DNA of 64,000 bases, taken from contig NZ_SRHX01000005.1 in NCBI RefSeq assembly GCF_004565475.1, forward strand, positions 1 to 64,000, given 5' to 3'. The DNA comes from Lonepinella koalarum (lineage in GTDB: Bacteria; Pseudomonadota; Gammaproteobacteria; Enterobacterales; Pasteurellaceae). The translations under genes and the position numbers were made by a program. Under the pieces are notes generated by a model. That model ran no database searches. It worked only from the letters and a program-made list of their open reading frames with translations, and was not told where the DNA came from. This document shows, one piece after another, positions 1-64,000 of this stretch. Every line of letters starts with the position of its first letter. Position 1 is the first letter of the stretch.

Positions 1-3000
1 ACTGTTACCACCGATAATATCAAAGTGGGCTTGTGTTTGATTAACGGTAACATTGGTTCCTGTATTATCTGCACCAACGGTAAAGCTTTGTAAAGCTGAA
101 TCGGCATTTTTCAACGAATCCTTGGTCGCTTGAGAAAGATCTAAAGCATAATTGGTATTTTGACCAGAAGTCGTAGAAGTTACCGTAATAGCGTCAGTTG
201 TGCTATTTACGCTGGTAGTTTTTTCAGAGTCATTAATTGCTTTGGCGACTTGTTCAGCAGTGGCAAAATAATCACCAACTGTTGGAACATCAACCTTGCC
301 AGTCGTCGAATTAACAGTTAAATCTGATTTATTCACAGAATATTTGACAGTTGATGTCGTACCAGTCAAATCAACTGTTGCAGTGGTACCTGTTCCATTA
401 GCAAAACTCACATTGTCGTTATTTTTTACTTGGTCTTTTTGAGTACCATTTTCTTGAATATTCCAATAGGTATTATCAGATGCGGTAGAAACAGCATCTT
501 TTAATTGCGCCACGTTAACAGCATCTGTATCGGCTGAACCCGTTGCCACGTTGGTAATATTGTTGCCACCCATATTGATGGTACCGCCATTGGTAACGGT
601 CAGATTTTGAGTAGTAACATTAGTCGTGGTGACGTTTGTAAAAGTTACATCTTTACTGGTCGAAATATCAATTCCATTGTTAGCAGCGTTAGCCGCAATA
701 ACGATATTATCACCCGCAATAAAGTTCGCTATATTGCTCGTTGGGGTAACATCTTTGACTTTTTCGCCGTTTGCTTGAAGTACCCAACCCGCTTGAACTG
801 TAGCATTCAAATTATTGATGTTATTGGTATTGTTAGTGACATTTTGGTTAGTCGCAAATAACTGTGAACCATTAACCGCATCTTTAGAATCTACACTTAC
901 GGTACCATTGGTAACGTTGGTAATTTTCTGATTACCCGCATCAATACCGGATTTAGTAATACTTGGACCGCCATTAATTGTTAACCCTGTAGTATTTAAC
1001 AAGGTATCACCAATGGTGACACTACCGCCACTGCTTAAATCTAAGGTGTTATTTAAATTAATTTGGATTTTGCCATCCGTTACAGTGGTATTTAGATTAC
1101 TGTTGCCACCCACCACTTCAATTTTTTCACCTAAGCCTTTGGTAATATTTTGACCATCTTGGGCTTGCAAGCCAAAACCTTTGGCTATATCAGCAGCATT
1201 TTTACTAATGTTGGCGGTATTGTTAGCAATATTAACCGTATTATTGGCAATATTTTGCGTATTATTACTAATGTTATTCGCATTATTGGCAATATTTTGC
1301 GTATTATTTGATACGGTATCTTTAAAGGATTGTGCAATATCTACTGTGATATTTTGACCATTTACCGTGGTATTAACAAAATTCTCTGTACCCGTAATAT
1401 CAAAGTGGGCTTGCGATTGATTAACCGTAACATTGGTTCCTGCATTATCTGCACCAACGGTAAAGCTTTGTAAAGAAGTATTTGCTTTTGTTAATGATTC
1501 GGTTACTTTATCATCTAATTTAAAAGTAACTTTACCATCTTCTGCGCTGGTAACGATCTGATCGGCAGTACCGGCAAAAGTGACATTTTCGGTTAATTTA
1601 TTGGAGCCGTTAGAATTATTATCACCTAAATAATTTAAGGTTACATTATCCACATAATCTTTATTTGCCGCATCCGTGCCGGCAGTTGGGCTTGCTACGT
1701 TGGTAATATTGTTGCCACCCATATTGATGGTGCCACCTGTGTTGACGGTCAGATTTTGAGTAGTGAAGTTAGTCGTTGTAACATTATCAAATGTTGGAGA
1801 CATTGATGTCGCAATCGAAATCTTTTTACCATCTTGGGTAATATTAATATTTTGACCCGCATCAATAGTAACAGTCTCTCCCATCTGAACATTTGTTTCG
1901 CTATTACCAGAAACATTACCCCCAGCTGAGGCGGAAGTCGTGATGTTCCAACCTTTGTTTACGGTGGCATTGGCGGTATTAGCTGTGTTGTTGGCAGTAT
2001 TCGCTGTAGTATTAGCGGTATTCGCCGTAGTATTGGCAGTATTCGCTGTAGTATTAGCGGTATTCGCCGTAGTATTGGCAGTATTCGCTGTAGTATTAGC
2101 GGTATTCGCCGTAGTATTGGCAGTATTCGCTGTAGTATTAGCGGTATTTGCCGTAGTGTTAGCTGTGTTCGCTGTAGTATTGGCGGTATTTGCCGTGGTA
2201 TTGGCGGTATTCGCCGTGGTATTAGCGGTATTTGCCGTAGTATTGGCAGTATTCGCTATAATAGTTGTTGCGTTTAACTGACTTAAATTAACAGCATCAT
2301 TATCGGTTGTACCATTGGCGACATTGGTAATTTTCTGATTGCCAGCATCAATACCATTATCCGTAATTGTCACGGTACCTGTTGTGAATGTTTCAGCAGT
2401 GACAGATGTAAAGGTTGGATTAGCCACAGTGGCGATTTTGATATTGCCATTGTCATTAGAAATATCAATATTCGTACCATTAACAAAATTTAAGGTTGAA
2501 TTTGTTTTATTAATTGTTTTGGCATCCACCCCATTGGTTTGTGCGGTCCAAGATTGTAAAGCTGAACTGGCGTTCGCTAATGAATCCTTGGTCGCTTGAG
2601 AAAGATCTAAAGCATAATTGGTATTTTGACCAGAAGTCGTAGAAGTTACCGTAATAGCGTCAGTTGTGCTATTTACGCTGGTAGTTTTTTCAGAGTCATT
2701 AATTGCTTTGGCGACTTGTTCTGCCGTTGCAAAATAATCACCAGTTTGACCCGCGCTTACTGTACCACTATTAACATTTAAAGTTGTTTGATTAACAGAA
2801 TATTTAACGGTTGACGTTGTGCCATCAACAGAAACGGTCGCCGTAGTACCCGTGCCATTGGCAAAACTCACATTGTCGTTATTGTTTACTTGGTCTTTTT
2901 GTGTACCATTTTCTTGAATATTCCAATAAGTGTTCGCGGAGGTTTCAGACACGGCAGCTTTTAATTGTGCTACATTGACGGCGTCTGTATCGTCTGAGCC

Positions 3001-5481
3001 GGCGGCTACATTAATAATTTGGCGTTTAACTGTATCTGAACCGACACTCACTGCACCTGCTGTAGGTTTTGTAGCTATAACAGCATCACTTTGAGTTTGA
3101 TTGGCTGATGTTGGAATATATGGGGATGTAGCGTTAGGGTACTGATCAAACACTCTATTTGCCACACTATTTTCACCAAGGGCAACCCCGCCCGAAGCAG
3201 TTACATTAGCATTATTTCCCAATGCCACAGCACCACTGTTAGTAATTAATGCATTATTACCAATTGCAACACTATATGGGCTACTAACGTTAGTATTATT
3301 ACCCATCGCGATACTATACTGACTATTCGAGGTTGCATTGTCACCGATAACAATTTGGCTGGTTGCCCAGTTATTAGCATTGGCACCGCTACCAAGCACA
3401 ATGGAATTCGCCGCATTCGCTGATGAGTTGGTACCAATAGCGACACTATTTAGAGCAGTAGAAGTTGCATTAGTCCCTACGACAATTTGATTGGCTTGTG
3501 AGCCAGTAGCATTAGCATCTCGACCTAGTACAATAGAATTTTGACCAGTTGATGTTGAATTAGTACCGATCACGATTTCAGACATCTGACCGTTAGCCTT
3601 GGCATTGTAACCCAGTGCGATAGAAGCTCCACTGGATGCGGTGGAATTTTCACCAATAGCAACGGATGAACCAATTACATTGGCTGAGCTGGTTATGGTG
3701 GCATTATGGCCAAATGCAATACCTCCAGCACTTGAACCGACGGAGGCATTGGTACCAATAGCAAATCCATTTTTAGCGACTGTTGAAGTGGATCCCACAG
3801 ACGCATTGTCCCCAATGGCAATAGAAGATCCTTGTGTTGCGGCAGATCTTGCTGATGTACCGATTGCTATACTATTATTATTGTTACTACCTGTTACATT
3901 CGCATTGGTACCAAAGGCAATATTATCTGTGCCAACATTGTATGCACCACCAATAGATGCATTATAACCAATCGCCGTATTATTATGATTAAAGGCAGAG
4001 GCATTTACACCTAACACTATAGAGTTATTACCTGACGCACTGATATTATTCCCCATCACAAAAGTATTATTGCCCGGCACGGTATTATTATTCCCGATAC
4101 TATAAGACTCCGTACCAGAAACCGTAGAAGGATCCCCAATTGCTCCGGAATTTTTACCTGTAACGTTATTACCCGTACCAATAGAAATGGTGTTGTTGGC
4201 TAATGCTTTTGCGCCAGAACCAATCGCTACAGCATTGGTACCGTTTGTTTGCGCGGAAGAACCAATCGCTACCGAATCCGTTTGATTTGCAGTGGCATTA
4301 TAACCCGCCGCAAAAGAGCGCTCGCTATTGGCGGTTACCTTTGAACCGATTGCCGTAGAATTAGCCCCTAAAGAACGTGCTATATAACCAATCGCAGTAG
4401 AATGGGCTTTACTCGCTTGAGCAAAGGCACCAATGGCGGTGGCTTCAATGGCAGTGGTGTTTTGGGTTGTGCTGCTTATTGTTTCACCATTATCACCCGC
4501 AGTAGCATATACCCCAATGGCAGTAGAACCATTACTTAATGCTTGTCCATGTACACCGACAACAACAGAACCTATTCCCGATGAGAGTGAGGGACGGTAG
4601 TTTGAATAGGTATTAGTAGTAGCATTATAGGGCACATAACCAATTGCTAATTTGAGTGTGTCGTAGTTATAGGGATCATTGTTTTTATTTTCACTAGAAC
4701 CCGTATCATCACCGCCAATCGCAACCGAACCAAAACCTGTTGCCGTCGCATCATTACCAATAGCCGTAGATTGTGTTCCACTAGCGTTAGTTTGTGCACC
4801 TAAGGCAACTGATTGGTTGCCATTTGATTTAGCACTGGAACCAATAGCAATAGCACCCTGTGAAGGAGAACCATTACCAGCAGACACAGCTTTCGCATTT
4901 GCCCCAATGGCAATAGCACTGTCACCGCTAGCATTAGACGAATTTCCCATAGCAACGGCATTATTTTGATTCGCTACAGACGCATTTCCTATAGCAATAG
5001 CATTTATACCCGTTGAATTTGATGAAGAGCCCATAGCAATAGCATCCGTACCGTTCACTTTAGCATTCCAGCCCATGCCAATTACACCCGTTCCGTTGGT
5101 AGTAGCTACATTGGTACCTATAATAATTGAATCCTGATTAGCTGAATTAGAATTCTTCCCTATAACAATACTGTTATTGCCATTAGCATTGACTGTCGTT
5201 CCAACGGCAATACTATCTGTTCCACTCGCCGTAGCACCTGAAGAATTGATAGCGCTTCCAGAAGTTGAACCAATCGCAACCACCGCTGATGCGGTTTGAA
5301 TGGTGGAAAGTAATGAAATTGCCACCGCACTTAATTTAAAACTTGAATGCCACACTGAAGATAAATTATGTTGCTGATTGACAACGGAAGATTTTGCTTT
5401 GCCTTGGCTGGAAGCAAGCTCAGAGACAACCACAAAAGAATGGGTCACTTTGCTCCAAATGACTTTATAGATTTTGTTCAT
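1..5481 (-). CDS. Trimeric autotransporter adhesin (YadA/Hia-like), 5' part, truncated by window edge
   Basis: The frame is open without a stop from the ATG at 5481 to base 1 (1827 codons), so the C-terminal membrane anchor lies outside the window. The N-terminus starts MNKIYKVIWSKVTHSF, the extended signal peptide region typical of large type V secreted proteins. A hydrophobic core (about residues 48-66, ending QTASA) follows. Residues about 70-800 are many degenerate 14-residue YadA-head repeats of the type AIGxxAxAxGxxS. The rest is stalk with neck motifs DAVNxxQL (for example DAVNVAQL and DAVNLSQL) and asparagine/threonine-rich coiled coil. By family this is an outer-membrane homotrimer that binds host matrix or cells. 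It is monocistronic with its own promoter, downstream of a patatin-like gene. The family call is secure; the ligand cannot be told. Confidence 0.93.
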   Translation of the reverse strand, partial: MNKIYKVIWSKVTHSFVVVSELASSQGKAKSSVVNQQHNLSSVWHSSFKLSAVAISLLSTIQTASAVVAIGSTSGSAINSSGATASGTDSIAVGTTVNANGNNSIVIGKNSNSANQDSIIIGTNVATTNGTGVIGMGWNAKVNGTDAIAMGSSSNSTGINAIAIGNASVANQNNAVAMGNSSNASGDSAIAIGANAKAVSAGNGSPSQGAIAIGSSAKSNGNQSVALGAQTNASGTQSTAIGNDATATGFGSVAIGGDDTGSSENKNNDPYNYDTLKLAIGYVPYNATTNTYSNYRPSLSSGIGSVVVGVHGQALSNGSTAIGVYATAGDNGETISSTTQNTTAIEATAIGAFAQASKAHSTAIGYIARSLGANSTAIGSKVTANSERSFAAGYNATANQTDSVAIGSSAQTNGTNAVAIGSGAKALANNTISIGTGNNVTGKNSGAIGDPSTVSGTESYSIGNNNTVPGNNTFVMGNNISASGNNSIVLGVNASAFNHNNTAIGYNASIGGAYNVGTDNIAFGTNANVTGSNNNNSIAIGTSARSAATQGSSIAIGDNASVGSTSTVAKNGFAIGTNASVGSSAGGIAFGHNATITSSANVIGSSVAIGENSTASSGASIALGYNAKANGQMSEIVIGTNSTSTGQNSIVLGRDANATGSQANQIVVGTNATSTALNSVAIGTNSSANAANSIVLGSGANANNWATSQIVIGDNATSNSQYSIAMGNNTNVSSPYSVAIGNNALITNSGAVALGNNANVTASGGVALGENSVANRVFDQYPNATSPYIPTSANQTQSDAVIATKPTAGAVSVGSDTVKRQIINVAAGSDDTDAVNVAQLKAAVSETSANTYWNIQENGTQKDQVNNNDNVSFANGTGTTATVSVDGTTSTVKYSVNQTTLNVNSGTVSAGQTGDYFATAEQVAKAINDSEKTTSVNSTTDAITVTSTTSGQNTNYALDLSQATKDSLANASSALQSWTAQTNGVDAKTINKTNSTLNFVNGTNIDISNDNGNIKIATVANPTFTSVTAETFTTGTVTITDNGIDAGNQKITNVANGTTDNDAVNLSQLNATTIIANTANTTANTANTTANTANTTANTANTTANTANTTANTANTTANTANTTANTANTTANTANTTANTANTTANTANTTANTANTTANTANNTANTANATVNKGWNITTSASAGGNVSGNSETNVQMGETVTIDAGQNINITQDGKKISIATSMSPTFDNVTTTNFTTQNLTVNTGGTINMGGNNITNVASPTAGTDAANKDYVDNVTLNYLGDNNSNGSNKLTENVTFAGTADQIVTSAEDGKVTFKLDDKVTESLTKANTSLQSFTVGADNAGTNVTVNQSQAHFDITGTENFVNTTVNGQNITVDIAQSFKDTVSNNTQNIANNANNISNNTQNIANNTVNIANNTANISKNAADIAKGFGLQAQDGQNITKGLGEKIEVVGGNSNLNTTVTDGKIQINLNNTLDLSSGGSVTIGDTLLNTTGLTINGGPSITKSGIDAGNQKITNVTNGTVSVDSKDAVNGSQLFATNQNVTNNTNNINNLNATVQAGWVLQANGEKVKDVTPTSNIANFIAGDNIVIAANAANNGIDISTSKDVTFTNVTTTNVTTQNLTVTNGGTINMGGNNITNVATGSADTDAVNVAQLKDAVSTASDNTYWNIQENGTQKDQVKNNDNVSFANGTGTTATVDLTGTTSTVKYSVNKSDLTVNSTTGKVDVPTVGDYFATAEQVAKAINDSEKTTSVNSTTDAITVTSTTSGQNTNYALDLSQATKDSLKNADSALQSFTVGADNTGTNVTVNQTQAHFDIIGGNS
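116..255 (-). repeat. Intragenic direct repeat, copy 1 (140 bp)
   Basis: This stretch is identical to 2582-2721, exactly 2466 bp (822 codons) away and in the same frame. Flanking sequence stays similar on both sides (stalk module with SVNSTTDAITVTSTT). A shorter near-copy of the bases before it is at about 1393-1470. The copies could recombine to delete or expand stalk modules. Confidence 0.9.
1970..2263 (-). repeat. 21-bp tandem repeat encoding TANTTAN heptads
   Basis: About 14 consecutive 21-bp units (12 near-perfect at the protein level) encode the heptad T-A-N-T-T-A-N within the adhesin stalk. Units alternate between two synonymous versions, which suggests 42-bp duplications. A heptad period fits a trimeric left-handed coiled coil. 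Because the unit is a multiple of three, copy-number change would alter stalk length without breaking the frame. Confidence 0.9.
2582..2721 (-). repeat. Intragenic direct repeat, copy 2 (140 bp)
   Basis: Second identical copy of the stalk module at 116-255, in frame with it. The sequences diverge right after position 2721 (TGCCGTTG here against AGCAGTGG at the other copy). Confidence 0.9.
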
Positions 5482-5696
5482 AAAATTTACACTTGATTAG
5501 TGGTTAGACTATCTTCTTACGACAAGCTAACAATAGCATGATATTCTTACCATTTTTGTTGATATGTTCTAAATATATCTTGATCTTCTAATAAATATTA
5601 CCTATTTATTAATAAAATCCATGATATTAAAATGTAATAGCTAAATGTTTCCCTAAAAGCATTTAGAAGACGAGTGATATTTAGATCTCATTTTTT
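5482..5696 (-). other. Untranslated leader of the adhesin gene
   Basis: This is 215 AT-rich bases between the octamer array and the adhesin ATG, with no ORF of note. I see no promoter here as good as the one at 5806-5834, so it is probably mostly 5' untranslated region. There is no strong Shine-Dalgarno sequence before the ATG (only AAGTG about 10 bases upstream). It holds two more GATC sites. Confidence 0.5.
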
Positions 5697-5808
5697 GATC
5701 TATTGATCTATTGATCTATTGATCTATTGATCTATTGATCTATTGATCTATTGATCTATTGATCTATTGATCTATTGATCTATTGATCTATTGATCTATT
5801 GATCTATT
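5697..5808. repeat. Octamer simple sequence repeat, 14 x GATCTATT
   Basis: Fourteen perfect tandem copies of an 8-bp unit (plus-strand GATCTATT; AATAGATC in the direction of the adhesin gene) lie 216 bp upstream of the adhesin start. The last three bases belong to the -10 element of the predicted promoter, so transcription should start inside the array. Such arrays change copy number by slipped-strand mispairing. Each unit also contains a GATC Dam site. H. influenzae hmw promoters carry a comparable 7-bp array. Confidence 0.97.
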
Positions 5809-5834
5809 ATAATATTAACTCATTCAATATGCAA
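5806..5834 (-). promoter_or_regulatory. Predicted sigma70 promoter of the adhesin gene
   Basis: Read on the minus strand, TTGCAT (5834-5829), 17 bases, then a perfect TATAAT (5811-5806). The -10 runs directly into the octamer array, placing the transcription start near 5799 inside the repeats. The two elements and spacing are near consensus; use of the promoter is inferred. Confidence 0.7.
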
Positions 5835-5872
5835 ACGATTATATTCGTTTTATCAATCGTGACTATCCACAA

Positions 5873-5896
5873 TAAAAAACTCGTGCGAGTGCGAGT
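5873..5896 (-). terminator. Possible terminator after the patatin-like gene
   Basis: On the minus strand a short stem ACTCG / CGAGT with an 8-base loop is followed by TTTTTATT. It sits 35 bp after the patatin-like stop codon and before the adhesin promoter. The stem is only 5 bp, so the call is tentative. Confidence 0.4.
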
Positions 5897-5930
5897 ATAT
5901 GGTGGCTGAGTATTTATAATAACATGTTGA

Positions 5931-7295
5931 TTATTTGGCTTCTTTTAATAACCTCTGATATTCCTTAGACTGATTTAACAAAATTTTAGCAGCTTTTTTC
6001 AAATCATTAATATCATTACTTGGCAAGTAAAAAGTGGTTGGCAAGTTCAGCATACGTTGACGAAATTCCGCTTGGCTATCAGGCAAATCACGTAAATTCA
6101 AGCTAATAAAATAGATCCCCGCTTTATTACCTTTTATTTTGCCTAATTCTTCATTACGCGCATCCACCACGGCACGGAAACGGTTTAAACTGGTTTGCGA
6201 TGTTTGATCAATCGGCACATCAATAACCGCAGTAGCTTGATCGGAAAAACTTGGCACGTCGGCAGTTTTATCAATTTCGGTGCTAATTTGATTTTGCGCA
6301 TTGACACTAATGATAATAATTCGTTTGATATTGCTACTTTTTAACCGCTCGCGAATCGCATTTTCTGGCGACACTTCTTGGGTTTCTAGCAAGCTTTTTA
6401 TCCCGAGATTATCAGTGAGCCCGCCATCTAATAAATGGATATAAGGACGTTCTTTACTATTGGAATATTGCTGGAGTTGACGAATATATTGCTGGCGAGA
6501 TTCATCTTGAAGATTACCTTGATCGGCATCTAACGTCGCTTGTAATTCTTTAGCCAGTTGATAATTACAATTCCCCCCGTTGTTATTTAAGGTAAGTGGC
6601 GAAAACACTAACGGCACCGCACTGGAGGAGGCGACAGCACGTGCAAGGGGTAATTTGGCGAGATCAAGACACATGGTATCAAATTGTTCTTGAGTAAAAT
6701 CAAGTCGGCGACCAATGGACATATCGGTGGCGCTGATCACCGCAAAAGGTCCTTTACGTTGGGTGGCTAAATCGCCAAAGGTTTTGTTACCAAATAGCGT
6801 GTTTTCAAATTGTTCTTGCAACAAATCACCTCGCCCAAATTGTGGAGAAAACAATCTCGGCATATTGGCAAAAGAAAGGGTTTGGTTGATCATTAATTTT
6901 TGGAAATTTTGTTTTAAGAACCTTTTCTCAAAAGTCGGAATGGTCTCTTTGCCATATAAAGAATAATAAATCGCCAACACGGATCCGCCCGAAACGCCAT
7001 ATACCATGTCAACATTGTCAATTAAATTGGTGGATTTGCCATCTAAATTAATCGGATGACGATTTAATTCTTCTAATACGCCATAACCAAAAGCCGCCGC
7101 CCTTGTCCCACCGCCGGAAAACATAATGGCGATGATGGTCGAGTCATTAAATTTATCTTGCATGGTCTTTTGCAAGCGATAACCCTTTGATGTATCCACT
7201 CGATCAATGGTGGCAAGGGGTTGATATTGTACTGCATTACAAGCAGTTAAAAATAAAGTCGTGCTAATCAGAGCCAATTTATGCAGTGATTTCAT
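5931..7295 (-). CDS. Patatin-like phospholipase lipoprotein
   Basis: 454 residues. The N-terminus is a lipoprotein signal ending LTAC with Cys19 as the lipidation site, so the protein should be membrane-anchored. The patatin fold is shown by an oxyanion-hole glycine loop GGGTRA (61-66), the nucleophile elbow GVSGG (Ser102) and the DGG motif (Asp290), forming a Ser-Asp dyad. It is predicted to hydrolyse acyl esters of phospholipids or other lipids. The ATG at 7295 has GGAAG upstream. It has its own terminator and lies between a toxin-antitoxin pair and the adhesin, both on the same strand. All catalytic residues are intact. Substrate unknown; a secreted virulence role is only a guess. Confidence 0.88.
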   Translation of the reverse strand: MKSLHKLALISTTLFLTACNAVQYQPLATIDRVDTSKGYRLQKTMQDKFNDSTIIAIMFSGGGTRAAAFGYGVLEELNRHPINLDGKSTNLIDNVDMVYGVSGGSVLAIYYSLYGKETIPTFEKRFLKQNFQKLMINQTLSFANMPRLFSPQFGRGDLLQEQFENTLFGNKTFGDLATQRKGPFAVISATDMSIGRRLDFTQEQFDTMCLDLAKLPLARAVASSSAVPLVFSPLTLNNNGGNCNYQLAKELQATLDADQGNLQDESRQQYIRQLQQYSNSKERPYIHLLDGGLTDNLGIKSLLETQEVSPENAIRERLKSSNIKRIIIISVNAQNQISTEIDKTADVPSFSDQATAVIDVPIDQTSQTSLNRFRAVVDARNEELGKIKGNKAGIYFISLNLRDLPDSQAEFRQRMLNLPTTFYLPSNDINDLKKAAKILLNQSKEYQRLLKEAK

Positions 7296-7328
7296 GAAAT
7301 TATCTTCCTTTATAGGGTGTAAAAAAAT

Positions 7329-7356
7329 AAACTTTCCGAAGTATGGCAGAAAGTTT
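7329..7356 (-). terminator. Rho-independent terminator of the toxin-antitoxin operon
   Basis: Perfect 8-bp stem AAACTTTC / GAAAGTTT with a 12-base loop, followed on the minus strand by ATTTTTTT. It lies 29 bp past the antitoxin stop and ahead of the patatin-like gene. Confidence 0.75.
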
Positions 7357-7384
7357 GTTTTTATGGTGTTTCAATTTGGTAATA

Positions 7385-7702
7385 TTAAGCAATGGCGTCA
7401 ATGCCTTTTTGTTGAACCAAGGTTAATAGTTTTAAAGCAGCCCCTTTCGGCGTTCTGGTTCCCCGTTCCCAAGCCGCAACAATATTTTTGCTGACATTTA
7501 AACGATGAGCGAATGCGGTTTGAGAAATGCCTTCTTTTTCTCGGATCTTCGTGATCTCATTGCTCGTGAGTGTTTGAGGTTGTTCTGGTACAAGACAACG
7601 TTCATCAAATTCTTTCATCATTTTTTCATCAACCAAGCCATGTTCATAGAGATCCACGATATGTTGGTGGATTTGTTGATCTATTATGTTATTGTATTTC
7701 AT
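7385..7702 (-). CDS. HigA-like XRE-family antitoxin
   Basis: 105 residues starting MKYNNIID; this ATG is preferred over a longer frame because GGAAAG lies just upstream. The C-terminal half is a Cro/C1-type helix-turn-helix (about residues 45-95: TKIREKEGISQTAFAHRLNV then NIVAAWERGTRTP). The gene overlaps the 3' end of the upstream toxin gene by 14 bp, the usual translational coupling in toxin-first modules. The antitoxin should bind and inhibit the toxin and repress the operon. The family is clear; the exact subfamily (HigA or NadS-like) is not resolved. Confidence 0.85.
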   Translation of the reverse strand: MKYNNIIDQQIHQHIVDLYEHGLVDEKMMKEFDERCLVPEQPQTLTSNEITKIREKEGISQTAFAHRLNVSKNIVAAWERGTRTPKGAALKLLTLVQQKGIDAIA

Positions 7703-8081
7703 CGTTCTTTCCTTTATTGGTAAAAATCTCAATCAAAGTTTTCTGTTTGATATGTTGTTCTACAATCTCATGATCTTCCTTGTACATTTTAGCCATTTTT
7801 TTTAAGTTGTCTAAAGTTTTTTGGGAGATATTCTCAAGGTCATTTTTCTCAAAAATAGACACAAAAAAGCAATTTCCGCGAATTTTGTAGAATATCAACG
7901 AGCGATAGCCTGAAGATCGTCCTTGTCCTTGTTTTGCAATGCGCTGTTTAATCACATTGCTACCCAGATTGGCATCAATCAAGCCTTTTTCTGCCCGCAT
8001 AACCGCATCAATCAATACACTATCATCAATTCTGTTTTTATCCGCAAAAGCAGCAAAGGATTTGGTTTTAAATAGTCGCAT
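7689..8081 (-). CDS. RelE/HigB-type toxin of a type II toxin-antitoxin pair
   Basis: 130 residues from the ATG giving MRLFKTKSFAAFADK; a longer frame would need a TTG start. The sequence matches the RelE-like toxin family by the signature VIKQRIAKQGQGRSSGYRS (residues about 43-61) followed by FFVSIFEKNDLENI. Members are mRNA interferases acting on the ribosome or free mRNA. The C-terminus is about 25 residues longer than many homologues. The toxin gene comes first and overlaps the antitoxin by 14 bp. No catalytic assignment beyond the conserved basic residues is possible from sequence. Confidence 0.85.
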   Translation of the reverse strand: MRLFKTKSFAAFADKNRIDDSVLIDAVMRAEKGLIDANLGSNVIKQRIAKQGQGRSSGYRSLIFYKIRGNCFFVSIFEKNDLENISQKTLDNLKKMAKMYKEDHEIVEQHIKQKTLIEIFTNKGKNDEIQ

Positions 8082-8162
8082 AATTATCAGTGATCTTTCC
8101 TGTGAGTGCAATAGGATTTTTACGATAAAAGAACCGTATCATTTTGCCTACAATCGCTTGCA

Positions 8163-8188
8163 AATTTTGGAATGATGATCACAAAATT
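8163..8188. promoter_or_regulatory. Inverted repeat upstream of the toxin-antitoxin operon
   Basis: AATTTTG and CAAAATT separated by 12 bases, about 80 bp upstream of the toxin start. It could be the operator for the antitoxin, but it is AT-rich and short. The rest of 8189-8342, ahead of cysI, shows no pattern I can name. Confidence 0.3.
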
Positions 8189-8342
8189 GGTGGTTGAATT
8201 GTTTCTCATTAGCATTAATGTGGTTTTTATAACTTTTTTATATAATTAACAGCAAAAGGTTATTTCTTTTGTCTATCACTTTTCTTATATGATTAGTCGA
8301 ATTTATTTTTATTAAGCTAATTTGATCTAGTGGGGGCTATCT

Positions 8343-10115
8343 ATGAGCAACGAACAAAAACCAAAACTTTCCGACAATGAACGCCTAAAAGGCAATAGCG
8401 ACTATTTACACGGCACGATTAAAGACGACCTTGGCGAGCAGATTACCGGCGGTTTTAAGGGCGATAACTTCCAGTTAATCCGCTTTCACGGTATGTATGA
8501 GCAAGATGACCGTGATATTCGTGCTGAGCGTTTAGAGCAAAAACTTGAGCCAAATAAAAATGTGATGTTGCGTTGTCGCTTGCCGGGCGGAATTATTCAG
8601 CCTAAGCAATGGCTGGGGATCGATCAATTCGCCACCGAACACACCAATTACGGCTCGATTCGCTTAACCAATCGTCAAACATTCCAATTTCACGGTGTGT
8701 TAAAAAGCAATATCAAGCCGATGCACCAGTGGTTGCATAATCTTGGGCTAGACTCGATTGCCACCGCAGGCGATGTAAACCGTAATGTGCTCTGCACGTC
8801 TAATCCTGTAGAAAGTGCGCTACACGCCGAAGCCTATGAATGGGCGAAGAAAATCAGTGAGCATTTATTGCCAAAAACCACCGCTTATGCGGATATTTGG
8901 TTAGACGGCGAGAAAGTGGCGAGTACCGAAACCACGCCAAAAGCACCATTAAAAGACAGCGTAAAAAGTGGCGATAAAACCGAGCCAGTGCTGGGTAAAA
9001 ACTATCTTCCACGCAAATTTAAAACCACGGTGGTGATTCCGCCGCATAACGATGTAGATTTACACGCCAACGATTTGAACTTTATCGCTATCGGCGAAAA
9101 CGGCAAATTAATCGGCTTTAACGTGTTAGTCGGTGGTGGTCTGTCAATGGAACACGGCAATACTAAAACCTTCCCAAATACCGCTCTGCCTTTTGGGTTT
9201 ATCGGCTTAGATAAAGTGCTGGATTGTGCGGCGGCGGTGGTCTCGGTGCAACGGGACTGGGGCAACCGTGCCGACCGTAAAAATGCCAAAACTCGCTATA
9301 CCATTGTCAATCACGGCTTAGACAAATTTATTGCCGAAGTAGAAAGCCGTATGGACGCAAAATTTGGCGAGATTCGCCCGTATGAGTTTACGTCTCGTGG
9401 CGATCGTATCGGCTGGGTGCAAGGCGAAAATAAAAAATGGCATTTGACCTTATTTATCGAAAATGGGCGTTTGCTTGACTACCCTGATCGTCCGCTCAAA
9501 ACAGGAATGCGTGAGATTGCCAAAGTGCATAAAGGCGATTTTCGCTTAACCGCTAATCAGAATTTAATTGTGGCAAATGTATCCAGCCGTGATAAGGCGA
9601 AAATCGAGAAAATCGCCCGTGAGCATAAATTGATTGATGATAGCGTAACCAAACAACGTGAAAACAGTATGGCGTGCGTGTCTTTGCCGACCTGTCCGCT
9701 GGCAATGGCGGAAGCCGAGCGTTTCTTACCGTCTTTTACCGATAAAATCGATGCCTTATTTGTGAAGCACGGTTTAAGCGATGAACATATTGTTTTGCGT
9801 ATTACAGGTTGTCCGAACGGTTGTGGACGTGCGATGTTAGGCGAAGTGTCGCTAGTGGGTAAAGCACCTGGACGTTATAACTTGCATGTGGGCGGTAATC
9901 GCCAAGGCACACGCATTCCGCGTATGTTTAAAGAAAATATTACCGAAGATGAAATTTTAAGCATTATTGACGGCTGGCTCGGCGACTGGGTGGCAGGACG
10001 TAACGCAGACGAAGGCTTTGGCGATTTTGCTATTCGCACAGGCATTGTGAAACCTGTGGTCAATGCGGCAGTGGATTTTTGGGATGCTTCCAAAATTGAA
10101 ATCAAAGCGGCGTGA
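8343..10115 (+). CDS. cysI: Sulfite reductase (NADPH) hemoprotein beta subunit
   Basis: 590 residues, close in length to E. coli CysI. It carries the 4Fe-4S/siroheme ligands in the two expected motifs: CVSLPTC (Cys445, Cys451) and GCPNGC (Cys490, Cys494). The C-terminal [10 protein letters not shown] and TRIPRM segments are also typical. With CysJ it reduces sulfite to sulfide with six electrons in cysteine synthesis. A GGGGG ribosome site precedes the ATG. It is first in a cysI-cysG-cysJ operon with short gaps (21 bp each); putting siroheme synthase between the two subunits couples cofactor supply to the enzyme. Its GC content looks higher than its neighbours. Confidence 0.97.
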
Positions 10116-10136
10116 GAGTAGGGGATTAGTTTAAAT

Positions 10137-11624
10137 ATGAATTATTTTCCATTTTTTGCCGAGTTGAAAAATCGCCCTGTGCTGGTAGTCGGCGGTGGCG
10201 ATGTGGCATTGCGTAAAATTGAGTTGTTGTTGCGTGCGAATGCGAAAGTGTTAGTGGTCGCCAAAGAGTTACATAGTGCGGTCAAAATTTTGCAAGATTC
10301 TGCAAAAATCACGCTGATTGCTCAGGAGTTTCAAGAAAATCAGTTAGATAATGTTTATTTAGTGATTGCCGCAACCGATGATACGGCGTTAAACAAACGC
10401 ATTTTCCAAGCAGCGGAAAGCAAATGCCGTTTAGTCAATGTGGTTGATGAACAAGAGCATTGCAATTTTATTTTTCCATCGATTATTGACCGCAACCCTG
10501 TGCAAATCGCTATTTCCAGTGGCGGTGCAGCGCCTGTGTTAATTCGCTTGTTGCGTGAAAAACTGGAAGCCTTGTTGCCGAAAAATATCGGCGTAATGGC
10601 AGCCATTGCGCAACGTTTTCGTGGGGCAGTGAAAAGCCGTTTTCTGCATATCACGCAACGTCGCCGTTTTTGGGAAAAGCTGTTTCAATCAGCGGATTTT
10701 CAACGTTTAACTGATAATGAACGTATTCAACAAGCGGAAGATTTTGTGAACGAAACCTTAAACCAAGATGATTTGCCACGAGTGGGCGAAGTGTCTTTAG
10801 TCGGTGCAGGGCCGGGCGATGCTGGATTGCTCACATTGAAAGGTTTACAACGTATTCAACAAGCCGATGTGGTGCTTTACGATGCTTTAGTTTCCGAGCA
10901 AGTATTAGATCTCGTTCGCCGTGATGCGGATAGAATTTCGGTGGGTAAACGTGCTGGCAATCACAGCGTGCAACAAGAAGAGACGAATCGTTTACTGGTG
11001 AAATACGCCAAACAAGGCAAACGAGTGGTGCGTTTAAAAGGCGGCGATCCCTTTGTCTTTGGGCGTGGTGGCGAAGAGTTAGAAGTGCTCAAAGATGCAG
11101 GCATTGCTTTTGAAGTTGTACCTGGCATTACTGCGGCGCTTGGTGCAACTGCTTACGCTGGCATTCCACTTACGCACCGTGATCACGCGCAAACTGCAAT
11201 GTTTATTACAGGGCATACTAAACCAGACGGCAAAAATCTGACTTGGAACACCCTAGCACAAGGCAATCAAACCCTTGCGGTGTATATGGGGACGATTAAA
11301 GCGGCTGAATTGGCTGAACAGTTACAGGCCCACGGTAGAAAGCCAAATACGCCAGTGGCGGTAATTAGCCACGGTTCATTGCCTACGCAAAAAATCTATT
11401 CAGGTGAATTAAAAGACTTGCCAAAACTGGCTGAAAATGCGGCTTCCCCTGCTTTAATTGTAGTCGGTGAAACCGTGGCACTACAGAGCAAATTAGCCTG
11501 GTTCGGGCAAGATGCTCAGCAGTTTGTCGGCGATGCGACAGCGTTGAAATTACAAGAAGCCAGCACGGCAGAATTTGCAAATACGTCCGAAAAAATCACC
11601 GCATATCAAACAATCGCAGCATAA
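10137..11624 (+). CDS. cysG: Siroheme synthase (multifunctional CysG)
   Basis: 495 residues. The N-terminal part is the precorrin-2 dehydrogenase/ferrochelatase (NAD-binding [11 protein letters not shown], residues 17-27; catalytic Asp104 in NVVDEQ; Ser128 in ISSGG). The C-terminal half is uroporphyrinogen III methyltransferase ([13 protein letters not shown] from 221; [14 protein letters not shown] from 301). It makes siroheme from uroporphyrinogen III, the cofactor of the CysI product upstream. About 35 residues longer at the C-terminus than E. coli CysG, with a low-complexity tail. All key residues present. Confidence 0.96.
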
Positions 11625-11645
11625 ATTTAATCAAGGTATAAACAG

Positions 11646-13430
11646 ATGAACCCTATTGCGAACGAATTATTACAACAAATCCAAACCCTAAACCCTATTC
11701 AACAAGCGTGGCTGTCAGGCTACTGCTGGGCAAAAAGCGAACAAGCAGGCATTGCGCCGAATGCAGTGGCAAGTGCAACTTCCGTTGCTTCAACCGATGC
11801 GCAAGTCGCCCAAATTGTACAAGCTACCCCGAAAAACATCACCGTTTTATCAGGCTCACAAACAGGCAATACACGCAAAGTGGCAAACACGCTGGTAGAA
11901 CGCTTACAAGTGGCAGGATTGCCAGTCAAACACATCAACATTGGCGACTATAAAACCAAACAGCTTGCCGATGAAGAGATTGTGATTTTGCTCACTTCAA
12001 CCCAAGGCGAAGGCGAACCGCCCGAAGAAGCGGTGAGTTTGCATAAATTCTTATACGGCAAAAAAGCACCGAAACTGGACAAATTGCAATTTGCGGTACT
12101 CGGTTTAGGTGATTCCAGCTATGAATATTTCTGCGGTGCTGCCGTGGCATTTGACAGCAAATTAGCAGAACTTGGCGGTACTCGTTTACTTGAACGCACC
12201 GACTGCGATTTGGACTATCAGGCAAGTGCCGATGCGTGGATTGAAAAAATCGTCCCTGTTTTAGTTGCTCAAAATCAAGCCACTGGCACAGTTACGACAA
12301 CCGCAACAACATCAGCGGTTACAGCGTCTAGCTCGTCTATCTATACCAAAGAAAACCCATTCCCAGCCACTTTACTCACTCGCCAAAAAATCACAGGGCG
12401 TGGTTCGGATAAAGACGTGCGTCATGTGGAATTTGACATCAGCGGTTCAGGTTTGCACTATCAAGCAGGCGATGCCTTGGGTGTTTGGGCAAGCAATGAT
12501 GAAGCCTTAGTAGACGAAATTTTAGATGCGTTGAAGTTAGATAAAGACGAAAAAATTGTGAGTAATGGTGCAACCTTGCGTGAAGCCCTAATCAACGATT
12601 TAGAAATTACTCAAAACACACCGCAGTTTGTTAAAGGTTATAGCGAATTTGCCGAGCTGCCTGAAACTGCGGTGCAAAATCCGCAAGTTTTTGCAAGTTC
12701 TCACCCGATTGTGCATATTGTGAAGCATTACCCAGCCACACTCACCGCTTTGCAATTTGTAGAGCTGTTGCGACCACTCACTCCACGCTTATATTCCATT
12801 GCATCTAGCCAAGCAGAAGTCGGTGAAGAAGTGCATTTAACGGTAGGTGTGGTGCGTTATCAAGATGGCGATACTGAACGGCAAGGTTGTGCCTCCCATT
12901 ATTTGGCAGAACGTGCTGAAGAAGACGGCGAGGTACGAATTTTTGTGGAGCATAATAATAATTTCCGTTTGCCTGAAAATCATGACACGCCGATTATTAT
13001 GATTGGCGCAGGCACCGGTATTGCCCCATTCCGTGCCTTTGTGCAACAACGTGCAGCAGATGAAGCCACGGGTAAAAATTGGCTTATTTTTGGTAATCCG
13101 CATTTTAGTGAAGATTTCTTATATCAAACCGAATGGCAAACCTTTGCCAAAGACGGCTATTTACATAAATACAGCTTTGCGTGGTCAAGAGATCAAGATG
13201 AGAAAATTTATGTACAAGATAAAATCCGTGAAAATGCCACCGATATTTGGGCTTGGCTCAAAGACGGCGCACATATTTATGTGTGCGGTGATGCAAATAA
13301 AATGGCGAAAGATGTAGAAAAAGCCTTACTTGATGTGATTGCCGAACAAGGCAAATTCACACTGGAAGAGGCGGATGAATATTTAGATGAACTACGCCAA
13401 GACAAGCGTTATCAGCGCGATGTGTACTAA
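11646..13430 (+). CDS. cysJ: Sulfite reductase (NADPH) flavoprotein alpha subunit
   Basis: 594 residues. An FMN-binding flavodoxin domain (SGSQTGNT, 69-76; STQGEGEPPEEA) is joined by a serine/threonine-rich linker (about 213-232) to the ferredoxin-reductase part: FAD motif RLYSIASS and NADPH motif GAGTGIAPFRAF. The C-terminus QRDVY is that of E. coli CysJ. It moves electrons from NADPH through FAD and FMN to CysI. Last gene of the operon. No assimilatory sulfate genes (cysD, N, C, H) are nearby, so the source of sulfite is not shown here. Confidence 0.97.
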   Translation: MNPIANELLQQIQTLNPIQQAWLSGYCWAKSEQAGIAPNAVASATSVASTDAQVAQIVQATPKNITVLSGSQTGNTRKVANTLVERLQVAGLPVKHINIGDYKTKQLADEEIVILLTSTQGEGEPPEEAVSLHKFLYGKKAPKLDKLQFAVLGLGDSSYEYFCGAAVAFDSKLAELGGTRLLERTDCDLDYQASADAWIEKIVPVLVAQNQATGTVTTTATTSAVTASSSSIYTKENPFPATLLTRQKITGRGSDKDVRHVEFDISGSGLHYQAGDALGVWASNDEALVDEILDALKLDKDEKIVSNGATLREALINDLEITQNTPQFVKGYSEFAELPETAVQNPQVFASSHPIVHIVKHYPATLTALQFVELLRPLTPRLYSIASSQAEVGEEVHLTVGVVRYQDGDTERQGCASHYLAERAEEDGEVRIFVEHNNNFRLPENHDTPIIMIGAGTGIAPFRAFVQQRAADEATGKNWLIFGNPHFSEDFLYQTEWQTFAKDGYLHKYSFAWSRDQDEKIYVQDKIRENATDIWAWLKDGAHIYVCGDANKMAKDVEKALLDVIAEQGKFTLEEADEYLDELRQDKRYQRDVY

Positions 13431-13435
13431 TTGAC

Positions 13436-13465
13436 CATTCCCCGTCCTTGTTAGGGCGGGGAATG
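13436..13465 (+). terminator. GC-rich hairpin after cysJ
   Basis: CATTCCCCGTCC pairs with GGGCGGGGAATG across a 6-base loop with one mismatch. There is no T-run after it, so it may be an RNA-stabilising hairpin or a weak terminator rather than a full stop before the exporter gene 40 bp on. Confidence 0.5.
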
Positions 13466-13505
13466 TCAATAATTAACCTTAAATAAGAATGATAGGAGTA
13501 AAATA

Positions 13506-14834
13506 ATGGGGAATAACCAAAGTGCCTTACGTTGGTTTAAAAAAGAGGATGGTTGGGCGATTATTATTAGTTTAGGCTTGTTATTAACAGCAAGTATTTT
13601 GTATTTAGTTGGATTAAATAATGTATTATCTTATTTTTCGGTTTCTGTGCCGTCTTGGGGGGATTTTGCTCAGTTAAGCGAGAAATTGCCCGCCAAAATT
13701 CCCGCGTTTATTTTATTATATGTGTTACTTGCCAGTATTTTAACATTCGGTGCAAAAAAATTAGGCTATAATCAGAGAATCTTTTTCAAAGGGTTTAGTT
13801 TATTATATGTGTTGGCAGTGATTATTTTAATTATGAGTGCCAATAAAATATTAAAATCTTGGCAATTGGAAAGTCCTTTGGTGGCATTATTTATTGGCTT
13901 ACTTATTGGTAATTTTTTAACCTTGCCACCCCGCTTGCAGGAAGCCTTACGTACTGAATATTATGTAAAAATAGGGATTATTTTAATGGGCGCAACCCTG
14001 CCGTTTACTATTATTTTAAAAGCGGGTGGTGCGGCGATTGGTCAAGCCTTAATCGTTTCTTTTATTACGTTCAGTAGTATTTATTGGGCGGCGCTAAGAT
14101 TAGGATTAGATCGACGTTTTGCCGCTTGTTTAGGGGCTGGTGGTTCAATTTGTGGGGTTTCAGGGGCAATCGCCATTGGTGGCGCTTGTCGCGCTAAACA
14201 AGAACATGTTTCCGTATCAATTTCTCTAGTGATTGTTTGGGCGGTGGCGATGATCTTTATTTTACCCGTGCTATGTAATGTCCTTGGTTTGCCACCCGGT
14301 GTTGCCGGCGCATGGATTGGTACATCGGAATTTGCTGATGCCGCGGGTTTTGCTGCTGCTGAAGCAATCGGGCATGAATCTGCCACACAAGCTTTTACGC
14401 TAATGAAAGTGATTGGACGTGATATGTTTGTGGGAGTATGGGCGTTTTTAGTAGCGATTTTATCGGTCACTGTGTGGGAACGTAAATCATCATCTGAAAG
14501 TGAGCGTGTTGATCGCGCAGAAATTTGGCGTCGTTTCCCAAAATTTATCATAGGGTTTTTTGTAGCGTCCATATTAACCACGATATTTATTACGATTTTA
14601 CCTGATGTACAATCTACGGGTTATAGTAAAGAAGTATTATCTACCCTAAAAAATTTACGGGGTTGGTTCTTTACTTTGACATTCTTGAGTATTGGTTTAA
14701 CCACGCGTTTTCGTGATCTAGCCGCCGTTGGGATAAAACCTGTGTTAGCCTTTAGTTTTGGTGTCGCTATTAATTTACCTTTAGGCTATTGGTTATCTAA
14801 TCATGTTTTCGTCTCTTTCTGGGAAAATTTGTAG
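13506..14834 (+). CDS. YeiH-family putative sulfate exporter (integral membrane)
   Basis: 442 residues with about ten hydrophobic segments. It belongs to the UPF0324/YeiH family, annotated as putative sulfate exporters (PF03601). Family features include PPRLQEALRTEYYVKIGIIL, the glycine-rich CLGAGGSICGVSGAIAIGGA and GTSEFADAAGFAAAEAIG. It is about 90 residues longer than E. coli YeiH, with extra transmembrane segments at the N-terminus. Its place after the sulfite reductase operon suggests export of a sulfur oxyanion, perhaps excess sulfite or sulfate. The substrate is inference. ATG with GGAGT upstream. Confidence 0.85.
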   Translation: MGNNQSALRWFKKEDGWAIIISLGLLLTASILYLVGLNNVLSYFSVSVPSWGDFAQLSEKLPAKIPAFILLYVLLASILTFGAKKLGYNQRIFFKGFSLLYVLAVIILIMSANKILKSWQLESPLVALFIGLLIGNFLTLPPRLQEALRTEYYVKIGIILMGATLPFTIILKAGGAAIGQALIVSFITFSSIYWAALRLGLDRRFAACLGAGGSICGVSGAIAIGGACRAKQEHVSVSISLVIVWAVAMIFILPVLCNVLGLPPGVAGAWIGTSEFADAAGFAAAEAIGHESATQAFTLMKVIGRDMFVGVWAFLVAILSVTVWERKSSSESERVDRAEIWRRFPKFIIGFFVASILTTIFITILPDVQSTGYSKEVLSTLKNLRGWFFTLTFLSIGLTTRFRDLAAVGIKPVLAFSFGVAINLPLGYWLSNHVFVSFWENL

Positions 14835-14860
14835 GATTTAAATGAGGGTAATAAAATAAT

Positions 14861-15100
14861 ATGGTTAATTTTAAAACCAGTATTAGAAGTAGCCTACCAA
14901 CGGCACATTTGAGAAATCAAGCGTTGCTACAATTTTTACAGTGTCGCCATTATGCTATTTGCCATCAAGCTGATCAATGGGTGGCTTGTAGTCATCATAT
15001 TGAAGCAGAACAAGCGAAAAAAGAACTCCGCCAACAGGGATTTTCCGATAATGAATTCCAAATTCAGTTGGAATATCAACGAGAGTGGGGCTTTTTATAA
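14861..15100 (+). CDS. Small conserved-looking hypothetical protein
   Basis: 79 residues, not recognised. It is rich in glutamine, histidine and two cysteine positions (CRHYAICHQADQWVAC); the C-terminal half is charged and probably helical (IEAEQAKKELRQQGFSDNEF). No signal peptide or membrane segment. It starts 26 bp after the exporter gene on the same strand, has a modest ribosome site (GAGGGT, 11 bases upstream), and ends at a bidirectional terminator, so it may be the last gene of the exporter transcript. Function unknown. Confidence 0.55.
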   Translation: MVNFKTSIRSSLPTAHLRNQALLQFLQCRHYAICHQADQWVACSHHIEAEQAKKELRQQGFSDNEFQIQLEYQREWGFL

Positions 15101-15111
15101 AAAACTCGAAC

Positions 15112-15177
15112 AAATACACCGCACTTTATAGTTTATTCGATAGTGAATATCAAAGTCAAAGTGCGGTGTATTTTTTT
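15112..15177. terminator. Bidirectional terminator built from an inverted pair of uptake signals
   Basis: ATACACCGCACTTT (15114-15127) and AAAGTGCGGTGTAT (15158-15171) form a perfect 14-bp stem with a 30-base loop, followed by TTTTTT. Both arms hold the exact uptake-signal core. It lies between the convergent hypothetical gene (plus) and amidohydrolase gene (minus), a common arrangement in Haemophilus. Confidence 0.9.
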
Positions 15178-16171
15178 ATTTAATGGGATCTAAACCTAAT
15201 ACTTTACGCCCATTGATACTGGCAATATTCACCATTTCATCTAAGTTAGGAAAGCGACAGCCGGCAGCGAGTAAACTGAGCTCTTGCCACATATCTCCCT
15301 CACACAATGGCACCATGTAGTCACAAATATTATCGGTGCCAATGGCGACCGTGATGCCCTCGGGGATCATTTCATCCGCTGGTGTTAACGCATTATGAAA
15401 TGGCATTAATTCTTCTTTACGGTTGCTGTCAATCCATGCCATCGGACAGGCGATCATCATCATTTGTGCTTCCCGCATTTTTTGATATAAATTGTAGCGG
15501 TAAGTTTTGGAATGTGCACCAATAGAAATCCCATGAATGGCAACGACACGCCCTTGCATCCCATGTTCAATGGTTTTATCACACAGTTGCTCAGTTTCTT
15601 TTTCTTTCGGGGTATTAAACTGATCCACGTGAACATGGCACATAATCCCGCGGGATTTGGCTTTATCCAGCAAAATATCCATGGCTTCTAAACCACGACC
15701 ATAATCTAATTCATCACGATAGGGCAAGCCTCCGATCATATCCACCATATCTGAACCAATATCAAACCATTTTCTTGCCGTAGGCTCAATCACCCCTTTT
15801 AGCGTTTGGTTAGCAAATTTCAATACAATGTCACTTTTATATACTTCACGTGCTTTATGGGCGGCAATAATCGCACGATCTTCACACACCGGATCAATAT
15901 CTACAAAGGTGCCAAACGCCGTCACCCCTTGTGAAATCATGAGTTCAATGGCTTGGCTAAAACGAGCATAATAATGTTCGACCGTTGATGTGCGTTTGAC
16001 TTCATCCACCAGATCCCATTTTTGTTGTAAATTACAGTTGTGATAAATACTGATTTTTTCCGGCGTCATGGTGAATGCTCGGTCAGCATGTGCATGGGCG
16101 TTTACCCAACCGCCTTTTTTGATAATTTCATCTCTGATATAGGTTTTAAAGCTACGAACGTGATTTTTCAT
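15176..16171 (-). CDS. Amidohydrolase family metallohydrolase (cytosine deaminase-like)
   Basis: 331 residues from the ATG at 16171 (GGAAT upstream); the frame can be extended to a TTG at 16222 but without a ribosome site. Metal ligands of the amidohydrolase superfamily are present: NAHAHAD (His26, His28), CHVHVDQ (His179, His181), AIHGIS (His213) and GTDN (Asp280). The order and spacing resemble cytosine deaminase/AtzC-type enzymes of COG0402. It probably hydrolyses an amine or amide on a ring compound in the cytoplasm. It follows the beta-glucoside genes but is separated from them by a terminator and has its own promoter region with two inverted repeats. Substrate not predictable. Confidence 0.82.
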   Translation of the reverse strand: MKNHVRSFKTYIRDEIIKKGGWVNAHAHADRAFTMTPEKISIYHNCNLQQKWDLVDEVKRTSTVEHYYARFSQAIELMISQGVTAFGTFVDIDPVCEDRAIIAAHKAREVYKSDIVLKFANQTLKGVIEPTARKWFDIGSDMVDMIGGLPYRDELDYGRGLEAMDILLDKAKSRGIMCHVHVDQFNTPKEKETEQLCDKTIEHGMQGRVVAIHGISIGAHSKTYRYNLYQKMREAQMMMIACPMAWIDSNRKEELMPFHNALTPADEMIPEGITVAIGTDNICDYMVPLCEGDMWQELSLLAAGCRFPNLDEMVNIASINGRKVLGLDPIK

Positions 16172-16252
16172 AAATATTCCATAATGAATGATAGCATTGA
16201 ATAGTGCGGATAGGGGGAGCAAACGGTTAACATTCCTGTTAAAGAGAAATGT

Positions 16253-16296
16253 TTATTAATAGAAAATACGTTAGTCATCAATGATGTTACATTGAT
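16253..16296 (-). promoter_or_regulatory. Predicted promoter and overlapping operator of the amidohydrolase gene
   Basis: On the minus strand TTGATG (16281-16276), 17 bases, TAATAA (16258-16253). A perfect inverted repeat ATCAATG-6-CATTGAT (16277-16296) covers the -35, as a repressor site would. The start codon is about 80 bases further on. Predicted from sequence only. Confidence 0.5.
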
Positions 16297-16350
16297 AAAC
16301 AAAGTGGGAATGTTATAAAAAATTCGCGGATTTTTCATTAATAACATTGC

Positions 16351-16376
16351 TGTCTAGTCCGAGTTGATACTAGACA
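16351..16376. promoter_or_regulatory. Perfect 8-bp inverted repeat, candidate operator
   Basis: TGTCTAGT, 10-base spacer, ACTAGACA. It lies in the 400-bp gap between the beta-glucosidase and amidohydrolase genes, about 180 bp upstream of the latter. Half-site spacing of 18 bp centre to centre would suit a dimeric regulator. No gene lies in 16172-16571; a 79-codon plus-strand frame there spans the terminator and is not believable. Confidence 0.4.
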
Positions 16377-16429
16377 CGCAGTATAAAACTTTATGCTCGA
16401 AAAGGCTAGTATTAATCAAAAAATTCGCT

Positions 16430-16470
16430 GAAAAAACACCGCAGTTTTTTAATCCTAAAAACTGCGGTGT
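16430..16470 (-). terminator. Rho-independent terminator of the beta-glucoside operon
   Basis: Perfect 14-bp stem ACACCGCAGTTTTT / AAAAACTGCGGTGT with a 7-base loop, followed on the minus strand by TTTTTT. The arms are a one-base variant of the uptake signal (AACTGCGGT). It is about 100 bp beyond the glucosidase stop codon. Confidence 0.85.
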
Positions 16471-16571
16471 AAATTTTTCTTGTTTTTATTGCAAAGGTTT
16501 TTTACCGCAAAAACGTTGGTATTTTAGTTTCATACTCTTGCAATTTTATTGGAGTTGCAATCATCAAATAA

Positions 16572-19900
<3,329 letters not shown>

Positions 19901-19942
19901 AACAATTCTCCAAACTTGATGTATGTGATGATGGCATCAATG

Positions 19943-19970
19943 TAGCAAACAAACTTACTTGTCTAGCAAA
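19943..19970. promoter_or_regulatory. Direct repeats upstream of the PTS gene, candidate regulator site
   Basis: TAGCAAA occurs twice, at 19943-19949 and 19964-19970, exactly 21 bp (two helical turns) apart, 42-70 bp ahead of the PTS start codon. It may be bound by the adjacent RpiR-type regulator; no direct evidence. Confidence 0.3.
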
Positions 19971-19989
19971 GTTCGCAAAATGGAAACTA

Positions 19990-20251
19990 GGGCTTGTGGA
20001 CGTTTCATTTTTCCTAGCGACGGAGACTTATTTTAGTCCAATCAAGGCGAAAGTCATGCCGTTTAGCCATTCTAAACAAATGACTTTTAACGCAGAGTGG
20101 GCTAAAATAAGTCCCGTCCCGTAGGGTTGTGCTTAAAAAAGCCATGACCTCGTCAAAAAATTTGAAAATAGAACCACTATTTTCTGCATTTTTTCCTTGC
20201 CTGTGGCTTTTTAAGCGACAACGCTGGGAAAAATGAAACGTCCATAAGCCC
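19990..20251. mobile_element. MITE-like non-coding element with 30-bp terminal inverted repeats
   Basis: Ends at 19990-20019 and 20222-20251 are inverted copies matching at 28 of 30 bases (starting GGGCTT, then TGGACGTTTCATTTTTCC). The dinucleotide TA flanks both ends (19988-19989, 20252-20253), as expected for an IS630/Tc1-mariner-type target duplication. It has no coding capacity. The interior folds into two hairpins: about 20013-20126 with nested stems, and about 20131-20218 enclosing GAAAATAG / CTATTTTC. It sits between the RpiR-type regulator and the PTS gene; removing it and one TA restores a TAG stop for the regulator. No transposase is present. Confidence 0.75.
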
Positions 20252-21054
20252 TAATTATTTTGTAAAACAATCTGACGATATTTCATTACAATCAGATCGT
20301 TAATGAGAGGGTATAGATTAGCGTGGGTTTGGATATTCGAACAATGTTTAAAAGTTAAACAAAGATCAATATTAGGATCGTTTTCCATTGCTGTATTAGC
20401 GGTAATTAACACAATTTTAGCTCTTACAGTTGAAAAATTTTTGGATTCTCGGAACTCGGACAATTGTTCAAGCTGTAAATAACGTCCTGAATTAGAATAA
20501 ATAATAATAAGATTTTTTTTGTTAGCTCGATAAATAAATTGTTTTTGCTTTAGGTCATTTAAATGCGTAGTGATGAATTTACCATTATAAGCGAGCTTAC
20601 TCTGTAAATCTAAAGCACCAATTTCAGAAAATAACAACCCAAAGGCAGCAACTTCTCGGTATTCCGCTAAATATTGAGCTAATTTGGTGACTTTATTCAT
20701 ATCTAGCGTTGAGTGTATTAGGGATAAATCATTCTGAATAGTCGCAATATACCGTTCTATCCCTTGCGTTTCTAGAAATTGTGCAATATTGGAATTATAG
20801 TTGAGAGAAAAACCAAACCGATTTTCTTTAAAAATAGAGTCCGCTTTAAAATCAGCATAATCTTCATATCCTAATACTCGGATATACTTAGAAATCGTTG
20901 ATTTGGATACGTTACACAAATCAGCTACCTTACCAATAGATAAGGTAGCTAATTGGTGAAAATTTAACAGTAACGTCATGGTAATCCGATAATTAGTGGA
21001 TTTTATCTGACAGTCATTTAGCATGATTAATAGTCTATTGAGCAGATTTCCCAT
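20251..21054 (-). CDS. RpiR/MurR-family transcriptional regulator
   Basis: 267 residues from the ATG at 21054, chosen because AAAAGG lies 8 bases upstream; a second ATG two codons earlier is possible. The N-terminal helix-turn-helix (about 28-70: LSIGKVADLCNVSKSTISKY) and a C-terminal sugar-isomerase (SIS) fold place it in the RpiR family, which responds to phosphosugars. It lies upstream of, and in line with, the beta-glucoside PTS operon and probably controls it. Its TAG stop codon is formed at the junction with the MITE-like element. The gene starts 30 bp past the leuD stop on the same strand. Confidence 0.85.
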   Translation of the reverse strand: MGNLLNRLLIMLNDCQIKSTNYRITMTLLLNFHQLATLSIGKVADLCNVSKSTISKYIRVLGYEDYADFKADSIFKENRFGFSLNYNSNIAQFLETQGIERYIATIQNDLSLIHSTLDMNKVTKLAQYLAEYREVAAFGLLFSEIGALDLQSKLAYNGKFITTHLNDLKQKQFIYRANKKNLIIIYSNSGRYLQLEQLSEFRESKNFSTVRAKIVLITANTAMENDPNIDLCLTFKHCSNIQTHANLYPLINDLIVMKYRQIVLQNN

Positions 21055-21083
21055 TATCATTACCTTTTCGGTCAAACAGTCAA

Positions 21084-21686
21084 TTATCGCAAAAACGCCG
21101 GTATCTTGCTCTCGTATTCCGCAATTTTGTCTTCGTGTTGCAAGGTTAAACCGATATTATCTAAGCCATTTAATAAGCAATGACGGCGGAATTCGTCCAG
21201 TTCAAAATGATAGACTTTATCGCCTGTGGTCACTGTCATGGCTTCCAGATCAATTTGAATTTCCTTGCCTGTATTCGCCCATACCCATTGAAAGATTTCT
21301 TCCACTTCGTCTTCGCTTAAACGTACCGGCAACATATGGTTGTTTAAGCTATTGTTATAGAAAATATCCGCAAAGCTTGGTGCTATCATCGCTTTAATAC
21401 CATAATCCGCTAATGCCCATGGGGCGTGTTCACGCGATGAACCGCAACCTAAGTTTTTGCGGGCAAGCAAAATCGTTGCTCCTTGATATTGTGGATAGTT
21501 CAATACGAATTCAGGATTTGGCTTGGTTCCCTCAACATCAAGGTAACGCCATTCGTGAAATAAATGTTTACCAAATCCGACCCGTGTTATGGCTTGTAAA
21601 AATTGTTTTGGAATAATTGCATCAGTATCCACATTCGCCACGTCAAGAGGAACCACTAAGCCTGAAAGTTGTTTAAATCCTGCCAT
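21084..21686 (-). CDS. leuD: 3-isopropylmalate dehydratase small subunit
   Basis: 200 residues, normal length. Family segments include [24 protein letters not shown] and an [12 protein letters not shown] loop. With LeuC it isomerises 2- to 3-isopropylmalate in leucine synthesis. Ten bp separate it from leuC. It is the last leu gene; I see no terminator before the RpiR-type gene 30 bp downstream, so read-through is possible. Confidence 0.96.
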
Positions 21687-21696
21687 TTTTTGCTCC

Positions 21697-23106
21697 TTAA
21701 TTTAATGCTATATGACGAATATCAACGAATTTACCAAACACCGCAGCTGCCGCCGCCATGGCTGGGCTGACTAAGTGGGTGCGTCCATTACGACCTTGAC
21801 GACCTTCAAAGTTACGGTTGGAGGTAGAAGCACAACGCTCCCATTCACCTAAGCGGTCGTCATTCATACCTAAACACATGGAACAACCCGGATTACGCCA
21901 TTCTGCTCCTGCGGCAATAAAGATTTTATCTAATCCCTCTTTTTCTGCTTGTTCTTTGACCAAGCCTGAGCCTGGGACGATTAATACACGCTTGACGTTG
22001 TCGGCTTTTTTGCGACCTTTCATTACGGCGGCGGCTTCTCGCAAATCTTCAATCCGAGAGTTGGTGCAAGAGCCGATAAATACTTGATCTACTTCTATTT
22101 TAGTGAGATCGGTGTTCGGTTCTAAGCCGATGTAAGTTAAGGCTTTTTCCGCGGAAGCCCGAGCTACGGGATCGTCTATTTCCGCAGGATTTGGCACAAG
22201 CTGATCAATGCCGATCACTTGTCCCGGATTGGTTCCCCAAGTGACTTGCGGGGCAATATCTTTGGCTTCTAATGTTACCACTGCATCAAACTCTGCATCG
22301 TCATCGGTTTTTAAGGTGTTCCAATAGGCAAGCGCATCATCCCAATCTTTGCCTTTTGGTGCATTTGGACGATCTTTTAAATAAGCAAAGGTGGTTTCAT
22401 CAGGCGCAACAAGACCTGCTTTGGCACCTAATTCAATTGCCATGTTACAGACGGTCATGCGTCCCTCCATGGAAAGATCACGAATGGCTTCGCCACAGAA
22501 TTCAACTACATAACCCGTTCCGCCTGCCATGGTGGTTTTGCCAATGATGGCTAACACAATATCTTTCGCCGTAATCCCTGGGTTGACTTTGCCACGTACT
22601 TCAATTTTCATACTTTTGGCACGTGCTTGTTTTAGGGTTTGGGTGGCAAGTACATGTTCGACTTCAGATGTCCCGATCCCAAATGCCAAAGCACCGAATG
22701 CACCGTGAGTAGCGGTATGCGAATCACCGCAAACAATGGTCATACCTGGTAAAGTTAAACCTTGTTCGGGTCCCATAACGTGGACAATACCTTGCTGTTT
22801 GGTGTTCATATCAAATAATTGGATCCCTGTATTTTTACAGTTTTTATCCAATTCTAGTACCTGAATTTTAGCTTGACCTTCAAGTTTGTTAACATCACGG
22901 ATTTGGGTTGAAATGCTGTGATCCATGGTGCCAAAGGTTTTACCAATTTGGCGAACTTGACGATTTGCCACACGCAAGCCATCAAAAGCTTGTGGACTGG
23001 TTACTTCATGAATCAAGTGGCGGTTAATATACAGAATAGGCGTTTCGCCCTCTGCTTCATACACCACATGACTGTCGAATAATTTTTGGTAGAGTGTTTT
23101 TCCCAT
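21697..23106 (-). CDS. leuC: 3-isopropylmalate dehydratase large subunit
   Basis: 469 residues. The three cysteine ligands of the aconitase-type 4Fe-4S cluster are present: Cys347 in SCTNSR, and Cys408 and Cys411 in PGCSMC. Substrate motif GDSHTATHG is at 128-136. It forms the enzyme with LeuD. It is separated from leuB by a 309-bp gap full of REP-like palindromes, in contrast with its tight spacing to leuD. Confidence 0.97.
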
Positions 23107-23168
23107 TTTTGTATCTCGTTAGGTTTTTAATTCGTTGGGTTGTTTTTCGTTTTTTTTTTTGTCTTTTC
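23107..23168. other. leuB-leuC spacer, T-rich part
   Basis: A T-rich stretch with a run of 11 T on the plus strand (23150-23160). Nothing coding. The A-run on the leu strand is about 45 bases before the leuC start and is probably of no regulatory meaning. Confidence 0.4.
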
Positions 23169-23406
23169 GTAGGGGCGTATTGCATACGCCCTATGCTCGA
23201 TCGTTTTATTTACCACAAACCGCGGTAGATTTTTCGTTTGTTTTTGGGCGTATGCAATACGCCCCTACATTTGTTTTTTGAGCGCATGCAATACGCCCCT
23301 ACGTTTGTTTTTTGAGCGTATGCAATACGCCCCCTACGTTTGTTTTTTTGGGTGTATGCAATACGCCGCTACGTTTGTTTTTTTGGCGTATGTAATACCG
23401 CCCTAC
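23169..23406. repeat. REP-like palindrome array between leuB and leuC
   Basis: Six copies of a 22-24 bp unit whose core GGGCGTAT-GCA-ATACGCCC is an 8-bp stem with a 3-base loop, followed by CCTAC. One copy (23169-23191) is inverted relative to the other five (starting near 23246, 23280, 23314, 23350 and 23385). The inverted copy and the first direct copy form a perfect 23-bp inverted repeat. The direct copies are 34-36 bp apart, separated by GTTTGTTTTTTT-type spacers, and decay towards leuB. Further copies lie at 24532 and 40260. Confidence 0.9.
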
Positions 23407-23415
23407 GGTGATGAT

Positions 23416-24504
<1,089 letters not shown>

Positions 24505-24531
24505 CTATTTTTATCAATATGTTGAGTTTTT

Positions 24532-24555
24532 GGGCGTATGCAATACGCCCCTACA
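24532..24555. repeat. REP-like palindrome between leuA and leuB
   Basis: A single copy of the GGGCGTATGCAATACGCCC hairpin unit plus CCTACA, same orientation as the direct copies in the leuB-leuC gap. Confidence 0.85.
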
Positions 24556-24567
24556 GATTAATATAGA

Positions 24568-26121
24568 TTAATGTTTTAAATTCTTGGTTAAATTCGCCAC
24601 TTTTTGCGAACGATAGATGGCATTAATTGCATGAATCAAGGCTCGAGCAGATGATTCTACAATATCCGTGGCAAGTCCAACACCGTGGAAACGACGACCT
24701 TCATATTCTACCACAATATCCACTTGACCAAGCGCTTCTGCTCCCTCGCCTTTCGCGGTTAAATTATAATGGGACATTTTCAAATCCATACCCACAATTT
24801 GCATAATCGCATTATACACCGCATCTACAGGACCATTACCACCATTTGATGTTTGATTAATACGATGACCGTCTAACGCCACTTGCACAAATGCCGATGC
24901 AGGCAACCCGCTTAAGGTTTGTGAGGTGATCACGTCTAACGTCAAGCGATCTTCATCGCCTTGTTGCATATCAATAAATGCCAACGCCTCTAAATCGTAA
25001 TCAAATACTTGTCCTTTTTTATCGGCTAATTTCAAGAAAGCGTCATATAATTTATCTAAATCATAATCCGCTTCGGTGTAACCCATATCCGCCATGTGAC
25101 CTTTCACCGCTGCACGACCAGAACGAGCGGTCAAATTCAATTTCTCTTTTTTCAAACCGATACTTTCAGGCGACATAATTTCGTAGGTATTTTTATTTTT
25201 CAACATCCCATCTTGGTGAATACCCGATGAATGTGCAAAGGCATTATCGCCCACAATGGCTTTATTCGGTTGAATTGGCATATTACAAAGTTGGCTTACC
25301 ATTTGGCTGACACGGTGAATTTCTTGGGTATTAATGCGGGTGTCTAAACCGTTAAACATATCCTGACGGGTTTTAATCGCCATCACCACTTCTTCAAGTG
25401 CGGTATTGCCTGCTCGTTCGCCGATACCATTAATGGTACATTCAATTTGTCTTGCCCCGTTTAATACTGCGGTTAATGAGTTCGCCGTTGCCATACCTAA
25501 ATCATTATGGCAATGCACGGAAATAATCGCTTTATCAATATTTGGCACACGATTTCGCACATTTGCCATAATGCTACCGTATTCCGTTGGCAAGCAAAAT
25601 CCTACTGTATCAGGAATATTGACGGTGGTTGCCCCTGCGGAAATCGCCGCTTCGACGATACGACAAATATTGTCAATGCCCGTCCGCCCTGCATCTTCGC
25701 AAGAAAATTCCACATCATCGGTATAATTTCTAGCGCGTTTCACCGCTTGGATTGCCATTTCCACTACTTCATCAAAAGAACGTTTAAGTTTGGCTTCCAC
25801 GTGCAACGCTGAACTGGCAATAAAGGTATGAATCCGATAAGCATCCGCTACTTTCAAGGCTTCATAAGCCGCGTCAATATCCTTATCCATTGCACGAGAT
25901 AAGGCACAAACACGGCTATTTTTAATATTTTCCGCAATGGTACGTACGGAAAGAAAATCACCCTCAGAGGACACCGGAAAACCTACTTCCATCACATCCA
26001 CCCCTAATCGTTCTAACGCAAGGGCAATTTGTAATTTTTCTTTTACAGTTAAACTTGCCTTTAACGCCTGTTCGCCATCTCGCAAGGTGGTATCAAAGAT
26101 AATAATGTTGTTTGTAGCCAT
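24568..26121 (-). CDS. leuA: 2-isopropylmalate synthase
   Basis: 517 residues, usual length. The catalytic domain begins [10 protein letters not shown] (9-18); metal-binding HCHNDLG and the [11 protein letters not shown] segment follow. The C-terminal LeuA dimer domain (about 390-517) is the site of leucine feedback inhibition in the family. It catalyses the first committed step of leucine synthesis. First structural gene of leuABCD, preceded by a leader peptide and attenuator; AGAAGGA upstream of the ATG. Confidence 0.97.
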
Positions 26122-26160
26122 AATGTTGTCCTTCTGTTTTTCGTTAGGGTTTCACTTTGA

Positions 26161-26169
26161 AAGTGCGGT
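26161..26169 (+). other. DNA uptake signal between leuA and its attenuator
   Basis: Exact core AAGTGCGGT followed by ATTTTTTAAAT, the usual A/T extension. Other exact cores (either strand) start at 5324, 15118, 15159, 18212, 23522, 27603, 31276, 33231, 33974, 34612, 36035, 41794, 42929, 44581, 47757, 48819, 49971, 51943, 53396, 54066, 54994, 55201, 56751, 57305 and 57988. Confidence 0.9.
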
Positions 26170-26190
26170 ATTTTTTAAATGTTTTTTAAT

Positions 26191-26226
26191 AAAAAAACCC
26201 CGAACTTTTTATCAAAGTGCGGGGTT
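26191..26226 (-). terminator. leu attenuator (rho-independent terminator)
   Basis: On the minus strand AACCCCGCACTTTGAT, AAAAAG, then TTCGGGGTTTTTTT: a GC-rich stem with AACCCCG / CGGGGTT and a run of 7 T. It lies between the leader peptide stop (26267) and leuA (26121), where a transcription attenuator belongs. Confidence 0.85.
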
Positions 26227-26266
26227 GTCAATTCGTTTTTTATGTTATTTTTCTATCATCCACAAC

Positions 26267-26326
26267 TTAGCCGCACAAAGAATGTGATAATCGTAAGTTG
26301 AGTAGCAGAGCGTGAAAGGTAAACAT
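26267..26326 (-). CDS. leuL: leu operon leader peptide
   Basis: 19 codons encoding MFTFHALLLNLRLSHSLCG, with six leucines. Three are consecutive (CTG CTA CTC), followed by TTA, TTA and TTG, so rarer leucine codons dominate. AGGA lies 6 bases before the ATG. A strong promoter lies 32 bp upstream and a terminator 40 bp downstream. This is the classic layout for attenuation: ribosome stalling at leucine codons under starvation would prevent the terminator from forming. It is too short for ordinary gene calling. Confidence 0.88.
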   Translation of the reverse strand: MFTFHALLLNLRLSHSLCG

Positions 26327-26357
26327 AAAAATCCTGAAAGTCATTAAATTAGATCCT

Positions 26358-26385
26358 ATATTACTGATTTAGATGATTCTGTCAA
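26358..26385 (-). promoter_or_regulatory. leu operon promoter
   Basis: Consensus TTGACA (26385-26380), 16-base spacer, TAATAT (26363-26358) on the minus strand, placing the transcript start about 25 bases ahead of leuL. Elements are near perfect. Confidence 0.85.
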
Positions 26386-26466
26386 AGGTTTTTTAGTAAA
26401 AAATATCAAAAAATAGAATAGGATAAAAATATTTTTGTATAAAAATCTATAAATGTTTTGAAATTT

Positions 26467-26489
26467 AGTGTTTAACACTATTTAGTGTT
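26467..26489. promoter_or_regulatory. Three AGTGTT/AACACT half-sites upstream of the leu promoter
   Basis: AGTGTT (26467), AACACT (26474) and AGTGTT (26484) alternate in orientation; the last two form AACACT-4-AGTGTT. They lie about 85-105 bp upstream of the -35. A regulator site is possible; no known consensus is matched. Confidence 0.35.
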
Positions 26490-26544
26490 CTTTTAAGTAG
26501 GGTTTATTTTGAAAATATTTAAAATTTATAGATGGATTTTTTAT

Positions 26545-26598
26545 AAAAAATTAGCCTGTTAAATAATTAATACCGTTGCTAATATTATTCAACAGGCT
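26545..26598 (-). terminator. Terminator of mrp
   Basis: On the minus strand AGCCTGTT...AACAGGCT, extended by the AATAATA / AATTATT pairing inside, followed by AATTTTTT. It starts 8 bp after the mrp stop codon. Confidence 0.75.
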
Positions 26599-26605
26599 GA
26601 ATAAA

Positions 26606-27718
26606 CTATTTTACTTCCCTAAACATAATTTCACCCGGAATGACCGAACCTTGCCAATATAACTCGCTCGCCACTTTTTCGGCTAATTGTAGATAGGCTT
26701 GTTTAATGCCAGGGTGAGAGTCAGCAATAACGGTTGGTGTGCCTTGATCTAAATCTTCTCTTAAACAAATATGTAAGGGTAACTGACCTAGCACTTGTAC
26801 ATGATATTTTTCCGCAATTTTTTCTGCTCCACCCGTGCCAAAAATAGCTTCGTGATGACCGCAGTTTGAGCAGATGTGCATGGACATATTTTCTACAATG
26901 CCTAACACTGGCACGGAAACTTTGTTAAACATAGCAATGCCCTTAATCGCATCAAGTAAAGCAATGTCCTGTGGTGTAGTGACAACAACCGCCCCTGTAA
27001 CCGGGATTTGTTGTGATAACGTGAGCTGAATATCCCCCGTTCCCGGTGGCATATCAATGACTAAATAATCTATTTCATGCCATAGGGTTTCATTTAATAG
27101 CTGATTTAACGCACTGCTTGCCATGGGGCCACGCCAAATCGTGGCATTATCTGAATCCATTAAATAACCAATAGAGTTGCTTTGTAAGCCATGTACCCGT
27201 ATCGGATTAATGTGTTTATTATCTGGTGATGTTGGGCGTTGATTGGCTGCACCAAGCATGTGAGGGATAGATGGGCCATAAATATCTGCATCTAAAATAC
27301 CGACTTTAGCTCCTTGAGCTTGTAATGCTAAAGCTAAATTGACTGTAGTGGTAGATTTTCCTACACCGCCTTTTCCCGAGGTAATCGCAATAATATTTTT
27401 CACCCCTTTGACGGCAGGATGATTATTAGCACGTTTTAAAGTGGCGATTTGGTAATGTAATTGCCATTTAATTTGTTGTGCTGCCGCGATGGTCAATAAA
27501 TCATCGGTAACAGTGGTTTTTAACAGCTCAAATGCCGTATTCCACGCAAAAGGCATTTGAATTTCTACCCGCAATACCTCTTGCATTTTTTCGATTTTTT
27601 TCACCGCACTTAAGGCAGTCAAATCTTTCTGCAAAGTAGGGTGTGAGAAGTTTTTTAAACATTGAATTAATTGAGTTTGTTGTTCATTGGTAAAATGATG
27701 GGAAAATTGAATCGTCAT
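26606..27718 (-). CDS. mrp: Iron-sulfur cluster carrier protein, Mrp/ApbC family
   Basis: 370 residues from the ATG preceded by AGGAAAG (a longer frame starts six codons earlier without support). An N-terminal MIP18-like domain (about 1-95) is followed by a P-loop ATPase with GKGGVGKST (115-123), DADIYGPS, and the CxxC motif CSNC (Cys283, Cys286) that bridges the cluster. It loads Fe-S clusters onto apoproteins. Monocistronic and divergent from metG, the arrangement seen in many gammaproteobacteria. Confidence 0.94.
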   Translation of the reverse strand: MTIQFSHHFTNEQQTQLIQCLKNFSHPTLQKDLTALSAVKKIEKMQEVLRVEIQMPFAWNTAFELLKTTVTDDLLTIAAAQQIKWQLHYQIATLKRANNHPAVKGVKNIIAITSGKGGVGKSTTTVNLALALQAQGAKVGILDADIYGPSIPHMLGAANQRPTSPDNKHINPIRVHGLQSNSIGYLMDSDNATIWRGPMASSALNQLLNETLWHEIDYLVIDMPPGTGDIQLTLSQQIPVTGAVVVTTPQDIALLDAIKGIAMFNKVSVPVLGIVENMSMHICSNCGHHEAIFGTGGAEKIAEKYHVQVLGQLPLHICLREDLDQGTPTVIADSHPGIKQAYLQLAEKVASELYWQGSVIPGEIMFREVK

Positions 27719-27896
27719 TATCTTTCCTAAAATCAAGTAGAGTAAAATACCCGACTATTTAACCACGATATTAAAATGATGTTAAGCATAGATTATGTTT
27801 TAGCTAGAAAAAAAGCGCTAAATCAGGTAAAATCACGACAATTTTGTATTTCATGGCAAGCCAGTTTTAGCTTGTTAATCATTTAAAGGTCTTTTT

Positions 27897-29975
27897 ATGT
27901 CAAACCAATCATCTTCCAAAAAACGTCAAATTCTAGTCACTTGTGCGTTACCTTACGCCAACGGTCCGATCCATTTAGGTCATATGCTTGAACATATCCA
28001 AGCAGATATTTGGGTGCGTTTCCAACGTATGCGTGGCAATGAGATTTATTTTGTTTGCGCCGATGATGCTCACGGTACACCGATTATGTTGAAAGCAGCG
28101 CAAATGGGGATGACACCAGAGCAGCTCATTGCTGATGTGCATACCGCCCATTATGCAGATTTCAATGGCTTTAATATTAGTTTCGATAATTATCATTCCA
28201 CCCATAGTGAGGAAAATCGTCAATTATCGGAAATGATTTACAGCAAATTAAAACAAAACGGTTTTATTAAAAATCGTACCATTTCGCAATTATTCGATCC
28301 TGAAAAAGCCATGTTTTTGCCCGATCGTTTTGTCAAAGGGACTTGTCCTAAATGTAAAGCGCCAGATCAATATGGCGATAACTGTGAAGTTTGTTCTGCC
28401 ACTTATAGTCCGACAGAATTAATTAATCCACGTTCAACCGTATCAGGGGCAACGCCGGTATTAAAAGAAAGTGAGCATTATTTCTTTGATTTGCCAAGTT
28501 TTGAGATGATGCTGCAAGAATGGAATCGTTCGGGGGCGTTACAATCAGAAGTGGCGAATAAAATGCAAGAATGGTTTGATATGGGCTTGCAACAATGGGA
28601 TATTTCTCGTGATGCGCCGTATTTTGGCTTTAAAATTCCGCATACCGAAAATAAATATTTTTATGTTTGGTTGGATGCGCCAATTGGCTATATGGCATCG
28701 TTTAAAAATCTTTGTGTACGTGAACAGATTGATTTTGATCTGTTCTGGCACAAAGACAGCCAAGCGGAACTATATCATTTTATCGGCAAAGATATTATGT
28801 ATTTCCACAGTTTGTTCTGGCCAGCCATGTTAGAGGGAGCGGATTTACGCAAACCAAGCAATATTTTTGTACACGGTTATGTAACGGTCAATGGCGAGAA
28901 AATGTCTAAATCGCGTGGGACATTTATTCAAGCCGCGACCTATTTGAAACATCTCGATCCTGAATGTTTACGTTATTATTATGCGGCAAAATTAAGTGGT
29001 CGGATCGATGACTTAGATTTAAACTTAGAAGATTTTGTGCAACGAGTGAATGCAGATTTAGTTAATAAATTAGTCAATTTAGCCTCTCGCAATGCCGGCT
29101 TTATCCAAAAACGCTTTGATGGAAATTTAGCGGATAAACTAGAAGATCAACATCTATTTGACGAATTTACGGCACAATCAGTCCATATTGCCGAACTTTA
29201 TGAAAACCGTGAATACGGCAAAGCTATTCGTGCCATTATGGCATTGGCGGATAAAGCCAATAAATATGTGGATGACAAAGCCCCGTGGGTGATTGCTAAA
29301 CAAGAGGGCAAAGATCAAGAATTACATGAAGTTTGTTCCATGGGGATTCAATTATTCCGTGTGTTAATAGGTTATTTAAAACCTGTGTTACCAAAATTAG
29401 CCGAGCGAGCAGAGGGCTTTTTACAAACAGAATTAACTTGGCATAATCTGGCACAACCATTATTAGCCCATCAAATTTCTCCGTTTAAAGCCTTATTTAA
29501 CCGTTTAGAGATGAAACAAATTGATGCAATGATCGAAGCATCAAAAGCGGAAAATGCAGCAGTAAATACCGCAAAAACAGTGGAAAAAAACACCGCAGTT
29601 TCTACTGGCAATGCTACCGAAAATAGCGAATTTGAACCTGTAGAAGCTGAAATCAGTATTGATGATTTTGCCAAAATTGATTTACGAGTGGCAACCGTGT
29701 TACATTGTGAAGCCGTACCTGAAAGCAATAAATTATTGAAATTTCGATTAGATTTAGGTTTTGAACAACGTCAAGTATTGTCGGGAATTAAAGCGGCATA
29801 TAATAATCCAGCCGAATTAATTGGTCGCCAAGTGATTATGGTTGCCAACCTTGCACCGCGTAAAATGAAATTTGGTGTATCGCAAGGGATGATTTTATCG
29901 GCGGGTACTGATGGAACGGATTTATTTTTGCTTAATGTGGATAATGGAGCGAAAGCAGGGGATCGGGTTAAATAA
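27897..29975 (+). CDS. metG: Methionyl-tRNA synthetase
   Basis: 692 residues. Class I motifs HLGH (26-29) and KMSKS (335-339); four zinc cysteines Cys150, Cys153, Cys163 and Cys166; and a C-terminal EMAP/Trbp111-like tRNA-binding domain (from about 590: [15 protein letters not shown]). A low-complexity alanine/threonine linker (about 545-585) joins the domains. AAAGG precedes the ATG. Confidence 0.97.
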
Positions 29976-30081
29976 TATTCGATTAAATCATTGTTCAAGA
30001 AGAATGATGTTTTATTAATCTAAGATTTTGGGATTAAGATCACATTTTTAATAATTTCTGATAAAAATCAACAGAAAAGAC

Positions 30082-30110
30082 TTGAAAAATTTCGTTAAAA
30101 AACATACCTT
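30082..30110 (+). promoter_or_regulatory. Candidate promoter of raiA
   Basis: TTGAAA (30082-30087), 17 bases, TACCTT (30105-30110), about 50 bp ahead of the raiA start. The -35 is good, the -10 only fair. Confidence 0.4.
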
Positions 30111-30158
30111 GTAGTTAATACGAAAGGATTTATTCATCAAGAAAAAGAGGTGACAACT

Positions 30159-30479
30159 ATGACACTTAATATTGCAAGTAAACAAATGGACATTACACCG
30201 GCAATTCGGGCTCATATTGAGGATAGACTCGCAAAATTGGAAAAATGGCAAACCCAGCTAATTAATCCGCATTTTGTATTAAGCAAACTACCACAGGGAT
30301 TTGGGGTCGAAGCGACGATTAGTACACCAAATGGTAACTTGTTTGCAAGTGCAGAATCTGATGATATGTACAAAGCGATTAATGATGTTGAAGAAAAATT
30401 AGCAAGACAATTAAATAAACTACAACATAAAGGAGAAGCACGTCGAGCAGATGAACGTTTAAAAGATTCTTTCCAATAG
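30159..30479 (+). CDS. raiA: Ribosome-associated inhibitor / hibernation factor RaiA (YfiA)
   Basis: 106 residues from the ATG with GAGGTGA 5 bases upstream; the frame also contains an earlier GTG that overlaps this site. The short Sigma-54-modulation/S30AE fold is shown by [20 protein letters not shown], a lysine-rich helix and [20 protein letters not shown]. It binds the 30S decoding centre in stationary phase or cold and stops translation. Length matches YfiA of H. influenzae. Monocistronic, ending at a strong terminator. Confidence 0.93.
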
Positions 30480-30506
30480 TTAATTTTAATTTGTTATATT
30501 GTAAAC

Positions 30507-30540
30507 TGATTTCGATCTTGTATTGAAATCAGTTTTTTAT
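30507..30540 (+). terminator. raiA terminator
   Basis: CTGATTTC / GAAATCAG perfect 8-bp stem with an 11-base loop, followed by TTTTTTATT. Confidence 0.9.
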
Positions 30541-30674
30541 TTATTAGTGCCTAATATTTCTTTTTAATATTTGATCTCCATCAATGAATATTCCCCAAAA
30601 GAGTTATGCCATTGGTTATACGTTGTGTATGACTTATGGTAAAATTTATCTGTTAAAAATGAATGGATTAAATA

Positions 30675-31319
30675 ATGCGAAATACCCTAGATGTTGAAAA
30701 AATTACTTGTCAGCGTGGTGATAATCTTCTGTTTGCAGGATTGAGTTTGCGTTTTCAACCGGGTGATTTTGTGCAAATTGAGGGGCGTAATGGGATCGGT
30801 AAAACCAGTTTATTGCGAATTTTAACTGGGTTGGCTCAGCCGTTGCGTGGCAAAGTGCGGTGGAATTTAAATGAGATTTCTCAATATCGAGAAGATTATC
30901 AATATGATTTGCTGTATTTAGGACATTTATCAGGCATTAAACCTGAATTAACGGTTTGGGAAAATTTGAGCTTTTATCAACAAGTAAGCCATTGTTTGCA
31001 AGGGAATGATGTGTTGTGGCAAGCGTTAGACAAAGTGGGGTTGTTGGGTTATGAGGATATAGTGGCAAGCCAACTTTCCGCGGGGCAACAAAAACGTATT
31101 GGTTTGGCAAGATTGTGGCTTTCACAAGCACCATTGTGGATTTTAGATGAACCTTTTAATGCCATTGATAAAAATGGTGTAGAAATGCTCATTGCGCATT
31201 TAGAGCAGCATTGTCAACAAGGTGGCATCGTGATTATTACCAGTCATCAGGATGTGCTGAGTCAAATGTTGCAAAAAGTGCGGTTAGATTTGTACCCGTT
31301 TTACGGAGAAGATGAATGA
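30675..31319 (+). CDS. ccmA: Heme exporter ATPase CcmA
   Basis: 214 residues. ABC ATPase with Walker [10 protein letters not shown], signature [16 protein letters not shown] and Walker B LWILDEP. With CcmB, CcmC and CcmD it releases holo-CcmE in cytochrome c maturation at the inner membrane. First gene of a tight ccmABCDEFGHI operon; its stop overlaps the ccmB start (ATGA). An uptake signal is at 31276. Confidence 0.95.
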
Positions 31320-31978
31320 TCTTCATGCAAATTATGCAACGAGAACTCAAAATTGCATGGCGCAAACCGGCAGAAATTCTAAACCCGTTATGGTTCTTTT
31401 TAATTGTGGTGACGTTATTTCCGTTAGCCATGGGAGCTGAGCCAAAATTATTAGCGAAAATTGCCCCGGCAGTAGTCTGGGTGGCGGCGTTGTTATCTGC
31501 TTTACTTTCTTTTGAACGGTTATTTCGTGATGATTTTGCGGACGGTTCACTTGAACAATTGATATTACTTGCTCAACCGTTGGCATTGACAGCATTGGCA
31601 AAAGTCATTGCACACTGGTTTTTAACTGGATTACCGTTGATTTTATTATCGCCTATCGTGGCATTGTTATTATCCCTTGAGCCTGAGATTTGGTGGGCGT
31701 TGGTGTTGACTTTGTTAATCGGCACGCCCGTATTAAGTTGCCTTGGGGCCATTGGCGTGGCATTGACCGTGGGGTTACGCAAAGGTGGTGTGTTATTAAG
31801 TTTAATTGTATTACCGTTGTTTATTCCGGTGTTGATTTTTTCAACCTCCGTGCTAGATGCGGCAAGTTTAAATATGCCTTATGCTGGACAACTTGCCATC
31901 CTCGGGGCAATTTTGGCAATTACGCTAACTTTATCGCCCTTTGCCATAGCAGCAGCGTTACGTATTAGTTTAGCGTAA
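31316..31978 (+). CDS. ccmB: Heme exporter membrane subunit CcmB
   Basis: 220 residues, six predicted membrane spans. Family segments [37 protein letters not shown] and [20 protein letters not shown] are present. Partner of the CcmA ATPase. Starts with ATGA overlap on ccmA; a second ATG two codons downstream could also serve. Confidence 0.95.
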
Positions 31979-32001
31979 TAACTAAAAAGGAAAGATTATC
32001 T

Positions 32002-32736
32002 ATGTGGACGTGGTTACATCCTTATGCAAAACCTGAAACTCAATATGCTTTATGTGGGAAATGCATTCCCTTTGTGGCGGCGCTAACCCTTGTGTTACTC
32101 GCGGTGGGCATGGTTTGGGGCTTGGCATTCGCGCCTGCCGATTATCAACAGGGTAACGGATTTCGGATTATTTATGTTCATGTTCCTACCGCTATTTGGT
32201 CGATGGGGATTTATGTCTCAATGGCGTTAGCCGGTTTTATTGGTTTGGTATGGCAAATTAAACAGGCTCATCTTTCTATTATTGCGATTGCACCGATCGG
32301 GGCGGTATTGACCTTTTTGTCGTTGGCAACAGGGGCAATTTGGGGCAAACCCATGTGGGGAACTTGGTGGGTGTGGGATGCACGTTTAACCTCATCCTTG
32401 ATTTTGTTGTTTTTATATTTAGGTGTGATGGCATTGTATTCTGCATTTCAGGATCGCCATACGGGAATGAAAGCGGCGGCAATTTTATGTGTAGTAGGGG
32501 TGATTAATATTCCGATTATCCATTTTTCGGTGGAATGGTGGAATACTTTGCATCAAGGCGCGACCATCACTAAATTGGATAAACCATCAATGGCGACGTC
32601 CATGTTAATTCCGTTAATTTTCAGTATTTTTGGTTTTATGACCTTGAGTCTTTGGTTAGGATTGGTGCGTTATCGTAATGCGTTGTTGCGTGAAGACAGC
32701 AAACGAACGTGGGTGAAAGCGTTGGCGATAAAATAA
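32002..32736 (+). CDS. ccmC: Heme transport protein CcmC
   Basis: 244 residues with six membrane spans and the periplasmic tryptophan-rich WWD domain WGKPMWGTWWVWDARL (114-129). Conserved histidines occur at His60 (YVHVP) and in WWNTLHQG. It attaches heme to CcmE. Ribosome site AAAGGAAAG. Third gene of the ccm operon. Confidence 0.96.
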   Translation: MWTWLHPYAKPETQYALCGKCIPFVAALTLVLLAVGMVWGLAFAPADYQQGNGFRIIYVHVPTAIWSMGIYVSMALAGFIGLVWQIKQAHLSIIAIAPIGAVLTFLSLATGAIWGKPMWGTWWVWDARLTSSLILLFLYLGVMALYSAFQDRHTGMKAAAILCVVGVINIPIIHFSVEWWNTLHQGATITKLDKPSMATSMLIPLIFSIFGFMTLSLWLGLVRYRNALLREDSKRTWVKALAIK

Positions 32737-32779
32737 TTTTGAGTGTGTTTATTTTTTTAATTTTTTATAGGGGGACGTG

Positions 32780-32992
32780 ATGTTTTTCCAATCGTGGGGG
32801 GATTTTTTTAACATGGGGGGCTATGGTTTTTATGTATGGCTTTCCTATGGTATTTCGTTTTTGGCAATAGGGATTTTAGCGGTGCAAAGCTATCGTGAAA
32901 AACACCGTATTTTTGCTGATATTCGTCGTGAACAAGCAAGAGAAGCAGGCTTAAAGGCTCACCGGCAAGAAAAGGCAAAGGGGGATATATAA
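32780..32992 (+). CDS. ccmD: Heme exporter small subunit CcmD
   Basis: 70 residues from the ATG following GGGGGA; an in-frame GTG lies one codon earlier. One membrane helix (about 15-35: YGFYVWLSYGISFLAIGILA) is followed by a charged cytoplasmic tail with many arginines, as in other CcmD proteins. It holds CcmC-CcmE with CcmAB. Its stop directly precedes the ccmE ATG. Confidence 0.9.
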   Translation: MFFQSWGDFFNMGGYGFYVWLSYGISFLAIGILAVQSYREKHRIFADIRREQAREAGLKAHRQEKAKGDI

Positions 32993-33532
32993 ATGAACCC
33001 TAGACGTAAATCTCGTTTAATCATTGTGGTATTTGTGTTGGTGGGGATGGCGATTGCCACAGGTTTAATTACTTATGCCTTGCGTTCCAATATTGATCTG
33101 TTTTACACACCGTCTGAAATTGTCTATGGTAAAAATGATAATCCTGAATTAAAGCCAGCAGTGGGACAACGTCTTCGGGTAGGTGGTATGGTGGTGGAAG
33201 GATCGGTGCAACGAGATGAAAAAAGCCTGAAAGTGCGGTTTGATTTAAATGATATTGGACCGGCGATCACTGTGCAATATGAAGGCATTTTGCCTGATTT
33301 ATTCCGTGAAGGGCAGGGCATTGTGGCACAGGGTAAACTTATTGCCCCCACAGTGTTAGAAGCGACAGAAGTGTTAGCGAAACATGATGAAAACTATGTA
33401 CCGCCTGAACTTGGTGATCAGTTGAAAAAAGTACATCAACCAATGGGCGTATCAGAAAGCGATTTGAACGGCGAAAGTGAACGTGATCGTCAAGAAAAAG
33501 TTCAACAATTGGCTCAACCAGAGAGACAATAA
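32993..33532 (+). CDS. ccmE: Cytochrome c-type biogenesis heme chaperone CcmE
   Basis: 179 residues. An N-terminal membrane anchor (about 8-30) precedes a periplasmic OB-fold domain. The heme-binding histidine is His131 in [10 protein letters not shown] (HxxxYxPPE motif). The C-terminal tail is charged and flexible. It carries heme from CcmC to CcmF/H. Its stop overlaps the ccmF ATG by one base. Confidence 0.96.
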
Positions 33533-35478
33533 TGATTCCTGAACTTGGTAATTATGCTTTAGCTTTGAGTTTGGCAGTATCAGTGTTATTAGCCATTTTC
33601 CCCTTATGGGGAGTAGAAAAAGGCAATGGCATGATGATGGCGTTGGCACGCCCACTTACTTATGCCCTATTTTTTAGCTTAACCTTGGCTTTCGGCGCAT
33701 TATTCTATGTCTTTGCGGTTAACGATTTTACCGTACAATATGTGGTTAACAATTCCAATAGCAATTTGCCTTTGCAATACCGTTTATCAGCGGTGTGGGG
33801 ATCCCATGAAGGATCATTGTTACTGTGGATTTGGTTACTCACTTTTTGGGCGGCTGCGGTGGCAACGTTCAGCCGATCTTTACCCCAACAAGCAGTGGCT
33901 CGAGTGTTAGGTATTATGGGGATTGTGAGCATTGGCTTTTTGATTTTTGTGCTGTTTACATCCAATCCATTTAACCGCACTTTTCCTAATTTCCCGGTGG
34001 ACGGTCGCGAACTCAACCCACTATTGCAAGATGTCGGCTTAATTTTTCATCCGCCCTTGTTATATATGGGCTATGTGGGCTTTTCGGTCGTCTTTGCTTT
34101 CGCCATTGCAGCATTAATGAGCGGTAAATTAGATACTACGTGGGCGAAATGGTCCAGACCTTGGACGCTTGCTGCGTGGTTATTTTTAACCTTAGGCATT
34201 GTGCTAGGTTCATGGTGGGCATATTACGAACTTGGCTGGGGTGGCTGGTGGTTCTGGGATCCCGTAGAAAATGCTTCTTTAATGCCTTGGCTGGTGGGAA
34301 CGGCATTACTGCACAGTTTAGCTGTTACCGAAAAACGAGGTTCATTTAAGGCATGGACGGTATTACTGGCCATTTTAGCCTTTTCCCTTTGTCTGCTCGG
34401 TACGTTTTTAGTGCGCTCAGGGATTTTAGTCTCCGTTCACGCTTTCGCATCCGATCCTACTCGTGGCTTGTATATTTTAGCGTATTTGGTGGTGGTAGTT
34501 GGTGGCTCGCTTGTCCTGTATGCGATTAAAGGCAACCAAATTCGTTCATACAATAATGCACAACGTTATAGCCGTGAAGGTCTGTTATTGCTCAATAATA
34601 TTTTGTTAATGACCGCACTTTCGGTAGTGTTATTAGGTACATTATTGCCGTTGGTGCATAAACAACTGGGGTTAGGTACAATTTCTATTGGCGCCCCATT
34701 CTTTGATCAAATGTTTTTGATTATTACCACACCATTTGCGCTATTATTGGGTATTGGACCTTTAGTTAAATGGCGACGAGATCAGTTTTCTGCGATTCGT
34801 AAACCAGTGATTAGTGCGTTGATTTTTATGGCAATTTTGGGGTTTGCTTTGCCGTATTGGTTGCAAAATAAATTAACCGTGAGTGCGGTACTTGGTTCAA
34901 TGATGTCCGCTATTATTGTATTATTAACGGTTTATGAACTTTATCAACGAGCTACGGATCGTACCGGTTTTTGGACTGGACTAGGAAAATTTAGTCGATC
35001 CTATTGGGGAATGTTATTCGCTCACTTAGGGGTCGCGATGACCATTTGGGGCATTGCCTTTAGCCAAAATTTCAGCATTGAGCGAGATGTGCGAATGAAT
35101 GTGGGCGATAGCGTACAAATTGCCGATTATCGTTTTCAGTTTAACGGCATCAGCGATGCCAATGGACCAAATTATGCGGGTGGCAAAGCGGAAGTGGCGA
35201 TCTATCAGGGGGATAAATTAGCAACGACACTGTACGCCGAAAAACGTTTTTACACTGTCAGCAAAATGACCATGACCGAAGCTGCTATTGACTGGGGCTT
35301 TACTCGAGATCTTTATGTGGCACTTGGCGAAAGTTTAGGCGATGGCTCTTGGGCGTTACGTTTATATTACAAGCCTTTTGTGCGTTGGATTTGGTTTGGA
35401 GGATTATGTATGGCATTCGGGGGCGTGCTTTGCCTGTTTGACCGTCGTTATCGTACCAATAAAAAGGTGAAAATATGA
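33532..35478 (+). CDS. ccmF: Heme lyase subunit CcmF
   Basis: 648 residues with about 15 membrane spans. The WWD domain WGGWWFWDPVENASLMPWL (about 237-255) and the conserved NNSNSNLPLQYRLSAVWGSHEG region identify it. It catalyses thioether attachment of heme to apocytochrome c with CcmH and CcmI. Two uptake signals lie within it (33974, 34612). Overlaps ccmG by 4 bp. Confidence 0.97.
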   Translation: MIPELGNYALALSLAVSVLLAIFPLWGVEKGNGMMMALARPLTYALFFSLTLAFGALFYVFAVNDFTVQYVVNNSNSNLPLQYRLSAVWGSHEGSLLLWIWLLTFWAAAVATFSRSLPQQAVARVLGIMGIVSIGFLIFVLFTSNPFNRTFPNFPVDGRELNPLLQDVGLIFHPPLLYMGYVGFSVVFAFAIAALMSGKLDTTWAKWSRPWTLAAWLFLTLGIVLGSWWAYYELGWGGWWFWDPVENASLMPWLVGTALLHSLAVTEKRGSFKAWTVLLAILAFSLCLLGTFLVRSGILVSVHAFASDPTRGLYILAYLVVVVGGSLVLYAIKGNQIRSYNNAQRYSREGLLLLNNILLMTALSVVLLGTLLPLVHKQLGLGTISIGAPFFDQMFLIITTPFALLLGIGPLVKWRRDQFSAIRKPVISALIFMAILGFALPYWLQNKLTVSAVLGSMMSAIIVLLTVYELYQRATDRTGFWTGLGKFSRSYWGMLFAHLGVAMTIWGIAFSQNFSIERDVRMNVGDSVQIADYRFQFNGISDANGPNYAGGKAEVAIYQGDKLATTLYAEKRFYTVSKMTMTEAAIDWGFTRDLYVALGESLGDGSWALRLYYKPFVRWIWFGGLCMAFGGVLCLFDRRYRTNKKVKI

Positions 35479-36023
35479 TGAATAAGAAACTTTTTTTACC
35501 GTTAATTTTCTTTGTAGCATTGATTGTCACCTTTTTCGTACAGTTACAACGTAATGGACAAGGAGATGACCCTAAAGCCTTAGAAAGTGCTTTAGTCGGT
35601 CAAGCCGTGCCATCGGCAAGGTTATATGATTTATTTACTAATCAACAAGTTAATCAGCAAATTTTTCAACAAGGTAAGCCGATTTTGCTTAATGTGTGGG
35701 CGACTTGGTGTCCTACTTGTTATGCTGAACATCAATATTTAAACCAGTTAGCCGAGCAAGGAATAAGCATTATTGGTGTGAATTATAAAGATCAACGTGA
35801 TAAAGCCATCAATTGGTTACAACGATTGAATAACCCTTATCAACAGGTATTATTTGATGAAAAAGGATCATTTGGTTTGGATTTAGGTGTGTATGGCGCA
35901 CCTGAAACTTTTATTATTGATGGCAACGGTATTATTCATTACCGTCACGCCGGTGATTTAAATGAAAAAGTGTGGCAACAAAAAATTCAGCCGATTTATC
36001 AACGTTTAATGGAGCAAAAATAA
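35475..36023 (+). CDS. ccmG: Thiol:disulfide interchange protein CcmG/DsbE
   Basis: 182 residues. An N-terminal signal anchor (about 5-24) leads to a periplasmic thioredoxin fold with active site WCPTC (Cys79, Cys82) and the GVYGAPETFIID cis-proline segment. It reduces the apocytochrome heme-binding cysteines or CcmH. Start at ATGATG overlapping the ccmF stop; the second ATG is also possible. Confidence 0.95.
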   Translation: MMNKKLFLPLIFFVALIVTFFVQLQRNGQGDDPKALESALVGQAVPSARLYDLFTNQQVNQQIFQQGKPILLNVWATWCPTCYAEHQYLNQLAEQGISIIGVNYKDQRDKAINWLQRLNNPYQQVLFDEKGSFGLDLGVYGAPETFIIDGNGIIHYRHAGDLNEKVWQQKIQPIYQRLMEQK

Positions 36024-36421
36024 TGAAAAAAATTACCGCACTTTTATTGTTATTGTTCAGTATTTCGACGTTTTCTGCTATTGATGCTTTTAATTTTCAA
36101 TCTGATCAACAGGAATCGGATTATCATCAACTGACCCAACAGCTCCGCTGTCCGCAATGTCAAAATAACAATATTGCTGACAGTAATGCGACCATTGCGG
36201 TGGATATGCGGGCTAAAGTATTTGAGCTGTTGCAAGCAGGTAAAACGAAACAGGAAATTGTGGATTATATGGTGCAACGTTACGGTCATTTTGTTACCTA
36301 CGATCCACCATTAACCCCTGCTACTATTATGCTTTGGCTGATCCCCGCATTATTGTTTTTAGGCGGATTATTTATCGTTTTTCGTCCCCCCAAAAAAAAA
36401 CAACAGGCAGGTGAAAAATGA
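36023..36421 (+). CDS. ccmH: Cytochrome c maturation thiol protein CcmH
   Basis: 132 residues from the ATG at the ccmG stop; the longer upstream frame overlaps ccmG and is not used. A signal peptide (1-19), the redox motif LRCPQCQNN (Cys43, Cys46) and a C-terminal membrane helix (about 99-118) match CcmH/NrfF. Unlike E. coli, CcmH and CcmI are separate genes here. Overlaps ccmI by ATGA. Confidence 0.93.
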   Translation: MKKITALLLLLFSISTFSAIDAFNFQSDQQESDYHQLTQQLRCPQCQNNNIADSNATIAVDMRAKVFELLQAGKTKQEIVDYMVQRYGHFVTYDPPLTPATIMLWLIPALLFLGGLFIVFRPPKKKQQAGEK

Positions 36422-37107
36422 TGTGGCTAATTATTGGCTTATTAACCTTATTGGTCGCTTTGATTGGGTTTTATCCTCTGTTGAAAAATAACAAACTATA
36501 TTTTGTGAGTGGCTTTTTAGTCCTCGGCATCATCGCTGGGCTGAGCTATTTCCATTTAGGAGCGTGGCAAGCACAAACTATGTTAGATAAAACAGCGGAC
36601 AAATTGCCGTATTTCTATGAGCGAATCGAAGAACAAGAAAGTAAACCGCTCAGCGAACAGGAAATGCAACAATTTGCCATCGGTCTTCGGTTAAAAGTAC
36701 AACAAACGCCTAATGATGATCAACGTTGGTTTTTATTGGGGCAGTTAGGCATGGCATTAGGCGATGGCAAATTGGCGTTAGACAGTTATGCCAAAGCACA
36801 TCAGATTAAACCTGATGATATTGACTATAAATTGGCTTATGCTCGGATCTTAATGTTTTCCGATGACGTTACTGATAAAAATCAAGGTGAAACCTTATTA
36901 AAACAGGTAATCCGCCAAGATCATAGCAATTTAGATGCGTTGAGTTTATTGGCATTTCGTTATTTTGAACAACAAGACTACAAAATGGCAATAGTTAGCT
37001 GGTCGATGATGTTGAAATTAATGCCAGAAAATGATCCAAAACGGGATTTACTTGAGCGTTCTATTCGTTCGGCGAGAGATGCGTTGGAAGAACTGCAAGG
37101 TAAATAA
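36418..37107 (+). CDS. ccmI: Cytochrome c-type biogenesis protein CcmI (TPR)
   Basis: 229 residues. Two N-terminal membrane helices (about 3-22 and 28-48) are followed by tetratricopeptide repeats (WFLLGQLGMALGDGKLALDSYAKAHQIKPD is split across two of them). It chaperones apocytochrome c to the heme lyase. It corresponds to the C-terminal half of E. coli CcmH. Last gene of the operon; no obvious terminator before the hipBA genes 98 bp on. Confidence 0.88.
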   Translation: MMWLIIGLLTLLVALIGFYPLLKNNKLYFVSGFLVLGIIAGLSYFHLGAWQAQTMLDKTADKLPYFYERIEEQESKPLSEQEMQQFAIGLRLKVQQTPNDDQRWFLLGQLGMALGDGKLALDSYAKAHQIKPDDIDYKLAYARILMFSDDVTDKNQGETLLKQVIRQDHSNLDALSLLAFRYFEQQDYKMAIVSWSMMLKLMPENDPKRDLLERSIRSARDALEELQGK

Positions 37108-37132
37108 AATGCGATAATTTAACCTTTACAAA

Positions 37133-37180
37133 GGATAATGTTGCAATAATCCCTTAAAGGGTATAAAATATGATTTATCC
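37133..37180 (+). promoter_or_regulatory. hipBA promoter with inverted half-sites
   Basis: TTGCAA (37141-37146), 17 bases, TAAAAT (37164-37169). AGGATAA (near 37132) and TTATCCT (near 37175) flank it as an inverted pair, and CCCTTAAAGGG lies in the spacer. TATCC/GGATA half-sites are those of the E. coli HipB operator, though the spacing here differs. Confidence 0.5.
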
Positions 37181-37204
37181 TTTTTACGGTATAAGAAGTA
37201 AGTT

Positions 37205-37522
37205 ATGGCAATAAGTATTACCAGTGCAAAAGCACTTTCGCAAATTATTCGTGAGTTTCGTTATCAAGCGAATCTCTCACAAATGGACGTAGCAAAACGA
37301 GCAGCAACAAAACAAGCTACGATTTCAGTATTTGAAAACACCCCTGAAAGCACAAAATTAGACACCTTATTTAAAATTTTAATGGCATTAGAATTGGAAC
37401 TTATCGTACAACCCCGTCCAACAAAAGGGCAAATGATGCCGAATAAACAAAGTGAAATATTGACAGAACTATCCATCGCTGAGGATGGCGCGAAATATAA
37501 CGTTGATGATGAGATTTGGTAA
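37205..37522 (+). CDS. hipB: HipB-like XRE antitoxin/repressor
   Basis: 105 residues. The helix-turn-helix (about 12-65, LSQMDVAKRAATKQATISVFE) is followed by FKILMALELELIVQPR, as in HipB. Its C-terminal tail ends NVDDEIW; a C-terminal Trp is also found in E. coli HipB. It should neutralise HipA and repress the operon. Its TAA overlaps the hipA ATG (TAATG), so they are translationally coupled. Confidence 0.9.
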   Translation: MAISITSAKALSQIIREFRYQANLSQMDVAKRAATKQATISVFENTPESTKLDTLFKILMALELELIVQPRPTKGQMMPNKQSEILTELSIAEDGAKYNVDDEIW

Positions 37523-38802
37523 TGGAAAACAAACTTAATATCGCAATGAATGGGATTCGTGTTGGACAATGGTGTAAACTTGATAATGGTGCAACTGAAT
37601 TTCAATATAGCCTAAATTGGCTAGATTCTCCACGTTCACGAGCGATTTCACTTTCCTTGCCGTTATCGCATAAAATTTACAAAGGTGATGCAGTTTTTAA
37701 TTTCTTTGATAACTTATTACCGGATAACGATCAGATTCGTTCTCGTATTCAGCAACGTTTTCAAACTCAAACGAAAACGCCATTCGATTTACTTTCAGCA
37801 ATCGGGCAAGATTGTGTCGGTGCAATTCAACTTTATCGTGATGTGCCATATTTTGTTCGGCGAGTTGATGCTAGCCCATTAAATGATCGTGAAATTGAAG
37901 TGTTGTTACAAAATTACCAATCCTTACCCCTTGGCATGGATCAAACTGATGATTTTCGGATTTCACTGGCGGGAGCACAAGAAAAAACGGCGTTACTTTA
38001 TCATGAAAACCAATGGAAACGTCCATTATATTCCACAGCAACGAGCCATATTTTTAAACTTCCCATCGGACTGGTGGCACAAGGTCAGCTTGACCTTTCC
38101 ATGAGTTGTGAGAATGAGTGGCTTTGTTTGGAAATTTTGCGTTTATTTGGGCTGAATGTTCCTAAGGCGGAAATTCGTTATTTTGGTGAAACAAAGGTAT
38201 TAATTGTAGAACGTTTTGATCGACGTTGGTCGGTGTCAAAAAATTGGCTTGTGCGTTTACCACAAGAAGATCTCTGCCAAGCATTGAATATTGCACCCGC
38301 TCGGAAATATGAAGCCGATGGTGGCGCAGGAATTCTCACCATTATGAGCTTGTTAAACAGTTCCGCCGATCCGCTGAATGACCGTAAACATTTTTTCAAA
38401 GCACAAATTTTGTTTTGGCTTTTGTGTGCAATTGATGGACATACAAAAAACTTTAGTATTTTTATTGAACAAGGCAACCGCTATCGTTTAACGCCTTTTT
38501 ATGATGTGATGTCCGCTTATCCTTTGATGAATCCGAAAGGATTATGCCGGCAAAAAATTAAAATGGCAATGGCATGGCACGGTGAAAATAAACATTATTT
38601 ATGGGACAAAATCCAACTTCGCCATATTTTTCATACGGCTAAACTGGCTGGTTTTGCTAAAGAAAATGTGGAAGACATTTTACACGAAATCAGTAAAATC
38701 ATTCCACATTTAACCCAGATTCAACACAATCATCTCCCTGATTTTATTGCGGAACCTATTTTGCTGGGGGTAGAAAGGAGTGCTAAGCGGATTTGTGGTT
38801 GA
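37522..38802 (+). CDS. hipA: HipA-like serine/threonine kinase toxin
   Basis: 426 residues from the ATG overlapping the hipB stop. It has an N-terminal HipA subdomain (IRVGQWCKL...) and a kinase core with SLAGAQEKTALLYH, where Ser148 matches the autophosphorylated serine of E. coli HipA. The catalytic-loop DGHTKNFSIF and YDVMSAYP metal site are present. E. coli HipA phosphorylates glutamyl-tRNA synthetase and drives persistence; targets vary between homologues. All key residues appear intact, so the toxin should be active. Confidence 0.92.
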   Translation: MENKLNIAMNGIRVGQWCKLDNGATEFQYSLNWLDSPRSRAISLSLPLSHKIYKGDAVFNFFDNLLPDNDQIRSRIQQRFQTQTKTPFDLLSAIGQDCVGAIQLYRDVPYFVRRVDASPLNDREIEVLLQNYQSLPLGMDQTDDFRISLAGAQEKTALLYHENQWKRPLYSTATSHIFKLPIGLVAQGQLDLSMSCENEWLCLEILRLFGLNVPKAEIRYFGETKVLIVERFDRRWSVSKNWLVRLPQEDLCQALNIAPARKYEADGGAGILTIMSLLNSSADPLNDRKHFFKAQILFWLLCAIDGHTKNFSIFIEQGNRYRLTPFYDVMSAYPLMNPKGLCRQKIKMAMAWHGENKHYLWDKIQLRHIFHTAKLAGFAKENVEDILHEISKIIPHLTQIQHNHLPDFIAEPILLGVERSAKRICG

Positions 38803-39061
38803 AAAGATCTTGATGAAGACTTATCACGTATTTGATTATAACTAGGCAAATGTTCATTTTGTTTGCAACAACAGTATTTTGTTATTGTTTTTTGTACAAG
38901 CGTATTTGTTTTTCCTGACGAAATGAAAATTTTGTGATCTTGATTCCAAAAACCGCGGTGAAAATTCGCATAATTTTTAAAAATCACATAGATTAATAGG
39001 ACGGAAATCGGTAGAATGACGCCCTTTTATATTGTTCAAATATTGTTGTAGGGGAGAACCT
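38803..39061. other. Intergenic region between hipA and rlmN
   Basis: AT-rich, no gene. It holds one CCGCGGT palindrome motif (38950-38959) of the type also seen at 23217 and 63350, and GGTAGAAT (39011) that could be an extended -10 element for rlmN. No clear terminator for hipA. Confidence 0.45.
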
Positions 39062-39127
39062 GTGTATTTGCCCGAAAACGATGTCGATAAACAATGTCGT
39101 AAGTGTAATAACGTGACAATAAGGTAG
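39062..39127 (+). CDS. Candidate 21-residue small ORF with CxxC upstream of rlmN
   Basis: GTG-initiated frame preceded by GGGGAG at 5-base spacing, the best ribosome site in this region. It encodes [20 protein letters not shown] plus Arg, with Cys-x-x-Cys, and stops 2 bases before the rlmN ATG. The close spacing would allow translational coupling with rlmN. Short and GTG-started, so it may be chance. Confidence 0.35.
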
Positions 39128-39129
39128 AT

Positions 39130-40254
39130 ATGTCAGATAAAATCAATTTAATGAATTTAACTCGTCCGCAAATGCGAGAATTTTTCAAAGAGCTGGGCGA
39201 AAAGCCATTCCGAGCCGATCAATTAGTCAAATGGATTTATCATTTTGGCGAAGATAATTTCGACAATATGACCAATCTTAATAAACAGTTACGGGAAAAG
39301 TTAAAATCGGTGGCTGAAATTAAAGCACCTGAAGTTGCCGTAGAACAACGTTCATCCGATGGTACGATTAAATGGGCGATGCAAGTAGGCGATCAGCAGG
39401 TGGAAACCGTGTATATTCCTGAAGCGGATCGGGCAACGTTGTGTGTGTCTTCACAAGTAGGGTGTGCCTTGGCTTGTACGTTCTGTTCTACTGCTCAACA
39501 AGGGTTTAATCGCAATTTAAATGTGGCGGAAATTATCGGACAGGTATGGCGAGCATCTAAAATTATTGGTAATTTTGGTGTAACAGGGGTGCGACCGATT
39601 ACCAACGTGGTGATGATGGGAATGGGTGAACCTTTGTTAAATGTCGCCAATGTGGTGCCTGCCATGGAAATTATGTTAGATGATTTTGCTTATGGTTTAT
39701 CTAAACGTCGAGTTACTCTTTCTACGTCAGGTGTTGTGCCAGCGTTGGATAAATTAAGCGAGATGATTGATGTGGCATTGGCGATTTCCCTACATGCTCC
39801 CAATGATGAACTACGTGATGTACTGGTGCCGATTAATAAAAAATACAATATCAAAATGTTAATGGATAGCGTACATCGTTATTTAAATGTGTCCAATGCC
39901 AATCACGGCAAAGTAACGATTGAATATGTGTTGTTAAATCAGATCAATGATGGGATAGAACACGCTCATCAGTTGGCGGAAGTATTGAAAAATACACCCT
40001 GCAAAATTAATTTAATTCCGTGGAATCCGTTCCCTGAAGCGCCTTATGCGAAAAGTTCGAATACTCGTATTGACCGTTTCCAAAAGACCTTAATGGAATA
40101 TGGTTTCACGGTGATTGTACGCAAAACCCGTGGCGATGATATTGATGCAGCGTGCGGACAGTTGGCAGGTGATGTGATCGACCGCACTAAACGGACTGCC
40201 GTTAATGCCATGAAAAAACAATTTGGTCAAGGCATTGAGGTGAGATCACATTAG
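39130..40254 (+). CDS. rlmN: Dual-specificity 23S rRNA/tRNA adenine-C2 methyltransferase RlmN
   Basis: 374 residues. Radical SAM motif CxxxCxxC is CALACTFC (Cys112, Cys116, Cys119); the [10 protein letters not shown] segment and the C-terminal AACGQLAGD cysteine that forms the methyl-carrying partner are present. It methylates A2503 of 23S rRNA and A37 of some tRNAs. Followed by pilW, as in H. influenzae (rlmN-pilF order). Confidence 0.97.
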
Positions 40255-40259
40255 GTTTA

Positions 40260-40331
40260 TGTAGGGGCGTATTGCATATGCCCTTGTGATTAATGCGGCG
40301 TAATTAGAGCGTATGCAATACGCCCCTACAT
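40260..40331. repeat. Inverted pair of REP-like palindromes between rlmN and pilW
   Basis: Two copies of the GGGGCGTATTGCATA-type unit face each other (about 40260-40281 and 40310-40331), giving a 22-bp inverted repeat with one mismatch around a 28-base loop. Same family as the units in the leu operon. It could stabilise or terminate the rlmN transcript. Confidence 0.85.
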
Positions 40332-40353
40332 TTATTCAAATAGGTGATTATTT

Positions 40354-40875
40354 ATGAAATTTATAACGCACTTTATTCTTATTCTTTTTTTAACCGCTTG
40401 CGTTTCGCAAAATGCTGAAATAGATTTTGATCAAAAGCCAGCCGCCAAAGCTCGAGTAGAACTCGCACTGGGCTATTTATCCCAACAAGATTGGGAACCT
40501 GCTAAACAAAATCTGGATAAAGCCTTGAGTTATGCTCCCGATTACTATTTAGTTCATTCCGCCTTTGCTTATTTTTACCAACAACAAGGCAATATTACGC
40601 AAGCACGAGAAGCCTATTTGAAAGCCATTAAACTAGATGATAAACAAGGCGATGTGCATAATAATTATGGTACATTTCTTTGTTCGCAAGGGGAGTTCCA
40701 AGCTGCTTATCAGCAATTTGATTTAGCGGTGGTAAGCCCGAATTATTATCGTCAAGCAGATAGTTATGAAAATAAAGCCTTGTGTGCTTTATCGGAAAAT
40801 AATCAGGCGGTTTATCAACAAAGTAAAATAGCGTTAGAAAAAGCAGATCCTGAAAGGGCGAAGAAATTAAGATAA
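40354..40875 (+). CDS. pilW: Type IV pilus biogenesis/stability lipoprotein PilW (PilF)
   Basis: 173 residues. Lipoprotein signal ending LTAC (Cys16). Tetratricopeptide repeats (ARVELALGYLSQQDWEPAK, AREAYLKAIKLDD, NNYGTFLCSQGEFQAAYQQF) match the outer-membrane pilotin that assembles the PilQ secretin. It follows rlmN as in many gammaproteobacteria, where rodZ and ispG usually come next; here a convergent cysZ follows instead. Confidence 0.88.
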   Translation: MKFITHFILILFLTACVSQNAEIDFDQKPAAKARVELALGYLSQQDWEPAKQNLDKALSYAPDYYLVHSAFAYFYQQQGNITQAREAYLKAIKLDDKQGDVHNNYGTFLCSQGEFQAAYQQFDLAVVSPNYYRQADSYENKALCALSENNQAVYQQSKIALEKADPERAKKLR

Positions 40876-40893
40876 CTATTCTTCACCCTAAAC

Positions 40894-41745
40894 TTATCTA
40901 GAAACAATATCCTGATTATTGCGTAAATCAATATCGGTGTTTGTCGTTTGGCGAACATTCGCTGAAACTGCGGTGGAATTTCTCTGATTTTTTGTATTGC
41001 CATACAAGGAATTACGATAAGTTTCTACCCACATAGCGGTGGCTCCACAAACTGCCACAGGAATCACCACTAAGTTCACCACAGGAACTAACATGCATAA
41101 GCTGATTAATCCGCCAAAGGTGATACTTTGCCAACGGTTATCTTTGAGTTTTACTCGCATGGTGTGGAATGAAATTTTGTGGTTATCAAATGGATAGTCA
41201 CAATATTGAATTGCCATCATCCAAGCTGTAAACGCATAGGCTAACACGGGTATTACCGATTGCCCTAGCATAGGAATAAAACCGAGTAAAAATAAAATGA
41301 TATAAATCGGTAAGCTATATACCAGTTTTTGCCATTCTCGAGCTAACATACGTGGAATATCTTTAATAAAATCCATGATAGTCATATCTGTTAGGCTTTC
41401 TCCAGTCAGCATTTTTTCAACTTTTTCTGCCAGTAAACCGTTAAAAGGGGCGGCAATAAAGCCTGATAGCATGGTAAATGAAAAGTAAAAAACGATAACT
41501 ATCATCACTAATGATATGATAAACATCACGGAACTGAGCCAATCTAACCATGCGGGCAGAAAACTCATTACCCAGTCAATCATGTGGTTGATTTGGCTGA
41601 TAAATAACCAACTTAGCCCCACCATTAATACTACATTGAGTAAGATTGGCATCACGACAAAACGGCGTAATCCTTTTTGCGTAATTAAATGCCAACCCAT
41701 AACAAAGTAATGAAACCCTGACTTGATTTCTTTTCCTTCAATCAT
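40894..41745 (-). CDS. cysZ: Sulfate transporter CysZ
   Basis: 283 residues with four to six hydrophobic segments. Family landmarks: the N-terminal [38 protein letters not shown] and [20 protein letters not shown]. It moves sulfate into the cytoplasm for cysteine synthesis, linking it to the distant cys operon. The C-terminal ~35 residues ([16 protein letters not shown]...) are polar and extra. Divergent from zipA, as in H. influenzae. Confidence 0.92.
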
Positions 41746-41890
41746 TATTTTCCTACTTGGATAATTTTAGTATAAAACGATGGATAGAATACAAAGTGCG
41801 GTCAAAAAATGCAAATTTCAAGATCCATAATGTGAATAAATATGGTAAGCTAACAAATATTTCTGGTTGTTTGAAATAGGACATATTGCA

Positions 41891-42889
41891 ATGGATCTCA
41901 ATACAATTTTAATTATTTTAGGTATTCTCGCATTAATCGGTTTAGTCGCTCATGGTATTTGGTCTAATCGCCGTGAAAAATCGCAATATTTTAATCATGC
42001 GAATAACTTTAATCGTGGTCAGCATATTCAACGGAAACCAGAACAGTCCCTGACTGATTATGCTCAAGCACCCGTTACACCAATGCAGAAACACCAACCG
42101 ATAGCAAGTCAGCCAGTGAAAAACACTAAAATGAATATTCCACAACCTGAGCCGATTCAAACGGATACTCCAGTTGCAGCACCCGTGCAAGCGAATTCAG
42201 TGGAGCAAATCAAAATTACCTTACCTGAATCTGGAACGGCTCAACCAGAATCAGAGCAAGTCTATTATGAATATCGACCAGAACCAAAGCAGCCGAAAGA
42301 GAATATGGCAGAATATACTTTAGCGGATGCGCTAGATTATGCTGGGACGGATGCTCAAGTTGATATGTCATCGCCCGAATTGCGAGTGCAGTTGCAAGAA
42401 GTGAGTTCACCAATTTCTGAACCTAAATTACAACAGCCGATTGAAAACAACACTGAACAAGCTGTACAAGAACCAGTTACACAAGAACAGCAGCCAACAG
42501 ATTTTATTTTATTATATGTGGTGGCACCAGAAAATCGCCAATTTTTAGGACTTTCTATTGCACAATCGTTGGATAATTTAGGGTTTATTTTGGGCAAAGA
42601 TAATTTATATCACCGCCATGTTGATACGGTGGCAAGTCCTGTGATGTTTAGTGTAGCCAATATTGAACAACCGGGTACATTTAATCCTTATGCCATGAAT
42701 GAATTTTCCACTATCGGTCTAGCCTTATTTATGCAAGTACCGTCACAGGTTGGAAATGACAAAGCCAATTTAAAAATGATGATTCAAGCCGCAAAAAATT
42801 TAGCCGAAGAATTAAATGGTTTTGTGTTGACCGATCAACAAGCTATTTTTGATGACAAGCAAGAACAAGATTATTTAGATCGCGTGTAG
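41891..42889 (+). CDS. zipA: Cell division protein ZipA
   Basis: 332 residues from the ATG at 41891 (AGGA upstream); the frame starting at 41867 lacks a ribosome site. An N-terminal membrane anchor (about 4-23, LNTILIILGILALIGLVAHG) is followed by a proline/glutamine-rich linker (about 50-210) and the FtsZ-binding domain (about 205-332, LYVVAPENRQFLGLSIAQSL). It tethers FtsZ to the membrane. Upstream of ligA as usual. Confidence 0.93.
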   Translation: MDLNTILIILGILALIGLVAHGIWSNRREKSQYFNHANNFNRGQHIQRKPEQSLTDYAQAPVTPMQKHQPIASQPVKNTKMNIPQPEPIQTDTPVAAPVQANSVEQIKITLPESGTAQPESEQVYYEYRPEPKQPKENMAEYTLADALDYAGTDAQVDMSSPELRVQLQEVSSPISEPKLQQPIENNTEQAVQEPVTQEQQPTDFILLYVVAPENRQFLGLSIAQSLDNLGFILGKDNLYHRHVDTVASPVMFSVANIEQPGTFNPYAMNEFSTIGLALFMQVPSQVGNDKANLKMMIQAAKNLAEELNGFVLTDQQAIFDDKQEQDYLDRV

Positions 42890-42905
42890 CGAAAATTGTC
42901 GATTG

Positions 42906-44991
<2,086 letters not shown>

Positions 44992-45021
44992 AGGTACGGT
45001 GGAGTAAGGTAATAATTTCCC

Positions 45022-45372
45022 CTAATCCACATCATCAAACATCGCATCCAGTCTAGCTTGTATATCGTCCATAATAAAATCAGGTACACTTTCTTTGGGT
45101 TTGGCTTGTCGTGCTTTCCAATCAAGGGATTTGATTTGATGACAATGGATAGCTCCTTGGGTATGTGTTCCTGCTCCCATTAGGCTCACCAATGTACCAT
45201 GAGAACGGGCGAAATTGGCGTTACCTTGTGAAATGGGGCAAACTACCGCTAAGCCTTGTCGGTTGAAATAATGGTTGCTGATAACTAAAGCATAATGGTT
45301 GCCTTGCATTTCTCGACCTGTGGCGGGGTCAAATTGCAAGTGAATAATATCGCCACGTTTTGGAATAGTCAT
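45022..45372 (-). CDS. mazF: MazF/PemK-family endoribonuclease toxin
   Basis: 116 residues. MazF hallmarks: PKRGDIIHLQFDPATGREMQ near the N-terminus, ALVISNHYFN, CPISQGNANF and a central HCHQIKSLDW. It cleaves mRNA at a short motif not predictable here. Its start overlaps the antitoxin stop (ATGA). Convergent with ligA. ChpB-like homologues are equally close. Confidence 0.9.
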   Translation of the reverse strand: MTIPKRGDIIHLQFDPATGREMQGNHYALVISNHYFNRQGLAVVCPISQGNANFARSHGTLVSLMGAGTHTQGAIHCHQIKSLDWKARQAKPKESVPDFIMDDIQARLDAMFDDVD

Positions 45373-45620
45373 TCTAATTCTTTACCTATAGCTGGCATTT
45401 CCTCCCAGCCCTCAACCATTGGCAAATTACCATCCATTTCTGCCATTAAAGTACGAATATCGTAACGTATTTTTTGGGGTTTAATAGGGTGAAGTACAAG
45501 ACGATTATTTTGCATTTCCACATCAAAATAATCATTCTCATTCAGATGAAATTGGGCTAATATCGCTTGTGGTAAACGCACAGCAGCACTGTTTCCCCAT
45601 TTACGAATTTGTAGTTGCAT
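45369..45620 (-). CDS. mazE: MazE-family AbrB-type antitoxin
   Basis: 83 residues from the ATG with GGAG 7 bases upstream (four codons inside the longest frame). The AbrB/MazE swapped-hairpin fold is shown by LQIRKWGNSAAVRLPQAIL. The acidic C-terminal tail (MDGNLPMVEGWEEMP) would block MazF. Promoter and operator lie directly upstream. Confidence 0.9.
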   Translation of the reverse strand: MQLQIRKWGNSAAVRLPQAILAQFHLNENDYFDVEMQNNRLVLHPIKPQKIRYDIRTLMAEMDGNLPMVEGWEEMPAIGKELE

Positions 45621-45641
45621 TTTTTTCTCCATAATGGATTT

Positions 45642-45679
45642 AAGTATCTACATTATAGATACTTGCGTAATTATTGCAA
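45642..45679 (-). promoter_or_regulatory. mazEF promoter with overlapping operator
   Basis: On the minus strand TTGCAA (45679-45674), 16 bases, TATAAT (45657-45652). A perfect 9-bp inverted repeat AAGTATCTA-5-TAGATACTT (45642-45664) covers the -10, fitting autorepression by MazE/MazEF. Confidence 0.75.
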
Positions 45680-45761
45680 TATGCAAAAGTAAAAGATCTT
45701 GCTGAATCAGGGCAATCACAATAGAATATTCCGTTTAACGTTAAATATAAAACAGAATTTT

Positions 45762-47072
45762 ATGGAATTATTTGAAGCAATTTTAATCATTTTATTGTTG
45801 ATTATAATCAGTGCGGTGATTTCTTCGGCAGAAATTTCACTGGCTGGGGCAAGAAAGATCAAATTGCAAGTATTGGCAAATGATGGTGATATAAGAGCCA
45901 CACAAGTCTTGCAGTTACAAGAAAAACCGGGACGTTTTATTACTGTGGTGCAAATCGGCTTAAATATGGTGGCCATTTTAGGTGGTATGATTGGGGAAAG
46001 TGCGTTAAATCCTTATTTTGTGCAACTGATGAGCCAATATACTCAGTCAAATTGGGTAGAAAGTGCGTCATCTTGGATTGCCTTTACGATGGTGACATTT
46101 TTGTTTATTTTGTTAGCAGATTTGATTCCAAAACGCCTTGCCATGACTTATCCAGAGCAGATAGCCATGAAAACCGTTGGAGTGATGCGGTTTTGCATTT
46201 TTATTTTTAAACCCTTGGTGATGATTTTTGATTCTTTAGCCAACGGTATATTTCGTTTTTTACGAGTTTCTACTGTGCGTGAAGATAACATGACTTCTGA
46301 AGATATAGTGGCTTTAGTGGAAGCGGGAGCTGAATCAGGGGTGTTAAAAGCACAAGAGCAATATTTAATTGAAAATATTTTCGATATGCAAGCTCGCACC
46401 GTGACTTCTACCATGACAACCCGTGAAAATATTGTTTTTTTAGACCGCAGTTTTAATCAACAAGAAGTGTTAGACACATTGAGCAAAAATTCCCATTCAA
46501 AATTGCTGATTTGTGATGGTGGTTTGGAGAAAATTTTAGGTTATGTAGAATCTCATACCTTGCTTACGTTATATTTAACCGACAGCAAAGTGGCATTAAC
46601 GGATCCTAAATTATTACGCAAGTCCTTATTTGTGCCAGATACCTTATCCCTCTATGAAGTACTGGAATTATTTAAATCTACCGGTGAAGATTTTGCTGTA
46701 ATCGTGAATGAATATGCCTTAGTGGTGGGGATTGTCACCCTTAATGATGTGATGAGCATTGTGATGGGGGAATTAGTTTCTAGCGAAGAAGAGCAAATTG
46801 TACAGCGAGATGAACATTCTTGGTTAATTGATGGCATTACGCCGTTAGAAGATGTGATGCGAGCATTGGATATAGCGTCATTTCCCGCAGATGAAAATTA
46901 TGAAACAATTGGTGGGTTTATGATGTATATGTTGCGGAAAATCCCGAAGAAAACGGATTCTGTATTATATGACAAATATAAATTTGAAATTATTGATACG
47001 GAAAACTTTAAAATCGATCAGTTATTAGTGTCGTTGCGTAAGGATTTTCAAGAGCATTCTGCTCCGAATTAG
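45762..47072 (+). CDS. paeA: PaeA/YtfL-like CNNM-CBS domain membrane protein
   Basis: 436 residues from MELFEAIL. A CNNM (DUF21) membrane domain with four helices (1-175; SSAEISLAGARKIKLQ) is followed by two CBS domains (about 205-325) and a CorC/HlyC C-terminal domain (DENYETIGGFMMYMLRKIPK). It aligns along its length with E. coli YtfL, shown to export cadaverine and putrescine and renamed PaeA. The polyamine role here is by homology. The ATG has no strong ribosome site. Confidence 0.8.
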   Translation: MELFEAILIILLLIIISAVISSAEISLAGARKIKLQVLANDGDIRATQVLQLQEKPGRFITVVQIGLNMVAILGGMIGESALNPYFVQLMSQYTQSNWVESASSWIAFTMVTFLFILLADLIPKRLAMTYPEQIAMKTVGVMRFCIFIFKPLVMIFDSLANGIFRFLRVSTVREDNMTSEDIVALVEAGAESGVLKAQEQYLIENIFDMQARTVTSTMTTRENIVFLDRSFNQQEVLDTLSKNSHSKLLICDGGLEKILGYVESHTLLTLYLTDSKVALTDPKLLRKSLFVPDTLSLYEVLELFKSTGEDFAVIVNEYALVVGIVTLNDVMSIVMGELVSSEEEQIVQRDEHSWLIDGITPLEDVMRALDIASFPADENYETIGGFMMYMLRKIPKKTDSVLYDKYKFEIIDTENFKIDQLLVSLRKDFQEHSAPN

Positions 47073-47078
47073 CGATGA

Positions 47079-47110
47079 AAGGCACTGGATTAAGTGCCTT
47101 GTATTTTTTA
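47079..47110. terminator. Bidirectional terminator between paeA and darP
   Basis: AAGGCACT / AGTGCCTT stem with a 6-base loop, followed by GTATTTTTT on the plus strand; it separates two convergent genes. Confidence 0.8.
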
Positions 47111-47641
47111 ATTTTCCAACATCAATTCTTTTAAATATTGATAAATTTCTCGATACGCTTTGGGCGGTTTATTTTGTTCTTTTTCTTTTTGAGCGGAACG
47201 GATAAGATTGCGTAAATGTTGACGATCGGCATCGGGGTGTTGGTCAAAGAATTGTGCCAGTTCATCATCACCTTTTTCTACCAAATCATCACGTAAATAT
47301 TCTATTTTATGTAGCATGGCTTGCTGTTGATTGTGTTTATTCTCGATTTTATCTAAGGCTTCCTGAATAGGATCGGTGTCTATTGAGCGTAATAATTTGC
47401 CGATAAATTGTAATTGACGGCGTTTAGCTTCCTTGACTGAACGGCGAGCCAAATGAATGGCATCAAGCAAGGTCTCATCAAGGGGAATTTTTTCCAAATT
47501 CGCGGGGGTTAATTCCACCAATTTGGAGCCTAATTTTTTTAAATCTTCCGCATCACGTTTAATTTCACTTTTGCTGACCCAGATAATTTCTTCTTGCTCG
47601 TCTGTCCAATCTAACTCTGGCTTTTTGCCCCGTTTTTTCAT
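47108..47641 (-). CDS. darP: Dual-action ribosomal maturation protein DarP (YjgA)
   Basis: 177 residues, highly charged and helical, no membrane segment. Family segments: [20 protein letters not shown] near the N-terminus, [20 protein letters not shown] in the middle and the final [12 protein letters not shown]. coli DarP promotes late 50S assembly. Divergent from pmbA, the conserved yjgA-pmbA pair. Confidence 0.92.
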
Positions 47642-47729
47642 TTCTTATCCTTTCTTATTGATATTTTGCTACATTGTAGCAAATAAGCTAAAATGCGACA
47701 AATTTATAAATAATAAGGAAAATAGCAGC

Positions 47730-49091
47730 ATGCTAGAAAAAAATACGGAAAATTCCACCGCACTTTTAAAACAGCAAGAACAAGAATTACGTGCGGCGGT
47801 GAGTTATGCGGTGGAGTTGGCTCAAAAAGCAGGGGCAACAGCGGAAGTGGCGGTGACCAAAGTCAGTGGGCTTTCGGTTTCTACTCGGTTGCAGGAAGTC
47901 GAAAACGTAGAATTTAATAATGACGGAGCGTTGGGCATTTCGGTGTATTTAGGGCAACAAAAAGGCAACGCATCCACATCGGATTTAAGCCAGCCAGCAA
48001 TTAAATCCGCCGTTGATGCGGCATTAGCCATTGCCAAATATACGTCTCCCGATGATTGTGCGGGTTTAGCCGATAAAGCCTTAATGGCATTTAATGCACC
48101 TGATTTAGATTTATATCACCCCACTGACATTGATGTCGATCGGGCAGTAGAATTAGCTTTACAAGCGGAAACCGCTGCTTTGCAATATGATCAGCGGATT
48201 GTTAACAGTAATGGTGCGTCATTTAATTCTCATACAGGGATTCGTGTGTATGGGAATAGCCATGGTATGTTGCAAAGTCATTTATCGAGCCGTTATTCGT
48301 TGTCTTGTTCAGTATTGGGGGGTGTTGATGATTTATTAGAAAGTGATTACGAATACACAATTTCTCGTCAAGCCAACAAATTAGCCGATCCGCACTGGGT
48401 GGGCGAAAATGCAGCGAAGAAAGCCATTGCTCGCTTAAATCCACAAAAAATTGCAACCCAAACGGCACCGGTGATTTTTCTTAATTATGTCGCAACAGGG
48501 TTAATCGGGCATTTAGCGACGGCTATTAGTGGGGGCAGTCTATATCGCAAGAACAGCTTTTTGTTAGATAAACTTGGACAAAAAGTGTTGCCTGATTGGT
48601 TTCAAATTAGCGAACGTCCGCATTTGTTAAGCGGTTTAGCTTCTACACCGTTTGATAGCGAGGGCGTGAGAACGCAAGATTTGGAGATTATTCAAGACGG
48701 TATTTTGCAAACTTATTTATTAACCAGTTACAGCGGTAAAAAATTAGGCATGCAAAGCACGGGACATGCAGGCGGTATTCATAATTGGTTGGTTAAACCA
48801 AATTCTCAAGGAAAATTAACCGCACTTTTAAACCAAATGGGAACAGGCTTGTTAGTGACTGATTTAATGGGGCAGAGTGTGAATATGGTAACGGGGGATT
48901 ATTCTCGTGGTGCATCGGGCTTTTGGGTGGAAAATGGTGAAATTCAATATCCCGTTTCAGAAATCACCATTGCGGGCAATTTAAAACAGATGTTTGATCA
49001 TTTGGTGGCGGTGGGTGACGACATTGAAACCCGTTCAAACATTCAAACTGGCTCAATTTTATTGGAAGAAATGAAAATTTCTGGAAATTAA
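47730..49091 (+). CDS. pmbA: Metalloprotease subunit PmbA/TldE
   Basis: 453 residues from ATG at 47730 (AAGGAA upstream); the frame is open further 5' over darP but that is not coding. TldE family segments: [43 protein letters not shown] and [15 protein letters not shown]. With TldD it degrades small peptides such as unfolded antitoxins or microcin precursors. TldE lacks the metal-binding HExxxH of TldD, as seen here. Two uptake signals are inside. Confidence 0.94.
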
Positions 49092-49096
49092 TTAAA

Positions 49097-49115
49097 AATG
49101 ATAATAATTCTTATT
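49097..49115. promoter_or_regulatory. Near-consensus Fur box
   Basis: AATGATAATAATTCTTATT: the left 7-mer TGATAAT is perfect, the right ATTCTTA matches ATTATCA at 5 of 7 in the 7-1-7 model. It abuts and overlaps the -35 of the following promoter, the position of a repressor site. Confidence 0.75.
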
Positions 49116-49142
49116 GACAGAGATTATTTTATCTATTAATAT
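49114..49142 (+). promoter_or_regulatory. Strong promoter of a predicted small RNA
   Basis: Perfect TTGACA (49114-49119), 17-base spacer, TAATAT (49137-49142). Expected start near 49149. It lies just after pmbA. Confidence 0.8.
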
Positions 49143-49148
49143 ACACAC

Positions 49149-49239
49149 ATCTGTTAAGACATAGGTAGCTAAACAGGTAGAGTAGAAAGTAAATTCGTTA
49201 GGGTTTAAGACCGAAGTGTTGTCACTTCGGTCTTTTTTT
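49149..49239 (+). ncRNA. Predicted Fur-repressed small RNA (RyhB/HrrF-type candidate)
   Basis: About 91 nt between a Fur-box promoter and a perfect terminator: stem GACCGAAGTG / CACTTCGGTC, loop TTGT, then seven T. There is no convincing ORF. The first part has a weak CTGTT / AACAG stem, and about 35 nt before the terminator looks unpaired, a possible Hfq and target-pairing region. The layout is that of iron-sparing sRNAs such as RyhB and Haemophilus HrrF. Whether it is the HrrF homologue I cannot say without comparison. Confidence 0.7.
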
Positions 49240-49241
49240 AT

Positions 49242-49350
49242 CCCTGCACTGGCGTACAGGGTTAAGTATGGTAACGATGCTCCGCATCTGAAAAAAGCCA
49301 CGGAGTGGCGTGACTATGCGTAGCCTAGTACGCAAGTGCTAGGCTCTTTT
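49242..49350. other. Cluster of four hairpins between the sRNA and hpt
   Basis: In order: CCCTG / CAGGG (49242-49261), GATGC / GCATC (49276-49288), GCCAC / GTGGC (49297-49309) and AGCCTAG / CTAGGCT (49322-49345). The third is followed by TTTTTT on the minus strand and reads as a minus-strand terminator, although no minus-strand gene ends here. The fourth is followed by CTTTT on the plus strand. No gene in the stretch. Confidence 0.6.
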
Positions 49351-49422
49351 CCGTCTTTTTTATTTTGTATTTTCCCCGATTATGATATAGTCATTTCCAG
49401 ATTTTTATATAGAGAGACCCTT

Positions 49423-49962
49423 ATGAAAAAACATCATGTTGAAGTCCTGATTTCAGAGCAAGATGTGCTTGCTAAAATTGATCAGCTCGGTGCGGAAATC
49501 ACCGCTTTTTATCAACAAAAGAAAGTGGATAAATTGATTGTAGTCGGTTTATTACGTGGCTCATTTATGTTTATGGCAGATTTAGTACGTAAAATTGACT
49601 TACCGCTTGAAGTCGAATTTATGACCACATCAAGTTATGGTATCGGCATGAGTACCAATCATGATGTAAAGATTACCCAAGATTTAAATGGTGATATTAA
49701 GGGCGAACACGTGTTAATTGTGGAAGATATTATTGATTCAGGTTACACGCTCGAAAAAGTCCGTAAAATCCTAGCACTCCGCGACCCAGCCAGTCTTGCC
49801 ATTTGTACTTTATTAGATAAACCATCACGTCGTGAAGTAGAAGTGCCAGTAGAATGGGTGGGATTTGCCATTCCTAATGAGTTTGTTATCGGTTATGGTA
49901 TTGACTATGCTCAACGTTATCGTAATTTAAGTTTTATCGGTAAAGTGATATTAGAAGAATAA
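49423..49962 (+). CDS. hpt: Hypoxanthine phosphoribosyltransferase
   Basis: 179 residues from [11 protein letters not shown]; the frame extends 29 codons upstream without support. The PRPP-binding loop [14 protein letters not shown] (about 98-111) and [17 protein letters not shown] define the family. It salvages hypoxanthine (and guanine) with PRPP. It is 63 bp ahead of the methyltransferase gene on the same strand. Confidence 0.94.
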
Positions 49963-50025
49963 GCCAGCAAAAGTGCGGTGTATTTTTTGTTAAATTTAAA
50001 TAATCATAAAAAGAAAGGAAAACAG

Positions 50026-51174
50026 ATGAGTAAATTATTCCCAACAGCCACCTTACGTAGCAAAGCCCCTTATCGTTTTGATATTGTCGGCAGTTTTTTG
50101 CGTTCTGATGAAATTAAGCAAGCTCGCCAACAATGTAGTTGTGGTGATATTTCTTGTGCGGAGTTAACTAAGGTTGAAGATAAAGAAATTGCTAAATTAG
50201 TGGAACATCAAAAAAGCGTGGGATTACATGCAGTAACAGACGGTGAATTTCGCCGTACTTTCTGGCATTTAGATTTTTTAGCAGGTTTAGACGGTGTGGA
50301 AGAAGTTGATGCTGAAAAATTTTCGGTACAATTTAAACATGATAATGTTCGCCCGAAAACCTTAAAAATTGTGGATAAAGTCGATTTTTCTGAAAGCCAC
50401 CCTTTTGTCGAACATTTCCGTTCTGTTAATCAAATTGCTAACGGTCAAGAAGTGAAATTTACCATTCCATCACCGTCAATGCTGCATTTAATCACCAATG
50501 TACGTGCGACCGATTATGTGGCAATTCCACGTTATGAAAACAACAACCCACTTTTACTAGACGATATTGCTAACGCTTATATTAAAGCTATGCAGATTTT
50601 CTACCAATTAGGTTGCCGCAATTTACAATTAGATGACACTAGCTGGGGCGAATTTTGTGCGGAAGATAAACGAGCCGCCTATAAACAGCGTGGTTTTGAT
50701 TTAGACCAAATTGCCAAAGATTATGTTTATATGTTAAATAAAATTGTAGATGCGAAACCTGCTGATGATATTGCAATTACCATGCACATTTGTCGTGGCA
50801 ATTTCCGTTCCACTTGGTTCTCGGCTGGTGGTTATGAACCTGTCGCAGAAACCTTGTTTGGTACTTGCCGTGTAGATGGTTTCTTCCTTGAGTATGATAG
50901 CGATCGTGCGGGAGATTTCCGTCCGTTACGTTTTATCAAAGATCAACAAGTGGTGTTAGGGTTAATTACGTCTAAAGACGGTACACTTGAAAATCGTGAT
51001 GATATTATTGCTCGCATCAAAGAAGCCACGCAATATGTGGACATCAATCAACTATGTTTAAGTCCGCAATGTGGTTTTGCATCAACGGAAGAAGGCAATA
51101 TTCTGACTGAACAGCAACAATGGGCGAAGTTAGCATTTATTCGTGATATTGTGCAAGAAGTTTGGGGCGAGTAG
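50026..51174 (+). CDS. MetE C-terminal-like (YxjG-type) cobalamin-independent methyltransferase
   Basis: 382 residues from the ATG after AAGGAAAACAG. It is a single UROD/MetE-like barrel corresponding to the catalytic half of MetE without the N-terminal domain (COG0620; B. subtilis YxjG/YxjH type). Zinc ligand candidates are His and Cys in ITMHICRGN and Cys in SPQCGF. N-terminal RFDIVGSFLRSDEIKQAR is typical. It probably methylates homocysteine or a related thiol; the methyl donor is uncertain. The next gene follows after 17 bp, so they are likely co-transcribed. Confidence 0.85.
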   Translation: MSKLFPTATLRSKAPYRFDIVGSFLRSDEIKQARQQCSCGDISCAELTKVEDKEIAKLVEHQKSVGLHAVTDGEFRRTFWHLDFLAGLDGVEEVDAEKFSVQFKHDNVRPKTLKIVDKVDFSESHPFVEHFRSVNQIANGQEVKFTIPSPSMLHLITNVRATDYVAIPRYENNNPLLLDDIANAYIKAMQIFYQLGCRNLQLDDTSWGEFCAEDKRAAYKQRGFDLDQIAKDYVYMLNKIVDAKPADDIAITMHICRGNFRSTWFSAGGYEPVAETLFGTCRVDGFFLEYDSDRAGDFRPLRFIKDQQVVLGLITSKDGTLENRDDIIARIKEATQYVDINQLCLSPQCGFASTEEGNILTEQQQWAKLAFIRDIVQEVWGE

Positions 51175-51191
51175 TTAGGTAGGGAAAATAT

Positions 51192-51761
51192 ATGCTCGAA
51201 AAAATAGAACGTTTAATTGATGAAATTAATAAGGTGCATTTAGCTTTTTCACAAGACTATTTTGAAACAGGGAAAATTCAAAAGGTGAATTTAAAACATA
51301 CACTAGAGAAAGTGCCTGTAGAGCATATATTAGCCTATCGTTTAAATTTGCACGAAGCCATTAATGATTATTTGTATCGTGCAGATTTAACGGATATTTC
51401 CTATTTTTATCGTGTCAAAACATCGGAATCTATTTTACATAAAATTGAACGGTTTCAACAACGTAGTGAAGGCTTTCCAGTCAATAGTATTATGAATGAT
51501 ATTTTTGGGGCAAGAATGATTGTCAGTACGGAAGATATTACCCAAGTCATGAATAAATTAGATGAATGGAAAGAAAAATATGGATTAAAAAACTGGTATT
51601 TACGAGATAAAGATGAGTATGTGGGGATTCATATTTATTTCAAAAATTCGAGTAATTTTTATTATCCATGGGAACTGCAGATTTGGGATCGTAAAGATGC
51701 GGAACGTAATATTCAAAGCCATCGTAAATATAAACGAAATTTTGTAAATTTGTTTCACTAA
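51192..51761 (+). CDS. Small RelA/SpoT-domain protein (putative small alarmone synthetase)
   Basis: 189 residues. The middle resembles the RelA/SpoT nucleotidyltransferase fold: YRVKTSESILHKI (Arg74, Lys76, Ser80, Lys84), then NDIFGARMIV (Asp103 at the metal-binding place), EYVGIHIYF (Tyr143, His147 in the acceptor-nucleotide region) and WELQIW (Glu161, Gln163). No HD hydrolase, TGS or ACT domain. That suggests (p)ppGpp or another pyrophosphoryl transfer product. It is 17 bp after the methyltransferase gene and ends at a terminator. No antitoxin-like ORF is adjacent. Fold call good, activity inferred. Confidence 0.7.
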   Translation: MLEKIERLIDEINKVHLAFSQDYFETGKIQKVNLKHTLEKVPVEHILAYRLNLHEAINDYLYRADLTDISYFYRVKTSESILHKIERFQQRSEGFPVNSIMNDIFGARMIVSTEDITQVMNKLDEWKEKYGLKNWYLRDKDEYVGIHIYFKNSSNFYYPWELQIWDRKDAERNIQSHRKYKRNFVNLFH

Positions 51762-51774
51762 TTTATCACATTTT

Positions 51775-51812
51775 CCAAAAAAACTGGTATATTGTTTATA
51801 TCAGTTTTTTAT
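51775..51812 (+). terminator. Terminator before pepB
   Basis: AAAAAACTG-TATAT / ATATA-CAGTTTTTT imperfect stem with a TGTTT loop, ending in a T-run. It separates the synthetase-like gene from pepB. Confidence 0.75.
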
Positions 51813-51836
51813 TTTATATAACAAGGATAATAAGCG

Positions 51837-53138
51837 ATGCAAATTTTACTTTCTTCTCAAGCCCCCGATAATGTATGGGGCAAAAATACCTTTTTAACCT
51901 TTCAACAAAATCAAGCCATTATTCATTTCTCTGAAAATTTTGACCGCACTTTAATCCAAAAAGCCGCACGTAAATTACGTGGTCAAGGTATTAAGCAAGC
52001 GGAATTAGTCGGTGAACATTGGAATGCAGACAGTTGTTGGGCGTTTTATCAAGGGTTTTATACCGCTAAACAAGATTTTGAGGTAGATTTTCCTGAGTTA
52101 GATGAAACGGAAAATGAGAAACTGCTTGAACTGATCGAAAGTGGTGATTTTGTTCGTGAAATCATTAATTTACCATCAGATGTATTAACTCCAGAAGTGT
52201 TGGTAAATCGTGCGGTACAATTTATTCAACAACAAGCTGAAGATTGGCAAGAGGGTGAATTAAATTATCAAATTATCAAAGGGCAAGATTTACAAGCGAA
52301 AGGCTATCATGGCATTTGGACAGTAGGAAAAGGCTCTGCCAACGCACCTGTTATGCTGCAATTAGACTTTAATCCAACTGGAGATAAGAATGCACCAGTT
52401 TTAGCTTGTTTAGTAGGCAAAGGCATTACCTTTGATACGGGGGGATATAGCTTAAAACCAAGCAACAGTATGGATAGCATGAAAGCCGATATGGGCGGTG
52501 CGGCTTTATTAACGGGGGCATTGGGGTTGGCGATTGCTCAAGGCTTAAATGCTCGGGTTAAATTATATTTATGCTGTGCTGAAAACATGATTAGCAGTCA
52601 TGCGTTTAAACTCAATGATATTATTACCTATAAAAATGGTGTAACGGTGGAAGTGCTAAATACCGATGCGGAAGGGCGTTTAGTGTTAGCTGATGGCTTA
52701 ATTGAAGCAGATGCACAAAATCCACAATTTATTATTGATGCCGCAACGCTGACTGGTGCAGCGAAAAGAGCTGTGGGGAATGACTATCATTCTGTTCTAT
52801 CTATGGATGAGCAGTTAGTGGCAGATTTATTACAGCAAGCGGAACAAACGCAGGAATTGTTTTGGCGTTTACCTTTTGCATCATTTCACCGCCCTTTAGT
52901 GACATCCGCTTTTGCAGATATTGGTAACAGTGGTTATCCTGACACATCTCCGGGGGCAAGCACGGCGACAGCATTTTTATCTTATTTTGTTAAAAATTAT
53001 CAGCAACATTGGTTACATCTTGATTGTTCAGCCACTTATCGTAAATCATCAAATGAACTTTGGGCAACAGGTGCAACAGGTATCGGTGTGCAAACCTTAG
53101 CAAATTTATTGTTAACCAGAGCAAAACAGGGAGTATAA
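51837..53138 (+). CDS. pepB: Peptidase B (M17 leucyl aminopeptidase family)
   Basis: 433 residues. M17 catalytic region: Lys195 and Asp200 in [16 protein letters not shown], Asp218 in KADMGG, and NTDAEGRL (Asp277, Glu279, Arg281), binding two metal ions. It releases N-terminal residues from peptides. AAGGATAAT before the ATG. ndk follows after 1 base, as in H. influenzae. Confidence 0.95.
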
Positions 53139-53139
53139 A

Positions 53140-53565
53140 ATGGCATTGGAACGTACTTTATCCATTATTAAACCAGATGCAGTAGAGCGTAATTTAATCG
53201 GTAAGATTTTAAGCCGCTTTGAAGAGGCTGGTTTTCAAGTAGTAGCAACTAAAATGTTACACTTAACTCAGCCACAGGCGGAGGGGTTTTATGCTGAACA
53301 TCAAGGCAAAGCTTTTTTTGCGGAATTAGTGGAATATATGATTTCAGCGCCAGTGGTGGTTTCTGTTTTAGAAAAGCAAAATGCCATTCAAGATTACCGC
53401 ACTTTAATTGGGGCGACCAATCCCGAGATGCAGGAAGAGGGAACAATTCGTCGTGATTTTGCCGAGAGTAAAACGCGCAATTCAGTACATGGTTCGGATA
53501 GTCTAGAAAGTGCCGCCAGAGAAATTGCCTATTTCTTTGTGGAGAGTGAGATTTGTGAACGTTAG
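53140..53565 (+). CDS. ndk: Nucleoside diphosphate kinase
   Basis: 141 residues. Active-site histidine His117 in NSVHGSDS; N-terminal [15 protein letters not shown]. Transfers the gamma phosphate between nucleoside triphosphates and diphosphates. Co-transcribed with pepB; a terminator follows. An uptake signal is at 53396. Confidence 0.97.
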
Positions 53566-53611
53566 CAGCTAAATTTGCTGGGCGTAGTAGATAAAAGTGA
53601 CATACCAGGAG

Positions 53612-53653
53612 TGGTTTAAAGTCAATTAATATAGGGCTTTAAACCATTTTTTA
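53612..53653 (+). terminator. Terminator of pepB-ndk
   Basis: TGGTTTAAAG (53612-53621) pairs perfectly with CTTTAAACCA (53637-53646), then TTTTTTAG. Confidence 0.9.
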
Positions 53654-53766
53654 GTGATCAATATACAACCAATTGACTTTTAATTTATAATGCTTCTTTT
53701 CTAAAACTGTAAACAACGGTATCATAACCGATTAATTATATTAATTTATTTTATAGGTATAAAAAC

Positions 53767-55497
53767 GTGAATATTCAAACTCTTTTATCCGACAAAATTC
53801 AACACGCAATGATTCTGGCTGGGGCTGAAAATAATCCAGAGCCAGCCGTACGCCAATCGGGTAAACCACAGTTCGGTGATTATCAAGCGAATGGTATTAT
53901 GGGAGTGGCAAAAAAATTAGGGTTAAATCCCCGTGAATTTGCACAAAAAGTATTAGAACGGGTGGAATTAAATGGTATTGCAGAAAAATTAGAAATTGCA
54001 GGTCCGGGATTTATTAATATTTTCTTAGCCAAAGAATGGTTAGCCGACAACGTAGAAAAAGCATTAAGTGCGGTGAATTTTGGGATAAAAACAAACAATC
54101 CACAAACTGTTGTGCTGGATTATTCTTCGCCAAATGTAGCCAAAGAAATGCACGTTGGACATTTACGTTCAACTATTATTGGCGATGCAGTGGCTCGCGC
54201 CTTAGAATTTATGGGTAATAAAGTGATTCGGGCTAATCACGTTGGCGATTGGGGTACCCAATTTGGTATGTTGATTGCTTACCTAGAAAAAATGGAAAAT
54301 GAACAGGCGAGTGAAATGGAATTAAGCGATTTAGAGGCTTTTTATCGTGCCGCCAAAGAGAATTATGATAGTGATGAAGTGTTTGCAGAAAAAGCACGTC
54401 AATATGTGGTGAAATTGCAAAGTGGCGATCACTATTGCTTAACCATGTGGAAAAAATTGGTGGATATGACGATGTCGCAAAACCAATTAAATTATAATCG
54501 CTTAAATGTTACCTTGAGCGAACAAGATGTCATGGGGGAGAGCTTATATAATCCCATGTTGCCAGAAATTGTGGCGGATTTAAAAGCTAAGGGACTTGCC
54601 GTAGAAGATGATGGTGCTTTGGTCGTTTACTTGGACGAATTTAAAAACAAAGATGGCGAACCAATGGGCGTTATCGTGCAGAAAAAAGATGGCGGTTTTC
54701 TTTATACCACGACGGACATCGCTGCGGCTAAATATCGTTATGAAACCTTGCAAGCAGATCGTGCTTTAGTATTCACTGATACTCGCCAAAGTCAACATTT
54801 ACAACAGGCTTGGTTAATTACTCGCAAAGCAGGTTACGTACCAGATAGTTTTAGTCTTGAACATGAAAATTTCGGTATGATGTTAGGCAAAGATGGCAAG
54901 CCATTTAAAACACGTTCAGGCGGAACAGTAAAATTAGCCGATTTATTAGATGAAGCCGTTGAACGTGCGAGTAAATTAATTAACGAAAAATCCACCGCAC
55001 TTTCGGAGCAAGAAAAAGCCGCAGTAATTGAAGCGGTGGCGATTGGTTCGGTGAAATATGCTGATTTATCGAAAAACCGCACTACAGACTATGTCTTTGA
55101 TTGGAATAATATGCTTAGTTTTGAAGGAAATACGGCACCGTATATGCAATATGCTTATACGCGTATTCGTTCTATTTTTAATAAAACGGATACAGATTCC
55201 ACCGCACTTGCCAATGTTCATATTGTTTTAACGGAAGATAAAGAACGAGCGTTGGCGATAAAATTATTACAATTTGAAGAAGCCGTACAAATTGTGACTA
55301 AAGATGGCACACCACATGTTCTGTGTGCTTATTTATACGAATTAGCCGGCATATTCTCTAGTTTCTACGAACATTGCCCAATTTTAAATGCACCACAAGA
55401 GATTAAATTTAGCCGTTTAAAACTAGCTCAATTAACTGAACGTATTTTAAAGCAAGGTTTAGATTTGCTTGGCATAAAAACGGTGGAAAAAATGTAA
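53767..55497 (+). CDS. argS: Arginyl-tRNA synthetase
   Basis: 576 residues, starting with GTG as E. coli argS does. HIGH motif HVGH (129-132) in the class I fold, the N-terminal Add-1 domain, and the C-terminal anticodon-binding helical domain ([13 protein letters not shown]). Three uptake signals lie in the gene (54066, 54994, 55201), an unusually dense cluster. Confidence 0.97.
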
Positions 55498-55507
55498 TGA
55501 ATATAAG

Positions 55508-55532
55508 GCGAAATCTCTGGTTTCGCTTTTTT
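55508..55532 (+). terminator. argS terminator
   Basis: GCGAAA (55508-55513) / TTTCGC (55521-55526) with a short loop, then TTTTTT. It fits into the 50-bp gap before the lipoprotein gene. Confidence 0.8.
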
Positions 55533-55547
55533 AAAAGGAAAAATGGG

Positions 55548-56468
55548 ATGAAAAAATCATTAATTACTTTAATTATTGTATCAACATTGATGCTTTCTGC
55601 CTGTGAAGATAAAGACATGCAAACAAAATTGCAGGCTGCTGAACAAACGATTAGTCAACTTAATGCTGATTTGGAGAAATCACAGTCGGAATTAAAGGCG
55701 ATTCAAGAGGGGGCAAATAAATATCAAACGGAAATTCCGACATTAAATGTTAAACCAGTCACACTGTTTGAAAAAAAACAAGAATTTAAACGCGATCCTA
55801 AAACCGTCAAAGAAGAATACGATATTACGGATAGCTATATAGATTATCATCTAAGTACCGTAGAAACGGGTTATGTTTGGTTAGACGATTTGCTTTACAA
55901 TGAAATGATTGGTCAACCTGAATTAGAAGATCAACAAAAATTACAGGAAATTAATGCCATTTCATCAGCAAAACAACGTTTATTGAAATTATTTGATAGT
56001 TATTATCAAGAGGGATTAATTTCCAGTCAATCTTTTGAAAGCATTGGTAATGAATTGTCAATTAGTATGAATTATGTGGGACAACGACAAAATATATTAA
56101 CATTTTATCAAACCACTTATTTTTTTAGCGGTGGTGCGCATGGTAATGGCTGGACGCATTATATTAATATTGATAGCAACAAAAAATCAATGATTAGTTT
56201 AGATGATTTAGTGGCTAAACAACATCAAGCTAAACTACAAGAATTACTATGGGAAAGTTATATTGAGCATAATCAAACTTCGGATGAAAGTTCATTTTAC
56301 ACGAATAAACAGGATTTCTATGTTTCAACAGAATTCTATTTTACCCCTGAGGGCGTGAGCTTTGTTTATCCCCCTTATGCTATAGGTTCTTTTGCCGAAG
56401 GTGAAATTACCTTGCAAGTGTATTGGCAGCAATTGGAGGATATTGTTAATCCATCTTATTTATGGTAA
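55548..56468 (+). CDS. DUF3298/RsiV-like lipoprotein
   Basis: 306 residues from MKKSLITL (AGGA upstream); a longer frame overlaps the terminator. Lipobox LSAC with Cys19. A coiled coil follows (about 22-55, KLQAAEQTISQLNADLEK). The C-terminal part has the DUF3298 signature FSGGAHGNGW and the EGVSFVYPPYAIGSFAEG ending typical of RsiV-like domains, which bind peptidoglycan-related ligands or lysozyme in some members. Role unknown; likely an envelope protein. Confidence 0.8.
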   Translation: MKKSLITLIIVSTLMLSACEDKDMQTKLQAAEQTISQLNADLEKSQSELKAIQEGANKYQTEIPTLNVKPVTLFEKKQEFKRDPKTVKEEYDITDSYIDYHLSTVETGYVWLDDLLYNEMIGQPELEDQQKLQEINAISSAKQRLLKLFDSYYQEGLISSQSFESIGNELSISMNYVGQRQNILTFYQTTYFFSGGAHGNGWTHYINIDSNKKSMISLDDLVAKQHQAKLQELLWESYIEHNQTSDESSFYTNKQDFYVSTEFYFTPEGVSFVYPPYAIGSFAEGEITLQVYWQQLEDIVNPSYLW

Positions 56469-56625
56469 GCGTAGAAGTTGAGCATTTAATTAGATTTTTA
56501 TTTGAAATAAAAACAATTGTTGTATATTTTATGTTTTTTTCCGTTAAAATACATTCTATTATAAGGTATAACTGGTTGAATTTAGAGGGTTATACCACTT
56601 TTTAGGTATTAATTAATATTTTTAT

Positions 56626-57945
56626 ATGACAATTTTGGTTCTAGGCATTAATCATAAAACCGCAACGGTGGGATTGCGTGAGAAAGTAGCGTTTTCGCCA
56701 GAGAAATGCCAGCTTGCTTTGCAACAAATTCAGTGCTTAGAATTGGCTCAAAGTGCGGTGATTTTATCTACTTGTAATCGAACTGAAATTTATCTACATA
56801 ATAAAAATCTTTCGCCGACTGAAACCAAGGAAACACAAGATTTTCTTGATCAGATAGTGGCTTGGTTTGCTCAAATTCACCAAATTGATTTAATCGAATT
56901 AAAAGCCTGTTTGTATCTGCATCAAGATAAAAATGCGGTGAAACATTTGATGTCGGTGGCTTGTGGATTGGACTCCTTGATTTTAGGTGAACCGCAAATT
57001 TTAGGACAAGTGAAACAAGCCTATCAATTAACGGAAGAATATTATCAATCACAAGCAGATTATGCTTTAACCAGCGAAATTTCTCGTTTGTTCCAAAAAA
57101 CATTTTCCGTGGCAAAACGGGTAAGAAGTGAAACGAATATTGGTGAACATGCAGTATCGGTGGCTTATGCAGCTTGTAGTTTGGCTCGGCAGATTTTTGA
57201 ACATCTAAAATCTTTAACCGTGTTGTTAGTCGGTGCAGGTGAAACCATTGAATTGGTTAGTCGTCATTTGCTACGCCACGGCGTGAAAAAAATCATTATT
57301 TCTAACCGCACTTTATCTCGTGCAGAAGCCTTGCTTAGTCGTTTGGATCAGGGGAATCAGATTCAAGTGATTCCGCTGGATCAATTACAAGATGGCTTAA
57401 ATCAAGCGGATATTGTGATTTCTTCTACGGCGGCAGAACAGATTTTAATTACTCAGCAAATGGTTAAAATTGCACAAAAACAACGCCGCAATGCACCGAT
57501 GTTAGTAGTAGATATTGCTGTTCCGCGAGATGTGGAAGAAAGTGTAGGAGAGATGGATAGCGTTTATCATTATAGTGTGGACGACTTGCAGAATATTATT
57601 CAGCACAATATGGATCAACGTGAAAAAGCGGCCGATCAGGCAAACCAGATTATTGAACAAGAATGTTGCTACTTTTTTGAATGGCTGAAAGTGCATCAGT
57701 TTTCTAATTTAATTCGTCATTATCGTGAAAATGCGGAACAAACTCGACAAGATTTATTAGAAAAAGCCTTAACGGCTTTGCAACAGGGCGAGAATGCTGA
57801 GCAAATAATACAAGAGTTGAGTTATAAATTGATGAATAAACTCATTCATCCTCCCACCCAAGCGATGTCAACCATGGTGAAGACCGGTAATTCGAAAGGA
57901 TTACGGAGTTTTTCACAAGCCTTAGGTGTAGAAAGAGAAGAATAA
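56626..57945 (+). CDS. hemA: Glutamyl-tRNA reductase
   Basis: 439 residues. [18 protein letters not shown] at the N-terminus, catalytic Cys50 in STCNRTE, NADPH-binding [18 protein letters not shown] and the C-terminal dimerisation helix. First step of heme synthesis by the C5 route. No proper ribosome site is visible. Its presence implies that this species can begin porphyrin synthesis, unlike H. influenzae. Two uptake signals inside. Confidence 0.97.
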
Positions 57946-57958
57946 AAATTCTGAATAA

Positions 57959-58001
57959 AATGCAAACGATTGCTTTTTTTGCGGGGAAAGTGCGGTATAA
58001 T
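57959..58001 (+). promoter_or_regulatory. PurR box and promoter of purC
   Basis: AATGCAAACGATTGCT (57959-57974) matches the PurR operator consensus ACGCAAACGTTTGCGT well (palindromic GCAA-ACGA-TTGC core). TATAAT (57996-58001) is the -10; the -35 position (CTTTTT) is poor and abuts the operator. The -10 also overlaps the end of an uptake signal (57988-57996). Confidence 0.7.
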
Positions 58002-58053
58002 TCAATATAGTTTTTATTTCACACGTTATTCTTCACAATAAAAGGGCAATACA

Positions 58054-58917
58054 ATGGCAGAGTTAAGCCTAAAAAAAATCTATTCTGGTAAAGTACGAGA
58101 TCTATATGAAATTGACGATAAACGTATGCTAATGGTTGCGACCGACCGTTTATCAGCATTTGATGTCATTCTTGATGATCCTATTCCGCGTAAGGGTGAA
58201 ATCTTAACCCAAATCTCAAATTTTTGGTTTAAAAAATTGGCACATATTATGCCAAATCATTTTACAGGTGATACGGTATATGATGTGTTGCCAAAAGTTG
58301 AAGCCGATTTAGTTAAAGATCGTGCAGTGGTATGTAAACGCTTAACGCCGATTAAGATTGAAAGTATTGTACGCGGTTATTTAACAGGATCGGGGTTAAA
58401 AGATTATAAACAAACAGGCACCATTTGCGGTTTGCAGTTGCCAGAAGGATTGGTGGAAGCTAGTAAATTGCCTGAACCGATTTTTACGCCGTCCAGTAAA
58501 GAAGACGTCGGTGATCACGATATTAATATTAGCTATGTGGAATGTGAGCGTCAGATCGGAGCGGAATTAGCAGCAAAAGTGCGTGATGCAGCGATTTCGT
58601 TATATAAAGAAGCGGCCGCTTATGCGTTGACTAAGGGCATTATTATTTGTGATACCAAATTTGAATTTGGTTTAGATGAGAATGGCACTTTAACTTTGAT
58701 GGATGAAGTGTTAACCCCTGATTCAAGCCGCTTTTGGTCGATTGATACTTACCAAGCTGGGACAAATCCACCATCTTTTGATAAGCAGTTTGTGCGTGAT
58801 TGGTTGGAACAAAGTGGTTGGAATAAGCAACCACCAGCGCCGAAAGTACCATCGGATGTGATTGAAAAAACGGTAGCGAAATATCAGGAAGCGTTAGATT
58901 TATTAACTAAAGAATGA
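58054..58917 (+). CDS. purC: Phosphoribosylaminoimidazole-succinocarboxamide synthase
   Basis: 287 residues, the longer PurC type found in H. influenzae and yeast rather than the 237-residue E. coli type. Motifs: [22 protein letters not shown] and [16 protein letters not shown]. Step of de novo purine synthesis. A PurR box about 85 bp upstream implies purine repression. Confidence 0.96.
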
Positions 58918-58936
58918 GTGAAATAGTAAAGGAATT

Positions 58937-59734
58937 ATGCGTTCGGTAGCAATTGTTGGATTAGGCTGGTTTGGTTTGCCACTGGCGAGAGATCTACGCA
59001 ATTTAGGGTGGGAAGTCAAAGGCAGTAAACGCACTCAAGAAGGGGTGGAAGAAATGCGTTTATGGCGGTTAGAAGCCTATCAATTACAACTTGATCCTGA
59101 AATTAATGCCGATCCAGATGATTTAATTGCTTTATTGTCGGTGGATAGTTTAGTCGTTAATATTCCACCCAGTGATTATTTTTTTGATGCGGAAAGCTAT
59201 ACACAAGGCATTGAAAATCTGGTAAACGAAGCTTTATTATGCGGCGTAAAACATATCATCTTTATTAGTTCTACATCTGTTTTACCCATGCAAACTGGGC
59301 AATTTGATGAAGAGACCCAACCGCCTTTCTCTCCGTTGTATGAAATTGAGCAGATGCTATTTACCTTGCAAGATATTGATGTGGATATTATTCGTTTTGG
59401 TGGATTAATCGGGAATGATCGCCATCCTGTTCATTCCATGAGTGGAAGAACTTATCAACAAGGGAATAGTCCAGTTAATCTTGTGCATTTAGAAGATTGT
59501 TCAAGAGCGGTGCAAAGTTTATTAGAAACGCAAGGTGGTCATCGCTTGTATCATCTAGTTGCTCCACAACATCCGACGAGAGTGGATTATTATCAAGCAA
59601 TGGCAGAAAAATTTGCTGAAAAAGCACCGCATTTTGAGTGCTCGGAAGAAGATTTGCAACGAATCATTGTAGCTGATAAGATTTGTCGAGAATTAGATTT
59701 TGTTTATCAGTATCCAAATCCTTATACGATGTAG
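58937..59734 (+). CDS. YeeZ-like NAD(P)-dependent epimerase/SDR-family protein
   Basis: 265 residues. Rossmann fold with VAIVGLGWFGLPLARDL (4-20); IIFISSTSVLP and a YEIEQMLF segment resemble extended SDR enzymes, although the classic YxxxK is changed to YEIEQ, so catalysis is doubtful. Similar to E. coli YeeZ. AAAGGA upstream; 19 bp after purC, so probably in its transcript. Substrate unknown. Confidence 0.75.
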   Translation: MRSVAIVGLGWFGLPLARDLRNLGWEVKGSKRTQEGVEEMRLWRLEAYQLQLDPEINADPDDLIALLSVDSLVVNIPPSDYFFDAESYTQGIENLVNEALLCGVKHIIFISSTSVLPMQTGQFDEETQPPFSPLYEIEQMLFTLQDIDVDIIRFGGLIGNDRHPVHSMSGRTYQQGNSPVNLVHLEDCSRAVQSLLETQGGHRLYHLVAPQHPTRVDYYQAMAEKFAEKAPHFECSEEDLQRIIVADKICRELDFVYQYPNPYTM

Positions 59735-59808
59735 GCAAAATTGAACCTTTTTCGTTTATTGTGGTCTCAGTTTGAAGTTTAGGATATTTAAATTACTAAG
59801 GAGTTTTT

Positions 59809-60012
59809 ATGAAAAATATCGTTAAATTAGTTGCTGTATTATTTATTGCGGGGTCGATGACCGCTTGTAGTAATATGTCTCAAACACAAAAGAATACGGC
59901 GGTTGGCGCTGCCATTGGTGGCGTTGCCGGTAATGTTATTGGCAACTCAACTGGTGCAACTCTCGGGGGGGCAGCCTTAGGTGGCTTAATTGGTAGCCAA
60001 GTGAATAAATAA
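59809..60012 (+). CDS. Glycine-zipper small lipoprotein
   Basis: 67 residues. Lipobox MTAC (Cys20), then a glycine zipper with two hydrophobic segments (AVGAAIGGVAGNVIGNSTG and LGGAALGGLIGSQV), like OsmB and other glycine-zipper 2TM proteins of the outer membrane. AAGGAG 6 bases before ATG. Monocistronic with its own terminator. Possible stress-linked envelope role. Confidence 0.85.
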   Translation: MKNIVKLVAVLFIAGSMTACSNMSQTQKNTAVGAAIGGVAGNVIGNSTGATLGGAALGGLIGSQVNK

Positions 60013-60023
60013 TGATTTAGAAA

Positions 60024-60048
60024 GATCCGCAGATGCGGATCTTTTTTT
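60024..60048 (+). terminator. Terminator of the glycine-zipper lipoprotein gene
   Basis: GATCCGCA / TGCGGATC perfect 8-bp stem, loop GA, then seven T. Confidence 0.92.
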
Positions 60049-60103
60049 ATGTGAGAAAGATTTCTTGTCATGATTATTATAGTTGAAAAATCTAATGATT
60101 TAA

Positions 60104-61483
<1,380 letters not shown>

Positions 61484-61502
61484 AGGGACGCTGTAGATAA
61501 TA

Positions 61503-61547
61503 AATAGCGAGTAAGAGCGATTATAGCTTTTAACTCGCTATTTTATT
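61503..61547 (+). terminator. argG terminator
   Basis: AATAGCGAGT (61503-61512) and ACTCGCTATT (61533-61542) perfect 10-bp stem, 20-base loop, then TTATT. Confidence 0.8.
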
Positions 61548-61647
61548 GATTATGCCCACAATTCCTAAATAGGCTAAACAACGAAATTTCTGCTCCTCAA
61601 GTTTTAATCTGAGAAACAGAATTGAATGTTACTTTGTTAACGAAAAA

Positions 61648-61992
61648 TTACTTCTCATCTTTGTTTAACAATGCCGCATGAGCCTTGTTTTTTTCTTTCA
61701 TCTTCGCTTTGATTTCGCGACGTTGTTTAGACAATTCGGCATTTTTGATCATGTAATCATCAACACGACCTTCATAGTCTTCACGCATATTGTCAATAAT
61801 GGCACGCACATCTGCAATGCTCATATCATCACGAATATAGTCGTTTAAATTATCCAGTAATAATAAACGTTTTTTATTATCCCGAATTTTACGATCGTTA
61901 TCGCCAATTTCACGTAATAATTTATTACGTTGACGATATAAACGCACATATTCTAAAACGTCTTGGAAGGATTGTTTATTCACATTTTCCAT
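61648..61992 (-). CDS. tmaR: PTS regulator TmaR (YeeX)
   Basis: 114 residues, coiled-coil and charged. It aligns end to end with E. coli YeeX/Tma[40 protein letters not shown] and [19 protein letters not shown]. coli TmaR forms polar clusters that sequester enzyme I of the PTS and limit sugar uptake. Convergent with argG and divergent from serC. Confidence 0.92.
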
Positions 61993-62191
61993 AATTTTGT
62001 ACTCGCTATTAAAAAAGATAATCTAATTTATCCTTTTTTGTCAGTTTCGTCAAAGTGTTAATGCAAAAATTGTGGTGCAGATCAACTTTTTATTAGGATT
62101 CGTTGAAAAATTCATTGCTTATCTGCCTTTGTGGTGGTAAAACATAACAACTATGCAACATCAAAAGCAATATTAAAGACAGGAAGTATCC

Positions 62192-63274
62192 ATGACACAA
62201 ATATTCAATTTTAGTGCTGGTCCGGCAATGATTCCGACCGCAGTATTAGAACAAGCACAAGCCGAATTATTAAACTGGCAAGAACAAGGCACATCGGTGA
62301 TGGAAATTAGTCACCGAGGTAAATATTTTATGGACATGATTACTCAATGCGAAAAAGATCTACGCCAATTATTTCATATTCCAGACAATTATAAAGTCTT
62401 ATTTTTACAAGGCGGAGCAAGGGGGCAATTTGCCGCTGTACCGATGAATTTAGCCAATAATAAGGGAAAAGCCCTTTATTTAGTGAATGGACATTGGTCA
62501 TCGGTAGCCGCTAAAGAAGCAGCCAGTTTTACTCAAGTGGATGAAATAAATATCTTAAATTCTGACCGTATGTTACGAGTAGATCGCTTGGATTTTAGTG
62601 ATATTGCTGAACAATATGATTATGTGCATTATTGCACCAATGAAACCATTAGTGGGGTAGAAATTTTTGATGTACCCAATGTGGGGAATGCGGTGTTAGT
62701 GGCGGATATGTCATCTGATATTTTGTCTCGTCACATTGACATTAGCAAATTTGGCGTGATTTATGCGGGAGCACAAAAAAATATGGGACCGTCAGGCATT
62801 ACCTTGGTGATTGTGCGTGACGATTTAATTGGCAATGCTCGTCAAGAAACGCCATCTATTTGGAATTATGCCGTACAGGCTAAATCTGATTCAATGATTA
62901 ACACACCGCCAACCTTTGCGTGGTATCTTTGTGGTTTGGTGTTTAAGCACTTATTAACCCACGGCGGTTTGGAGGCAGCGGAACAGCGTAATCGTGCCAA
63001 GGCAGAATTATTGTATAACTATTTGAATAGCAATACGTTCTATCATAATTATGTAGCGGAAGAAAATCGTTCTATCATGAATGTGACCTTTACCACAGAC
63101 AATCATGAGTTGAATGCAAAATTTGTAGCAGAAGCCACCAAAGCGGGGTTACAAGCCTTAAAAGGGCATAAAGTATTGGGTGGCATGCGTGCCTCTATTT
63201 ACAATGCGATGCCAATTGAAGGGGTGCAAGCCTTGATTGCCTTTATGCAAAAATTTGCACAAGAAAATGCTTAA
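62192..63274 (+). CDS. serC: Phosphoserine aminotransferase
   Basis: 360 residues. NFSAGPAMIP at the N-terminus and the PLP lysine Lys196 in GAQKNMGPSG. It works in serine and pyridoxine synthesis. Followed by hisC, the same order as in H. influenzae. ACAGGAAG before the ATG. Confidence 0.97.
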   Translation: MTQIFNFSAGPAMIPTAVLEQAQAELLNWQEQGTSVMEISHRGKYFMDMITQCEKDLRQLFHIPDNYKVLFLQGGARGQFAAVPMNLANNKGKALYLVNGHWSSVAAKEAASFTQVDEINILNSDRMLRVDRLDFSDIAEQYDYVHYCTNETISGVEIFDVPNVGNAVLVADMSSDILSRHIDISKFGVIYAGAQKNMGPSGITLVIVRDDLIGNARQETPSIWNYAVQAKSDSMINTPPTFAWYLCGLVFKHLLTHGGLEAAEQRNRAKAELLYNYLNSNTFYHNYVAEENRSIMNVTFTTDNHELNAKFVAEATKAGLQALKGHKVLGGMRASIYNAMPIEGVQALIAFMQKFAQENA

Positions 63275-63312
63275 TTTAACATTTAACCTGATGCTTAATT
63301 TTTTATGAATCA

Positions 63313-63333
63313 CAGGGGCGAACATTCGCCCTG
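63313..63333. repeat. REP-like hairpin variant between serC and hisC
   Basis: CAGGGGCGAACATTCGCCCTG: GGGCGAA and TTCGCCC pair perfectly around CA. It resembles the GGGGCGTATTGCATACGCCC family in its outer part but has a shorter, different core. Confidence 0.6.
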
Positions 63334-63367
63334 ACAATTTAATTAACCTAAACCGCGGTCAATTTTT

Positions 63368-64000
63368 ATGAAATTTTTACCTTTAGCCAATCAAGGGGTA
63401 CAATCCCTGTCGCCTTATCAAGCTGGCAAGCCGATAGAAGAACTGGAACGAGAACTGGGAATTTCCAATATTATTAAACTGGCGTCTAATGAAAATCCCT
63501 TTGGTTTGCCAGAAAGTGCTAAGCAAGCGATTATCAATCAACTTGATGAACTCACGCGTTATCCAGATAGTAATGGTTTTGCCTTAAAACAAAGCATTGC
63601 AGAAAAATTTACGGTTCAGCCTGAACAAATTACCCTTGCCAATGGCTCAAATGATTTTATTGAATTAGTGGCACATACTTTTGCCAGTGAACAAGATGAG
63701 ATTATTTATTCCCAATATGCTTTTATTGTGTATCCTTTGATTACCAAAGCCATTAATGCTGTCGCCCGTGAAATTCCAGCCAAAAACTGGGGGCATGATT
63801 TAGACGGTTTTTTAGCTGCGATAAATGAGAAAACCAAATTAATTTATATTGCTAACCCGAATAATCCTACTGGAAATTTTTTAACTGAAAGTGAAATCGA
63901 CGACTTTTTACGTCAAGTGCCTGAACGCATTATTGTAGTGCTGGATGAAGCCTATACTGAGTTTACGGCGGAAAAAGAACGGGTTGATTCTTTTGGATTA
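63368..64000 (+). CDS. hisC: Histidinol-phosphate aminotransferase, 5' part cut by window end
   Basis: The first 211 codons are present and open to the window end. Class I/II aminotransferase features: IIKLASNENPFGLPESAK, IANPNNPTGN and VVLDEAYTEF; the PLP lysine is beyond the window. It matches the HisC2-type enzyme found after serC in H. influenzae. It acts in histidine synthesis and may also serve aromatic amino acids. Start by ATG after a CCGCGGT palindrome; the ribosome site is weak. Confidence 0.93.
   Translation, partial: MKFLPLANQGVQSLSPYQAGKPIEELERELGISNIIKLASNENPFGLPESAKQAIINQLDELTRYPDSNGFALKQSIAEKFTVQPEQITLANGSNDFIELVAHTFASEQDEIIYSQYAFIVYPLITKAINAVAREIPAKNWGHDLDGFLAAINEKTKLIYIANPNNPTGNFLTESEIDDFLRQVPERIIVVLDEAYTEFTAEKERVDSFGL

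Follow-up and report, generated by a model that had tools for sequence, protein, structure and literature searches.

An array of 14 octamers in contact with the -10 hexamer of a predicted promoter upstream of an adhesin gene in Lonepinella koalarum is one member of a recurring class of hmw-like arrays in the bacterial family to which this organism belongs. With a probability of about two in three, this array serves as a contingency tract of the hmw P2 type that sets the output of the adhesin in graded steps. Across the class, position, more than the sequence of the repeated unit, seems to be what is kept.

The Octamer Array and the Adhesin Gene

When the window, namely, the whole 64,000-nucleotide stretch of DNA that was analysed, was submitted to Tandem Repeats Finder, a tract of period 8 was detected at positions 5695-5808 (14.2 copies; 100% match; score 228). 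On the minus strand, where the unit reads AATAGATC, the tract corresponds to 14 full units or 14.25 copies and is a perfect array, also written with TTGATCTA as its unit; with the unit written as GATCTATT, the 14 full units span 5697-5808. The 14 perfect 8-bp units described in the sequence-only reading were thus borne out. The occurrence of the array by chance is excluded. A word of three units was found at a single place when the whole draft genome of L. koalarum was searched and in only one of 140 family genomes, namely, the genome studied here.

Between the array and the start codon of an ORF that begins at position 5481 on the minus strand lie 213 bp; the ORF remains open for 1,827 codons until the contig end, which is also the edge of the window (1-5481). 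Its predicted product includes the ESPR (PF13018; E=1.2e-14) and YadA head (PF05658; E=2.3e-31) motifs that are hallmarks of trimeric autotransporters of the YadA family, in agreement with the giant trimeric autotransporter-like adhesin proposed earlier. The C-terminal YadA anchor lies outside the window, the gene being cut by the contig end. Examination of the draft genome (2.5 Mb; 47 contigs, with the window starting at a contig end) revealed three YadA anchors, two at the right ends of contigs C46 and C20 and the third inside C5, as well as two ESPR genes, both of which run off left contig ends (C43 and C3). As such, it is likely that the adhesin gene was split by the assembly. Within the adhesin gene, positions 1969-2256 hold an in-frame 21-bp coding repeat present in 13.7 copies and seen in the protein as NTANTTA-like heptads, which could be a further site of length change, in this case of the protein.

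Upstream of the array on the same strand, a terminator-like hairpin followed by a T-run is found at 5879-5896, between the neighboring gene and the predicted promoter (one found, as compared to a mean of 0.1 in shuffled sequence, and recognized by match to consensus only), such that the adhesin gene may represent a separate transcription unit. The neighboring gene, also on the minus strand (5931-7295), encodes a patatin-like lipoprotein (Pfam Patatin; E=1.4e-19). Its best match outside the studied genome is in family genome G027 (L010), where the similar gene precedes a gene of another kind, and the lipoprotein gene was accordingly rejected as an adhesin-linked gene. A scan of named genomes identified two relatives of the lipoprotein, both in Neisseria (55% and 61% identity), making an exchange between Neisseria and Pasteurellaceae possible. 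Plasmid records searched with positions 5420-7300 returned zero matches.

Within the window, the word AAGTGCGGT, the uptake signal of the Haemophilus type, occurs 28 times, pointing to a host that is very probably a member of the Pasteurellaceae. Approximately five tandem 34-bp units containing the hairpin GGGCGTAT-GCA-ATACGCCC occupy a gap between listed ORFs at 23235-23407.

The Predicted Promoter and Leader

Promoters were sought with an approximate, E. coli-like weight matrix. The candidate adhesin promoter, termed P1, comprises the -10 hexamer TATAAT (5806-5811; minus strand; 10.6 bits), a 17-nt spacer (5828-5812) and the -35 hexamer TTGCAT (5829-5834). Three bases are shared by the -10 hexamer and the array, ending the former and beginning the latter. 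Hence, the contact between array and -10 hexamer previously described stands, but as a 3-base overlap, rather than as an array starting exactly at the hexamer. Likewise, the description of P1 as near-consensus holds for the -10 hexamer, which is perfect, yet not for the -35 hexamer, which is weak, agreeing with the consensus TTGACA at three of six positions (or at four of six if TTTGCA and an 18-nt spacer are read, as in a simple scan). A second, weaker candidate, with a TATAAT -10 hexamer at 5838-5843 (TAGTCA-16-TATAAT; minus strand; 8.2 bits), is found 32 nt upstream of P1, and transcription initiated there would likewise include the entire array.

Finding a promoter-like match is in itself unremarkable in the AT-rich DNA of this locus, with five being observed between 5400 and 6000, as compared to a mean of 4.6 in shuffled versions. 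At equal distance from array-free genes, a score of 10.6 bits was reached at one of 2,060 single positions (0.05%), while 18% of 206 such genes presented a site of at least 10.6 bits somewhere between -450 and -20. P1 is the top-scoring site between 150 nt upstream of the array and the adhesin start codon, and sense promoters with a -10 hexamer within the array or the leader reach at most 6.2 bits. Transcription is thus predicted to start at P1 inside the array, with no stronger predicted promoter between array and gene.

With a start placed 7 nt after the P1 -10 hexamer (approximately position 5799), the predicted leader comprises some 318 nt (5482-5799; minus strand), of which approximately 105 nt would be array and the following 213 nt array-free. 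This prediction agrees with the earlier proposal of a transcript beginning inside the array and carrying about 100 nt of repeat. A search of the leader for known RNA families returned none, with two microRNA matches alone being listed, both far below gathering scores. Among the 140 family genomes, no convincing leader homologue was found; each of the 140 offered some match at E values of up to 10, the best outside the studied genome being stretches of 26 and 49 nt with E values of about 0.001.

Comparison With Known Repeat-Controlled Adhesin Genes

The hmw1A and hmw2A genes encode two-partner-secretion adhesins, rather than trimeric autotransporters. The products of uspA2 and nadA are trimeric autotransporters, and the uspA2 array lies within the leader.

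In H. influenzae hmw1A, the first repeat contributes nucleotides to the -10 box of P2, which is the functional promoter and yields transcripts that contain the repeats in the 5' untranslated region (PMC8262952). The hmw1A P1 promoter alone gave zero reporter signal, whereas the full region gave more than did P2 alone (PMC8262952). Expression of hmw1A falls as the repeats grow, also when reporter fusions are considered, with the authors leaving undecided whether transcription, mRNA stability or translation is the affected step (PMC8262952). In isolates, hmwA mRNA is generally inverse to repeat number, with exceptions (PMC2424069; PMC10127715). The L. koalarum array resembles the (ATCTTTC)n array of hmw1A and hmw2A in overlapping a -10 hexamer, active in the case of hmw, in lying in the 5' untranslated region, here predicted, of an adhesin gene, in probably belonging to the same bacterial family and in presenting a similar copy number (9-28 in one isolate set); it differs in that the hmw unit is of 7 bp and free of GATC, and in that a second candidate start, the hmw P1, lies at the far end of the hmw array (PMC8262952; PMC2424069).

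Closer in dimensions is the (GCATCATC)12-15 array found 200-213 bp upstream of hmwA in H. influenzae biogroup aegyptius (PMC2651432; PMC3309571), which shares with the L. koalarum array an 8-bp unit, a nearly equal copy number and a practically equal distance to the gene, but differs in unit sequence and in preceding an hmw gene. Also in biogroup aegyptius, tabA and tahA, both encoding trimeric autotransporters, are preceded by repeats in what is taken to be the promoter region, although here the promoter units are TA, T and CAAA (PMC3309571). In Moraxella catarrhalis, the mRNA level of uspA2 varies with the length of an upstream array, (AGAT)n, positioned 132 bp upstream, the differences being the 4-bp unit and the other bacterial group (PMC7302503). 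Finally, nadA of Neisseria meningitidis is tuned in graded steps by an upstream (TAAA)n array, yet this array is placed ahead of the core promoter and alters the distance between NadR operators, with IHF binding in between (PMC2791445).

Given these published arrays, the L. koalarum locus belongs to an already known, hmw-like kind. The sequence-only reading had taken an 8-bp unit joined to the -10 hexamer of such an adhesin gene to be a distinctive variant and the hmw array to be placed differently. Neither point was supported: the 7-bp hmw1A array likewise overlaps the functional P2 -10 box in the 5' untranslated region (PMC8262952), octamer arrays at hmwA and promoter repeats at tabA and tahA had already been published (PMC2651432; PMC3309571), and equivalent layouts, built from other units, were met at other adhesin genes of the family, one of these being in the sister species. 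A reading of the array as distinctive to this locus was thus rejected on the basis of both the hmw papers and the family survey described below.

On the other hand, the proposal that this is a likely contingency locus was upheld as likely. By analogy with hmw P2, transcription of the adhesin gene would start at P1 inside the first repeat unit, and the array would make up the 5' portion of a lengthy untranslated leader. Slipped-strand mispairing would add or remove 8-bp units, as suggested by a perfect array of 14 copies having the look of slippage tracts. Because the -35 hexamer, the spacer and the -10 hexamer all lie upstream of the array, the core promoter would be unaffected by unit number; what would change is leader length, together with the initially transcribed region. 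Adhesin mRNA and protein would then shift in graded steps, rather than on and off, with more units possibly meaning less adhesin, a direction taken from hmw1A only. The step affected would be early elongation, mRNA stability or translation, the same choice as for hmw.

Arrays Upstream of ESPR Genes in the Family

ESPR genes are present in 139 of the 140 family genomes. The survey considered 252 such genes, comprising the best-scoring listed matches (most of those listed), rows picked by hand and five loci chosen for DNA similarity to the L. koalarum locus; this sample is not random, with many further ESPR matches lying outside the 252. L146 (start codon missing where expected), L058 (no different from L044 across the region compared) and L177 (internal stop) are not among them. 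An array was defined as perfect, with a non-homopolymer unit of no more than 12 bp, lying in the 500 bp that precede the gene, while 25 homopolymer runs were counted and excluded from the analysis.

Such arrays, 38 in number, were found between -500 and 0 at 37 of the 252 ESPR genes. The contig ends less than 500 bp upstream of 11 genes, one of which has none, and 35 of the 241 genes with a full upstream region presented an array. Considering intergenic DNA, 36 arrays were detected in the 91.4 kb between -500 and 0, as compared to seven in the 84.6 kb found farther upstream at the same loci, corresponding to a rate ratio of 4.8, and none was detected in 39.5 kb of intergenic DNA from 20 stretches of 20 kb, each placed arbitrarily. 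In a first survey, which covered 140 loci under somewhat looser limits on length, 14 arrays with units of at least 5 bp were seen between -500 and 0 and none farther upstream. In the larger set, the corresponding values for units of at least 5 bp are 25 and three, such that the contrast is weaker than in the first survey yet persists.

The units of these arrays are unrelated, range from 3 to 11 bp and have little in common, as exemplified by CTTATAG, ACAATTCTTAA, CATTGG, AGCAC, AAGGC, TAATCAC, TATATGC, CACTGGCG and GCAATCAA. Three other arrays are of 8-bp units (L163, L167 and L221), with L167 and L221 coming from one genome. In the sister species, arrays precede three of four ESPR genes, with units of 11, 6 and 3 bp, while in the studied genome, one of two ESPR genes is preceded by an array.

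Several individual loci are also of note. At L014, in another genus, (CTTATAG)x14 (1547-1644) ends 22 bp before the ESPR start codon, near the expected ribosome site. At L076 and L102, (TTG)n arrays lie between two -10-like words, where the array itself could possibly serve as the -35 element for the downstream -10 hexamer, representing another coupling of array and promoter. Genome G100 presents 15 ESPR matches, most of those listed having open frames of only approximately 53-70 codons, as would be seen if numerous adhesin genes of this genome were broken or out of frame.

Array Starts and -10 Hexamers

The relation between array start and promoter was considered for 35 of the 38 arrays, with the second array of L128 and, as they lie at contig edges, L164 and L167 being set aside. 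Coincidence was scored when the 3' end of a sigma-70 -10 hexamer of at least 6 bits fell within -8 to +6 nt of the array start. This was the case for 20 of the 35 arrays. By comparison, array-free genes gave a frequency of 14.1% when matched positions were considered. The frequency was 17.2% for positions just upstream in the array loci, also 17.2% when the 50 nt upstream were shuffled and 15.1% at leader positions, while coincidence was seen at one of 34 array ends and, on the opposite strand, at the other edge of five of the 35 arrays. When three related pairs were merged, 17 of 32 arrays still showed coincidence. Relative to the 17.2% background, the binomial probabilities are 1.2e-7 (20 of 35) and 4e-6 (17 of 32), values obtained with a 6-bit threshold and a position window that were fixed after some individual loci had already been inspected.

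At the same time, 15 of the 35 arrays have no good -10 hexamer at their start, and when each locus was restricted to its top-scoring promoter, this lay at the array start in six of the 35 (1.5 expected), upstream in 12, inside the array in three and downstream in 14. The layout is hence frequent but not universal. As such, the -10-at-start layout is much commoner than chance and is one of several layouts. An equivalent case is provided by L045, another ESPR gene, from the sister species, in which the -10 hexamer TACAAT runs into (ACAATTCTTAA)x8.

It is as if arrays of unrelated units had repeatedly settled on the -10 and start site of adhesin genes of this family, with position, rather than sequence, carrying the function. 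In the open-access literature searched, no description was found of family adhesin arrays generally occupying the -10 position, which says little on the remaining literature.

Alternative Explanations

In one alternative, the array transcript would form a 5'-terminal hairpin through GAUC:GAUC pairing, with additional units lengthening the hairpin and so protecting the mRNA or altering its translation. Indeed, the minimum-energy fold has the array paired with itself and the remaining leader in the fold predicted for it when the array is removed, except for a short stem beside the array, while the z-score is -4.74 for the whole leader, as compared to -1.96 for the array-free part. In the centroid structure, however, the array is unpaired. 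When units from across the class were strung to 100 nt, 16 of 37 proved essentially unstructured, arguing that RNA structure is not a common cause for the arrays, and permutation ranks for the 20 units with enough permutations revealed no bias either way (mean rank 0.48; p 0.84), such that a common RNA-structure rule was rejected. At the L. koalarum locus itself, the hairpin explanation is considered unlikely. In relation to a Rho-like idea, the numbers of C and G in the units were also compared; C exceeded G in 17 units, G exceeded C in eight and the two were equal in 12, making a C-over-G rule a weak lead.

Dam-dependent epigenetic switches are known from pap and agn43. What is special to the L. 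koalarum array is that each full unit contains GATC, a point absent from the sequence-only reading, such that methylation sites, 14 GATC in all, would be densely clustered at the transcription start. SeqA would bind the hemimethylated DNA following replication and delay or switch adhesin transcription, with unit number tuning the cluster, either alone or atop an hmw-like effect. The 14 GATC sites occur within 112 bp, as compared to at most four per 112 bp in the rest of the window and at most six in other fetched family sequence, and GATC recurring every 8 bp four times running was found in one of 140 family genomes, namely, that studied here. The genome encodes one D12-type, Dam-like methylase (PF02086; 251 bits) with putative GATC specificity, as well as SeqA (PF03925; 140 bits). 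GATC in the regulatory region and a gene for a Dam-type methylase of putative specificity, the features expected of a Dam-dependent switch, are thus both found here, and the GATC in each unit, together with the methylase and SeqA, makes a Dam/SeqA layer possible. Against this, only one of the 38 survey arrays, that of L. koalarum, has GATC within its unit, showing that GATC is not the shared trait of the array class, and a four-letter palindrome is expected by chance in some eight-letter units; chance is a sufficient explanation for the one case in 38. Control by Dam and SeqA was hence judged to be decidedly improbable. The same low standing is given to a double contingency switch, in which slippage would alter the number of GATC sites at the start and hence the control of the adhesin by SeqA and the timing of Dam methylation. 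If true, phase variation at the genetic level would determine how strong an epigenetic switch is. The generalisation that arrays repeatedly settled on the -10 position is better supported than is the double switch.

A spacing switch of the nadA kind would have the real promoter downstream of the array, with changes in unit number altering the distance between flanking protein sites. Such a switch has precedent in nadA itself (PMC2791445). Some family arrays are similarly arranged, such as L073, where the promoter lies downstream of the array, as do the best predicted promoters of the 14 survey arrays noted above. At the L. koalarum locus, by contrast, the best sense promoter downstream of P1 scores but 6.2 bits, as opposed to the 10.6 bits of P1, and the prediction does not place the array upstream of an active -35 hexamer. 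A nadA-type spacing array was thus rejected as a candidate for this locus, with little probability being left to a spacing effect.

It is also conceivable that a slippage-prone sequence simply grew where transcription opens the DNA, with unit number having no role in expression. Array starts at -10 hexamers would also be expected were open complexes to promote expansion. On the other hand, the density of arrays immediately upstream of ESPR genes is roughly fivefold that seen in more distant upstream intergenic DNA, and arrays are absent from the 39.5 kb of other intergenic DNA, while hmw1A, with its equivalent layout, does show an effect of the array (PMC8262952). An array without effect is hence very doubtful.

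Equally hard to credit is a two-way promoter, with an antisense transcript also starting at the array, given that a plus-strand transcript would next run into the end of the lipoprotein gene, which lies on the opposite strand, and that the plus-strand spacing is independent of unit number, even though TATTATAATA is its own reverse complement, the plus strand presents the -35-like TTGATC every 8 bp, a plus-strand candidate with a TATAAT -10 hexamer at nearly the same place reaches 9.8 bits and a simple scan reported TTGATC-16-TATTAT.

Implications for Adhesin Expression in the Family

How the hmw array lowers expression was left open by the authors in the portions of those papers considered here (PMC2651432; PMC8262952). 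With units of 3-11 bp that are unrelated to each other, and with more than half of the arrays starting at a -10 hexamer, the question of the hmw mechanism becomes testable. Because these arrays share a location, explanations bound to the sequence of any one unit are less likely. When adhesin expression is compared across related isolates, these findings suggest that the number of repeat units upstream of ESPR genes is worth reading.
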